Virus record (IMG/VR): IMGVR_UViG_3300031629_000009
Coordinates: 1-43,363 of that record
Origin: a virus
DNA: 43,363 nt
Reading direction: 5' to 3' (one strand)
A program made the position numbers and the translations under genes. The notes beneath the pieces are model-generated. The model worked only from the letters and a program-made list of their open reading frames with translations. It was not told the DNA's origin and made no database searches. This document shows, piece after piece, positions 1 through 43,363 of this stretch (position 1 is its first letter; every line of letters begins with the position of its first letter).

Positions 1-315
1 ATCAGTAGCCTGCGTAGTAGCAATATTGACCTGGCTAGTCATGCCAGTTTCAGTCCAGTTCTTCGTCGCAGCATCCTGAGCTAAAGTCGGATCGGCAAGA
101 CCAGTGATCTTGAAACCGCCAGCGGCAAGATCCGCACCAAGAGTGGCAGTCGTAAGAGTCTTACCAGTGAGCGTCTCAGTCCGACTAGGGATAGAGAAGT
201 TCGCGGCGATGTCGTCAGCTAGGTCCTTGGCCAAATCAGGACCGTCAGCATCATCTGCGTACGTCGGTACCGTGAACGAGACGGGTGACCCGGACGGTGT
301 GTATTCCTCTGACAT
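1..315 (-). CDS. Tail fibre-like protein, 3' end cut by window edge
   Basis: An open frame runs from ATG at 315 to base 1 with no stop, giving the first 105 residues. It contains a low-complexity Thr/Ala/Gly stretch with LTGKTLTTATLGADLAAGG and ITGLADPTLAQDAATKNW. That pattern (attain a value, 'GLADPTxxQDAATK') is common in phage fibre and baseplate-distal proteins. The gene lies just downstream of the major capsid gene, after a hairpin at 355-387. By gene order it may continue into the glycine-rich partial gene at the other window end. The exact structural role is inferred. Confidence 0.75.
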   Translation of the reverse strand, partial: MSEEYTPSGSPVSFTVPTYADDADGPDLAKDLADDIAANFSIPSRTETLTGKTLTTATLGADLAAGGFKITGLADPTLAQDAATKNWTETGMTSQVNIATTQATD

Positions 316-354
316 TGTTCTCCTACTTTTGTAGTAAAGGGTTAGCCTTCAATC

Positions 355-387
355 CTCTCCACACACCGCATGCAGATGTGTGGAGAG
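355..387 (-). terminator. Hairpin between capsid and fibre genes
   Basis: Perfect 11-bp inverted repeat (CTCTCCACACA / TGTGTGGAGAG, arms 355-365 and 377-387) with an 11-nt loop. It sits 17 nt after the capsid stop. There is no U-tract on the minus strand, so this may be an intrinsic terminator of the actinobacterial type, a partial attenuator, or an mRNA-stabilising 3' hairpin for the capsid message. Confidence 0.6.
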
Positions 388-404
388 TGTTCAGTGCTAA
401 TCGA

Positions 405-1430
405 TTACGCGATTTGTGATGCACTGGTGCTGAGAACAGCACCTGCTTCTTCGCGATAGATTGACCAACCAGCCCACCCAAACCAACCGAGTCCGAAGAG
501 ACGACCGAATTTGTCAAGGGATGGTGTAACGACGCTGCCGAACTCACGGACAACACCCTCAGCAAGACCTTGCTTGCCAAGAACCAAGGTCTTGTAGACC
601 TTGGCAGCACCTGTACCGGATGTAGGTACACGAGGAGATTCAATGAACTTGACGCCCTCGTAAGATCCCACTTCCCCAGTCCAGATCATTGTGTTTGCAT
701 TGTCAGCGTAAGTGTGAGGCACACGCCAACCTGCAGCGTCAGTCTCTTCGCGGAGATCGACGGCTTGATCCGGGTGGATCATGGCGACGAAATCGCCACC
801 ATCGAATTCCATGACATTGCTGCCACGGAAGTTAGCGACAAGGCGACGAAGCGCAGCTGAGTTCAGTTTCCCAGGGTTACCCGAAGCTGGTGCAGCAGTG
901 GTAGCGATACCACCTGCAGCAGGAACGTGGAACTTGGAGAACCCGCCGTTACTTACGCCACCAGTGGCTGCGTAAGCGACGTTCTCAACCAGCTTATCGA
1001 CAGTATCGCGCATGTTCCGAGCGATGAGCTCTGCCTGAAAAGGGTCGATCTGCGAGAAAGAAAACTCGCGTAGACGAAGAGAAGTAACGGTTGCATTCCC
1101 GTACTCGTATGGGGTCAAGGTGACCTTCACTGGAGCGGGGAGGAACACGTTATCTGGATCTTCGTACTCGTTCAGAGGTGTCGTTGCGAGAGCAAGGTCT
1201 GCACCCTGAATGAACATATCCACGGAAGAACCGGGATGAGCAACATCAACTGGTCGAACCTCAGCGAACCGACGAAGCATCGGTTCGGTGCGGAGCTTGA
1301 ATCCAATGATCTTGTCGAAGGTTGTTTTAACAACCTGAGCGGCAAGGGTTCCATTGGCTACACCAGAAGAGGTGGTTGTTCCCGTTATAATTGGACCGGG
1401 AATGTCCGTACCATTAAAACTTACAGCCAT
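405..1430 (-). CDS. Major capsid protein, N4-gp56-like
   Basis: 341 residues, about the usual length for HK97-fold capsid proteins. It would form the icosahedral shell. The sequence shows features of the N4-gp56 family: an N-terminal segment with KTTFDKIIGFKLR, a central YEYGNATVTSLRLREFSFSQ strand region, an IARNMRDTVDKLVENVAY helix (spine-like), then AMIHPDQAVDLRE and a GW-rich C-terminus. It follows the scaffold gene by 23 nt. ATG 1430 is preceded by GAAAGG at good spacing. Family assignment rests on motif resemblance and gene order, not on a search. Confidence 0.85.
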   Translation of the reverse strand: MAVSFNGTDIPGPIITGTTTSSGVANGTLAAQVVKTTFDKIIGFKLRTEPMLRRFAEVRPVDVAHPGSSVDMFIQGADLALATTPLNEYEDPDNVFLPAPVKVTLTPYEYGNATVTSLRLREFSFSQIDPFQAELIARNMRDTVDKLVENVAYAATGGVSNGGFSKFHVPAAGGIATTAAPASGNPGKLNSAALRRLVANFRGSNVMEFDGGDFVAMIHPDQAVDLREETDAAGWRVPHTYADNANTMIWTGEVGSYEGVKFIESPRVPTSGTGAAKVYKTLVLGKQGLAEGVVREFGSVVTPSLDKFGRLFGLGWFGWAGWSIYREEAGAVLSTSASQIA

Positions 1431-1453
1431 GATTTACCTTTCAATTTATAGGG

Positions 1454-1918
1454 TCAGGCTTGTTTCAGAACAGCCATCAATTCTTCCATCGTGCCTGCAT
1501 TTTCAACGCCAGCCATGACAGAGTTAATCTCTTGGTTCGTGGTAGATCCACGTTCTGAATTAGCCATTTGGCGAATTGCCTGTGCCTGTTCAGCATCCCG
1601 TGCGATCACGGCCTGCTTAGGCGATTCAGCGGCATGCCCGCCACCAAACAGTTCAGCATTCTCATTGAGCCATTCACCGACACCGTCATCATCTAGATCA
1701 GGTGGAATGAACTGTGCGATTTTCGAACTTAAACCCCGTGACTCGAGTGTCTCACCTAACAGTCGTTTTCGACTCTCAGTCTTTAGGGAACTATTTTCGC
1801 TCTTCGCCTCGTTCAATTCGGAGGACAGTTCTTTGATTTTTGCTCGCAACTTCTTCGGAAGATCAGCTTCGCTGATTTCGTCGTAGTCTTCGAACAGATT
1901 TTCTTCAATGTTGGGCAT
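1454..1918 (-). CDS. Scaffolding protein (capsid assembly)
   Basis: 154-residue, very acidic N-terminus (EENLFEDYDEISEADLPKK), then a predicted coiled coil (about residues 22-50, LRAKIKELSSELNEAKSE) and a Gln/Ala-rich C-terminal half. Size, charge and position immediately before the major capsid gene match phage scaffolding proteins, which template procapsid assembly and are then lost. GGGAG lies 7 nt before ATG 1918. No protease motif is seen, so maturation must rely on another protein or on scaffold exit. Confidence 0.75.
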   Translation of the reverse strand: MPNIEENLFEDYDEISEADLPKKLRAKIKELSSELNEAKSENSSLKTESRKRLLGETLESRGLSSKIAQFIPPDLDDDGVGEWLNENAELFGGGHAAESPKQAVIARDAEQAQAIRQMANSERGSTTNQEINSVMAGVENAGTMEELMAVLKQA

Positions 1919-2043
1919 GTTTTTTCTCCCTATCTATGCCATTAACCATGGATTCGCCACCCACTCACTGATCAGGGGAAACTAGTGAGGATGTGACTAC
2001 TGGACTTATGCACCTGTCAGGGCCAGTGGATCTGACTAGGGAG
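1919..2043. other. Non-coding gap before scaffold gene
   Basis: About 125 nt without a supported ORF, between the tRNA-like minihelix and the scaffold start. It carries several short inverted repeats (for example CTGATCAG, and CCACTC against GAGTGG) and the scaffold ribosome site GGGAG. I see no convincing -35/-10 pair. It is the longest gap inside the otherwise tightly packed head operon. Confidence 0.5.
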
Positions 2044-2088
2044 TGGACATGCCCGGAATCGAACCGGGGCATTTAACCTTTCATGCCC
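2044..2088 (-). ncRNA. tRNA-like minihelix (acceptor stem plus T arm, no D or anticodon arm)
   Basis: Read on the minus strand: 7-nt 5' acceptor GGGCATG (2088-2082), a 13-nt linker (2081-2069), a 5-bp T stem CCCGG/CCGGG around a perfect T loop TTCGATT (2063-2057), then 3' acceptor CATGTCC (2051-2045) and discriminator A. The acceptor strands pair over all seven positions (one G-U). The D and anticodon arms are absent, and the encoded tail is ACTCC rather than ACCA. It lies 7 nt past the stop of the upstream virion gene. It could be an RNase P/RNase Z processing signal, a decayed tRNA, or an attachment-site fragment; the pairing itself is directly visible. Confidence 0.55.
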
Positions 2089-2094
2089 GACGAA

Positions 2095-3225
2095 CTATGC
2101 GGAACCTAGAGGACTCGCATTTAGAGAGTTAGCACTTACACCTGCGCTGCCGGTGAATCGTGCACGTTCCTGCGAAGCGAGGGTTCGCTTCTTCTTCGCT
2201 GCCTTGGCGGCACCACTCAGACCGAACTGGTCAGAAACCAGTTCGTCATCAGTCGTTGCGATACCACTCATTCGACCAAGCTGTGAATAAGTGTCCGATA
2301 TCTCTGCGACACTATTGAATCCAGCGGAAGCGTTACCGAAGGAATTGCCGTAAGTATCGTTACCAGCAAGCTGGTCACGACTAATGTCAGAAATGGTTAC
2401 ACCGGCATCGGATGCGGCAGCACCAATCGTGGACTTACGCAGCTTGGACTGGTACTCGTTCTCAATGAACCCAAGAGCCCTGTCCTCGTCGAGGACGTAT
2501 GCGGTCATCTCCTGGTCAGACATCCCGTATATTTGGCGAAGCTGAGTCTTGATCGAAGAGTTGGCGGAATAGTTTATGTAGTTCTTTGCCGTGGTCACTC
2601 GGCTTGACACTTCTTCGGGTGAAACATCTTTAATGATCCAGTCCGATACGTCGTCTGCTGTCCCCCACAAACCTGTAGGTAAACCAACAAGTGCCATCCG
2701 GTAGCCGTCCTCCAGAGCAACGTAGGAAGCTGGTGAAGGTTCAGGCATGATGGTTAATCCCTGTTGCAGGCGAGTCTTGTTGAGTTCGCGGATCTTTTGT
2801 ACCGCTGGGAATCGAGAGAAGTATGCCGTCTGGTAGTTACTGTCTCTGGAGAGAATCCCAGAGATAGTGTTCGCATCGTTGTAGCCTTGACGAATCAAGG
2901 CGTCTACCCCACTCCAAAGCTTAGTCATTCCGTAATTGTCAAAGAAGGTTTTAGCTGAAGCTAAAGCATTGTTGACCCGCCTTGACTCTGCTTCCGCTCT
3001 GGCAGTTGCGGCTTGTCTTGCCGCCTCAGCCTCTCTGGCGTTTCTATCGCTCCAGTAGGTTTCCTCGTTGGTAGGTCCTGGCTTAGGTCCTGGTCCTGGA
3101 GCTGGAGTTGGAGTGGCATCGGGACCCGCAAATATTGGCCCCGTGTATCCACGGTTAAACTCTTCGGTAAGATTTGGGTTCTTGCTCGGGTCTAGAAAAT
3201 CTAGATACCCTGCGACACTAGCCAT
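2095..3225 (-). CDS. Putative internal virion protein, Pro/Gly linker
   Basis: 376 residues, function not recognised. After a short N-terminal segment there is a Pro/Gly-rich linker (APGPGPKPGP, near residue 45), then an Ala/Arg/Glu-rich probable coiled coil (AREAEAARQAATARAEAESRR, about 62-85) and a mostly helical body. A basic KAAKKKR patch lies near the C-terminus. ATG 3225 overlaps the stop of the preceding gene by 1 nt (TAATG). It is the last of three similarly sized genes between the giant protein and the scaffold, a position that suggests minor capsid or ejection proteins. Confidence 0.6.
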   Translation of the reverse strand: MASVAGYLDFLDPSKNPNLTEEFNRGYTGPIFAGPDATPTPAPGPGPKPGPTNEETYWSDRNAREAEAARQAATARAEAESRRVNNALASAKTFFDNYGMTKLWSGVDALIRQGYNDANTISGILSRDSNYQTAYFSRFPAVQKIRELNKTRLQQGLTIMPEPSPASYVALEDGYRMALVGLPTGLWGTADDVSDWIIKDVSPEEVSSRVTTAKNYINYSANSSIKTQLRQIYGMSDQEMTAYVLDEDRALGFIENEYQSKLRKSTIGAAASDAGVTISDISRDQLAGNDTYGNSFGNASAGFNSVAEISDTYSQLGRMSGIATTDDELVSDQFGLSGAAKAAKKKRTLASQERARFTGSAGVSANSLNASPLGSA

Positions 3226-4214
3226 TACTTAACAAACCCCCAAGCTTTAGAGAAGGAAGTAACAGCATTCATCAGAGTGTTAGCACCATTCTTAGTCTTC
3301 TCCCAACGAGGATCTTCGCGCAGCTTCGTCTCAAACTCAGTAAAGTTCATAGCCTTCGGATTACCCTTCTCATCAATCTGACCCATGGCATCGCGGATCA
3401 GAGGATTATCAAGACTGATCTCGCCCTCGTTCATTTCGAGAATCTCAGACATCCGGCTCGTGTACGGAGAAGCAAGAGACCTGACAGAAACACCAGCCTT
3501 AATTCGATCCGAATAAAGCGGATGCTTAGCTATAGCCTGATCTCGAATCCACGATTCCCAGTCAGCCGCATTCGAATCACCACGAATTATTGACTGAGCA
3601 GTCTCAGTCAACCACTGGTCATTTACCGTGACACCATTGTTGTATGCGACTTCCCTCAAATCTTGCGTGGTCTTGGCTGAATTCCCTTTGCTAATGTCAG
3701 CGAAGGATGCCAAAGCATCCGCCATCAAACCCTGTCGATCCTGATCGTACCAACCCTCATTGATGTAACGGTTGGCGTAAGTATCAAGAAGATCGCTACT
3801 TAAAGGAGCCCCTAGGGTCGACGCTGTCCTTTGGATTGCGTCTTTAGCAATCGCAATCTGATCGTCCCACTGTTTGCCACCTTCTCGTCGAGAAAGCCAA
3901 GCGTTACGAGCGTATTCAGTACCTTGCTCTTCGTACCAGCCCGTGTTCCGCAGTTGCGCCTGGAACATCGCTGGGGTCCAGCCGTTCTTGGTGGCTTCCT
4001 TGAAGAGCTGGAGGACATCCGGGTGGCCAGAAACAATGTCCATAGCATGCTTATAGTCAACCCCAAGCATCCCAACGGAAAGAGTATCGCGCTCAAGGGT
4101 TTTATCTTTCTTGTTAATTCTGCCATCATTGTTAAGATCCTGATCCGCCATATCTCGGTCTTTTTTAGTGTTGGGTGTTCCATCACCGTCATAGTCAAAC
4201 TTCTTCTTAGCCAC
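3225..4214 (-). CDS. Putative virion protein with N-terminal EF-hand/dockerin-like loops
   Basis: 329 residues starting with GTG at 4214. The first 40 residues hold two calcium-loop-like stretches: DYDGDGTPNTKKD (7-19) and DLNNDGRINKKD (26-37), the second fitting the canonical EF-hand spacing (D-x-N-x-D-G-x-I-x-x-x-D). The rest is helical, with motifs such as WTPAMFQAQLRNTGWYEEQ that resemble repeats in other phage structural proteins. The role is inferred from position; Ca binding is a prediction. Confidence 0.65.
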   Translation of the reverse strand: MAKKKFDYDGDGTPNTKKDRDMADQDLNNDGRINKKDKTLERDTLSVGMLGVDYKHAMDIVSGHPDVLQLFKEATKNGWTPAMFQAQLRNTGWYEEQGTEYARNAWLSRREGGKQWDDQIAIAKDAIQRTASTLGAPLSSDLLDTYANRYINEGWYDQDRQGLMADALASFADISKGNSAKTTQDLREVAYNNGVTVNDQWLTETAQSIIRGDSNAADWESWIRDQAIAKHPLYSDRIKAGVSVRSLASPYTSRMSEILEMNEGEISLDNPLIRDAMGQIDEKGNPKAMNFTEFETKLREDPRWEKTKNGANTLMNAVTSFSKAWGFVK

Positions 4215-5140
4215 TAGCCAATCACCCTCGTCTGGTCTTCAAGCCCTTCGATGAATGCGTCCAAGTAAGTGGTCGCGGTTTGATACTCCGCGTAACCCTC
4301 CTGAGATTTAGCGAACCTGTCTGCGAAATCATTACGGTCGAAACCACCAGTGGTGGTTGATTCCTGGTCAGTGTTCCTACCGGTCGTATTCCCCTTAGTC
4401 ACTGTCGTGGTGGGGTTGGCTCTCTCCTGCACGTTTAGTGACTTAAGGAACGCTGTGTTCTCTTGAGTGGTTGCCGTCCTACCAAGGTAGCTAGTCAACG
4501 CACCTTGAAGAACTGTTCGGGCAGTACCCTCGTTGGTGAGCGATATGGAACGGTTAGTCGTACTGAAAGGACCACCACTTCCACTACCGGTGCTGGGTAC
4601 GCCATCCTTGATGAAGCCGTTAAGGACTTCCTCGAGGGAAATGTCCTTACCGGCTTTGTTGAGCATCGCAGTTCTGTCAAGAGCCAGTCGGTACACAGAT
4701 TCAAACTTGGTGGGATCTTTATCCGAAGCAGCTTGGACCTTTGAGATTATGGATTCGTTGTCGAGCTGAAGGTAGCCACCACTGGCAAGATCGTAGTAGT
4801 CACCCGAGGTTCTCTTAGTTCCCATGACACCGGGAGTGCCTGCAGCAGGCTCATCTCGGCTGTATTGAAATTCTGGTTTTTCGGTAAGGGGGATGTCGAA
4901 CTTAGGCGTATCCTTTTTACCACCGCCACCAGCTAAAAGCTGTGCAGCGGCAGCATTGACCGCACCCATAACATCGATCTCAGCACCGGATTGACCAGTT
5001 TTAGCATCTGGTTCAGCATCTGGGTCAGCTTGCTGCTTCCTGAAATCATCCGCGATACCCCTTACGGTCTCCGAAGCTAGCGAGTCGTCTACTTGGTCGG
5101 GCACCAGTGCCCCGGATAGGTTGTCAAACTCGTCAGCCAT
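4214..5140 (-). CDS. Putative internal virion protein
   Basis: 308 residues, not recognised as a named family. It has an acidic N-terminus, an Ala/Gly-rich stretch with LLAGGGGKK near residue 70, a central segment (YLQLDNESIISKVQ), a Gly/Ser linker (STGSGSGG), and a Thr/Asn-rich region before a helical C-terminus. The stretch LTSYLGRTATTQENTAFLKSLN resembles helix pairs found in large phage structural proteins. ATG 5140 overlaps the 3' end of the giant gene by 8 nt, so translation is probably coupled. Confidence 0.6.
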   Translation of the reverse strand: MADEFDNLSGALVPDQVDDSLASETVRGIADDFRKQQADPDAEPDAKTGQSGAEIDVMGAVNAAAAQLLAGGGGKKDTPKFDIPLTEKPEFQYSRDEPAAGTPGVMGTKRTSGDYYDLASGGYLQLDNESIISKVQAASDKDPTKFESVYRLALDRTAMLNKAGKDISLEEVLNGFIKDGVPSTGSGSGGPFSTTNRSISLTNEGTARTVLQGALTSYLGRTATTQENTAFLKSLNVQERANPTTTVTKGNTTGRNTDQESTTTGGFDRNDFADRFAKSQEGYAEYQTATTYLDAFIEGLEDQTRVIG

Positions 5141-8100
5141 TTGCGCTCTCCAATGAAGGTATGGGTTCTAGCGTGTCGCTCGAGAAGAACCGTTCATAAG
5201 TGTTTCTGAAGTTTCCAGTCTCGTCGGAATCTTTAAGGTCAGTCATCATGCCCTCCCAAGCGAGTGCTACATCCGCATTGGACTTCGCGGAAATGTTGGA
5301 ACTGCCGCCTTCCATTTTGCGCTGAGCTAGCACATCGGAAACTGCTTGACGTAGTGATCTGTACTGCAGCATCGCATTCACATAAGTACCAACCGTTGGA
5401 TGGTTCTTGTGGGTTTCGAAATAGCCAGAATCGTACATGGATTCAAGTGCACGATTAGACTGAATCCACCTGCCGGTCGTTGGATCGTTGTAGGCATCCC
5501 ACCAATCCGTCTGTTCAGCACCAATCTGCTTTGCCAGCATGACTTTCGCACTAGAAAGGATGTCACTCTTAGCTAGAGTGGTCCCCTCCTCGGCGGCAAG
5601 AGCCTCAAGTTGTTCAACCATCTTGTTGTACTTAATCCACCCAAGCTCTTTATTACTTCGCTTCTCAGGGGATTCGTCCTGCTCACCCCCACGGATGTAC
5701 TTGCCCGTAGTGCCGTCGATTTTCCTACCCTGCTGCCACGCATAAACCGCAACATCAAAACCGTCCTCGTTCATTGCATCCTGGAATGGACGGGTAGCCA
5801 TGGTTATGAATGAAGCATCATCACCTATGTCTGCCAAGTCAGCCATGAGCCGTGGGTCCCGCTCGAACTCCTTGAACTCACCTACGTTCGCACCCATTCC
5901 CGATGAACCACCAGACAGTGAACCGTGGTAGCGGAAGAACTCAGTACCGTAAGCCTTAAGGAATGCGCTGCTGGCTTCCTCGTAAGTTCCGCCAGCATCA
6001 TAAATCTCGCGGTCCATCCTGCGAGCCTCATTGATGTAGAACTGGTAAGGGCTAGCTGCCTGTACCGAGAACGGCATAACTGCGCTTGTGAAAGCACGGA
6101 ACCACCAGAAAGTTTCAGCCTTATTGATGGCATCCGTGAACTCCGGCGCAGCACCCTTGTCAGGGTTGTCGTTAAGATCGTGATCCGTCATATCTGTTCT
6201 GTAAATCTCTTTGGCTGAGTTCGCGAAAGAAACCGAACTCATACCCCTTGTCAGAGTTACGAGCTTGTCGATGGTACCCGGAGCGAAAGTCTCAGTTACT
6301 ACATCAAGAATCCCCTTCTCCTGAGTGGGTCTCCCAAAAGGAATCGCCGACTTGTACAAAGGCTTAGTGATCTCTTTTTCCATAAACCATTCGTTTACTT
6401 CATCGGAGGTGAAATCTCCGAAGAACGGTATCTCCTTCAGGTTCCCAGTCTCGAACGCAGTCGCTATGTCTGGTTTCCTCGAAGCGATCCAAGTTAAAGG
6501 AACAACAAGCCAAGGGTGCAAGCCAGGTATGAACGGGTTCTCCCCCTGAAGCATGAAGTCCATTGATCCAGTAGGAACAGCGAACTGGGTCATTCCACCA
6601 GTCAACTTAGCCATCTTGTCGCGAGCTTCTTTAGTGTTGAACTGAATTACAATTTTTCCCTCAGCACCGCCGAACAGCTTGTTCGTTATCCTGCTCCTGA
6701 AGTTATCCTCACCCTGGACTTTGTTACCGTCCATGTCGTAAACCCAACCGGCAGACTCAGGAGCGTTGTAAAGCATCGCGTACCTGGCGATAGCTTCTGG
6801 ATGTCTTGCTGGAACCTGAAGCATCCAGAACCGCATCGCTGAAGCCCATGCTGGGAAGAAAGGGATAACAAACTTGAAGACATGTGCTGGAGTCGAAAGC
6901 CTCTGGATTGTGTAGAGGCTTTCGTTTACCTGCTGGAGTGCGTACCTCTTGGCGACCCTGTCCATGGCATTGATTTGAACATCGGTGAAATCCTTCAGAC
7001 CCTGATCCGCGTATAGGTCTGCTTGTCGCTGCATCTCTTCACGCCACCGAGAACGGTAGAAAGGATGCCTCACGAGGGCATCCTCTGGGAGCGCACCAAT
7101 TGTGTGCATCGCTTTACCAAGGAAGTTCTTCAACGCACCACGATTGTTGTCAATTAGAGCACCATCGCTAATGTTGGGGAGATCCGACCTCCACCCCATG
7201 CGAGTCATTAGGAAATCTGGAGTCACTTCACCATCAATAAGATGACGGGCCACATCATCGTCTGGCATGAGTTCTTTGAGCGTGTTTCTTTTCTCAAGGA
7301 TCACATCGATCATTTCATTACGAGCATCCTCGGTCAACTGCTTGCTGTCAACCAGTCCCTTAAGTGCACCAAAGGCGTGAATGTCTCTCACATACAATCG
7401 CCCAATTTCAGTACCCATCAACTCGGAAAGGATTTCCTCATCATCCGATCCCCTGATTATCATTTTAGACACCATGTCGTTGCGGTGGTACTTGTTCAAC
7501 TGCTCAGCCATTGCCAAGAAGTAACCTTCCTCGCCTGGCTCTTTCACAGTAAGTTGACTGGTCTTGCGAAGGCTCATCATTGCGTAGTCCGTGTAGCCGT
7601 AAAGGTTGGCTAGGTTCGTGTTGGAAGAGCTAGTCGCTTCAGACCACATAGATCCTTGGCTGTTTACGTTGAGAGGCCCAAGGGTTTCGAACTCGTTGAA
7701 ATCGCCAACGAATCTTTCTGTACCTGTGCCAGCACCACCCTTGACTGCCGCGCCTTTACCTCGCTTGCCGAGTCTCTTGGCCAGCGCGTCTGTTGCCTTC
7801 TTTGCGTCTAAAATCTGCGTGTCAAGTCTTCCTTGAATCTCTGCCAACCCAGTCGACATGGACTCATATTCGCTATGGAGCTCTTCCCACTTCGGGTTGT
7901 TGCCAAGTATTTGGTTACGAGTCTGCACTAGTTCAGACTCGTTAAGCAATGCTCCGTAAGCCAATCCAGTCTTCTTGTTGGCTGCGAGCTCGGCGGAGTT
8001 GGCGAACTTGGAACTACCAGAACCGAACTCACCAATTTGAATGTGCGAATATCCTTCAGATTCAAGAACTGTTGCAAGCCTTGCGTTCTGCTCTGGTGTT

Positions 8101-11100
8101 CCCTTCACCTGTCCTCTGACAACAGATAGCAGTTCAGGATCGTTCCCAAGCAGCGGCAAGAGTATGTCATCTTCGACCTGACTTGCCTTCCACACTGAAG
8201 GCTGGCGAACCATAGCCTCCCGCTCAAGTTGAGGGAGCGTGTTGTCAACGAAGTCTTTACCAATCATTCCGCTAGGCATCGCGGCCTCAGCCTGATCCGT
8301 GGAAACCGCCATCATGTCAGGGCTGGTGATGACTGTCTTCCCCGAAGGGGCAAGCGAGTCATCTAGAACTACTCTTCCTGCGCCATGCTCGCTCATGTAC
8401 TTGACCAACATTGATTTGTCTCTGTCAGTCATATTCGCAGCGTCCAGCGCACCTGGCTTTAAGCCTTGGTACCTCTCGAACTCGTTCAGATTCTGTCGGG
8501 CCTTATGAGCGTTACCGAGATCACTGGCGGCTAGTTCATTCGCCTGTACCCTCATCTTTTCTAGTTGGTAGAAGTCTTGGGTAATCTCGCTGACAGGCTT
8601 GATCTCTGGGACTTCGTACCAGACGAAGACGTCATGATCACGGGTGCTAGACCTCATGGTCCGACCACCAATGTGCTTGACCCCTACAGCTCCCTGTTCC
8701 CTCATGACATCAACCCAAATCATCTGGGCCACGAAGCTAAGTTCAAGCGCAGTCTCTTCGCTAGTTATCTCTTCACCGACACTCTCCCTCTGGAGTTTCA
8801 TGAAGTGACGCTCCATGCCTTGTCGGTAATCGTCCACGTTCAGACCGTGAGTTCTGGGCTCTTTGGTCGGATCGGTTGGGTTTAATTGCCTTTGGTACTT
8901 TGCCTCAACGTCAGCGACCACCTCGCTCCACATGAAATCAACTTCTGCATCTAAGTCATCTATGAGACTGGGGATTCCCTTTTCGTCATAATTTAGGTGC
9001 ATGTTGTAGAACGTGTCCTGTAGCCACTGGTCAGTATCCATCAGTTGCTCGGGTGTCGTGCCGTTTGGTCCGGGCATTACCTCCATCGGTTCGTCCAAGT
9101 CGACGAACCGCTTCTCCCCACCCTTGGGAAGGACTGCCGTGTACAAGGTGTTCTCACCTGTGACCTGGTCGGCTCTGTTGAAAATGTACGTCACGCCCAT
9201 GCCGGGGTCTCGGGTGGTGTAGAAACCTATACCCACCAGATTCTTAATGTTCTCTTCAGTGAAGATCGGATCGATATCAAGCTTGTCGCCCTTGATCCTG
9301 TTCCCACCATGGAAGACTAAGTCAGCGAGGTCATCAGTTATTGAAGGAATGAGTTTGCTGAACTCTTCGGGTGTTAGAGTCTTGCCGTTCTCGTCTTGCC
9401 AGTACTTCATTCTCAGGTTCTCGCGGAAGGCATTAACTTCTTCGTCCCGCGCCTTCGGACCGTTGACTGACTTGTCTTCAGCTTTCTTGGCCTTGTTCGC
9501 AAGACGCTTAAGTTCTTTGTTGTTTACCAGCAATCCAGTCTTTTCGAACCACCGCTGCATATGCGGTGGCATCTGATTCACCAGCATCTTAAGCTTTAGA
9601 GAAGCAGCAAGAGCAGGGTCATCGAGTGCCATCTTTAGTACGCGCTCGATCTCGTACAGACTCTCAAGAAACCCCTCTTTACCCGACCCCGACAGGAAGT
9701 TCTCAGAGGAGCGGGACCAGTAATTAAGCCCTAGATCACGAGCCAGTTGATCCATGTACTCCCATCCGGGATCGGATAGTCGAGGTGTCCAGACTTTGTC
9801 AGCCTCGTCCCACGGTTGAGGTCCGTTAAGCGATTCGGTTTCCACAAGCCCACTCGGTCGGTCAGACTCACCGCGAGAAAGTTTCATCTGGCTTGCTCGT
9901 AAGTCAATCGAAGAACCGAACACGTTCGCCCGGACATACTCAACCTTGTTGAGTTGCTCCTTCTTAATGATTCCGATTAGATCGTTGTTCAAGTCGTCAA
10001 TGGTTATGTTCTTGAAATCGTGAACGATTTCATATGTACCATTTTTGGGATCAATAGTTCGGACAACGACATCGCCGTCCTTCATTCCCTTGTACACTGA
10101 ACGTCGAGAAGCCTTGGAGACGAGAGCGTTGTACATGTCTAGTTCTGCTTGGCCGAACTGTTGCTGGTTGGCACGAGCAATAAGCTCGTCCCATTGCGCG
10201 GCTTCCTTACTGGAAAGCCAGTTACGGATGTTGGCTTCAATCGCTTCTTCAGTTCCGTCACCAGCAAGAACACCATCCGGGCTGTACGGAGAGAGAGGAT
10301 TTTCATCTGCCAACTCACCGGCAAGCTTCTGGTTCTTGACACCGCCAATGGCGGTGGAATCCTGCATTGCCACACGGACTTGACCCTCTTGAGGGGTTTC
10401 GAAACCTGCAGCGTAATTCGACCGCTTGGAACCGCCACCGAAAAGTGGACGGACATAACGGGAAGGCATGATTAACTCGTCAGCCTCGTCAGCAAGAGCG
10501 GTGAATTCGCCAGTGGCTTCAGTGTTAACCTCCTCCATCGTTACGGAGGTTCTGTTACTGGTTGTGGCCTTGAACTCTTCAGTTAAAGTAGAACGCGCAT
10601 CCTTATCAGCCTTGCTCCAGACCTCGTCTACCTGAGCACTTACTCCGTCGCGAAGCTTGACAGCTTCGTTGACTTCTCTCTGTGTCGCAGTAGCTATGCC
10701 CTGAGCTCGTTCAACTTCCCGCTTCTTCTTCTTCAAGCGTCCCTTACGCATCAACGCGATGCGATTCGCGCCTCGGGCGAATCCTCGACCTGAACGCCAT
10801 GCCAGGCTGGACTCGATTGCTGTCGTACCCATACCACGCTCGCTGAAGATAGCCACCGATTTGTATGCTGCGAGTTCCCGAAGGTTTCCCTCGAGGACGT
10901 TACGGGTTGTGTAGCCGAGACGTAGAAGTACCAGTGGCCTCCAGATGGCGTCGATGTTTGCCGCAGTGCGGCTGCCTCTGATGTCGGACCATCCCTTGGC
11001 CTTTTGTAGACCGCTACCACGGTCTAGCCGGAAGATGTTTTCAATGAAGTGGAAATCAACTGCAGGCATTTTCTCCGCAAGAATGGACTGCATGTCCTTA

Positions 11101-13277
11101 AGAACGTGGATCTCTCCATCTTGAGAGATAAGGCCCTTCTGCCTTACCTGCTCAACCACAGCTTGACGCATGCCCGAGTACTTAGTGATCATATTCTTCG
11201 CTGCTTGTTCTGATATGCCATACTCAAAGGCGAGGGCGTTCCACATCCTGCGCTCAAAGTCTTCAAAAACAACCATACGCTCCGTGGAGCTGATGGCTGC
11301 ATTCATCCGTGAATAGATTTCCCTGCGGAAATCGCTAACCAGCTGTCCGGTTCCGGGGAGGAATGCCTCACCCTGAAACTTCTTTGCAAGCCTTCTCATC
11401 ATGGGAAGGGTTTGTATGATTCCGTCGAGTTCGGCAATTACATCGTTAGTGTCGTTAAGGTCAACAAGACCCTTCATTCGATGAGTCTTCATGTAGTCCA
11501 GACCCGCGTTCCACACGCGAACCTGCCTACCGAATTTTCCACCAGTCTTGAAAGACTTAACAAACCACAGGTTGTCACCGTTTTGCTTGCTAACAGCCTT
11601 GGCTGCTTGCTTCTCCATGCGAGCTGCGGATGAAGGGCCAAAGGATAGTTTACTAATTTGTAGGTTTCTAAGTGTGAGTGCGTTTGGAAGACCCGCCTCC
11701 TTGCTAATGCCAGCTAGGGCAGTAGCAAGGTGCTCGTTCTCCTTTATTGCTGCAGACAAAACCTTTTCAGCGTGTCCGGCTTCGGCTCTAATTAGATCAA
11801 TCTGCTGGTTCATGCGCTTTACGGTCAGTTCACCAACGAAGTTTAGGGTCGGGGTACCACCCACCGTCATGTTAGCTCTGGCCACAACTCCAGCTGATTC
11901 TTCCAGCATCCCCAGTTCGCGGGCGGTTCGCTGTAACGCTTCCACGTTCAGGCTCAGTGCGTCAGCAACAACAATGTCTTCATTCATCAACTGAGCTATA
12001 GCTTTGCGGTCCCCAGATATAGCTCGTAGCCGTAAGGCTGCATCGTCGAATGTTTTAGCAGGTCCGAACGTGCGAGCAACTAAGGCACCGTCAGTGCTGG
12101 TGGTAGCAATCTTATGTCGGCCTATGCGTTCCGTGTTCATCTTCGCTAGAGACTCAACGAGTTGTCCAACGGCGGTTCTCTTGCCTCCTTGCGCCCCATT
12201 GAGGAAGTCTTTGTGCATCCGCAGGGATTCGTTAAGTTTGTTTACGTCCGATAAGTCTCCGACGGACCTGACGGTTAGGCTTCTTGCTGCTTTGCCAGCA
12301 AGCTTCAGCCCAACGACTTCAGGTGCAGCCCACCATAGAACTGCCGCATCAGCGGCACCAGATATCCACCTACCAGCACCTTGGCCCAAGGCCGAGTCGC
12401 GCTGTTTCAAGTTTCCAATATCGAACTCGGTGTGCAGTCCCCACTTCCAGTCCAGCAAGTCGCGGGTGTTGTTCGGATCAGCCAACTTTCCTACGTTGTC
12501 TTCCTCGATACTCTTGTCGACATCCCCTCGAGTGTCTCCCGATGTTACTAAGTCATATGCGTTGAGCCATGAAACACCAGTACCAATGGTGATTGCTTGA
12601 CCTGCAGTTATGGCGTTGAGTTGGGAAACTTCGTTTCCCTCTGCATCCATAACTGGCTTGCCATCACGACCGATTACTGCTTCTTCTTGACCCCACATCA
12701 TCTTGTAGGTGTCGCCAATATCAGACCACTGGTAGCCATCATCGAAATTCGGGTTGATATTCGAACCGTTATTTATTCCCGAAGCCCCAGCGAGGAGGTT
12801 GGTTGGCATACCAACGTTATCCACGCCGAGCATGTAGGTTCCACCAACAACGGTGTTGGTGGCTCTATACCCAGCATCCATTAGAAGTAGTGGGGCCAGA
12901 AATAAACCGGCTGTTCCTCTTGCTCCGGCTTCACTGAGTCCAATGTCTTTTGCTGCCGCTTGGACATTCGGATCATCCATAGCGTCAAAATTGGCAGATG
13001 CAAATTCAAGCTGACCGTCTTCGTTTACCGATCCTGATGGTGTTATTGAGTTTCTGAAGTTTGTCTGCGCTGCACCTGAAACCAAGTTGTAACTACTTAG
13101 CTTGCCTTTCGCTACCCTGCCTACAGATCCAAGAGTGTTTGCAATATCTTTCTCGTCAAAAACCCCCTCAGCCTTATTGGGGTCGTATCCCTCAAATCCG
13201 GGAATGGAGCCAGTCTGTGGTGTGCGCTGGCTTCCCTGCTTCTCCCTGCCTGCAAAATCGTCTACTCTATTGGCCAT
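5133..13277 (-). CDS. Giant (2714 aa) internal virion protein with ADP-ribosyltransferase-like domain
   Basis: At 8.1 kb this is nearly a fifth of the window. ATG 13277 is chosen over the upstream TTG (13289), which lies 1 nt from GAGGAG. Visible features: a hydrophobic stretch near residue 125 (AGLFLAPLLLM), a very basic RLKKKKREVERAQ coiled region around 845, and an ART-like block with FHGG (H about 1323), GIGFYTT (about 1349-1355) and a downstream GVKHIGG...VFVWYEVPEIK (about 1532-1561). A hydrophobic VFKFVIPFFPAWASAMRFW patch lies in the C-terminal third. The spacing of H, FYTT and the 'F-x-x-EIK' strand resembles ART-like domains of phage polyvalent proteins. It lies between portal and scaffold, which favours an ejection/internal protein over a tape measure. 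No lysozyme motif is seen. Confidence 0.75.
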   Translation of the reverse strand: MANRVDDFAGREKQGSQRTPQTGSIPGFEGYDPNKAEGVFDEKDIANTLGSVGRVAKGKLSSYNLVSGAAQTNFRNSITPSGSVNEDGQLEFASANFDAMDDPNVQAAAKDIGLSEAGARGTAGLFLAPLLLMDAGYRATNTVVGGTYMLGVDNVGMPTNLLAGASGINNGSNINPNFDDGYQWSDIGDTYKMMWGQEEAVIGRDGKPVMDAEGNEVSQLNAITAGQAITIGTGVSWLNAYDLVTSGDTRGDVDKSIEEDNVGKLADPNNTRDLLDWKWGLHTEFDIGNLKQRDSALGQGAGRWISGAADAAVLWWAAPEVVGLKLAGKAARSLTVRSVGDLSDVNKLNESLRMHKDFLNGAQGGKRTAVGQLVESLAKMNTERIGRHKIATTSTDGALVARTFGPAKTFDDAALRLRAISGDRKAIAQLMNEDIVVADALSLNVEALQRTARELGMLEESAGVVARANMTVGGTPTLNFVGELTVKRMNQQIDLIRAEAGHAEKVLSAAIKENEHLATALAGISKEAGLPNALTLRNLQISKLSFGPSSAARMEKQAAKAVSKQNGDNLWFVKSFKTGGKFGRQVRVWNAGLDYMKTHRMKGLVDLNDTNDVIAELDGIIQTLPMMRRLAKKFQGEAFLPGTGQLVSDFRREIYSRMNAAISSTERMVVFEDFERRMWNALAFEYGISEQAAKNMITKYSGMRQAVVEQVRQKGLISQDGEIHVLKDMQSILAEKMPAVDFHFIENIFRLDRGSGLQKAKGWSDIRGSRTAANIDAIWRPLVLLRLGYTTRNVLEGNLRELAAYKSVAIFSERGMGTTAIESSLAWRSGRGFARGANRIALMRKGRLKKKKREVERAQGIATATQREVNEAVKLRDGVSAQVDEVWSKADKDARSTLTEEFKATTSNRTSVTMEEVNTEATGEFTALADEADELIMPSRYVRPLFGGGSKRSNYAAGFETPQEGQVRVAMQDSTAIGGVKNQKLAGELADENPLSPYSPDGVLAGDGTEEAIEANIRNWLSSKEAAQWDELIARANQQQFGQAELDMYNALVSKASRRSVYKGMKDGDVVVRTIDPKNGTYEIVHDFKNITIDDLNNDLIGIIKKEQLNKVEYVRANVFGSSIDLRASQMKLSRGESDRPSGLVETESLNGPQPWDEADKVWTPRLSDPGWEYMDQLARDLGLNYWSRSSENFLSGSGKEGFLESLYEIERVLKMALDDPALAASLKLKMLVNQMPPHMQRWFEKTGLLVNNKELKRLANKAKKAEDKSVNGPKARDEEVNAFRENLRMKYWQDENGKTLTPEEFSKLIPSITDDLADLVFHGGNRIKGDKLDIDPIFTEENIKNLVGIGFYTTRDPGMGVTYIFNRADQVTGENTLYTAVLPKGGEKRFVDLDEPMEVMPGPNGTTPEQLMDTDQWLQDTFYNMHLNYDEKGIPSLIDDLDAEVDFMWSEVVADVEAKYQRQLNPTDPTKEPRTHGLNVDDYRQGMERHFMKLQRESVGEEITSEETALELSFVAQMIWVDVMREQGAVGVKHIGGRTMRSSTRDHDVFVWYEVPEIKPVSEITQDFYQLEKMRVQANELAASDLGNAHKARQNLNEFERYQGLKPGALDAANMTDRDKSMLVKYMSEHGAGRVVLDDSLAPSGKTVITSPDMMAVSTDQAEAAMPSGMIGKDFVDNTLPQLEREAMVRQPSVWKASQVEDDILLPLLGNDPELLSVVRGQVKGTPEQNARLATVLESEGYSHIQIGEFGSGSSKFANSAELAANKKTGLAYGALLNESELVQTRNQILGNNPKWEELHSEYESMSTGLAEIQGRLDTQILDAKKATDALAKRLGKRGKGAAVKGGAGTGTERFVGDFNEFETLGPLNVNSQGSMWSEATSSSNTNLANLYGYTDYAMMSLRKTSQLTVKEPGEEGYFLAMAEQLNKYHRNDMVSKMIIRGSDDEEILSELMGTEIGRLYVRDIHAFGALKGLVDSKQLTEDARNEMIDVILEKRNTLKELMPDDDVARHLIDGEVTPDFLMTRMGWRSDLPNISDGALIDNNRGALKNFLGKAMHTIGALPEDALVRHPFYRSRWREEMQRQADLYADQGLKDFTDVQINAMDRVAKRYALQQVNESLYTIQRLSTPAHVFKFVIPFFPAWASAMRFWMLQVPARHPEAIARYAMLYNAPESAGWVYDMDGNKVQGEDNFRSRITNKLFGGAEGKIVIQFNTKEARDKMAKLTGGMTQFAVPTGSMDFMLQGENPFIPGLHPWLVVPLTWIASRKPDIATAFETGNLKEIPFFGDFTSDEVNEWFMEKEITKPLYKSAIPFGRPTQEKGILDVVTETFAPGTIDKLVTLTRGMSSVSFANSAKEIYRTDMTDHDLNDNPDKGAAPEFTDAINKAETFWWFRAFTSAVMPFSVQAASPYQFYINEARRMDREIYDAGGTYEEASSAFLKAYGTEFFRYHGSLSGGSSGMGANVGEFKEFERDPRLMADLADIGDDASFITMATRPFQDAMNEDGFDVAVYAWQQGRKIDGTTGKYIRGGEQDESPEKRSNKELGWIKYNKMVEQLEALAAEEGTTLAKSDILSSAKVMLAKQIGAEQTDWWDAYNDPTTGRWIQSNRALESMYDSGYFETHKNHPTVGTYVNAMLQYRSLRQAVSDVLAQRKMEGGSSNISAKSNADVALAWEGMMTDLKDSDETGNFRNTYERFFSSDTLEPIPSLESANG

Positions 13278-13428
13278 CGTCAGCCCCAAGCTCCTCTAAT
13301 GTGGCATCGCGTTCTTCAACGCTTTCCCACGGAACCAGTGCTAGGCCGTAAGCGACAGGCGTATTACGCAGGCCAACGGCCTCAATAGCCTTGGCCATGT
13401 TGTTTACAAAACTCAAAGTCTGTGTCAT
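13267..13428 (-). CDS. Small conserved-looking protein between portal region and giant gene
   Basis: 53 residues (MTQTLSFVNNMAKAIEAVGL... ending EELGADDGQ). ATG 13428 overlaps the preceding stop as ATGA. Its 3' end overlaps the giant gene start by 11 nt, so it is a coupled link in the operon. The N-terminal half is helical and the C-terminus acidic. No family is recognised; a head-assembly cofactor or connector accessory would fit the position. Confidence 0.7.
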   Translation of the reverse strand: MTQTLSFVNNMAKAIEAVGLRNTPVAYGLALVPWESVEERDATLEELGADDGQ

Positions 13429-13841
13429 TGACTTCCCCGCAGATACCGAACGAATAGGCGGAAGGACTCCGGCACGGTGTCGGCACTTGCCATGTTCTCG
13501 AATACGGGAAGGTACTTGCCAATCATCGTCATGTCTGACTGCATGGTCTGATCACCGGGTAGTGCTTCTGAACCTGTACCTGGGCCGAAATCTGAACCAG
13601 AAGTTAACGGCTCTGTAGGTCTTTGTGTTGGTGCACCCATACCAACGGGAGGCGCAGCCATTGGAGCTGATCCACCAGCCATGGGTGCACCACCTTGGAT
13701 GTCCTGGAATTCTTGTTGCTCGCCGTAAGCGGCGTTAGGAATCTGCCTAGCACCTTGTGCTTGCAGATCCGTGCGCTGGCTCATGGCTCCAGGAGGTGAA
13801 ACAGCCACCCCGCTCTGGTTAAAGTTCTGTCCTTGAGCCAA
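13425..13841 (-). CDS. Pro/Gly/Met-rich small head-region protein
   Basis: 138 residues, translated from TTG 13841, which is preceded by GAGGTGG at 6-nt spacing; no ATG in frame fits as well. The N-terminal two thirds are low complexity (Gly, Ala, Pro, Gln, Met: GGAPMAGGSAPMAAPPVGM), and the last 40 residues are probably helical (YLPVFENMASADTVPESFRLFVRYLRG). It resembles the low-complexity C-terminus of the portal, so it may be a disordered virion accessory. Function unknown. Confidence 0.7.
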   Translation of the reverse strand: MAQGQNFNQSGVAVSPPGAMSQRTDLQAQGARQIPNAAYGEQQEFQDIQGGAPMAGGSAPMAAPPVGMGAPTQRPTEPLTSGSDFGPGTGSEALPGDQTMQSDMTMIGKYLPVFENMASADTVPESFRLFVRYLRGSQ

Positions 13842-13919
13842 TTGGTGCCACCTCGCTTTCTAAAAATTGAATGGAATGAATGTGGGAAGGGGGGAGTAGA
13901 CACCCCTTCCCACACGCAA

Positions 13920-14078
13920 CTACTTGATTGGTTGGGAGTTAGGCTGTGATGCGCTAGTTGCAACCGGCTTTAAGAGCTCTGACTTTCCAGGTGCTCCACC
14001 TGTTGGCGTTGAACTAATACGCTCTGGGCGTGACACGTTCGTTGCCGGGATTCCTTGAGTTGTTCCGAAAACTGCCAT
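13920..14078 (-). CDS. Small protein downstream of portal
   Basis: 52 residues (MAVFGTTQGIPATNVSRPER...), with one of the strongest ribosome sites in the window (GGAAGGAGG, 6 nt before ATG 14078). It starts 18 nt after the portal stop and ends 78 nt before the next gene. Rich in Pro, Ser, Thr and Gly, so probably extended or disordered. No family recognised; likely a small structural or assembly protein. Confidence 0.7.
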   Translation of the reverse strand: MAVFGTTQGIPATNVSRPERISSTPTGGAPGKSELLKPVATSASQPNSQPIK

Positions 14079-14095
14079 GATTATCCTCCTTCCCT

Positions 14096-15907
14096 TTAAG
14101 CGATTTGTGTTTGTCGCATGGTTCGGGCAGCCATACTCGGCTCGCCCTTACCTGTTAAACCCGCAAGTAGCTGTTGCATACCTTGCGGTGGTTGTGGTGC
14201 TCCTCCACCTTGAGGTGCACCACCAGGAGGTGGTGGTCCCCCAGGCAGCTGCTCGCCCGACATTGGATCTTGGCTCAAAGCAGCCATCGGGTCTTCTGGC
14301 ATCTGTCCAGGGGAAGCTTTAGGTTCTTCTGGCTTGAAAGCATCACTAATCGCCACTTCGATTGGTATGCCTTTCTTCCTAGCCTCAATCAGGTCGCTGA
14401 GGACCTTGATTACTTTCGTTGGGTCTTCACCGCTGGCGGCAAGTTCTGGAAGAGACTGTGAATAGGACTGGATCGACATCAAAGCTGCTTCACGCAGCTT
14501 CTCAACGTCAATAACTTTCTCTTCTTCCGACACGTTCAAGTTAACTGGGAGGTTCCTGCGAAGGAAACTCTTTGAAATCAGGTTCGCACCAAGTGCCTGC
14601 AGTCCCCACACGAGCGCACGGTTGGGATCAAGCCCAGCCATGACGCCATACTCGTGAGTAACTGTGTACATTCCCTTAATGTCTTTACCGGGGGTGTACT
14701 TGAGCTGGTATGGGGAACCGTTTACTGAAGCGTGGACGTCTTTAGGAACATCCGTCCAAATCGATTCATCCATTTCAAGGGCTAGAGAAAGAACTTCGCT
14801 GAGTGCATCCCCCAGCATCGACTGTGCTGTTTTGATTCGACTATCGAAACCACCCATGAGTGCTTGAACGCCACGCCCAGTGACGATACTTGCGTCCATC
14901 TCGCCTTGGCGAGCCTGCGGGAAACGAGCACCTGTGCGTAGTTCGTCGTCAAGGGTTCGGTTCTCAATCATTGCTGACTGAGGTAGTTCCATTGGTACGC
15001 GGCGAATCTTCTCAGGATTCGCGCTGCGGATTACCGCATCCGGTCCAAGTGCAAATTCTTGAATATCATTAGGGAGAGCAATAGGAGCTTGAACAGCTTT
15101 TTGTGTAGCTTCGAGAGAAAGCATTGCAAGGTATGCTTTGGCAGCAAAAACCCAGAGTACGTCGTCGAATGAGCCACGGACTACCCCATCTAGTGAAGGC
15201 ATCTCGGCGATAGTTACCGGGATGCGGCTGATTTGGTTCTTATATTGCGAAAGGATCAGCCCGTCACGTTTAGGAACGAAGAGCATTACCTTGTCTTTGT
15301 CGTAGTAGTGGACAAGGTCCACTCTTTCGTCTGAAGCGTCCGAGTATGCGGTGTTCTTTCGTAGCTGTGCGGCATGCTCGGGGTACATGGCGATCAGTTC
15401 GGAGATTTTCTTGTAGAAAACTCGTGCGTAAAGCACGACGTTTCCCCAACGGTCCTTCTCGTAGTAAGTATTCATGGAGTCATCCACATGAATATGTGGT
15501 GATCCGCCGTCGTAGTTGGCCTCTACTCGGAATGGAACGAACCCGTAAGTGTTCATTCGGTCTGCAGCCTGAACTAGGTTTGTGCCCAGTCGTGAGGAGT
15601 AAGCCAAGAAGTTGATGATGCGTGTGAGCTTGTCTTGGCGTGAACGCCTCGACTCGTCAAGGACACTGTCCCCTGCGGCGGTGAGTGTCGGCATAACGCC
15701 GACCATTTCTGCCGTATCTTTAGCGGCAACGTCAATAAAGTTACCAACGACGGGCTTGGGCCAGTCGGATGGGAACATTCCTTTGAAAACTACTTCGGAG
15801 TGCCCGCTTCGAACAAGATGGACAGCCCGCATCCGGGAATCACGCTCCGTGTGTTGACGACGTAGACGATCAATCGTCTGTGTCGCCTCGTAAGCGAAGT
15901 CAGCCAT
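14096..15907 (-). CDS. Portal protein
   Basis: 603 residues, typical for a portal: the dodecameric ring at the capsid vertex through which DNA enters and leaves. The gene directly follows terminase. Visible features are an N-terminal helical segment (TIDRLRRQHTERDSRMR), a PVVGNFIDVAAKDTAEMVG region, alternating strands such as RVDLVHYYDKDKVMLFV, a long helical stem/crown region (RIKTAQSMLGDALSEVLSLALEMDE), and a low-complexity Gly/Pro/Gln tail (GGPPPPGGAPQGGGAPQPP). The assignment rests on length, position and this architecture. Confidence 0.85.
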   Translation of the reverse strand: MADFAYEATQTIDRLRRQHTERDSRMRAVHLVRSGHSEVVFKGMFPSDWPKPVVGNFIDVAAKDTAEMVGVMPTLTAAGDSVLDESRRSRQDKLTRIINFLAYSSRLGTNLVQAADRMNTYGFVPFRVEANYDGGSPHIHVDDSMNTYYEKDRWGNVVLYARVFYKKISELIAMYPEHAAQLRKNTAYSDASDERVDLVHYYDKDKVMLFVPKRDGLILSQYKNQISRIPVTIAEMPSLDGVVRGSFDDVLWVFAAKAYLAMLSLEATQKAVQAPIALPNDIQEFALGPDAVIRSANPEKIRRVPMELPQSAMIENRTLDDELRTGARFPQARQGEMDASIVTGRGVQALMGGFDSRIKTAQSMLGDALSEVLSLALEMDESIWTDVPKDVHASVNGSPYQLKYTPGKDIKGMYTVTHEYGVMAGLDPNRALVWGLQALGANLISKSFLRRNLPVNLNVSEEEKVIDVEKLREAALMSIQSYSQSLPELAASGEDPTKVIKVLSDLIEARKKGIPIEVAISDAFKPEEPKASPGQMPEDPMAALSQDPMSGEQLPGGPPPPGGAPQGGGAPQPPQGMQQLLAGLTGKGEPSMAARTMRQTQIA

Positions 15908-15919
15908 GTGTGTCCTTAA

Positions 15920-17815
15920 TTAGTTCCAGCTCGGTACGGATTCAGCAGCGAGCATGTCGTCGAGATTGATTACCATTTGGTTTTCTCGGTCCCTTTCATT
16001 GAGGAACTGGTTGTTTTTGGTGAAGTAGCTGGACCGGCGGGAAGATGTGACCATTTCCCTGGCTCTGAGTTCGGCGAACCAGAGAGCCATCACCGTGTCT
16101 TGTCTTCGATACTTCGTTTTAACGAAAGGTGACCATGAGACGAGTTCCTCTACGAGCATTTTTACGCCGTGGCTGTGGGTAGATGGAAGCTCAATGAGAT
16201 TGTCGCCCTGATGTTGGCGGGTTCCGCCGGTACCGTTAGCCACAGTCCCGAAAAGGCCGCTCATTGAAGAGACACCGAAGTCTGGGTCTTGCTTGTTGTT
16301 ACCCGTGTGGTGCGGTTTAAGCAGGATTCCTTTACTAGCCAGCTCCTGGTTGATTTCCTCGTCGTAAACGAGGAAACCTTGGAAGGCGTTGGATTCGATG
16401 ATCCATTCGTTGGGCTGATACACATCAGTCATCTCTTTGATGAGTTCGCGGATCTGCAAAGGAGACGGCCCAGACATAACCCGAACGTCCAGAACGAAAC
16501 GTTTACCGGAAAACTTGTCGATGGAGTAAGCCACTGCTGCCGTGTTACCCGCGATAGCGGGGTCCATGGAGCAAATCGTGTACATTCCATCAATCTTGGA
16601 AGGGTGACCGCGCAGAGTCGGATCTAGACTTCCCGTCTGCCTAGTGGGGTTGATACTTCCCCTCACCGCGACAGAATCAAAAGTGGACTCTTCCTCAATG
16701 TCCTGGTTCTGGTACACCAGGCTCCACTTGCGTGGACCTACCTCGTTACGGACCTGTGCAAGCCGTGGGCCTGTCCATCGGTCGTAGAACCCGTCAGCGT
16801 TTGGTTCATCACCATCAACGAACTCTTCATCGGCCAAAGGCCAGAGGGTGTTCCATTCTTCTGGGGTGTCGGCGTAGTCGAGTACCGCTGGCATGGACAG
16901 GTAGGTCCATGGCACCACACCGTCGGTGTAATGCTCCTCGTTGCGTAGTTCCGAATACAGGTCTGTAGGTGCGACCCTCGTCCCAACTATGAGTAGTTGA
17001 CCACCGGGACCTAAACGTGAGGCGACTTCTTGCCGCACCCAGTCCATTTGTTTCGTCCACTCGTTCGCGTTGGACAGTGTGACCGTGTCGTCGAGGACGA
17101 TCAGGTCGGCACGGGAACCGTAAATCTGTCCACCCATACCCAAAGCTTCAATGGTTGCGTCTTTCTCCGCACCAGTCCTGGAGCTGGAATCCAGATACAC
17201 TTTGGTCGCTGACCATTGGTCAGATGAAGCCTTGTACCCGTCAGCTGGCGCGAAAGCCAGCTGCATGTCGGCGTAGGCAGGGTGGGTGAGCCGCGATTTG
17301 ATCGCGTAAATCATTTTCTTCGCCATGTCCTGAGTTTTAGACACGATCATCACTGAGATGTTCGGGTCCTTAATAATCCTGTAAGTGACATACTCCACAG
17401 TGATAGTCATCGACTTCGCGTGGTTAGGTGGCACGTTGATGAGCATGCGCCTAGATCCTGAAGATCCAGGCTCGTACCTCATCGACGGGTGAAGGGCGGA
17501 AGGTTCACGCCCCTCAAGAATATCCACCATGTTTCGCTGATGGGGCCAAATCTTCCGGTTCAGATACTTACCCGCGAACTCCTCAAACTCCCCCGCGTCC
17601 TGCTGACGCATGTCCGGGCTGGCCACAGCCTTGCGGATCTTGTCAACCAGCTCCGCCCAGTCCCTGTCCTTGCGTCGTTGCTCCTCGTACCAGGTACGGG
17701 ACCGCCCAATAATTTTTAGACCGTCAGCTATGGAAGTGCCCTGACGGATCAGGTCAGCCAGTGAGACTTTCATGGCTGCAGCTGGACGATTATCTTTCCT
17801 GTGAACATTAGCCAC
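15920..17815 (-). CDS. Terminase large subunit with N-terminal HTH
   Basis: 631 residues. It is the ATP-driven DNA packaging motor and headful/cohesive-end nuclease. Walker A-like VPPNHAKSM lies at 128-136, Walker B LIVLDD at 238-243, and the RNase H-like nuclease starts at SMDPAIAGNTAAV (D418) with IIESNAFQ (E474). The first about 60 residues (LADLIRQGTSIADGLKIIGRSRTWYEEQRRK) look like a helix-turn-helix normally found in small terminase subunits. No separate small subunit is visible upstream, so DNA recognition may be fused in. It is the first gene of the late minus-strand operon. Confidence 0.93.
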   Translation of the reverse strand: MANVHRKDNRPAAAMKVSLADLIRQGTSIADGLKIIGRSRTWYEEQRRKDRDWAELVDKIRKAVASPDMRQQDAGEFEEFAGKYLNRKIWPHQRNMVDILEGREPSALHPSMRYEPGSSGSRRMLINVPPNHAKSMTITVEYVTYRIIKDPNISVMIVSKTQDMAKKMIYAIKSRLTHPAYADMQLAFAPADGYKASSDQWSATKVYLDSSSRTGAEKDATIEALGMGGQIYGSRADLIVLDDTVTLSNANEWTKQMDWVRQEVASRLGPGGQLLIVGTRVAPTDLYSELRNEEHYTDGVVPWTYLSMPAVLDYADTPEEWNTLWPLADEEFVDGDEPNADGFYDRWTGPRLAQVRNEVGPRKWSLVYQNQDIEEESTFDSVAVRGSINPTRQTGSLDPTLRGHPSKIDGMYTICSMDPAIAGNTAAVAYSIDKFSGKRFVLDVRVMSGPSPLQIRELIKEMTDVYQPNEWIIESNAFQGFLVYDEEINQELASKGILLKPHHTGNNKQDPDFGVSSMSGLFGTVANGTGGTRQHQGDNLIELPSTHSHGVKMLVEELVSWSPFVKTKYRRQDTVMALWFAELRAREMVTSSRRSSYFTKNNQFLNERDRENQMVINLDDMLAAESVPSWN

Positions 17816-17841
17816 AAAGAATCACCCCTCTACTTATTAGG

Positions 17842-17872
17842 AGGGGGTTGCCAGGGGCTAATGCAACCCCCT
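17842..17872 (-). promoter_or_regulatory. Leader hairpin upstream of terminase
   Basis: Perfect 10-bp inverted repeat (AGGGGGTTGC / GCAACCCCCT, arms 17842-17851 and 17863-17872), 27 nt upstream of the terminase start. A half-copy recurs at about 18161 (AGGGGGTTGC ... GCAATGG). It probably lies in the 5' leader of the late transcript; a regulatory or terminase-binding role is inferred. Confidence 0.5.
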
Positions 17873-17984
17873 GACAAGGAAATAGTTAAACAATCTTCCT
17901 ATACGAAAAAAATGGTTCCACACTAAGCGGCGATAAAATCGACAAGATTTTAGAAGCCCAATAAGAGCTCAATACCTATACGAG

Positions 17985-18012
17985 GAATTAGCCTTTCTCA
18001 TAAACCCGTCAA
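17985..18012 (-). promoter_or_regulatory. Tentative late promoter
   Basis: On the minus strand TTGACG (18012-18007), a 16-nt spacer, then TAATTC (17990-17985), about 170 nt upstream of terminase. It is the best -35/-10 pair I see ahead of the late genes, but the -10 is poor. A phage sigma-like factor could read a different pattern. Confidence 0.3.
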
Positions 18013-18536
18013 GGGGACCCCTAGGGGGTTCCCCCATGGATCACCCATGGACCTGGATTAGTAGAACCATGGTGGGCATCTGCCCCTTGAGGGGCGACTG
18101 CCCTTGGGGTAAAGCCTGGTAGTCGTGAACCGCTTAGCGTTTCACTCTCTACTAAGTAAGAGGGGGTTGCATAGGCCTTTTGCAATGGTCATGTGACGAA
18201 GGTCACACTACTAAATAATGGGAAACCTATGGGTACCAACAGAAAACCACCACAGCTCCCACCGGAATGGTCAAAATTAGTCATGAGACAGGTAGGGGGA
18301 GGGGGGAGGGCCCCTTTGTTAAAACCCCCCGGTCTGCCCGTTTCGTCCCATTTGTCACGATGACAATTTGGGTACGGTGTGCTCCTCGCGGAAACACACG
18401 GGAGGGGTTCACACGTTTCCATGTGCCCCTGAGGCAACATCCAGACCTTCTTTTAACTTCGTTAACCCTTCCTTTTTACTCCATATTCCCCCTAGGATTT
18501 ACCGGTTTGCCATGGGTGTTTGCCATTGGCCATCAG

Positions 18537-18556
18537 CCCGCGCAGTTCTGCGCGCT
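18537..18556. repeat. 20-bp palindromic repeat, copy 1 of 3
   Basis: CCCGCGCAGTTCTGCGCGCT. The core CGCGCAG-TT-CTGCGCG is a dyad with 7-bp arms and a 2-nt centre, typical of a dimeric protein operator. Identical copies lie 47 and 137 bp further on, and no copy was seen elsewhere in the window. Confidence 0.85.
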
Positions 18557-18583
18557 CTGATCACACATGTACACGCGGAGCTT

Positions 18584-18603
18584 CCCGCGCAGTTCTGCGC
18601 GCT
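18584..18603. repeat. 20-bp palindromic repeat, copy 2 of 3
   Basis: Identical over 20 bp to the copy at 18537. Flanks differ, so it is the dyad that is conserved rather than a longer duplication. Confidence 0.85.
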
Positions 18604-18673
18604 AAGCGGTGAGTTCTTGCCTCATGCCTCATGCCGTGATCGTCATGCGTGTGCCTCATGCGCGCGGATCTCT

Positions 18674-18693
18674 CCCGCGCAGTTCTGCGCGCT
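18674..18693. repeat. 20-bp palindromic repeat, copy 3 of 3
   Basis: Identical over 20 bp to the other two copies. It ends 9 nt before the TTGACA at 18703, placing it at an activator/operator position for the first early promoter. Confidence 0.85.
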
Positions 18694-18702
18694 GAGATGG
18701 AT

Positions 18703-18732
18703 TTGACATTTTTGCAACATACTGCCAAAGTT
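18703..18732 (+). promoter_or_regulatory. Promoter of first early gene (strong -35, weak -10)
   Basis: TTGACA at 18703-18708 with a GCAACAT motif in the spacer (18714-18720). At 18-nt spacing, as in the two later cassettes, the -10 position reads AAAGTT (18727-18732), which is poor and suggests need for an activator. It lies 48 nt upstream of the first early gene. Confidence 0.5.
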
Positions 18733-18780
18733 GAAATCGAATCGGAGCAAATGACTTCGATCGGTTGAAAGGAAAATTCC

Positions 18781-19353
18781 ATGATCACATATTTGGATAC
18801 TTTGTCCATCATCTCCGATGCTGGAGATGCTGGTGCTGACTACGTCAAGTTTTCGAGGGCCATGAAGGCTCATAGTAGAAGCCTTATCGCTGAGGGAATT
18901 GTTGCTTCCTTCGGATTTTCCCAAGAGTTCGAGTACACGGAAATAGACGAGTACATAGACGGTTGGGTCTTAATTGAAGGAAGCGATTTTGAATGGCGTC
19001 CTTGCTCCCTAGACACCAAAGGTGCTGTTCTTTGTGTGATCGAAACCGGAGCCAACTACGTTGAATTGCTCACAAAGTCGGGATTACTTTCCAGCCCCGT
19101 GAAAAACAAGCGCAAGACCCCAAGCAAGCCGAAGGCCACACAGTCTGTGCCAACTCCTGAGGAATCGGTTCTTCCCGAGTCGGTTCCTGCCGTGGCTCCC
19201 GAAGGGAAGAAAGTTCGCCGAGTAGCAGGAGGGAAACAAGATCAAGCCGTGATCGTAAAGATCTCTTCTGAAGACCGCATGAAAGCACTTGAGGCTCAAC
19301 TAGGAGCCCTCATGGACATAATCGAAGGAAACCTCATAACCGATAAGGCTTAA
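18781..19353 (+). CDS. Early protein, first gene of plus-strand block
   Basis: 190 residues, unknown family. The N-terminal about 100 residues look globular (DAGADYVKFSRAMKAHSRSLIAEG). A Pro/Lys-rich linker follows (KNKRKTPSKPKATQSVPTPEE), then a basic stretch (GKKVRRVAGGK) and a C-terminal helix (EDRMKALEAQLGALMDIIEG) that may oligomerise. The basic linker hints at nucleic acid contact. AAAGGAAAA precedes ATG 18781. Being first after the repeat array and promoter, it is probably made immediately on infection. Confidence 0.75.
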   Translation: MITYLDTLSIISDAGDAGADYVKFSRAMKAHSRSLIAEGIVASFGFSQEFEYTEIDEYIDGWVLIEGSDFEWRPCSLDTKGAVLCVIETGANYVELLTKSGLLSSPVKNKRKTPSKPKATQSVPTPEESVLPESVPAVAPEGKKVRRVAGGKQDQAVIVKISSEDRMKALEAQLGALMDIIEGNLITDKA

Positions 19354-19363
19354 GCCTCACTCG

Positions 19364-19404
19364 GGGTCACATGGGCTCATGCTCATGTGGCCCCTTTGAG
19401 GGGC
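19364..19404 (+). terminator. Double hairpin after first early gene
   Basis: GGGTCACATG (19364-19373) pairs with CATGTGGCCC (19384-19393, one G-U). A second small hairpin, GCCCC-TTTGA-GGGGC, spans 19390-19404. They lie 11-50 nt past the stop. There is no U-tract. The arms are built from CACATG/CATGTG words that recur in neighbouring hairpins. Confidence 0.5.
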
Positions 19405-19465
19405 TTACAGCCTCCCACATGCACACGGAAAAGGCCGTGCGTATGTACATGAAGGGATGAAAGAA

Positions 19466-19708
19466 ATGATGGTAGAAACGACCAACAACGTAGTTGAAAT
19501 GAAAGTTTCGCATGAGCAAATCTGGTTCATGTACACGGCCCTCGGACGCTCATGTGCGGTTCTTCGCGGGAAGCTTGACGTACACATGAAGGCCGATGAA
19601 ATGGACGATGCCTCTAACGTTTCTCACGAAATTGAGCAACTTGAGTTGCTCATGGACTCACTTGACGAAGTCAATCCTTTCCTCACGATCAACGGAAATC
19701 ACGCCTAG
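19466..19708 (+). CDS. Small early helical protein
   Basis: 80 residues, not recognised. Predicted all-helical (EQIWFMYTALGRSCAVLRGKL, then NVSHEIEQLELLMDSLDEV), acidic. ATG 19466 is chosen because GAAGGG lies 9 nt upstream; the earlier ATG at 19457 touches that site. It is flanked on both sides by hairpins, so it may be expressed as its own unit. Confidence 0.65.
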   Translation: MMVETTNNVVEMKVSHEQIWFMYTALGRSCAVLRGKLDVHMKADEMDDASNVSHEIEQLELLMDSLDEVNPFLTINGNHA

Positions 19709-19728
19709 CAGGAGCCTCATGCTCATGG

Positions 19729-19750
19729 GCCCGAGCACACACACTCGGGC
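19729..19750 (+). terminator. Hairpin after small early gene
   Basis: GCCCGAG (19729-19735) and CTCGGGC (19744-19750) pair over 7 bp around an 8-nt ACAC loop, 20 nt past the stop. A 14-bp palindrome, CTCATG-TA-CATGAG, follows at 19776-19789 and may be a separate operator. Confidence 0.55.
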
Positions 19751-19845
19751 TCATTTGCAGGAAGCTTCAGCCTCACTCATGTACATGAGACTGGTGCTAA
19801 CTACGACCACGGCAAATGACCGTGGCGATGACGAAAGGAAATATC

Positions 19846-20100
19846 ATGACGAAGTCACAGATTGCTGAAGGTTCGTTCGTGGACACACACATCCGTGCCC
19901 ACGTTAAGTACTCGCACACGGATGTACAGGAGGGTGACCAATGGCTCATAACTTGCCCTTCCTGCACAGGGAACGGCTTCGATGTGGAGTCCGTAGGCTT
20001 CTCAATTTGCCTCTCATGTGAAGGTGCAGGAGAGTCCTCTCCTGCTGGTGAGCATGAGGTTAAGGCTTTCTTCAACGGTTCTATACCCCTTCCTGTATAG
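19846..20100 (+). CDS. DnaJ-type zinc-knuckle small protein
   Basis: 84 residues. Two CxxCxGxG motifs (CPSCTGNG near 37 and CLSCEGAG near 55) are the repeat unit of DnaJ cysteine-rich domains, here without a J domain. It would bind one zinc and may act in protein or RNA contact. GAAAGGAA lies 5 nt before ATG 19846; the upstream ATG (19816) has no site. A CCACGG/CCGTGG hairpin (19807-19825) sits in its leader. Confidence 0.7.
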   Translation: MTKSQIAEGSFVDTHIRAHVKYSHTDVQEGDQWLITCPSCTGNGFDVESVGFSICLSCEGAGESSPAGEHEVKAFFNGSIPLPV

Positions 20101-20114
20101 GGGCCCTCATTCAT

Positions 20115-20155
20115 GCACACATGCCCTGCGCGCCTCATGCGTGGGTCATGTGTGC
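20115..20155 (+). terminator. Long-armed inverted repeat before early promoter cassette 1
   Basis: GCACACATG (20115-20123) and CATGTGTGC (20147-20155) are perfect 9-bp arms around a 23-nt GC-rich loop. It directly follows the zinc-knuckle gene and directly precedes the promoter cassette, so it probably ends the upstream transcript. Confidence 0.5.
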
Positions 20156-20156
20156 G

Positions 20157-20200
20157 GATGTCAACTATCGTTGACATCGGGAAAGCAACATGGTTACAAT
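20157..20200 (+). promoter_or_regulatory. Early promoter/operator cassette 1
   Basis: A perfect 9-bp dyad GATGTCAAC-N4-GTTGACATC (20157-20178) contains the -35 TTGACA (20171-20176). An 18-nt spacer carrying GCAACATG (20185-20192) follows, then -10 TACAAT (20195-20200). A protein on the dyad would block the -35. A near copy occurs 848 bp downstream. It drives the genes at 20259-20964. Confidence 0.8.
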
Positions 20201-20258
20201 TGAATAGTTCGCCGAGTCGTTGCCAATGACTACGACCGGTTCAGCCGAAGGAAATCAC

Positions 20259-20390
20259 ATGACATTCACCATCACACATGTACTTGTATCCAATCCAGAG
20301 CATGACTCATACCTTGACATCGTTCCCGTTCCCACTTGTGACTCATGTGGGAACGTCAGCCACGGGGATTTTGGTGAGTGCATGGGCTAA
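20259..20390 (+). CDS. 43-aa protein with CxxC pair
   Basis: MTFTITHVLVSNPEHDSYLD..., with CDSCG near residue 27 and a further Cys near the C-terminus (GECMG). AAGGAA precedes ATG 20259. It is the first gene after promoter cassette 1. It may be half of a zinc ribbon or a metal-binding partner for another small protein. No family recognised. Confidence 0.6.
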   Translation: MTFTITHVLVSNPEHDSYLDIVPVPTCDSCGNVSHGDFGECMG

Positions 20391-20434
20391 TGCGCTCTCA
20401 AATACACACATTCACCTATGCACAGGAGGAACTA

Positions 20435-20563
20435 ATGATCAAAGTTAAATTGCCGAAGGCAGATTGGGATTGGGTTCTGCTCATGCTCGAGGACAAGCCT
20501 GGACATGTGAGTACACCAATTGCAAGGGAAATCGAGACTCAAGTATACGAACAATGGAGCTAG
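20435..20563 (+). CDS. 42-aa early protein
   Basis: MIKVKLPKADWDWVLLMLED... with AGGAGGA 4-5 nt before ATG 20435, the strongest ribosome site in this segment. One amphipathic helix is followed by an acidic C-terminal helix. It ends 2 nt before the next start. Function unknown. Confidence 0.65.
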   Translation: MIKVKLPKADWDWVLLMLEDKPGHVSTPIAREIETQVYEQWS

Positions 20564-20565
20564 TC

Positions 20566-20964
20566 ATGGACATACAGGTTATCCGAATCGGGGAGTACGT
20601 CCCCATGCTCAATCATGAGCCCACGCAAATGCTGGAAATCACCACCAAATCCCTCATTACCGCCGATGAATTGTGGTCACGAATCATGGGCTCAGGGTGG
20701 GAGATTGAGTACGAGTCGTGGAACGAGATCGAGTTCCTAGGCGGAGCCACATGGGAAATCTGTGGCATCTCAGGAACATGCAAGGTTTACCCTAAGGGTA
20801 GGAATTGCCACTCTGAAAGCATCACCGTGAACGACATCGTTTATGCGATGGAGAGACTTGGTGGTGCTCAATCTGTGCTCAATGTCCTCGGTGATAACAC
20901 CGATGCCTCGAGTGCAGACGAGATCATGCAAATGGCCGTGTTCGGTGAGGTTCTTTACTCATGA
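20566..20964 (+). CDS. Early hypothetical protein
   Basis: 132 residues. ATG 20566 is preferred over 20554 because GGAG lies 6 nt upstream. Mixed alpha/beta, with TKSLITADELWSRIMGSGWEIEYESW and a Cys pair region (WEICGISGTCKVYPKGRNC). A phage-specific family is likely, but I do not recognise it. Last gene of the unit driven by cassette 1. Confidence 0.65.
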   Translation: MDIQVIRIGEYVPMLNHEPTQMLEITTKSLITADELWSRIMGSGWEIEYESWNEIEFLGGATWEICGISGTCKVYPKGRNCHSESITVNDIVYAMERLGGAQSVLNVLGDNTDASSADEIMQMAVFGEVLYS

Positions 20965-20970
20965 GCACAT

Positions 20971-21000
20971 CATGTGGGGCGGGCGCGCTCGCCTCACATG
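20971..21000 (+). terminator. Hairpin before early promoter cassette 2
   Basis: CATGTG (20971-20976) pairs with CACATG (20995-21000), and inside it GGCG with CGCC, around a GC-rich loop. The position is the same as for the inverted repeat before cassette 1: 6 nt past a stop and just before a dyad/promoter. Confidence 0.55.
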
Positions 21001-21004
21001 CACG

Positions 21005-21048
21005 GATGTCAACTATCGTTGACATCGGATTAGCAACATGGTTACAAT
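21005..21048 (+). promoter_or_regulatory. Early promoter/operator cassette 2
   Basis: Same elements as cassette 1: GATGTCAAC-N4-GTTGACATC (21005-21026), TTGACA (21019-21024), an 18-nt spacer with GCAACATG (21033-21040), TACAAT (21043-21048). Only a few spacer bases differ. It drives the long coupled gene series beginning at 21136. Confidence 0.8.
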
Positions 21049-21135
21049 GGTTAACGTTCGGCGGTTAGTTGCTGTCGAATTTGCGATGTCTCCAGATGTG
21101 GGGCACGGATGAATGCAAGTACATGAGAGGAAATC

Positions 21136-21657
21136 ATGACAGTTGTGATGATCGAAACGAGTGATCAGGTTATTCGCAAGCACTTGACGGACACATGGAT
21201 AGAGGCTTTGGTTCCGCAACCTACGTCTCCTTTGGAGATTCCCATGAGCATGAAACTCACACTCGCTCAATCCCTAGGGGATGTTCGAGTTCGTGACGGT
21301 GTCCTGCACTACATCGTGGACTCATACGAGAACAGCACATATGGCAATTCCACCAATCATCTACACAACAACATGTACACGGTTCAAACGGTTCGTGCCG
21401 TGGTGGACAAATTCCTTGCATCGAAGTCGGACTATGTGTCCATGGCTCCCCTGCACACGATAGAGGCCATCTGCCAATGGATGTTGGGCTTGGATCACCT
21501 AGCCATGCGTTCAATCGAGCTTGCGTTTGAGCATGAGGAGCACTACAACCTAGCCACTTTAGTGGAGATGGGAATCGAAACTGGCCTTCCTGTCGGCGAG
21601 TTCACCAAGACGGTGCTCGAACTTACACGGGAAGATTGCATGGAAGGAACGTACTAA
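21136..21657 (+). CDS. Early protein, weakly DUF4192-like
   Basis: 173 residues, mostly helical. The C-terminal pattern (ICQWMLGLDHLAMRSIELAFEHEEHYNLATLVEMGIETGLPVGEF split across two helices) loosely recalls the actinobacterial DUF4192 family, but the match is from memory and weak. GAGAGG lies 5 nt before ATG 21136. First gene after cassette 2; the next start follows its stop directly. Confidence 0.65.
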   Translation: MTVVMIETSDQVIRKHLTDTWIEALVPQPTSPLEIPMSMKLTLAQSLGDVRVRDGVLHYIVDSYENSTYGNSTNHLHNNMYTVQTVRAVVDKFLASKSDYVSMAPLHTIEAICQWMLGLDHLAMRSIELAFEHEEHYNLATLVEMGIETGLPVGEFTKTVLELTREDCMEGTY

Positions 21658-22359
21658 ATGACAACTCTCACTCTCGCTACTCCAAGGAGTAGCAATAAGA
21701 AACTCTCGGGCAAAACTCCGATCGCTTCCACTCAGCGTTCACACGATTCCTGCCCCGGAGCATGCCCGTTTAACGTGGAGCAGGAGGACGGCACTTTTAA
21801 GTCCCGATGCTACGCCGCTTCAGGCCCAGGAGGTGGTGTTTTCTCACTAGTCAAGCGTTCAGGAACCGAGGACACGAAGCACCAACTCGGTCGAATTGCT
21901 GACGGTGCGTACAGGAACAGCGTGGTTCGTCATCTTGTGTCTGGTGATGTCGATCCCGAGTACATGGAGGTAGCCAATTGGCTACATGAGACTCGCCCTG
22001 ACCTCACCGGTTATGGGTACACACACAAGTGGAGGGAGGAATGGCTGACTCCTGATCTCGCTATTGGTTGGACGTTGAATGCCTCATGTGAGACGGAGGC
22101 GGATGTACAGGAAGCTCTTGCCGATGGTTGGCAGGTGGTGATCGAGTCTCCTTCGGAGGACTCATGGGTAGGAAGACGAATTGACAACCGAAAGGTTGTT
22201 GCCTGCCCTGCTCAAACAACGGAAGTTGTTAAGTGTTCGGACTGCATGCTTTGTCGTACCGATTCGGACACTCGCCCCATCGTGGAGTTTGTACTCCACG
22301 GCGGTTCAATAAATGCTAATAGCAACATGCTAACAAACATACGAACGAAGGGAATGTAA
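21658..22359 (+). CDS. Cysteine-cluster phage protein
   Basis: 233 residues. The N-terminal HDSCPGACPFN...CYAASGPGGG and C-terminal VVACPAQ...KCSDCMLC hold seven or more Cys that could bind zinc or an Fe-S cluster. The overall pattern is like a common phage family of Cys-rich proteins of unknown function; the first motif superficially recalls radical-SAM-like gp37/gp68 proteins, but the CxxxCxxC arrangement is not present. It starts right after the previous stop. A GCAACATG motif occurs in its last codons (22322-22329). Confidence 0.7.
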   Translation: MTTLTLATPRSSNKKLSGKTPIASTQRSHDSCPGACPFNVEQEDGTFKSRCYAASGPGGGVFSLVKRSGTEDTKHQLGRIADGAYRNSVVRHLVSGDVDPEYMEVANWLHETRPDLTGYGYTHKWREEWLTPDLAIGWTLNASCETEADVQEALADGWQVVIESPSEDSWVGRRIDNRKVVACPAQTTEVVKCSDCMLCRTDSDTRPIVEFVLHGGSINANSNMLTNIRTKGM

Positions 22360-22664
22360 TGAAATTCACCACGGTCACAGACCCGAACGTGTTCTACCCA
22401 TCACATCTCGTGGGGTTCATCACGATCACACGGCGTGAACTCGAGGAACGATTCGGCAAGCCGTTCACCTATTCACAGTACGACTTTGACGGCAAGGTCA
22501 CCACGGAGTGGGTCATCGAGTTCGAGGATGACGTAGTTGCCACTATCTACGACTGGAAACGCGGCTCCCCTGCACTTGATGAGTCGTACAACTGGCACAT
22601 CGGTGGCCTTACTGAGGACGCAACCGCTCATGTGTATGAGGTATTGGAGGCCGTCAATGCCTGA
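22359..22664 (+). CDS. Conserved-looking early protein
   Basis: 101 residues, alpha/beta, start overlapping the previous stop (TAATG). TEWVIEFEDDVVATIYDWKRG...YNWHIGG is a pattern I have seen in small phage proteins of unknown function. AAGGGA precedes the start. No catalytic motif is visible. Confidence 0.7.
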   Translation: MKFTTVTDPNVFYPSHLVGFITITRRELEERFGKPFTYSQYDFDGKVTTEWVIEFEDDVVATIYDWKRGSPALDESYNWHIGGLTEDATAHVYEVLEAVNA

Positions 22665-22815
22665 CTCGCTGATCCTTCTGGTACTCGCACTACTCGCTAT
22701 AACGATTGTCGTCTTTGTACACAAAGACGCTTATGAACGTGGTCGTGAAGAAGGCTACAACTCTGGCTATCGCACATCGAAAGCCCGTCACACACAAATG
22801 GAGGAAACGAAATGA
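22657..22815 (+). CDS. Single-pass membrane protein, 52 aa
   Basis: Starts 8 nt inside the previous gene. Residues about 4-21 (SLILLVLALLAITIVVFV) form one strong transmembrane segment. A short charged, Arg/Glu/Tyr-rich cytoplasmic tail follows. GGAGG lies 7 nt upstream of ATG 22657. It could anchor a partner at the membrane or modify the envelope early in infection; no family recognised. Confidence 0.7.
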   Translation: MPDSLILLVLALLAITIVVFVHKDAYERGREEGYNSGYRTSKARHTQMEETK

Positions 22816-23300
22816 CTACCAACGCATCTATGCACAACACCGTGAGCAGGGAGTACCACGAGGCTCATGTACGGGAGATCCTCGATGAAAAGGAGATGTT
22901 GATTGAGCGTGGCGAAGAAAAAACCAAGCGCATTCAGGGACTCATCATGACCTACTCGTCAGACATGACGTCTGTGCAGGATGAACTCGAGGATGCTGTT
23001 AATTGCGGTTGGATATCCAAGGATGCCCTCATCATCATCATTGAGGGGCTGAACAATCGCATCAAGGATTACGAGTTCGGTCACATGATGAGCAAATTCG
23101 AGGTCACATGGAAGGAGACCTACGGAGTAACTGTCAGTCGGAGCGAGGAAATCGAGGCTCGTGACGAGGCTCACGCCATGGAGATCGTGAAGGAAGATCA
23201 TGTGCATGAGCTTGAAGAATCAAAACTCGGGATCAAAGACCAATCGTGGGATTCTGTGGAGCCCATGGGTATGTACAGGGATATGGAGGCATGGCAATGA
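22812..23300 (+). CDS. Acidic coiled-coil early protein
   Basis: 162 residues, ATGA overlap with the membrane protein. Highly charged and mostly helical (AHVREILDEKEMLIERGEEKTKR; MSKFEVTWKETYGVTVSRSEEIEARDEAHAMEIV). No domain recognised. Coupling to the membrane protein suggests they act together. Confidence 0.65.
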   Translation: MTTNASMHNTVSREYHEAHVREILDEKEMLIERGEEKTKRIQGLIMTYSSDMTSVQDELEDAVNCGWISKDALIIIIEGLNNRIKDYEFGHMMSKFEVTWKETYGVTVSRSEEIEARDEAHAMEIVKEDHVHELEESKLGIKDQSWDSVEPMGMYRDMEAWQ

Positions 23301-23590
23301 GCGTACAAACGAGAGTCGAACAAGCAACCACCGACTGTGACTACGACTGCTTCACGAACAAGTGCAAGCACAGGAAGGAACGCTTCAAGTTCCTGCAACG
23401 CACCTTTGAGGCGTGGGCTGAGTCTGCCGAGGCCAGCCTCGATGGTGACACATACCTCCGTGCTGTCTCGGTCAATGGCGGGCTCTGGACAATCATCTCG
23501 CTCCTGAACGAAGGAGTGGTGCTTCCAGAGGAATGGATGGATGTGCAGGACAAGGACATCATGGAATTCATGAACGGGGAGGAGGAGTGA
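23297..23590 (+). CDS. Early protein with N-terminal Cys cluster
   Basis: 97 residues. ATG 23297 (ATGA overlap) is chosen because GGAGG lies 7 nt upstream. C-x3-C-x4-C (CDYDCFTNKC) in the first 25 residues is followed by helices. It may bind metal. No family recognised. Confidence 0.65.
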   Translation: MSVQTRVEQATTDCDYDCFTNKCKHRKERFKFLQRTFEAWAESAEASLDGDTYLRAVSVNGGLWTIISLLNEGVVLPEEWMDVQDKDIMEFMNGEEE

Positions 23591-23592
23591 GC

Positions 23593-24093
23593 ATGGAGAC
23601 ACGCATCAGCATGGATGACTTCGAGTGGTCAGAGAAATTCCGACCAAGCAACAGCCCATTCGAAGTCTTGAGCGAACTACCCAGGGGTGTGGACGTACAC
23701 AACGTATGGACAGGAGTCGAGGGTGACTCTGGTAGATACCTAATAGTCAACGGCTACGCCGTAGTCAATCGTCTCAACTACTACGTCAGCGAGGTTCCTT
23801 GGGAAGACGGAAAGTATTACGAAGTAACCGATTGTGACGATGACTGGAACGAACACTACGACCGACCAAAGTCAAGCAATGAGGAGATTGTGCTCGTTGC
23901 ATTCGTTGTGTATGCCGATGATCAAGAGGACGCACAGCAACAAGTCATGGACTTCCTTCCCACGGAGAAGGAGAACCCAGATGTCTGGAACAAAGCTTCG
24001 CTTGACTGCTGGTGGGTAGGAATGGACGAACGGTATGACGGTTCGGACAATGACTCGCTGGAGTTTACCGCGTACAGACCGAAGGAGGCGTGA
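23593..24093 (+). CDS. Acidic early protein
   Basis: 166 residues, starting at ATG 23593 after GGAGGAG. Strongly acidic, with alternating strands (YLIVNGYAVVNRLNYYVSEV; EEIVLVAFVVYADDQEDAQQQVMDF). The low pI could suit a DNA mimic or a small-enzyme inhibitor, but this is speculative. Function unknown. Confidence 0.65.
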   Translation: METRISMDDFEWSEKFRPSNSPFEVLSELPRGVDVHNVWTGVEGDSGRYLIVNGYAVVNRLNYYVSEVPWEDGKYYEVTDCDDDWNEHYDRPKSSNEEIVLVAFVVYADDQEDAQQQVMDFLPTEKENPDVWNKASLDCWWVGMDERYDGSDNDSLEFTAYRPKEA

Positions 24094-24095
24094 GC

Positions 24096-24302
24096 ATGGA
24101 CACGAGCAATCTAGTAACCGAAGCGGAGCACAAGAGAGACGAAGAGTCATTCATGATTGACATCACCCCAACGTGGGAAGGACAGGTGCGAATGTGCTTG
24201 ATGATCATCAGCGGTGCTACCCCACAGGCTGTGAGTAAAGCGCAGGAAGAACTACTACGAATGGGTCGAATCCTCGATCACTACGCAGAGAGGGAGGTGT
24301 AG
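24096..24302 (+). CDS. Small helical early protein
   Basis: 68 residues. ATG 24096 lies 7 nt after GAAGGAGG, better than the GTG at 24090. Two or three helices (AVSKAQEELLRMGRILDHYAE). No family recognised. Confidence 0.65.
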   Translation: MDTSNLVTEAEHKRDEESFMIDITPTWEGQVRMCLMIISGATPQAVSKAQEELLRMGRILDHYAEREV

Positions 24303-24306
24303 GCAC

Positions 24307-24540
24307 ATGAGTACACATGGAGTAAAACGCTGGTGTGAACGGCACGACTGCACATGTATAGGAGCTGTCGAGATTCGTGCTTATCGAAAGCACGAATCTT
24401 CTCTGACACGACTAGCACCAAAGCCTGTGGCTTTGTGTGATGTGCATTGGTCTGAGTTCGTGAAGCAGTACGGCTCGGACATTAACCAATGGTTAGGTAA
24501 TCAGTTCGGCAACCAATATGTGGAGGAGGAAGCACTATGA
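24307..24540 (+). CDS. Small Cys/His protein
   Basis: 77 residues. WCERHDCTC in the N-terminus and LCDVHW in the middle give four Cys/His pairs in a zinc-binding arrangement; charged C-terminus. GGGAGG precedes the start. Probably a nucleic-acid or protein adaptor; unknown. Confidence 0.65.
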   Translation: MSTHGVKRWCERHDCTCIGAVEIRAYRKHESSLTRLAPKPVALCDVHWSEFVKQYGSDINQWLGNQFGNQYVEEEAL

Positions 24541-24599
24541 GGGTGAACGTAAGCGCAAGGGAAGTACACTCATCACAAGCACCCGAAGGAGGTGTCTAA
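24537..24599 (+). CDS. Possible 20-aa leader-like peptide
   Basis: MRVNVSAREVHSSQAPEGGV. ATG overlaps the previous stop as ATGA, and the stop abuts the next start (TAAATG). It may only serve to couple translation across the gap; coding is uncertain. Confidence 0.3.
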   Translation: MRVNVSAREVHSSQAPEGGV

Positions 24600-24818
24600 A
24601 TGCAAGGAGCGATGTTAACAATGGATTTAACCATCGAAGATGAAGCAACAGCGATGCTCGCTCGGCTTATGTATGTGCACCACCAGGAGTTCCGTTCCAA
24701 GGAACCTCGATCAGCACCGTTCGCACCAGAATGGGCGTATGACTACGCGAAAATCGCAGTCACATACCTGTCAGTCGATGATGATAATATTGACGACCTT
24801 CGTACCGACTACCGCTAG
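24600..24818 (+). CDS. Small early protein
   Basis: 72 residues with GAAGGAGG 6 nt before ATG 24600. Helical (EDEATAMLARLMYVHHQEF), acidic C-terminus. Ends the cassette-2 gene series before a short promoter-bearing gap. Unknown. Confidence 0.6.
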   Translation: MQGAMLTMDLTIEDEATAMLARLMYVHHQEFRSKEPRSAPFAPEWAYDYAKIAVTYLSVDDDNIDDLRTDYR

Positions 24819-24848
24819 ACACACCCCAAGTATTGGACAAACCCGATG

Positions 24849-24878
24849 TTTTCCAGTACATTGCAACATGTATACATA
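24849..24878 (+). promoter_or_regulatory. Candidate promoter with GCAACATG for the DUF932 gene
   Basis: GCAACATG (24863-24870) is followed after 2 nt by TACATA (24873-24878), the same arrangement as GCAACATG-N2-TACAAT in the two cassettes. The -35 position (TTTTCC) is poor and no dyad is present. Starts 26 nt before the next gene. Confidence 0.45.
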
Positions 24879-24903
24879 ACAAGCACACGAAAGAAGGAAA
24901 CGC

Positions 24904-25911
24904 ATGTCACATGAAATCGAGTCAAACACTAAATTCTATTCACTACGCCAACCGGCATGGCATCAGCTCGGGTATGTATCCGAGACTGCCCTAGGCATTG
25001 ACGAGGCACTCGTCGCTGCCGATATGGACTTCGAATGGGACTTACATCCCGTGCACACCACAGTCATGGATCAGCATGGTGTGAGTGTCCTAGAAATCCC
25101 CGAGAAATTTTCCGTGGTTCGCACTAACAAGCGTGACCATGAGAAGGTGGCTTTCGGCCCCGTTGGTAAGCGTTACCAAGTGCACTCAGCGAATGAGATT
25201 TTCTCATTCATTGACGAGTTGCAAGGTGGTGGGGCAACACTAGAAACCGTAGGTTCCCTTGGTCGAGGCGAACGTGAGTTCGTGGTGGTTCGTATGCCGG
25301 ATGAGATCACCATCGGTGGTAACGACCGCTCTAACCTGTACCTGACAGGCACTACTGCCTTCGATGGGACAGCATCAACCGAGTTCGACATCACCGCCGT
25401 GCGAATCGTGTGTGCTAACACATGGACTGCTGCTAAGGGTGAGTCGAAAGCACGAGCCAAGGTACGGCACACCTCACAACTGAGCATCTCGAACCTCGAG
25501 AAGGCACGAGAGGTACTCAACCTGTCGCAAACCATCAGCGCATCTATGCAGGAGGTTGGCAACAAGTTGCTCGGCATCACACTTCGTGATGAGGATGCAG
25601 CGGAGGTTGTGTCTCGACTGTTCCCCTTCCCTGCCCATGTCACACCAGGCATGAGCTACGACAAGCTCACGAGAGGTGAGAAGCGAGCCGTGCAGGTAGC
25701 ACAGGAACAACGACAGAAAGTGTTCACCCTTTACAAGGGTTCACCTACTGCACCACAAGGTGATACGGCTTGGGGTTTGTTCAACTCGGTCACCGAGTAT
25801 GCCGACTGGTTCTCACCTGTTCGTGGTGATGACTCAGCACGAGCAGAGAAGATTCTGCTTGGTGGTATGGGGCAGATCAAAGATCGTGCCTTGGATTTGC
25901 TTCTCGTATAA
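24904..25911 (+). CDS. DUF932 phage/plasmid-like protein
   Basis: 335 residues, the usual size. The N-terminal KFYSLRQPAWHQLG and the middle VRIVCANTWTAA are hallmarks of the DUF932/TIGR03299 family found in phages and plasmids. Role unproven; often near replication or recombination genes. A C-terminal VFTLYKGSPTAPQGDTAWGLFNSVTEYADW segment is typical as well. AAGAAGGAAA precedes the start. It has its own upstream promoter-like element and a downstream hairpin, so it may be a separate transcript. Confidence 0.88.
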   Translation: MSHEIESNTKFYSLRQPAWHQLGYVSETALGIDEALVAADMDFEWDLHPVHTTVMDQHGVSVLEIPEKFSVVRTNKRDHEKVAFGPVGKRYQVHSANEIFSFIDELQGGGATLETVGSLGRGEREFVVVRMPDEITIGGNDRSNLYLTGTTAFDGTASTEFDITAVRIVCANTWTAAKGESKARAKVRHTSQLSISNLEKAREVLNLSQTISASMQEVGNKLLGITLRDEDAAEVVSRLFPFPAHVTPGMSYDKLTRGEKRAVQVAQEQRQKVFTLYKGSPTAPQGDTAWGLFNSVTEYADWFSPVRGDDSARAEKILLGGMGQIKDRALDLLLV

Positions 25912-25924
25912 GCAACATGCTAAC

Positions 25925-25948
25925 GGGAGGGGGCATTCGCCCCCTCCC
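25925..25948 (+). terminator. Strong hairpin after DUF932 gene
   Basis: GGGAGGGGGC and GCCCCCTCCC pair perfectly over 10 bp around a 4-nt ATTC loop, 13 nt past the stop. No U-tract. GCAACATG (25912-25919) lies between stop and hairpin. Confidence 0.65.
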
Positions 25949-25970
25949 ACCAATACACAAGGGAGACAAA

Positions 25971-26255
25971 ATGGTTAACATACAAACACAGGCAGGCCCG
26001 AGGATTCCGGTGGGTGAGCAGGAAGCATTCGCTTGGGGATTCATGGTGGGCTATCTAGGGGAGACTGATGTCTTCGCAACGGACACTATGAGTAGAGCCT
26101 TCCATGGAATCGGTGAGTCAAACGCAATCACGGGAATAGGTGACGTACCCGAGTTCTTGGGGGACCACCCCGAAGATGCCACGGCGTACTCGCGTGGCTA
26201 TGAGGCAGGCGTAGCAACCTATTCAGATCATGCCCACCCAGAAGACCGGACATAG
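25971..26255 (+). CDS. Small early protein
   Basis: 94 residues; GGGAG lies 5 nt before ATG 25971, so it can be translated independently. PVGEQEAFAWGFMVGYLG and YSRGYEAGVATYS suggest a small alpha/beta protein; not recognised. Confidence 0.65.
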   Translation: MVNIQTQAGPRIPVGEQEAFAWGFMVGYLGETDVFATDTMSRAFHGIGESNAITGIGDVPEFLGDHPEDATAYSRGYEAGVATYSDHAHPEDRT

Positions 26256-26257
26256 CC

Positions 26258-26377
26258 ATGAAGGACTCATCGCACGAGATCATCGACGATGTTGACTACT
26301 GGTGTCCACTCAAACAAGGCTGGGGTTCATGTGAGGACAAGTACTGCCGATTCTGCGGAGAGAAGCTGGTCGCATGA
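26258..26377 (+). CDS. 39-aa zinc-ribbon-like protein
   Basis: MKDSSHEIIDDVDYWCPLK... then GSCEDKYCRFCGEKL. Four or five Cys in a C-x8-C-x4-C-x2-C order suit a single zinc ribbon. Starts 2 nt after the previous stop and overlaps the next gene as ATGA. Confidence 0.65.
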   Translation: MKDSSHEIIDDVDYWCPLKQGWGSCEDKYCRFCGEKLVA

Positions 26378-26508
26378 GTGAACGAGGCACACCACAGCGA
26401 TGTGGGTTCTGTTTGACAGGACACCACGACAACTGCAAGCCCACGGTTCGCTGGTACGACAAGAAATGGGACTGCGCCTGTACATGTAGAGGAGAAACGA
26501 ATGAGTAG
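26374..26508 (+). CDS. 44-aa Cys/His-rich protein
   Basis: MSERGTPQRCGFCLTGHHDNC... WDCACTCRG. RCGFC-x-TGHHDNC plus CACTC could bind one zinc or two. ATGA overlap with the upstream zinc-ribbon gene and 8-nt overlap with the next. Similar tiny proteins are frequent in actinophages; function unknown. Confidence 0.65.
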   Translation: MSERGTPQRCGFCLTGHHDNCKPTVRWYDKKWDCACTCRGETNE

Positions 26509-26803
26509 TAGTGACCACACTTTCAAGTGGGAGGCTCCTCCTGCGAAGCGCAGCGGTAGGCATGCGAAAGCATTCCTACTCGCCAAGCGTGTGTCGGGGA
26601 AGCCGAACGAGTGGGCGAGAATAGCCAAGTACAAGGGCTACCAGACTGCTGCCACTCGAGCACACGACATCAGGACGGGCAAGATTAAGGCGTGGCAAGA
26701 GGTCGGAAAGTTTGAGGCTATGGTGCGTCAGACGGATAAGAATGAGTACTCGGTGTACGCACGGTGTGTGTACGTTAAGAAAGGTGAGTTCGAAGATGAG
26801 TGA
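26501..26803 (+). CDS. Basic early protein
   Basis: 100 residues, strongly basic N-terminal half (KWEAPPAKRSGRHAKAFLLAKR), then AATRAHDIRTGKIKAW and a beta-rich end. GAGGAGAA precedes ATG 26501. The charge suggests nucleic-acid contact; not recognised. Confidence 0.68.
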   Translation: MSSSDHTFKWEAPPAKRSGRHAKAFLLAKRVSGKPNEWARIAKYKGYQTAATRAHDIRTGKIKAWQEVGKFEAMVRQTDKNEYSVYARCVYVKKGEFEDE

Positions 26804-27107
26804 CTACACATACACACAGGAGCAAGGCCAGGAAATCATTGACCGGTATAACGCGCGAGTGAAGCCAGAGTTCCATGTCACGGAGCCTTGGACACTCATG
26901 ATGGGTGATGACTTCGATGAGGTGCTGTTCGCCAACGGTCAGGTTGACGTTGAGATCAGTGCTTTCTATTCGATTAGTGGACACACAGAATTGGTGACGT
27001 ACTACCGCGATGACTTCAGGAGCGGGGACGAGTACCCGGACCTCACAGGGTACGAGTCTCCCAAGGAGCACAACTTGGTGGACAAAATGGGACGTCCCCT
27101 CCCGTGA
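26796..27107 (+). CDS. Early protein
   Basis: 103 residues, alpha/beta and acidic. ATG 26796 lies within the previous gene (8-nt overlap). YTQEQGQEIIDRYNARVKPEFHV and LVTYYRDDFRSGDEYPDLTGYE visible; unknown family. Confidence 0.65.
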   Translation: MSDYTYTQEQGQEIIDRYNARVKPEFHVTEPWTLMMGDDFDEVLFANGQVDVEISAFYSISGHTELVTYYRDDFRSGDEYPDLTGYESPKEHNLVDKMGRPLP

Positions 27108-27409
27108 GCGCACCAACAATGAGAGCCAAGCCAACGGAGTTGAAGAAAGTGATCAGCCTTCTTGAGGCTGAGCACCCTGATGTGGAAGACCTAGCGAAGG
27201 AAGTGGTACTCGAGCTTAAGAACATGTGGCAGGCACAAGATCACTATGTGATCATGATGCTGGACCCATCAGGTAAATCCATCTACACGTTTGGTGTGTA
27301 CTACACAGCCAAGCAAGCAGAGAAGGACCTGTTCAGACTGTCAAGCCCAGGACCTGAACCAACCAGAGGTTGGGTCCAGAAGATTAAGGGAGTTCCAGAT
27401 GCAGTTTAA
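27104..27409 (+). CDS. Early protein
   Basis: 101 residues from GTG 27104 (GTGA overlap with the previous stop); ATG 27119 is an alternative. A helical N-terminal half is followed by a strand-rich DHYVIMMLDPSGKSIYTFGVYY segment. Unknown. Confidence 0.65.
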   Translation: MSAPTMRAKPTELKKVISLLEAEHPDVEDLAKEVVLELKNMWQAQDHYVIMMLDPSGKSIYTFGVYYTAKQAEKDLFRLSSPGPEPTRGWVQKIKGVPDAV

Positions 27410-27614
27410 TCCATGGGCCATGGTCGTGTTCCTGATTGGTGGTGTGTACATGTTCGGGAGTGGGCTCAGCGAAACCCCAGTAGCAACCGCCTTCTTCTTG
27501 GGCTTAGCACCAGCGTGGATCGCGTGTGGATATGTGTGGGACATGCTCACGATAAAGAAAGATAAAGATTGGGTGTGTCCCATAGAGCGAAGCAACTGGT
27601 ATCCAATAGACTAG
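27399..27614 (+). CDS. Two-pass small membrane protein
   Basis: 71 residues from ATG 27399, overlapping the previous gene by 11 nt. Two hydrophobic segments, AMVVFLIGGVYMFGSGL and AFFLGLAPAWIACGYVW, and a charged C-terminus with one Cys. It could be a membrane-modifying early protein or a holin-like protein, but it is far from the lysis genes. Last gene of the plus-strand block. Confidence 0.68.
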   Translation: MQFNPWAMVVFLIGGVYMFGSGLSETPVATAFFLGLAPAWIACGYVWDMLTIKKDKDWVCPIERSNWYPID

Positions 27615-27662
27615 TCTTGTTGGTAAGTTGCCAACGTGATGCAAAAGCGGATTACATCTAGT

Positions 27663-27711
27663 AAGAAGCGGAGTGGCTTTTCCCGAGGGGAAGCGGGACA
27701 CTCCGCTTCTT
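27663..27711. terminator. Bidirectional terminator between converging operons
   Basis: AAGAAGCGGAGTG (27663-27675) and CACTCCGCTTCTT (27699-27711) are perfect 13-bp arms around a 23-nt loop. It lies between the last plus-strand early gene and the last minus-strand gene, which end toward each other. Confidence 0.85.
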
Positions 27712-27715
27712 TCGC

Positions 27716-28336
27716 TTAGTAGGGGTATTCCCCACCGAGTTCCCTGATCATCCGATCAAGTGCACGATTGACGCGATTCTCAATCGCTTGCCGAGTTACC
27801 TCCTGCTCGAGTGCTACTGCTGCCGGTGACAAGTCCCGACCGCACACCGAGATCACGAGATCTCGCTGCTCATCATCGAGGCTTCCTAATGCCAGTTCTA
27901 GGTCTGCAAGCATGGCAAGCAAATCGTTTCCTTCCGAATCAAGCTTCGCTTTGCGAGGCGTATCATCGACCACGTTTGCCACTAGCTTTCCATCGTTCTC
28001 ACGAGCCACCAGCAGGGCAATAACGAGAGTCCTCGTGTAGAAGTACTCGTCACCAACTCGGTAGCCACAGCGGCTTGCTTTCTCCTTGCGGCAGTACACA
28101 GCACCCATGCGCGTGAGAGTCTTCGACAAGGCTTTCATGCCACGAGCCCACTCGATCTTGTCCTCTCGATCAAGCCACTCGATGATCTTGTTCTCATGCT
28201 TCAACACCCACACCCACATCTCCTGGGAGATGTCTGACGCGGTCGTGTACCCGTGGAATTCCCGAGCTAGTGAATGCGATGCCCCACCGATCACTCCCTG
28301 AGTATCCAGCATTAACTTCGATTCCATGTCTACCAT
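27716..28336 (-). CDS. Sigma-70-like transcription factor
   Basis: 206 residues. The N-terminal half resembles sigma region 2 (LAREFHGYTTASDISQEMWVWVLKHENKIIEWL, with the DISQEM-like core), and the C-terminal half resembles region 4 (LGSLDDEQRDLVISVCGRDLSPAAVALEQ...VTRQAIENRVNRALDRMIREL), a helix-turn-helix for -35 contact. Length suits an ECF-type factor. Such a factor would redirect host RNA polymerase to phage promoters, perhaps the late ones. Last gene of the minus-strand regulatory/replication operon; starts 7 nt inside the upstream gene. Confidence 0.68.
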   Translation of the reverse strand: MVDMESKLMLDTQGVIGGASHSLAREFHGYTTASDISQEMWVWVLKHENKIIEWLDREDKIEWARGMKALSKTLTRMGAVYCRKEKASRCGYRVGDEYFYTRTLVIALLVARENDGKLVANVVDDTPRKAKLDSEGNDLLAMLADLELALGSLDDEQRDLVISVCGRDLSPAAVALEQEVTRQAIENRVNRALDRMIRELGGEYPY

Positions 28337-29076
28337 TTACGTTCAACCCCTAGAGCGTTGAACGTCCGGTTGATGATCGGTACGGGTATAGGAAGTACGG
28401 TGCTACCGTCGACTAGAAGAACCCCGAACCCCTGCTGCCAGTTGGCTATGCCACCTGTGTACGACATGCCTGGTGAGCCCTGCTTGATCAGATTTCCGAC
28501 CTCGAAACCGAAGCGAGTCTTTGTAATCTTTCCGTTGAAAGATTCAGTCGATGGGACAAGACCCAATCGGTGGGAGTGACCCGCCAGAATCGAGTGACCC
28601 GTGCGATCTGACAGCTTCAGGGCTGTCATACCCCCCACTTGTGAGGCACGACCCTCGTCACCATGTGCGAGCAGCCACCCAGGTGCAAACTTATGCATGC
28701 CCTTGTAGTACTCGATGCCGAGTTCAGGTAACTTGAGAAAATTTTCCAACTCCAACTCAGGAAGACCTAGGAATCCAGGCAGTCGGTTACTGACTGCTAT
28801 CAGTATGCGATCAGTGTGATTACTACGCACCATCCCAGTAGTTCCAAGCTGTTCAAGAATCTCGACAGTCTTGTCGCGATGCTTGCCAATATCACGAGTG
28901 AACTCACCTGCTTTGCCTTGTGTCCATCTGGAAATTTGTGGAAGGTCGATTGCATCGCCCACGTTGAGAACCTCGTCAGGTTGGATCTCTTCGATCCAAT
29001 CCGCCACCTGATCTACTGCTGCCTGATCGTGGTACGGCACTTGAAGGTCGCTGATAGCGACGATGATCTTGCTCAT
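28330..29076 (-). CDS. Calcineurin-like metallophosphoesterase
   Basis: 248 residues with all family motifs in order: SDLQVPYHD (D10, H16), NVGDAID (D41), RSNHTDR (N86, H87), AHGDEG (H138), AGHSHR (H167, H169). They hold two metal ions for phosphodiester or phosphomonoester hydrolysis. Phage enzymes of this type may act on nucleic-acid ends or nucleotides. Coupled by overlaps to MazG-like and sigma-like genes. The substrate is not predictable. Confidence 0.9.
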   Translation of the reverse strand: MSKIIVAISDLQVPYHDQAAVDQVADWIEEIQPDEVLNVGDAIDLPQISRWTQGKAGEFTRDIGKHRDKTVEILEQLGTTGMVRSNHTDRILIAVSNRLPGFLGLPELELENFLKLPELGIEYYKGMHKFAPGWLLAHGDEGRASQVGGMTALKLSDRTGHSILAGHSHRLGLVPSTESFNGKITKTRFGFEVGNLIKQGSPGMSYTGGIANWQQGFGVLLVDGSTVLPIPVPIINRTFNALGVERKW

Positions 29077-29408
29077 CGGAGTGCACCTGCCTTAATCGCA
29101 AGGAACGATGCATAGGCGATGATGTCGAACACTTCCTCGAGGAGATCAGCGATGATCTCATCGACGTTCTTATCCTCGAACGCCTGCTTGTCACCTGCGT
29201 ACTGATCCGCACCTATACCCCTGACACGATCAGCTGCAAGACCAGCAATCATCTCAACGAAAGACGCAAGGTCCTCCGTCTCGATGCCGAAGCCATGCTT
29301 CCCTACCGCAGGGTGTCCCGAGACGGCACTAATAGCCTTATCTCTCCAGTCTTCTGGTTCACCGACGTCACCGTCAGTCCCATGCTCTTGATTCTCTGTA
29401 CTACCCAT
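29073..29408 (-). CDS. MazG-like nucleotide hydrolase candidate
   Basis: 111 residues. The C-terminal helices (FEDKNVDEIIADLLEEVFDIIAYASFLAI) carry an EE-x2-D pattern of all-alpha NTP pyrophosphohydrolases, but the second metal-binding motif is not clear. It would trim dNTP/NTP pools or (p)ppGpp if active. Overlaps the phosphoesterase gene by 4 nt. Alternative: an unrelated helical protein. Confidence 0.55.
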   Translation of the reverse strand: MGSTENQEHGTDGDVGEPEDWRDKAISAVSGHPAVGKHGFGIETEDLASFVEMIAGLAADRVRGIGADQYAGDKQAFEDKNVDEIIADLLEEVFDIIAYASFLAIKAGALR

Positions 29409-29427
29409 GCGAGTGTTTCCTTATCGC

Positions 29428-30093
29428 TCACGCGGCATCTATTTTCAAGCCCAAAAGGGAAGGAAGGGCGTCCTTTCCGTTTTGTAAAACGAAATCTGTG
29501 ATGTCTTGACCTCGAGGCAAGACAATGTTTCTTGCATGTGGAATGTCATTCAGGATTCGACGAGCCAGTTCCTGTCCGGGATTTTCCCCCGACTCCTTGT
29601 CATCGTTATCGGTGATGACGAATACCTCCTGAAAACCGCGCAACACTCGAGGATGATGCGGCTTCCAATGAGAAACCCCTGCAATACCAACACTATTTAT
29701 CCCGCAAACGGCGGAAGCTACGACCGTGTCAAGCTCCCCTTCACAGATAGCGATGGAAGGTTTCCCACTCACGGTGTCGGTCACGTTGTACAGGTGGGAC
29801 GTTTGACCTGCAGGCCACAAGTATCTAGACCCAGGTCGGTCATCTATCACACGAAATTTCATCGCAACCACACCACCATGGACTGTGTGGTAGGGAATGC
29901 AAAGCATTCCCTTGTACATGTCATGTCCGGGTAGTGCATATTCAGGATCAACGAATCCAAGACGGCTTGTACTTGCGGCTTCTTGATTTATCCCTCGAGC
30001 TTCGAGGTACTCCTGAGCTGGACTTCCCATAAGTCGAGACTGGTACGTCTCTGCTGCTCCGGTCAAGAATTCCCTGTGCGATTTCGACTGCAT
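29428..30093 (-). CDS. Primase, TOPRIM catalytic part
   Basis: 221 residues. ICEGELD (117-122) and VITDNDD (159-165) are the TOPRIM metal-binding motifs. PAQEYLEARGIN at the start is typical of the DnaG-type helical linker. It makes RNA primers together with the zinc-finger part encoded just upstream, in a different frame and with a 146-nt overlap. Its own ATG (30093) has AAGGAG 16 nt upstream, so independent initiation is poor but possible; a +1 frameshift is the alternative. Confidence 0.85.
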   Translation of the reverse strand: MQSKSHREFLTGAAETYQSRLMGSPAQEYLEARGINQEAASTSRLGFVDPEYALPGHDMYKGMLCIPYHTVHGGVVAMKFRVIDDRPGSRYLWPAGQTSHLYNVTDTVSGKPSIAICEGELDTVVASAVCGINSVGIAGVSHWKPHHPRVLRGFQEVFVITDNDDKESGENPGQELARRILNDIPHARNIVLPRGQDITDFVLQNGKDALPSLLGLKIDAA

Positions 30094-30310
30094 CTTTGAA
30101 GCTCACATTCTCCTTGTGTTTTATAATGTCGTAGCCATCCCCATGCTCCTGACATGCAAAGCATTTCCAAGAACCTGTATACGGATCGATGACTGCGGAT
30201 GGTCTGTTCTCGTCATGTACTGGGCAGCAAACTTTCCTGCGCGACGTAGGCATATCTATGCCGTAATGCTCGAGGACTACCTCGAGTAGCAACGGCTTGT
30301 CCGTGATCAT
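29948..30310 (-). CDS. Primase, CHC2-type zinc-binding part
   Basis: 120 residues. C29-x2-H32 and C50-x2-C53 (KVCCPVHDENRPSA...WKCFACQEHGDGYD) form the CHC2 zinc ribbon that reads the template at the start of primer synthesis. After KDAVEIAQGIL (72-82) the frame becomes Ser/Arg-rich and unlike a primase, whereas the homologous continuation (TGAAETYQSRL) is in the +1 frame of the TOPRIM gene. ATG 30310 overlaps the WhiB stop as ATGA. Confidence 0.85.
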   Translation of the reverse strand: MITDKPLLLEVVLEHYGIDMPTSRRKVCCPVHDENRPSAVIDPYTGSWKCFACQEHGDGYDIIKHKENVSFKDAVEIAQGILDRSSRDVPVSTYGKSSSGVPRSSRDKSRSRKYKPSWIR

Positions 30311-30558
30311 ATTGTTACTAGTCGAATGTTGTTCTGCTTGCGTAAATCACGGATGGCTCGTTCACTCATGCCACCCCAGTAACCGTGCTCCTCATGCTCA
30401 ACCGCGTGAGTTAAGCATGCGTCCTGCACAGGACACGCACCACACACTCGAGCAAGCGTTTGGAAATCAAGTTGAACCGTTGAATGTTCTGCTGCGTACC
30501 ACGAATCGTGACCGGTGTCCTTACAAGCTGCGTCCTTCTGCCATTTAAGATCAACCAT
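30307..30558 (-). CDS. WhiB-family transcription factor
   Basis: 83 residues with the four Fe-S cysteines (C12, C39, C42, C48; RVCGACPVQDAC) and the GYWGGMSE turn (59-66), followed by a basic tail (RAIRDLRKQ) that contacts DNA. WhiB proteins are specific to Actinobacteria and their phages and bind the host sigma factor. Start overlaps the previous stop (TAATG). Likely a switch in phage or host transcription. Confidence 0.92.
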   Translation of the reverse strand: MVDLKWQKDAACKDTGHDSWYAAEHSTVQLDFQTLARVCGACPVQDACLTHAVEHEEHGYWGGMSERAIRDLRKQNNIRLVTI

Positions 30559-30896
30559 TAGTAACCAGCTTCCTTGAGTAAATTTGTGAAAGTTGAAAGA
30601 GGTAGGGATGCGTAGTAGTCCCCAGCGGATGTAACGCCTCGGCGTTTATGTACTACCGCACCCATGGTGTTTCCACCATGCTTCATCTCGACGATTAACT
30701 CGTCGATCCAGCCAGCCAAAGTCATGGCCTTCTGGTTCTTACACTCGAACGTCACACCAATAACCCCGTCAATGTCACCACGATCATCCGTCCAACCAGC
30801 CCGTGTACGTTCAGCTCCATCCCATCCCTGCTCTCGCAGGAACATGACTATCTCCCGCTCGAACGATGAGCCTTTATTCTTCGATGGACTACTCAC
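30558..30896 (-). CDS. Hjc-like Holliday junction resolvase/nuclease
   Basis: 112 residues from GTG 30896 (GTGA overlap). Motifs of the PD-(D/E)xK fold: E13 in GSSFEREIVMFLREQGW, D41 in RGDIDGV, and E51-x-K53 in FECKNQ. Short length and order resemble archaeal-type Hjc and phage resolvases, which cut branched DNA before packaging. It is in the replication operon. An alternative within the same fold is a VRR-like nuclease. Confidence 0.75.
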   Translation of the reverse strand: MSSPSKNKGSSFEREIVMFLREQGWDGAERTRAGWTDDRGDIDGVIGVTFECKNQKAMTLAGWIDELIVEMKHGGNTMGAVVHKRRGVTSAGDYYASLPLSTFTNLLKEAGY

Positions 30897-31360
30897 ATTG
30901 CACACTCCGAGCCGTACGCAGTAGGCCAATGGCTCTTGCCCTTACCGTGATTCCAAACCACAGCCCATGCAAAATCTTGGTAAAAAATATTCCACTTCCA
31001 CGCGGGATTGGCTCGTAGAGTTCGACCGATGTGTATCGCCTGGGCTTTAGGAGTCCCCGTCTTTCTGAGCTCCGCCTGCACCATCCACGCTGCCCCAATC
31101 CCGAGTGCCTCCGTGAATTGATAAGCCCCTGTGTGTGGACCCTTGTGCTGGGAGTACTGATGCCGTGATTCCCTGTGTCGAATCAAGTACCGACATCCGT
31201 CGTACTTGTCCCGGTGGAACCGCCCTTGATAGGCACTAATGGGACTGTCATGCAGCACGAATTTCTTGGTGGCCAACACGTTCGGGTAGTCCAACCATCC
31301 GTCGTCTGACACGGTGGGTGACACCATCAAGGCTGCGCTGAGCAGCAACGCCCCGATCAT
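30893..31360 (-). CDS. Transglycosylase/Rpf-like peptidoglycan hydrolase
   Basis: 155 residues. The N-terminus MIGALLLSAALMVSPTVS is a possible export signal but lacks a basic n-region. CRYLIRHRESRHQYSQHKGPHTGAYQFTEAL contains the catalytic-Glu environment (RESRHQY) and GAYQF substrate-binding motif of lysozyme-like transglycosylases and resuscitation-promoting factors. ATGA overlap with the HslV-like gene. It sits among early/replication genes, far from the endolysin pair, which is unusual for a lysis enzyme. Confidence 0.7.
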   Translation of the reverse strand: MIGALLLSAALMVSPTVSDDGWLDYPNVLATKKFVLHDSPISAYQGRFHRDKYDGCRYLIRHRESRHQYSQHKGPHTGAYQFTEALGIGAAWMVQAELRKTGTPKAQAIHIGRTLRANPAWKWNIFYQDFAWAVVWNHGKGKSHWPTAYGSECAM

Positions 31361-31881
31361 TCGGGGAGCTCCTGTCGCATAACCTGGATAGGTCCACCCG
31401 TATATATATCATTGGCTACGGCAATATCTATTGCCTCTTCCAGCGAAGCACCAGCTTCAAGTGCACCAATAGCAAATGGCGCACCCGTGCCGATGGCATA
31501 AATGCCATCCGATCTCACAAGGACCGTGCCGTCGCTACCAATCTCAAAGAGCTGACCTTCGAACGCAATCAGGATTGCGTAAGTTTCATCCTCCTTCTCA
31601 ACCCACCCATGCGTCTCGAACGCTCGCTTCATGGAGGGGACAACGTCGACCACCATGAAGTCATGAACAGATTTGTGAAACGACTTCATCTTCGGTGGCT
31701 CCCAAAGATGGTTGATGATGTCGATGGCTCCACCTGCACCCGCACCTGCGACAAGGAACTCGTACCGTGCCCGGATCTTCGACATCGAAGGATCACAGAA
31801 TGGACGGTTGTCGACGGTAGTCTGGTTGTCGGCTGCAATAGAGCAGCCTTTGTCATCGGTCCTACCAACGATCGTGGTCAT
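31357..31881 (-). CDS. HslV/proteasome-like Ntn peptidase
   Basis: 174 residues, HslV-sized. After Met removal the N-terminus would be TTIVG, as in HslV (TTIV). The catalytic set aligns: T2 (nucleophile), D18 in IAADNQ, K35 in SMSKIR. The C-terminal YAIGTGAPFAIGALEAG...DIAVANDIYTGGPI mirrors the family's AIGSGGxxAxxAAxAL and ICIYT. No HslU or other AAA unfoldase is encoded. GGAGGTG lies 6 nt before ATG 31881. It may degrade host proteins or process phage proteins. Confidence 0.75.
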   Translation of the reverse strand: MTTIVGRTDDKGCSIAADNQTTVDNRPFCDPSMSKIRARYEFLVAGAGAGGAIDIINHLWEPPKMKSFHKSVHDFMVVDVVPSMKRAFETHGWVEKEDETYAILIAFEGQLFEIGSDGTVLVRSDGIYAIGTGAPFAIGALEAGASLEEAIDIAVANDIYTGGPIQVMRQELPE

Positions 31882-31884
31882 GAG

Positions 31885-32424
31885 TCACACCTCCTCATCT
31901 ATTTGAGTAGGTGCACGAACGATGGAACCACAAGAAGCACACTTAGCTTCCGTGAAATACTGGACAATCTCCCCTTCACCGAACGATGCAAGGATGTGAA
32001 AGACGTTGCAACCACATATGCATGCATGCATGGGACCCATGAACAGGTAGTCGGACCCACCAGGTTCGACGTTGAACAGTTCAGTGATCGACTTCGGAGT
32101 GGGGCTGGCGTCAGCACCATGAATAACTTTCCTGTTGCCCTTCCTGCGACCAAGCCTTAGCTTCTTCATTATTCGGGTGGACATAGGTGGCTTCTCCAAT
32201 TCGATTCGCCCATCTCGGTACAGGTTCAGGAACTTCGGCATTAAGTACGCGAAAATTTCTCGGTTTATGCAGTCCTCACACCCACAAAAGGCGAACCCTG
32301 AATCGGTTTCCACATCAGTATCATCAAAGATCGCTTCGGTCAGTTGCATCATGTAGTCGGAGAAACCTCTCTCCACTTGGAGCATGGACTCTTCCTCCCA
32401 CATCCAGTCAGTTAGTTCGGTCAC
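31885..32424 (-). CDS. Zinc-ribbon early protein
   Basis: 179 residues from GTG 32424 (AAGGGAG 5 nt upstream; GTG 32430 is also open). FCGCEDC in the N-terminal third and CICGCNVF...AKCASCGSIV in the C-terminal third are two Cys clusters; the second looks like a zinc ribbon. Between them lies a basic RKGNRK segment. Overlaps the ATPase gene by a few bases. Function unknown; nucleic-acid binding plausible. Confidence 0.65.
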   Translation of the reverse strand: MTELTDWMWEEESMLQVERGFSDYMMQLTEAIFDDTDVETDSGFAFCGCEDCINREIFAYLMPKFLNLYRDGRIELEKPPMSTRIMKKLRLGRRKGNRKVIHGADASPTPKSITELFNVEPGGSDYLFMGPMHACICGCNVFHILASFGEGEIVQYFTEAKCASCGSIVRAPTQIDEEV

Positions 32425-33254
32425 GACCACTCCCTTCTAGTTCTCGCTGCGCTCAGCTGCGCCTTGGTGTTATGAAAAGTCATGCGTGTGGGGTCTACGA
32501 AAATCGTTTCGTATTCACTGGCGTTAGGTGAAGGGGTCGCATGTCGGTGCTTCACGAGCGCAACGCGCATCATTCCCTCTTCAGGTAGCATCGCGAGAGA
32601 TAGGATCATCTCTGGGTACTGCGCTACTTTCCCTCGAATGGATGAACGTGAAGCTGGGTACTCAGGCTTAGAAGTTGACTCGTTGACATGGTGTAAGACC
32701 ATTAAGGCACAGTCGAGTTCCCTGCTCAGCGAATGAAGATCGCCAATGATCTCTACCAAGCCATTGAAATCTCCTGCGTCGTTATCACAGTTGAGGAGGT
32801 TGTCCAAAACGATTAGTTTTGGTGGCATTCCATAGACTTCCGTGTAAGCCTGGAGCTCAAGATCCATGTCCTTGATCGTGATGCGGGGATTGAAATCAAA
32901 TTGGATACCCGACTTCGTGATCTCATCGACTGCTTCGTCGATGATGTCCTGACCCGACGTACCGACCATGTCCTTAATGTCGTTGAACTCGATGCCAGTT
33001 TTGATGGCAGCAGCCCTGTACCAAGTCGTTCTGCGGTCAGTATCTGCAGAGAAAAACATCGTGGGAACGTTCGCATGGATGGCGTACCACAGGGCCAGCA
33101 TGCTTTTGCCTCCGTTAGGCGCGGCAACAACCATGCACATCTGCCCCGGCTCCAGCAAAACTCCTTTTGCCGTGAGGGTGGGGAGAAGCTCAGGGAGCGG
33201 GTTTGTTTTCCCGCTCCCTTTGCTTTCCTGAGAGACCTGCACAAGTGATTGCAT
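32421..33254 (-). CDS. RecA/DnaB-like ATPase (helicase candidate)
   Basis: 277 residues. Walker A AAPNGGKS (44-51) after the typical GQMCMVVA strand, Walker B LIVLDN (147-152), and a later MVLHHVNE switch resemble the DnaB/RepA-like RecA core. It lacks the N-terminal DnaB domain, so it is a minimal helicase or recombinase. It sits 3 nt after the SSB-like gene and upstream of the primase genes, which supports a replicative role. Confidence 0.8.
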   Translation of the reverse strand: MQSLVQVSQESKGSGKTNPLPELLPTLTAKGVLLEPGQMCMVVAAPNGGKSMLALWYAIHANVPTMFFSADTDRRTTWYRAAAIKTGIEFNDIKDMVGTSGQDIIDEAVDEITKSGIQFDFNPRITIKDMDLELQAYTEVYGMPPKLIVLDNLLNCDNDAGDFNGLVEIIGDLHSLSRELDCALMVLHHVNESTSKPEYPASRSSIRGKVAQYPEMILSLAMLPEEGMMRVALVKHRHATPSPNASEYETIFVDPTRMTFHNTKAQLSAARTRREWS

Positions 33255-33257
33255 CAG

Positions 33258-33728
33258 TTACTTCCAGATGATCTTTGCTTCTTCAGCACCTGGAGCGAAC
33301 GGCTTGGGACCCTTCGCAGGGTCAACGAACGCAACTCGAGCCTTACCTTTTGCGTCTGTCCATTCGCGCAGTACATAGAAACCACGACCGTCAGGGAGTG
33401 CTGGTGCTTCCGCAAGACCGTAGGTAAACCGATCTCCATACTTACCAGGAAGAACCTCAGGTGCTCCTACGGATGCAGGTGCAGCCACAGGTTCTGCTGC
33501 TGCCGGTGTGACCACAGTTGCACCAAGCTCTTGCGTAACAAGAGCTACCGCTGCTTGATGTGGTGGTGAGTTCGTAACCTTCGCTCGGAAAGCTGCGATC
33601 TCTTCCTCGATTTCATCTGTCGAGTTGAACTCTCGAAGATGATCCATCAGTTCACTAACTGAATTACCTCTGACGGCGCAGAAGTTGTGGCTTACAACAA
33701 ACGGTGCTTCGGTTGTACTTGTTGACAT
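33258..33728 (-). CDS. SSB-like DNA-binding protein candidate
   Basis: 156 residues. An acidic helical N-terminus (SELMDHLREFNSTDEIEEEI) leads to an Ala/Pro-rich linker (AAAEPVAAPASVG) and a strand-rich C-terminal segment (GRFTYG-like, YVLREWTDAKGKARVAFVDP). This architecture occurs in phage proteins next to Cas4-like nucleases and is often called ssDNA-binding; I cannot confirm an OB fold. The start codon lies inside a 16-bp repeat shared with the integrase promoter. Confidence 0.5.
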   Translation of the reverse strand: MSTSTTEAPFVVSHNFCAVRGNSVSELMDHLREFNSTDEIEEEIAAFRAKVTNSPPHQAAVALVTQELGATVVTPAAAEPVAAPASVGAPEVLPGKYGDRFTYGLAEAPALPDGRGFYVLREWTDAKGKARVAFVDPAKGPKPFAPGAEEAKIIWK

Positions 33729-33739
33729 GTTGCATACTC

Positions 33740-34588
33740 CTAAATTTTTTTACTATATTGAGGGTGGTCTGGGTCCATGGTCCACGCGAGTGGACCACCT
33801 TGTGCATAGCAGTAGTCCGATACATCGCACATCCTGCAAGCATCGCCTGGGTTAGGAATAAACAAATCGTTATCCATGGCGAACTTAGTTTTCCTGAATA
33901 TGTTGTCGTAGTACTCAGGGGTGAATCTAGAAATATCAGACAGCTCTGACATTTCACCTTTGCGAGTCATGAAGTACGCACCATGAGCGATGCTCAGACC
34001 TAGCGTTCTTCGCAATGCCGCTGCGTAAAGCCCAAGCTGGCTGGTGTTCGATGGAGTTCGCGTACCCGACTTGTAGTCGACTACCACAAGTTGGCCATTC
34101 GGGTTGACCATCACAGCGTCAAGAAACCCTTTAACTGGAACGTCTCCGAAGGTGGCGGTGGTTTCGTACTCGGCAAGGAAAATACCTTCATGGGTTAACA
34201 CGCTCCACCCAGAACTGTCTAACCAAGTTCCGTACGTTACGCACTGTGACGCACCATCAGCCATCCACCAGTTAACGTCTTCCTTATTGGGATTGGCCTT
34301 GCTTTCTCGCCCCGCTCGCTTCCACTCATCACGATTAATACCAGTGGACTCTTCACGTTTCTCTATCTCTTGTGTGAATAGGTCTCGAAACCTGCGACCG
34401 ATATCGAACGCTGGCGTTAGGCCAGCCTTCGCCATGTTTATTTCATACACGCACTCGTGTAATGCCACACCTGCAGGCAACCACACGTTCGGTTTCTGTG
34501 GTGCATCCAGCACCCGTGACAGCTGGAAGCTCTTACCGCAGCCGAGAAAAGAATTCAGCTGCGAGTTGGATAGATGCTCAGCTCTCAT
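33740..34588 (-). CDS. Cas4/RecB-like exonuclease
   Basis: 282 residues from ATG 34588 (ATGA overlap). Catalytic residues H44-E45, D157 (GFLDAV), D171-Y-K173 and Q184. C17 with C251, C254 and C260 (CRMCDVSDYC) fits the Fe-S Cas4/AddB-like nuclease. It likely resects DNA ends for recombination with the SSB-like protein just downstream. There is no CRISPR or Cas1/2 here, as is usual for phage Cas4-like proteins. Confidence 0.87.
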   Translation of the reverse strand: MRAEHLSNSQLNSFLGCGKSFQLSRVLDAPQKPNVWLPAGVALHECVYEINMAKAGLTPAFDIGRRFRDLFTQEIEKREESTGINRDEWKRAGRESKANPNKEDVNWWMADGASQCVTYGTWLDSSGWSVLTHEGIFLAEYETTATFGDVPVKGFLDAVMVNPNGQLVVVDYKSGTRTPSNTSQLGLYAAALRRTLGLSIAHGAYFMTRKGEMSELSDISRFTPEYYDNIFRKTKFAMDNDLFIPNPGDACRMCDVSDYCYAQGGPLAWTMDPDHPQYSKKI

Positions 34589-34809
34589 GGTTTGATCCGA
34601 TCGATAACGAAGCACTCTCGCTCTTCGTTAAAGTCGTAATGCTGGGATACGACTTCGTATCCGATCTCGAATCTTCCCCAGATAGCTTTCAATGTTTCGG
34701 GTGGAAGGTCCTCATCATGTGTGAGATAAATTTGCCCCGTTGCGCCGTCTTCTATAGCGCACGAAAACAAATCTTCGTGTATAAGAATCGCTTTAGTTTG
34801 TTCGGTCAT
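34585..34809 (-). CDS. Small acidic protein
   Basis: 74 residues, acidic, alpha/beta (AILIHEDLFSCAIEDGATGQIYLTHDEDL). GAAAGG lies 14 nt upstream of ATG 34809, rather far. Couples to the Cas4-like gene (ATGA). Unknown. Confidence 0.6.
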   Translation of the reverse strand: MTEQTKAILIHEDLFSCAIEDGATGQIYLTHDEDLPPETLKAIWGRFEIGYEVVSQHYDFNEERECFVIDRIKP

Positions 34810-34911
34810 GCTTGCACATTATTCCTTTCATGTGACATAGGCAAATGCAACACTCCGGTAATTGCACTCTTTTTGCCACCATGTTGCTTAAAATTTAACC
34901 GCGTGGGACAT

Positions 34912-34942
34912 TTGACAACGAGTCAATATGTTGCTTTATAAT
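34912..34942 (+). promoter_or_regulatory. Consensus-like promoter with dyad
   Basis: TTGACA (34912-34917), 19-nt spacer, TATAAT (34937-34942) on the plus strand. TTGAC-N5-GTCAA (34912-34926) is a dyad over the -35, and ATGTTGC (34928-34934) sits 2 nt before the -10. The next gene on this strand is the integrase, about 700 nt on; transcription would run antisense through the HTH gene. Confidence 0.55.
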
Positions 34943-34977
34943 TTCCCTCACGGGGCAAGGGTTAAAACCATGGAACC

Positions 34978-35436
34978 TTAGGACCCGCCCTTGGCGGGGC
35001 CTTCAGGAGTTCGCATACTCACCAGTGAGTCCCGTTCGTCACTCTTATCCCGCGCAACGTAATGGAACCCGGATTCACTTTCTGGAACGTAGACAACTAC
35101 TGCCCTGTTGTCATTCATCTTATCAACCCAAGAGTCAAGCCGCAGGTTCTTTTCGTCATCAAGCCCATCACCATTTTTGCGTCTGGCCAACAGACGCAGC
35201 ATCGTTAGTGCATAATGCATGTTGTGTTCAATTTTAATTGGAGTCCACGGAATCACATCGTCGTATCGGATTCGATCTGTCATGCCAGCTCGACTGAGCG
35301 CAGCAGAGATACTGGACCGTGCGATCGGAACACCCGTGTTGTTCGACACGATGTTAGCGATCTGCTGGTGCGTGTTCCCCGCCTTGACAAGTTTTTGCAA
35401 CTCCCTGTCGGACGGAATGATCCTTTCCTTACCCAT
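34978..35436 (-). CDS. HTH regulator, candidate immunity repressor
   Basis: 152 residues from ATG 35436 (GGGAG 9 nt and AGGAG 2 nt upstream). RELQKLVKAGNTHQQIANIVSNNTGVPIARSSISAALSRAG (split here by two helices) is a clear helix-turn-helix with a longer wing, then a helical linker and a C-terminal strand-rich part. Divergent from the integrase with about 200 bp between. Position and fold suggest a repressor of lytic genes; the RSSISAALSRAG pattern is found in actinophage regulators. A CCCGCC/GGCGGG hairpin occupies its last codons. Confidence 0.7.
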   Translation of the reverse strand: MGKERIIPSDRELQKLVKAGNTHQQIANIVSNNTGVPIARSSISAALSRAGMTDRIRYDDVIPWTPIKIEHNMHYALTMLRLLARRKNGDGLDDEKNLRLDSWVDKMNDNRAVVVYVPESESGFHYVARDKSDERDSLVSMRTPEGPAKGGS

Positions 35437-35475
35437 GACTCCTACTCCCTGACCCCCGGTAGATGTAACACACAA

Positions 35476-35505
35476 ACAATAACATGTTGCAATAGGAACG
35501 GGCAA
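35476..35505 (-). promoter_or_regulatory. Candidate promoter of HTH regulator
   Basis: On the minus strand TTGCCC (35505-35500), 18-nt spacer holding GCAACATG (35490-35483), TATTGT (35481-35476). Same spacing and motif placement as the early cassettes but weaker hexamers. 40 nt upstream of the regulator start. Confidence 0.45.
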
Positions 35506-35566
35506 CACTTGGGGGGCGTGTCCCTCACGGCTTCTCTACGTTTGCAATTTGAGTGCTATTTGCTTG

Positions 35567-35596
35567 TTGACATGTTGCTAGTTCATGATGCATACT
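35567..35596 (+). promoter_or_regulatory. Candidate integrase promoter
   Basis: TTGACA (35567-35572), 18-nt spacer, CATACT (35591-35596), 41 nt before the integrase start. The -35 overlaps a 16-bp repeat (35563-35578) shared with the SSB-like gene start, and CATGTTGC (35571-35578). Confidence 0.6.
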
Positions 35597-35636
35597 TCTC
35601 TAAATCATTGCAACACAACAACGAAAGGTGGTAGGT

Positions 35637-36638
35637 ATGTTGTTATCGGAGGTCATTATTCTCTACTGTGACCATAAACGCAGTGCTGGATTCGCGGAAA
35701 GTACCGCGTCAAACGCCTATAGAAACCTCACCCGAGTCATGGATATCATCGGTGACGTTGACATCACCGATGTCACACCGGCCCGGATGGACCGGTTCTT
35801 CGCGGTGGAGATGGCTCGAGGCTTACAACCAGGGACATTGAATTCCTACCATTACATCCTCTCCGCGTTCAGTAAATGGTGCCGCCACCGGGGTTATTTG
35901 GTGGAGTCACAAGATCTGGTGGCCGGTCGCCGTAACTTCAGGGACCCACCCAAGCAGCGGGAATATGTTCCCGCGAGTGATTTTGCTACCTTGTTGGACA
36001 TCGCATCAACTGGCCCGACCGGTGCACGGGACCGGGCTTTGATGGCGAGCGGGTTGTATTTGATGAGTCGTGCCTCGGAGCTGATCCACCTCAAAGTAAA
36101 AGATATTAACCTCGAGTATGACGAGGTGGAGGTGTTCATCAAGAAAACTCAAGAGCGCGACACCATGCCGATCTGTCTGGAGCTCAAAATTGAGCTCGAG
36201 GAATGGTTGCATTTCTATCGGAACCAGATGGGTGGTGAACTGGACCCTGACTGGGTCCTGTTCCCCCGGTACACCACCGTGGCCTATCACCAGTGGGAAA
36301 TGGATACCAGTAGTTCCATTGGCCGCCCGCAACTGATCGTACAACGATGCCTCAAAGGGCTCGGGTGGAAAGATGATTGGATGGGGGTGCATGTTCTGCG
36401 CCGTAGCGCAGCCCGTGCCCGGTTCGAGGAAAACCTTGAAGCCGGTTACGACGGTGCAATGCGGGAGATCCAGTCATGGCTGCACCACAAGGCACTGACC
36501 ACTACCGAGAGGTATCTGGGCATGACCCACGATCGGGAACGCCGCAATGACCGGACAAAAGGGAAATCCATGTATCCGTCCGTGTCTCCTAGTAAGGTCA
36601 TTCCTTTCCCCCTGATAAAAGGAGAACTCAGTGGCTAG
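35637..36638 (+). CDS. int: Tyrosine integrase
   Basis: 333 residues from ATG 35637 (AAAGG 8 nt upstream; GTG 35628 is open but touches that site). Core-binding SAM-like domain about 1-85, catalytic domain from about 110: R145 (SRASELIHLK), H252 and R255 (HVLRRS), H283/H284 (WLHHKA) and nucleophile Y293 (TTERYLG). It would insert phage DNA into the host chromosome, probably at a tRNA/tmRNA-like site, and indicates temperate life. No excisionase is recognised, though the small zinc protein downstream may take that role. Confidence 0.93.
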   Translation: MLLSEVIILYCDHKRSAGFAESTASNAYRNLTRVMDIIGDVDITDVTPARMDRFFAVEMARGLQPGTLNSYHYILSAFSKWCRHRGYLVESQDLVAGRRNFRDPPKQREYVPASDFATLLDIASTGPTGARDRALMASGLYLMSRASELIHLKVKDINLEYDEVEVFIKKTQERDTMPICLELKIELEEWLHFYRNQMGGELDPDWVLFPRYTTVAYHQWEMDTSSSIGRPQLIVQRCLKGLGWKDDWMGVHVLRRSAARARFEENLEAGYDGAMREIQSWLHHKALTTTERYLGMTHDRERRNDRTKGKSMYPSVSPSKVIPFPLIKGELSG

Positions 36639-36855
36639 GCACTTCTCGTTAAGTTGTGATCGTTGCGAAAAGACTGAGAACCGGCTCATCAAAATCGTTA
36701 CCGGTCACACCCGTCGTACCGACGGGGTCAAGCTCGATGTGGATCTGTGTCGGGGCTGCTGGATTGAGCTGGAGAAAGAGTTCGGGTTCCACCCGAACGA
36801 GAAGCACGGCAAACGGTTCCAAGTGGTGGATATTGACAGCATCGACCGGTCGTAA
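36631..36855 (+). CDS. Small zinc-finger protein downstream of integrase
   Basis: 74 residues from GTG 36631 (AAAGGAG upstream), overlapping the integrase by 8 nt. CDRC and CRGC pairs form a four-Cys zinc knuckle around a basic KIVTGHTRRTDGVKLDVDL segment. Its coupling to integrase suggests a role in recombination directionality or in regulation. Not a recognised family. Confidence 0.68.
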   Translation: MARHFSLSCDRCEKTENRLIKIVTGHTRRTDGVKLDVDLCRGCWIELEKEFGFHPNEKHGKRFQVVDIDSIDRS

Positions 36856-36896
36856 GCATGTTGCATCCCTCTGTAAGGGACGTAGAACCACGAAAA

Positions 36897-36925
36897 CAGG
36901 GGTACTGGCATAACCAGTACCCCTG
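36897..36925. terminator. Bidirectional terminator between integrase and lysin operons
   Basis: 12-bp perfect arms CAGGGGTACTGG / CCAGTACCCCTG around the loop CATAA. Followed on the minus strand by TTTTCG. Ends the late (lysin) operon from one side and the integrase transcript from the other. A second small hairpin, GGCT-GTATT-AGCC, follows at about 36945. Confidence 0.88.
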
Positions 36926-36951
36926 AATCCAAGCCTCTTAGGAAGGCTGTA

Positions 36952-37455
36952 TTAGCCTTTGCTCTTGATTCTCCCCATGGGAGTAATCCCCAGCCGCTTC
37001 ATTTGCGCCTTCACTTTCGCCACACTCGGTGTCTTAATCACCACATGCATGGGGTCATAAAAGTTCTTGTAGTTACCGCCCCACTCGAGCAGCTTGTACT
37101 GCCGCAGTAGCCGCTTCATCCGCAACGCCTTAATCGGGTGCTTGCGCCACCACACGTTAGATCGAGACTGCGAACCCTCCCGTGTTGCATTGATATCCAC
37201 TGCAACACCACCACAATGATCACTAATCGAAGAAGAAGCACGGCCCTTACGCGGAGCAGTCCACGCCCAATCATCAAAAGTACCCTTATCGATCGGGCGA
37301 ATGATCCGGTCGTATTCGGCAACAAAGCTCACCAAATAGCCACCTACATCCTTACGAAGACGCATCTTGCGCTTAGTTCCAGGGATAGTAAACAGCTTCA
37401 GCCGCTTATCGGACATCGTGGGAATAACTTCCCACCCATTAATCGTTTTCGTCAC
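36952..37455 (-). CDS. Endolysin: M15 D-Ala-D-Ala peptidase
   Basis: 167 residues from GTG 37455 (TAGGAG upstream). H80 and D87 (SISDHCGGVAVDINA) and H137 (YDPMHVV) supply the zinc site, and W-G-G-N near 125 the substrate groove, as in VanY/Ply500-type L,D- and D,D-peptidases. It would cut cross-linked peptidoglycan peptides at lysis. The substrate-binding domain is in a separate overlapping gene upstream. Confidence 0.87.
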   Translation of the reverse strand: MTKTINGWEVIPTMSDKRLKLFTIPGTKRKMRLRKDVGGYLVSFVAEYDRIIRPIDKGTFDDWAWTAPRKGRASSSISDHCGGVAVDINATREGSQSRSNVWWRKHPIKALRMKRLLRQYKLLEWGGNYKNFYDPMHVVIKTPSVAKVKAQMKRLGITPMGRIKSKG

Positions 37456-37648
37456 TACTTACTCCTAGCTTTTCAATGATGGAATCTGTGAGGATTCCAT
37501 CTGGGTAGAGCCCATGAACTTTTTGGAACCCACGCAGCTTCTGGGCAAACTCCTGCGTGTACTCATCCGTATCGGGAAAGACATTGAGACGCCGCTTACA
37601 CGCGGCAATAATCGGATCACTGTCACCATCGACAAATTCACGCGACAC
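37439..37648 (-). CDS. Peptidoglycan-binding domain protein (stand-alone)
   Basis: 69 residues from GTG 37648. FAQKLRGFQKVHGLYPDGILTDSIIEKLG is a PG_binding_1 fold with F-Q at the groove. It overlaps the M15 peptidase by 17 nt and the tail gene by 11 nt. Usually such a domain is fused to the enzyme; here it is free, so it may form a complex with it. Confidence 0.75.
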   Translation of the reverse strand: MSREFVDGDSDPIIAACKRRLNVFPDTDEYTQEFAQKLRGFQKVHGLYPDGILTDSIIEKLGVSSDEND

Positions 37649-39620
37649 TATACGAACTCCCTGCAGTGTTCGTATCAGAGATCACACGCACAGTGAGATC
37701 GATGATCCCGCCGAAACCAGACGCATTGGTCGGAGGACTCGTCTGGCTAAAGCTCACCGCCTCCAAAATCACCCGGTACGTCTCATCGGTTTGCAGATCC
37801 TGGTAAGTAAACGGCCACGATCCACGAGACTGCTCCTCCAGCGACCTCCACCTGGCAAGTGCATAACCCTCATAGCCGTACGGAACCCCGCGAGAATCCC
37901 GCTCATGGTCAAAGCACAAAAGTGGAGCCTTGATCAACCGTTGCCGGTTGACCGCTGGCAACGACCGTAGCGACCACGATTGAATAATCGGTCCCTTAGT
38001 CAGGTCATCACTGGCCTTCAAGGTGAAACCCAGTGCGATCTTGGATGCAGCTTCCAGCTGGCTGATGGCAAACTCAATATCGTTACCCGAAATTTTTCCT
38101 GCAGAACCCATCAAACGCACGGCAGTATCATCAGTTTGGGTAGTCACCGTCAACGTTCCATCCCAATCAGGGGAAAGGTGAATATCTAGACTGTCAAAGT
38201 ATTTACGTTCAGTAGTACCCAGTCGAACATCAGAAGTAGAAAAGAACCCGATCTCCTCCAGCAAGGCAGTAGTTCCAAACAGCTTCACCGATGTGCCCTC
38301 AACACTAGAAAGCAGCACACCGCCATCAGTACCCACCACCACCGAATCACACGAACCCGTCACATCAGCAGGAACCCGCACATCCAACGCCCATGCTGCA
38401 CGAGAAGTAGAATCAATCTCACTCAGATCCACCCGCACCACACCAGTTCTTTCCTCACCCGCATCCAGAGTCGGGTAGTACAAAAACCGGTCATACGCAG
38501 CGAACGGACCATTAGCTAGCGGTGCAGTCAAACGCGCACCATAAGTAACCCCAGTCGTATCCATCGTTCCAATGCGAATCCCCAGAGTCGTAGAGATCGC
38601 GAGATAAGCACCCAGATATGAAGCAATATGCAGAATGGTTTCATTACCAGGGAACTCAGCAACCACAGTAGGTGCATTCAACGTCGGCAACGCCGACGAA
38701 CCAGCCGCAGGAATGTTCAACGTCAATGAATAAATAACCGACTCGGTGGCTGAGGAACCAGCCATCAGAACAAAGTTCGGTGCCGCAACAACCGACCCCC
38801 ACGCATGGCTCGCATTCTTTCGATACAAAGCATCCACATAAGCAAGAGCAACCGTGGCAGCCCCAGTCGCAGGAGGGGCGTCATCCCACAATGCACCCAT
38901 AGAGGCGAGGATCAGACGATCCTTGGCGAAAAATACTTTGGCATTAATGTCAGTCTCAGGGAAAGTGTAAAACTTAGTGGCAGCAGTAGCACCAGGAGTC
39001 AATCCATACACTGCCTTATCCGTGGACAAGTACACACGGGCGTTACCCTCAGTGAAGCTAGTGACGTTCTCACCTGCAGAAATACCAGTGATTGCCGTGG
39101 TGACAAAAGTGTCGCTCACCAAGTAAGCGACCTGCTCGAAACCAATGTAGTAACCCGAGGCAAGCCTGATCAAGTGCGACTTCGTCGCAGCAGTAGCTGA
39201 AAGAGAAACCTTCTGCTCGGTTGCGTTGAGCAACTTCACCTCGCCAGGAGTCCACACATCCACACCCGAAGACGAGTAGAACGAACGCTGGATCTTGTCC
39301 TCACCAATAGGTTCCATCGTGACCGTGCCTGCACCAGCAGACCAGTCGGTCTGCGAACGCAGCCACCAGTTAGTGAAAGACTGATCACCGGGTTGTTCAG
39401 AGTTGTTGATCTGTTCCTTCAGGACAGAAGCCAACCCACGCTGATACGGGGTCTCCACACCAGCAGCAGAAAGAAAACCGATACCCGCAATACCGTAGGC
39501 AAAATCAATCGACTCACCCGGATCAATCGTCCCAACACTGTTACCCAAAGAAAGCGGGTAAATGATCGGACCGGCAATAGCCGCATCAGCCGCCGACCAC
39601 GGTAAGAGTTGGTTAGGCAT
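37638..39620 (-). CDS. Tail protein, beta-rich (tubular B/nozzle-like candidate)
   Basis: 660 residues, strand-rich throughout with Thr/Ser/Ala repeats (SLGNSVGTIDPGESIDFAYG, TWSLRSLPAVNRQ-like end). Size and place after the connector match podovirus tail tubular/nozzle proteins, and a propeller fold is possible. No catalytic motif. The N-terminus overlaps the previous stop (TGATG). Confidence 0.6.
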   Translation of the reverse strand: MPNQLLPWSAADAAIAGPIIYPLSLGNSVGTIDPGESIDFAYGIAGIGFLSAAGVETPYQRGLASVLKEQINNSEQPGDQSFTNWWLRSQTDWSAGAGTVTMEPIGEDKIQRSFYSSSGVDVWTPGEVKLLNATEQKVSLSATAATKSHLIRLASGYYIGFEQVAYLVSDTFVTTAITGISAGENVTSFTEGNARVYLSTDKAVYGLTPGATAATKFYTFPETDINAKVFFAKDRLILASMGALWDDAPPATGAATVALAYVDALYRKNASHAWGSVVAAPNFVLMAGSSATESVIYSLTLNIPAAGSSALPTLNAPTVVAEFPGNETILHIASYLGAYLAISTTLGIRIGTMDTTGVTYGARLTAPLANGPFAAYDRFLYYPTLDAGEERTGVVRVDLSEIDSTSRAAWALDVRVPADVTGSCDSVVVGTDGGVLLSSVEGTSVKLFGTTALLEEIGFFSTSDVRLGTTERKYFDSLDIHLSPDWDGTLTVTTQTDDTAVRLMGSAGKISGNDIEFAISQLEAASKIALGFTLKASDDLTKGPIIQSWSLRSLPAVNRQRLIKAPLLCFDHERDSRGVPYGYEGYALARWRSLEEQSRGSWPFTYQDLQTDETYRVILEAVSFSQTSPPTNASGFGGIIDLTVRVISDTNTAGSSYSVA

Positions 39621-39961
39621 CAGCTACCATCCTTGAGATTCCCCCAGGTTTTTGCACCATTAATGAAATGATTCGCCTCACGAAAGTCAATAGCACTAGC
39701 AGCGTGGATCACGCTGCTTCCGGTAGCGTGAGCGTAAGCACTCGTAGAGTCATAACCGCGAGTAACAGTGAACGTGTTACCGGCAGTGGCAGTAACCAGC
39801 ATCACTTCCTCGCTCGAAGTTCCGTTACCCACCACGATGATGAAAGGCTTCGTAGCTGGATAGCCAGTAGCGAGGTTAAGAGTGATCGACGTCGCACTCG
39901 AGTTCACTCCCGCGATGAGTTGTGCTTCAGCAGCAGATGCTGAGAAATACCTTTTCGACAT
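39620..39961 (-). CDS. Small tail/adaptor protein
   Basis: 113 residues, strand-rich: SATSITLNLATGYPATKPFIIVVGNGTSSEEVMLVTATAGNTFTV (in two parts) and VTRGYDSTSAYAHATGS. This pattern recurs in small phage tail proteins, often as fibre or baseplate adaptors. ATG 39961; stop overlaps the next start. Confidence 0.6.
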   Translation of the reverse strand: MSKRYFSASAAEAQLIAGVNSSATSITLNLATGYPATKPFIIVVGNGTSSEEVMLVTATAGNTFTVTRGYDSTSAYAHATGSSVIHAASAIDFREANHFINGAKTWGNLKDGS

Positions 39962-39969
39962 TGTTCAAC

Positions 39970-40851
39970 CTAACCTGTGTAGTGTGCTCGGGTTACATAC
40001 TTGTGAAGGATCTGGACTTTCTCTTCCTCAAGACGTTGCTGGAAGAGCGTGTATAAGTAGCGGGACTGTTGCGTGATCTGGTTTGGATCAACCTGCTTAT
40101 CTAATGAGCCGGGCTCAATAGCCCTAGTCGAAGCAAGATAAGAAGTTGCTGTCGACATTAGTCGAGCAGCAGCACCCAGAATGATTACGTCATAGGAAGT
40201 ATCAGGAAGTAGAGTGTCCGAGAAAGAATTACCAGTAGTCAACTGCACTGGGCTTCTGAAGAACGTGACGTACATTTTCATGCCCGTCATCGTTGGGTCA
40301 TACACATACAAGCTCTTGTTCGTGGAAGATGCAGCACTCTGAGGATCGAACTTCCATCTGCGAACGTACTCACTATCACCGTAAGTACTGAAATCGGCAG
40401 CGAGAACGTTAAGTACTCGCTGAGTGTAAGTAGGAAGATCATAGGAAACCGTTTGCGGATTAGCTGTCAGTGTCGCCGACTCAATGGCAAACAGTTGGCT
40501 ACCCAAACCACCAATGATTTGGTTGATGGTGTCTCGCACCATCTGTCGCGAATACAGTGGCTGCACAATGATCCGAGATAAGGAAGGGTGCTCAATGGCA
40601 GTCGTGCCATCCATACCGCGACCGTAAGGAGCGATAGTTGCAATGTTGTTTGCGCGGTCAACACTGTCAATCCACACCAGTTCATCATCGATCTCCACAC
40701 GCCCACGACTGATCAAAGCAACATCGTTAGCTTCCAACTGCAACCCAGCCACCGCCAACGTGCTGGTGAGGTGCGTGGACTGCTCCTGATCCCTAGTGAA
40801 GGATCGAAGATATACGAGTACATCGTCAACCATCTGGTCAAAAGTAGCCAT
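39970..40851 (-). CDS. Head-tail connector/tail tubular A-like protein
   Basis: 293 residues from ATG 40851 (TGATG overlap). An early strand-rich domain is followed by a helical C-terminal half (NQIIGGLGSQLFAIESATL, YDVIILGAAARLMSTATSYL, LYTLFQQRLEEEKVQ). Composition and place before the large tail protein fit a podovirus adaptor. No search was possible. Confidence 0.55.
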   Translation of the reverse strand: MATFDQMVDDVLVYLRSFTRDQEQSTHLTSTLAVAGLQLEANDVALISRGRVEIDDELVWIDSVDRANNIATIAPYGRGMDGTTAIEHPSLSRIIVQPLYSRQMVRDTINQIIGGLGSQLFAIESATLTANPQTVSYDLPTYTQRVLNVLAADFSTYGDSEYVRRWKFDPQSAASSTNKSLYVYDPTMTGMKMYVTFFRSPVQLTTGNSFSDTLLPDTSYDVIILGAAARLMSTATSYLASTRAIEPGSLDKQVDPNQITQQSRYLYTLFQQRLEEEKVQILHKYVTRAHYTG

Positions 40852-41111
40852 CAAATATCCTTTACTGCAGTGTCGTTGCGGTTACTCCTCGACACAGCTG
40901 AACGAATATCTTTCAACTGTGTTGATCGAGGTTGGATTCCCTGTGCTCGAGCTGTGCGGTACTCCTTGATTTCGGTTTCCCACTTCATACCTGCGGAAAC
41001 GTCACGAGTGACGTTCACCCCAGTCACACCAGGCTTGTTGCTAGACAAGCACTGCCCGTAAGTCGCATGGTCCTTAGTTCTGCAACCAGTGGTGCAGTTG
41101 TTGTCGTCCAT
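40851..41111 (-). CDS. Small Cys-containing protein
   Basis: 86 residues from ATG 41111 (GTG 41114 also open). N-terminal CTTGCRTKDHATYGQC with three Cys and one His may bind metal; the C-terminal half is helical and basic. Between connector and holin candidate. Similar short N-terminal motifs occur in actinophage structural-region proteins, function unknown. Confidence 0.6.
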   Translation of the reverse strand: MDDNNCTTGCRTKDHATYGQCLSSNKPGVTGVNVTRDVSAGMKWETEIKEYRTARAQGIQPRSTQLKDIRSAVSRSNRNDTAVKDI

Positions 41112-41332
41112 CACTTCGAAGAGTTCTTACCGAAGCGGTCATCTTCAGGGTTAAGTGCGTCTGTGAGAACAACACCACCAGCCGCGATCGCAACAGCGAC
41201 CATTGGATGCAGGTTGAACTGATCCAGGTTCACGATGAACCAGGACAAGGAAGCCCAGATCCCTACCTTTAAGGCAACACCGATAGGTGATGCCGCCAAA
41301 GCGAACAATGCTTCGTTGAACTTGTAGCTCAT
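41111..41332 (-). CDS. Holin candidate, two membrane segments
   Basis: 73 residues: VALKVGIWASLSWFIV and PMVAVAIAAGGVVLTDAL segments, N- and C-termini charged (EDDRFGKNSSK). AGGAGGAG precedes ATG 41332. Size and topology fit a class II holin that opens the membrane for the endolysin. A U-tract terminator lies just upstream. Confidence 0.6.
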   Translation of the reverse strand: MSYKFNEALFALAASPIGVALKVGIWASLSWFIVNLDQFNLHPMVAVAIAAGGVVLTDALNPEDDRFGKNSSK

Positions 41333-41352
41333 ATTTTCTCCTCCAATAGAAA

Positions 41353-41370
41353 AGCCACCCGAAGGTGGCT
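41353..41370 (-). terminator. Intrinsic terminator with TTCG loop
   Basis: AGCCACC/GGTGGCT (7 bp) around CGAA (TTCG on the minus strand), followed on the minus strand by TTTTCTATT. It sits between two membrane-protein genes, 21 nt before the next start, so it could reduce downstream lysis/tail expression. Confidence 0.75.
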
Positions 41371-41438
41371 AGGTTGTGCAATCTTGCGGTTGTTTTCTAT
41401 ACAAAATGTCAGAAAACGTAGCAGTTTATCTGACAGAG

Positions 41439-41666
41439 TTAGCCTTCAAGATGCCATTCGATATGATCATCAACCTTGCCACGCACTTCACGCACATCAG
41501 CACGAATCTCGTTCAAAGTGTCCCGGACACTGCTGCCACCGTTCGGTTTGAATTCTCGCTGCATCGAAGTGACTTGCGTTTTCACGACCCACAGGAGCAC
41601 ACCGATCACTGCCGTGATGACGGTTGTCGCAACACTAACGAGCGCAATGATTTCGCCGGTGTTCAT
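41439..41666 (-). CDS. Single-pass membrane protein, holin/antiholin-like
   Basis: 75 residues. IIALVSVATTVITAVIGVLLWVV forms one strong TM segment; the C-terminus is charged (VRDTLNEIRADVREVRGKVDDHIEWHLEG), likely a coiled coil. Such proteins accompany holins in many actinophages. ATG 41666 overlaps a short upstream ORF stop. Confidence 0.68.
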   Translation of the reverse strand: MNTGEIIALVSVATTVITAVIGVLLWVVKTQVTSMQREFKPNGGSSVRDTLNEIRADVREVRGKVDDHIEWHLEG

Positions 41667-41719
41667 GGCTCAATCGGTGCTTCTACTTCGGGTGCGGAAC
41701 AAGGTTCAGAAATATTCAT
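41663..41719 (-). CDS. Possible 18-aa peptide
   Basis: MNISEPCSAPEVEAPIEP, starting 5 nt after the fibre stop and overlapping the next ATG as ATGA. Weak ribosome site. May just bridge translation; low support. Confidence 0.3.
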   Translation of the reverse strand: MNISEPCSAPEVEAPIEP

Positions 41720-41723
41720 TTAA

Positions 41724-42533
41724 TTACACCTTCACTCGTACGATAACCGCACCTGAACCGCCAGTAAAAGTAGTGTTTGAACCATTGCCGCTCCCGCCAC
41801 CGCCCGTTCCTGCAACTCCGGCGTGACCGCCTGACGCGCCAGTCCCATCATCGCCGTTTACGCCTCCGCCGCCGTAACCGTAAGACACTTCAACGCCCGT
41901 TATTGAGGATAGGTAACCGGGGCCACCGTTACCGATAGAGGCGTTGCTGCCATTCGCTCCTGCACCCGCCGCGCCACCACCGCCACCGCTGTTTCTCCAC
42001 TGCGTGGCGTTCGTGGCACCACTACCACCCGGATAACCAAACATCATCCCGAGACCGCCGGGGGAGGTGCCAGCCTGATTCCACGCATTACCGCCACCCC
42101 CGCCGTTTCCGCCGATATATCCGCTTCCAGCCGCAAGACTCCCCGCATGACCGGGGCCGCCACCCCCGCCGCCCAAACCGCCAACAATGGTAGAGAGTGA
42201 GGAATCACCACCGGGTGCGCCACCGGAGCCAACGGTTACGGGCAACGCCCCGGAAGGCAAAAGTATTGTTTGATAGACCACACCACCACCGCCACCACCG
42301 GCACCGGCTCCGTACCCGCTGCCGTGGCCGCTATTTCCCCCACCCGCAACCACGAGTACATCAGCGATGCCTTCAGTGATATTCAAAGTCCCTGAACTTG
42401 AAAACTTTATGTATTTGTAAGACACGCCTTCGGAGTCTGTGTAGGTGCCCGTGGCCGTGTTAGAGAAATCGGCGTTAGAAACGCCGCTGCCAATCTCAGC
42501 AGCACCAAAATATAGTTTCCCAGTAGTTGGCAT
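41724..42533 (-). CDS. Glycine-rich tail fibre/receptor-binding protein
   Basis: 269 residues. After about 70 residues of strand-rich fibre base (GKLYFGAAEIGSGVSNADFSN), a Gly-rich domain with many GGGGG and GGNGG turns follows, ending GAVIVRVKV. The tail end and repeats match the polyglycine-II-like tips of phage fibres that touch the host surface. Paralogue of the partial gene at 42766. TGATG overlap with the upstream gene. Confidence 0.78.
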   Translation of the reverse strand: MPTTGKLYFGAAEIGSGVSNADFSNTATGTYTDSEGVSYKYIKFSSSGTLNITEGIADVLVVAGGGNSGHGSGYGAGAGGGGGGVVYQTILLPSGALPVTVGSGGAPGGDSSLSTIVGGLGGGGGGPGHAGSLAAGSGYIGGNGGGGGNAWNQAGTSPGGLGMMFGYPGGSGATNATQWRNSGGGGGAAGAGANGSNASIGNGGPGYLSSITGVEVSYGYGGGGVNGDDGTGASGGHAGVAGTGGGGSGNGSNTTFTGGSGAVIVRVKV

Positions 42534-42724
42534 CAGTCAGTCACCACATACAAAGTAGTAGCGTCAGGAGTGAGAGCGTCATACTCCGCCTGCGTCAAAG
42601 CGACAGCATCAGTAATGCTGTCGCCAACAATCTTGTCTGCTACGGCGGCAGACAGTTCGCTGTCTGTTGCAAGCGACTGCCCACCAAGGTCAGCGAGTGT
42701 TCGTGCTCTAGTTTCAGTCATCAT
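42533..42724 (-). CDS. Short fibre-region protein
   Basis: 63 residues (TRARTLADLGGQSLATDSELSAAVADKI, AEYDALTPDATTLYVVTD). The last 15 residues (TQAEYDAL-x-P-DATTLYVVTD) resemble the 'EYxALxPxxxTLYVI' ends of small phage tail/fibre proteins. It lies between two Gly-rich fibre genes and may be a fibre collar or trimer cap. Confidence 0.7.
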   Translation of the reverse strand: MMTETRARTLADLGGQSLATDSELSAAVADKIVGDSITDAVALTQAEYDALTPDATTLYVVTD

Positions 42725-42765
42725 TTATCCAATCGTTACTGTGTCGGAAAAATCGGTGGCGTTCA

Positions 42766-43363
42766 TTAGCCGAGGGCGTAACGGATGATGACGAGGCCGG
42801 GCGATCCGTCGCCCCCGGTGCGCGTTCCAGTAGAGTTTGTCGCACCAGCACCCCCACCTCCGTTACCAAAACCAGTCGCATCAAAGCCATTCTGAGACAT
42901 GGAGGCTCCTGACCCGTTTCCACCACCGCCGAGGCCTCCATTCCCCGGTGTGCTCACCCCCACATAGCCACCGCCACCGCCACCGCCTGCTATTCCACGA
43001 ACTTGACCGTCAAAATTTATGAGCAATCCGTCGCCGCCGTCACCTCGGCTACTCGCATCTATGATCGAATCACCCGCTTCTGTATAGCCACCACCCCCGC
43101 CGCCAGCGTAAGGGATAACGTTTCCAGACCCCTTAGCGTTTCCTCCTTGAAAGCCCTGTCCGGCAGTTCCAACCGCGCCTGTGGGGTTAATCGCGCCTGA
43201 GAAAGACGCGCCACCGCCACCGGAACCTCCAGAACGCGCTGCGTATCCGCTGTACGAAGCATTGCCCGTGCCACCGCCGACAGCGGTCAACGCACCAAAT
43301 ACAGAATCACCACCATTGGGGTAAAGGGTGTAGTAAGGCAGTCCTTGACCTAAAGCTCCGACT
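42766..43363 (-). CDS. Glycine-rich fibre protein, 5' end cut by window edge
   Basis: The frame is open from the window edge (first full codon at 43362) to the stop after GLVIIRYALG. It continues upstream of the TTG at 43290, which need not be the start. 198 visible residues are Gly-rich (GGGGGGYTEAGD, GGGGGGGYVGVS) with the same C-terminal pattern as the 41724 gene. The missing N-terminus could be encoded by the truncated gene at the left window end. Confidence 0.78.
   Translation of the reverse strand, partial: VGALGQGLPYYTLYPNGGDSVFGALTAVGGGTGNASYSGYAARSGGSGGGGASFSGAINPTGAVGTAGQGFQGGNAKGSGNVIPYAGGGGGGYTEAGDSIIDASSRGDGGDGLLINFDGQVRGIAGGGGGGGYVGVSTPGNGGLGGGGNGSGASMSQNGFDATGFGNGGGGAGATNSTGTRTGGDGSPGLVIIRYALG

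Follow-up and report, generated by a model that had tools for sequence, protein, structure and literature searches.

A 45-nt tmRNA-like element in the head operon of a virus belongs to a family of putative TLD-only tmRNAs in phages

Bacterial tmRNA is a substrate of RNase P, is charged with alanine and is bound by EF-Tu and SmpB, and crystals show SmpB bound to a fragment of its tRNA-like domain (TLD) that has a short closed P2 stem (PMC3985003). The tmRNA of mycobacteriophage DS6A is little more than a TLD (PMC4131195, PMC11915505). A DS6A-like molecule, chargeable or not, is reported to inhibit tmRNA strongly, perhaps through titration of SmpB (Mao et al. 2009, cited in PMC4131195; PMC11915505). 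Mallomonadaceae plastids carry CDS-less tmRNAs of about 65 nt (PMC11915505).

Within 43,363 nt of viral DNA (IMG/VR record IMGVR_UViG_3300031629_000009, positions 1 to 43,363; hereafter the window), a 45-nt tmRNA-like element runs from 2088 to 2044 on the minus strand, which also encodes the head genes. The original prediction had described a minihelix with a 7-bp acceptor, a 13-nt connector, a 5-bp T-stem and the loop TTCGATT, placed within the head operon. Both descriptions held: all of these parts are present, and the element starts 6 nt past the stop codon of the upstream gene and lies ahead of the scaffold-like and major capsid genes, which are both downstream of it. All 7+5 pairs form, and the only G-U pair is the third, 3-70. 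From 2088 down, the parts follow one another in the order given here, with their surroundings below them.

2044-2088, minus: TLD-only tmRNA-like element, whole (from sequence; Rfam RF00023, 20.3 bits; family of 29)
2082-2088, minus: acceptor stem 5' strand GGGCATG; pairs with 2045-2051; 4-69, 5-68 and 6-67 covary in relatives
2069-2081, minus: 13-nt connector AAAGGTTAAATGC; stemless D-loop, GG at 2077-2078; no P2 stem
2052-2068, minus: T-arm CCCGG TTCGATT CCGGG, a 5-bp T-stem and 7-nt T-loop; T-stem pairs 49-65 to 52-62 covary in relatives
2045-2051, minus: acceptor stem 3' strand CATGTCC, carrying U70 of the G3-U70 wobble; G3-U70 in 29/29 distinct elements
2044, minus: A73 discriminator, A in 29/29; CCA not encoded, next letters CTCC
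1999-2036, minus: scaffold-gene leader pseudoknot; P1 GTCAG (2032-2036)/CTGAC (2016-2020), loop ACTGG (2023-2027) with CCAGT (1999-2003)
1925-1978, minus: candidate second leader pairing, CCCC (1975-1978) with the ribosome-binding site GGGAG (1926-1930)
2095-3225, minus: upstream gene
1454-1918, minus: scaffold-like protein
405-1430, minus: major capsid protein (PHROG 1357)
5133-13289, minus: very large protein of the head region, 2718 aa
14096-15907, minus: portal
15920-17815, minus: terminase
30307-30558, minus: WhiB-like small protein (cysteine motif, by eye)
35628-36638, plus: tyrosine integrase (PHROG 1)

Smaller protein genes, also on the minus strand, fill the interval between the gene for the 2718-aa protein and the scaffold-like gene. 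The WhiB-like protein is consistent with an actinobacterial host, and the capsid relatives of the window point to Actinomycetota. The folding energy of the element is unremarkable (z = -0.9) and by itself does not set it apart. The combination of features, present once in the window, appeared in none of 60 first-order Markov simulations of it; the element is more than chance. An identical copy is found on a second contig (L003/L004), and a search of annotated phages with the DNA around the element gave no match.

The DS6A tmRNA, known here by its description, is likewise phage-encoded and little more than a TLD, and the window element has the features of that type: a 7-bp acceptor, G3-U70, A73, a T-arm and a stemless GG-containing D-loop. 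The DS6A attB is listed as a tRNA-Lys (PMC10865867), and the two elements are probably alike in not being attP remnants. Judged against the DS6A description only, the window copy is reduced further and lacks even the P2 connector helix. DS6A is also a described single case, whereas capsid relatives here carry a whole family of such elements in the head operon. With bacterial tmRNA (ssrA, RF00023), the element shares the 7-bp acceptor with G3-U70, A73, the stemless GG D-loop and the T-arm, and P2 is matched in the relatives of the window; in contrast, it has no tag reading frame, pseudoknots or messenger-like domain, and consists of 45 nt against a model of 374 positions. The Mallomonadaceae plastid RNAs have been similarly cut down to about the TLD, but they are organelle genes and are longer. 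RNA minihelix(Ala) is an engineered acceptor/T-stem substrate of AlaRS. It resembles the window element in its 12-bp acceptor/T helix, G3-U70 and A73, but the latter is natural and has a GG-containing connector.

We compared the element and its relatives with Rfam. In a narrow search, the best clan member for the window element was tmRNA, with model positions 1 and 374 aligned to its two ends and the middle skipped. Relatives aligned in the same manner (L029, 43.4 bits, E 5e-14; L022, 39.6; L018, 37.8; L056, 35.6; L017, 35.1 bits). All of these scores, including that of the window, lie below the gathering score of 47, so none passes. ARAGORN called neither a tRNA nor a tmRNA at the element. 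The tmRNA D-loop stretch GGTTTCG is kept in L029, and GGTTTCGAC is kept in L136 and in Streptomyces phage LuckySocke. The G3-U70 pair, the stemless GG D-loop, the P2 stems of relatives and the matches to tmRNA in Rfam lead us to regard it as highly probable from sequence, and well supported, that the window element represents the TLD of tmRNA without the messenger-like part, an identity that the original prediction did not propose. In this form, the TLD amounts to an acceptor/T-arm minihelix that retains a D-loop with GG.

A complete tmRNA is ruled out, as only 13 nt separate the acceptor from the T-stem and there is neither a tag frame nor a pseudoknot, and so is an ordinary tRNA gene, for which ARAGORN made no call and which would have no room for a D-arm and an anticodon arm. 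The suggestion that the element is a decayed tRNA did not fare well: the window lacks D and anticodon arms, and its relatives carry P2 rather than anticodon arms. ARAGORN calls of 86-88 nt in L036 and L029 (“tRNA-Ile” and “tRNA-Arg”) are without normal cloverleaf anatomy, and for L029 Rfam favours tmRNA instead. In L036 (about 4310-4388), the P2 of the TLD element is a 12-bp stem capped by an anticodon-like loop, CTGATAC (cf. tRNA-Ile GAU), and this element is possibly a TLD/tRNA chimera.

Capsid-protein searches and T-arm patterns yielded a family of 29 distinct elements, three of them from cultured phages; members come from the same slot as the window element and from cultured actinophages. 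G1-C72, G2-C71, G3-U70, G7-C66, G53-C61 and A73 are invariant in 29/29 elements. The compensatory changes that the original prediction had proposed to look for are present at seven pairs (4-69, 5-68, 6-67, 49-65, 50-64, 51-63 and 52-62). Across the core of 19 sequences, all 12 pairs are formed and 7 show double changes, with a covariation score of 0.530 versus 0.133 +/- 0.024 for shuffled alignments and no slid version above 0.13; these figures are to be read knowing that family candidates were chosen for pairing and that G3-U70 was used as a label. A relaxed rescan without the G3-U70 rule, covering slots with neither a strict match nor a tRNA, found no clear element with another third pair; apart from a few unrelated matches, it picked up just a degenerate trace in L020.

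The D-loop GG is kept in relatives except L056, L130 and L172, where it becomes AG together with a T-loop change from TTC to TGC, a paired change that is expected if both loops touch. P2 stems are evident in many members (CTCACTA/TAGTGAG in L002; CTTGTTCTT/AGGAACAAG in L014) and weak or missing in others. Slot hairpins in L078, L084 and L094 are without a standard T-loop and were left out of the element count. In L011, a TLD element almost identical to the L005 one is accompanied by a separate tRNA-Ile beside the leader pseudoknot; as the L011 capsid is only distantly related, the near-identity suggests horizontal transfer of the element.

An independent set came from a scan of viral contigs for a tmRNA D-loop joined to a T-arm within 45 nt, a pattern that required neither G3-U70 nor A73. 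At least 120 stretches matched. Among the matches listed there were 94 distinct sequences, 85 of which form the acceptor stem and T-stem, giving at least 85 distinct mini-tmRNAs; among these same matches, G3-U70 was present in 84/85 and A73 in 85/85. In 44 of the mini-tmRNAs listed, covariation is seen at all six P2 pairs, and the whole-structure score is 0.825 versus 0.163 +/- 0.019. Most mini-tmRNAs measure about 78 nt and have a P3 hairpin nested within P2. Cultured phages with unannotated copies include the Microbacterium phages Quenya, Dismas, Katzastrophic, Armstrong, Gack and LeeroyJenkins and the Streptomyces phages LuckySocke and BRock, where the copies sit near tRNA genes and not before capsid genes. 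Loci L098, L099, L101, L185-L188, L191 and L192 are unannotated mini-tmRNAs of such cultured phages. One search matched 24 Microbacterium phage records. In 396 genomes from the phylum to which a Streptomyces strain belongs, the pattern had 0 matches, but this is not enough sequence for a claim of phage-specificity.

We propose that the window element would be co-transcribed with the head genes and that host tRNA-processing enzymes would release its RNA from the head transcript. The released RNA would receive CCA and then alanine, by way of G3-U70 and A73. Once charged, it would compete with host tmRNA for SmpB, alanyl-tRNA synthetase and EF-Tu, probably as an SmpB decoy; alternatively, it may enter stalled ribosomes as an alanine donor without a template. 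The outcome would be that trans-translation is blocked or altered during late gene expression, and cleavage from the late transcript would separate the capsid message too. That the alanine determinants are so strictly conserved is a hint that charging is important, for instance in letting the RNA enter stalled ribosomes. From the analysis as a whole, we infer that the family probably acts on trans-translation, and hold the same of the window's minimal copy with somewhat less confidence; the full explanation, an excised, alanine-charged TLD acting on host trans-translation, we put at slightly better than an even chance. Evidence against it is that the window copy has no P2 stem and an Rfam score under the gathering threshold. 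The close relatives L006 and L020 have no recognisable element, so it is dispensable in this clade.

Because related copies are widespread and mostly unannotated in phages, these viruses probably employ them to interfere with or exploit host ribosome rescue. We speculate, with the balance tipping a little against it, that phages hold a large overlooked class of alanine-chargeable mini-tmRNAs directed against (or hijacking) ribosome rescue, and that the 45-nt window form is among the smallest natural aminoacylatable tRNA-like RNAs, at a place where the capsid message would be freed by the same tRNA processing. In the papers cited here, TLD-only tmRNA is reported from one phage only, DS6A; our evidence suggests an RNA family that is widespread, with invariant alanine-identity elements, and present in cultured, tractable Microbacterium and Streptomyces phages. 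If these RNAs block trans-translation, ribosome rescue would be a directly testable phage-host battleground. The family falls below the thresholds of ARAGORN and Rfam and is unannotated in public records, so it would merit its own RNA model.

It is somewhat unlikely that the element is instead in decay, left over from a functional TLD-only tmRNA whose P2 region was deleted, and inactive in this phage. Such decay would fit the connector (13 nt, versus 41-67 nt in the other tabulated elements), the 97-nt version carried by L005, whose capsid protein is 90% identical, and the state of L020, with its degenerate trace only, and L006, with nothing. However, the acceptor and T-arm pairs, D-loop GG, T-loop, G3-U70 and A73 are all intact, and the sole core change relative to L005 is compensatory: the window differs from L005 at two positions of the 32-nt core, which form one pair. 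Two changes are barely fewer than expected from the 82% identity of the leader (P about 0.02-0.06).

Cutting by RNase P and RNase Z at the element is plausible, because RNase P acts on tmRNA itself (PMC3985003) and because a conserved pseudoknot is close to the 3' end of the element. This H-type pseudoknot in the scaffold-gene leader shows compensatory changes in most of the relatives inspected, over a range of capsid identity from 90% to about 40%; its fold is kept with or without a TLD element, and in nearly all relatives the 3' end of the element is a few nt upstream of it. We consider it unlikely that the element is mRNA-processing punctuation only, recruiting the two enzymes so that the scaffold/capsid message starts at the pseudoknot and is cut off from the upstream genes. 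Closeness to the pseudoknot would agree with such a mark, as would the contents of the slot just upstream of it, which may be a TLD, ordinary tRNAs (Trp, Met+Asn, Pro/Met/Gly or Leu) or, between the upstream gene and scaffold/capsid of the Beephvirinae Streptomyces phages Dennebes, Immanuel3 and Manuel, an array of about 20 ordinary cloverleaf tRNAs as opposed to one TLD. Yet of the 93 capsid representatives whose upstream sequence is long enough, the element is present in 22 (the window being counted twice), tRNAs in 19 and neither in 52, many of the latter with the pseudoknot kept; the element label requires at least six changes on the tree. The slot thus attracts tRNA-shaped RNAs, none of them obligatory. 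Moreover, G3-U70 and A73 are invariant, though cleavage is not known to need either, and the related mini-tmRNAs of other phages sit outside head operons. These two observations make mRNA processing alone an insufficient explanation.

The last of the earlier alternatives, that a host tRNA or tmRNA gene supplied its 3' end as an attP core, is very improbable: although the phage encodes a tyrosine integrase, and such enzymes often use tRNA or tmRNA 3' ends (PMC10865867), the integrase gene is 33 kb away, the 22-nt 3' end of the element has 0 exact matches in 84,980 prokaryotic genomes (a collection from which the true host may be missing), the acceptor 5' strand and D-loop of the 5' half are conserved too, and the stems change through compensatory substitutions, while in an attP core it is the sequence itself that is conserved.

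Two further RNAs may be mentioned beside the proposed TLD. The conserved leader RNA at 1919-2043 (minus strand), for which Rfam gave no convincing family match, is possibly a regulatory leader; its CCCC and GGGAG motifs are found again ahead of the scaffold gene in relatives, and from sequence it is possible that the CCCC pairs with the ribosome-binding site. In Gordonia phage GMA2 (KR063281; L100, about 419-827), we observed an apparent full-length tmRNA-sized element, unannotated among the listed features, with the acceptor GGGGTTG/CAACTCC and about 377 nt in between.
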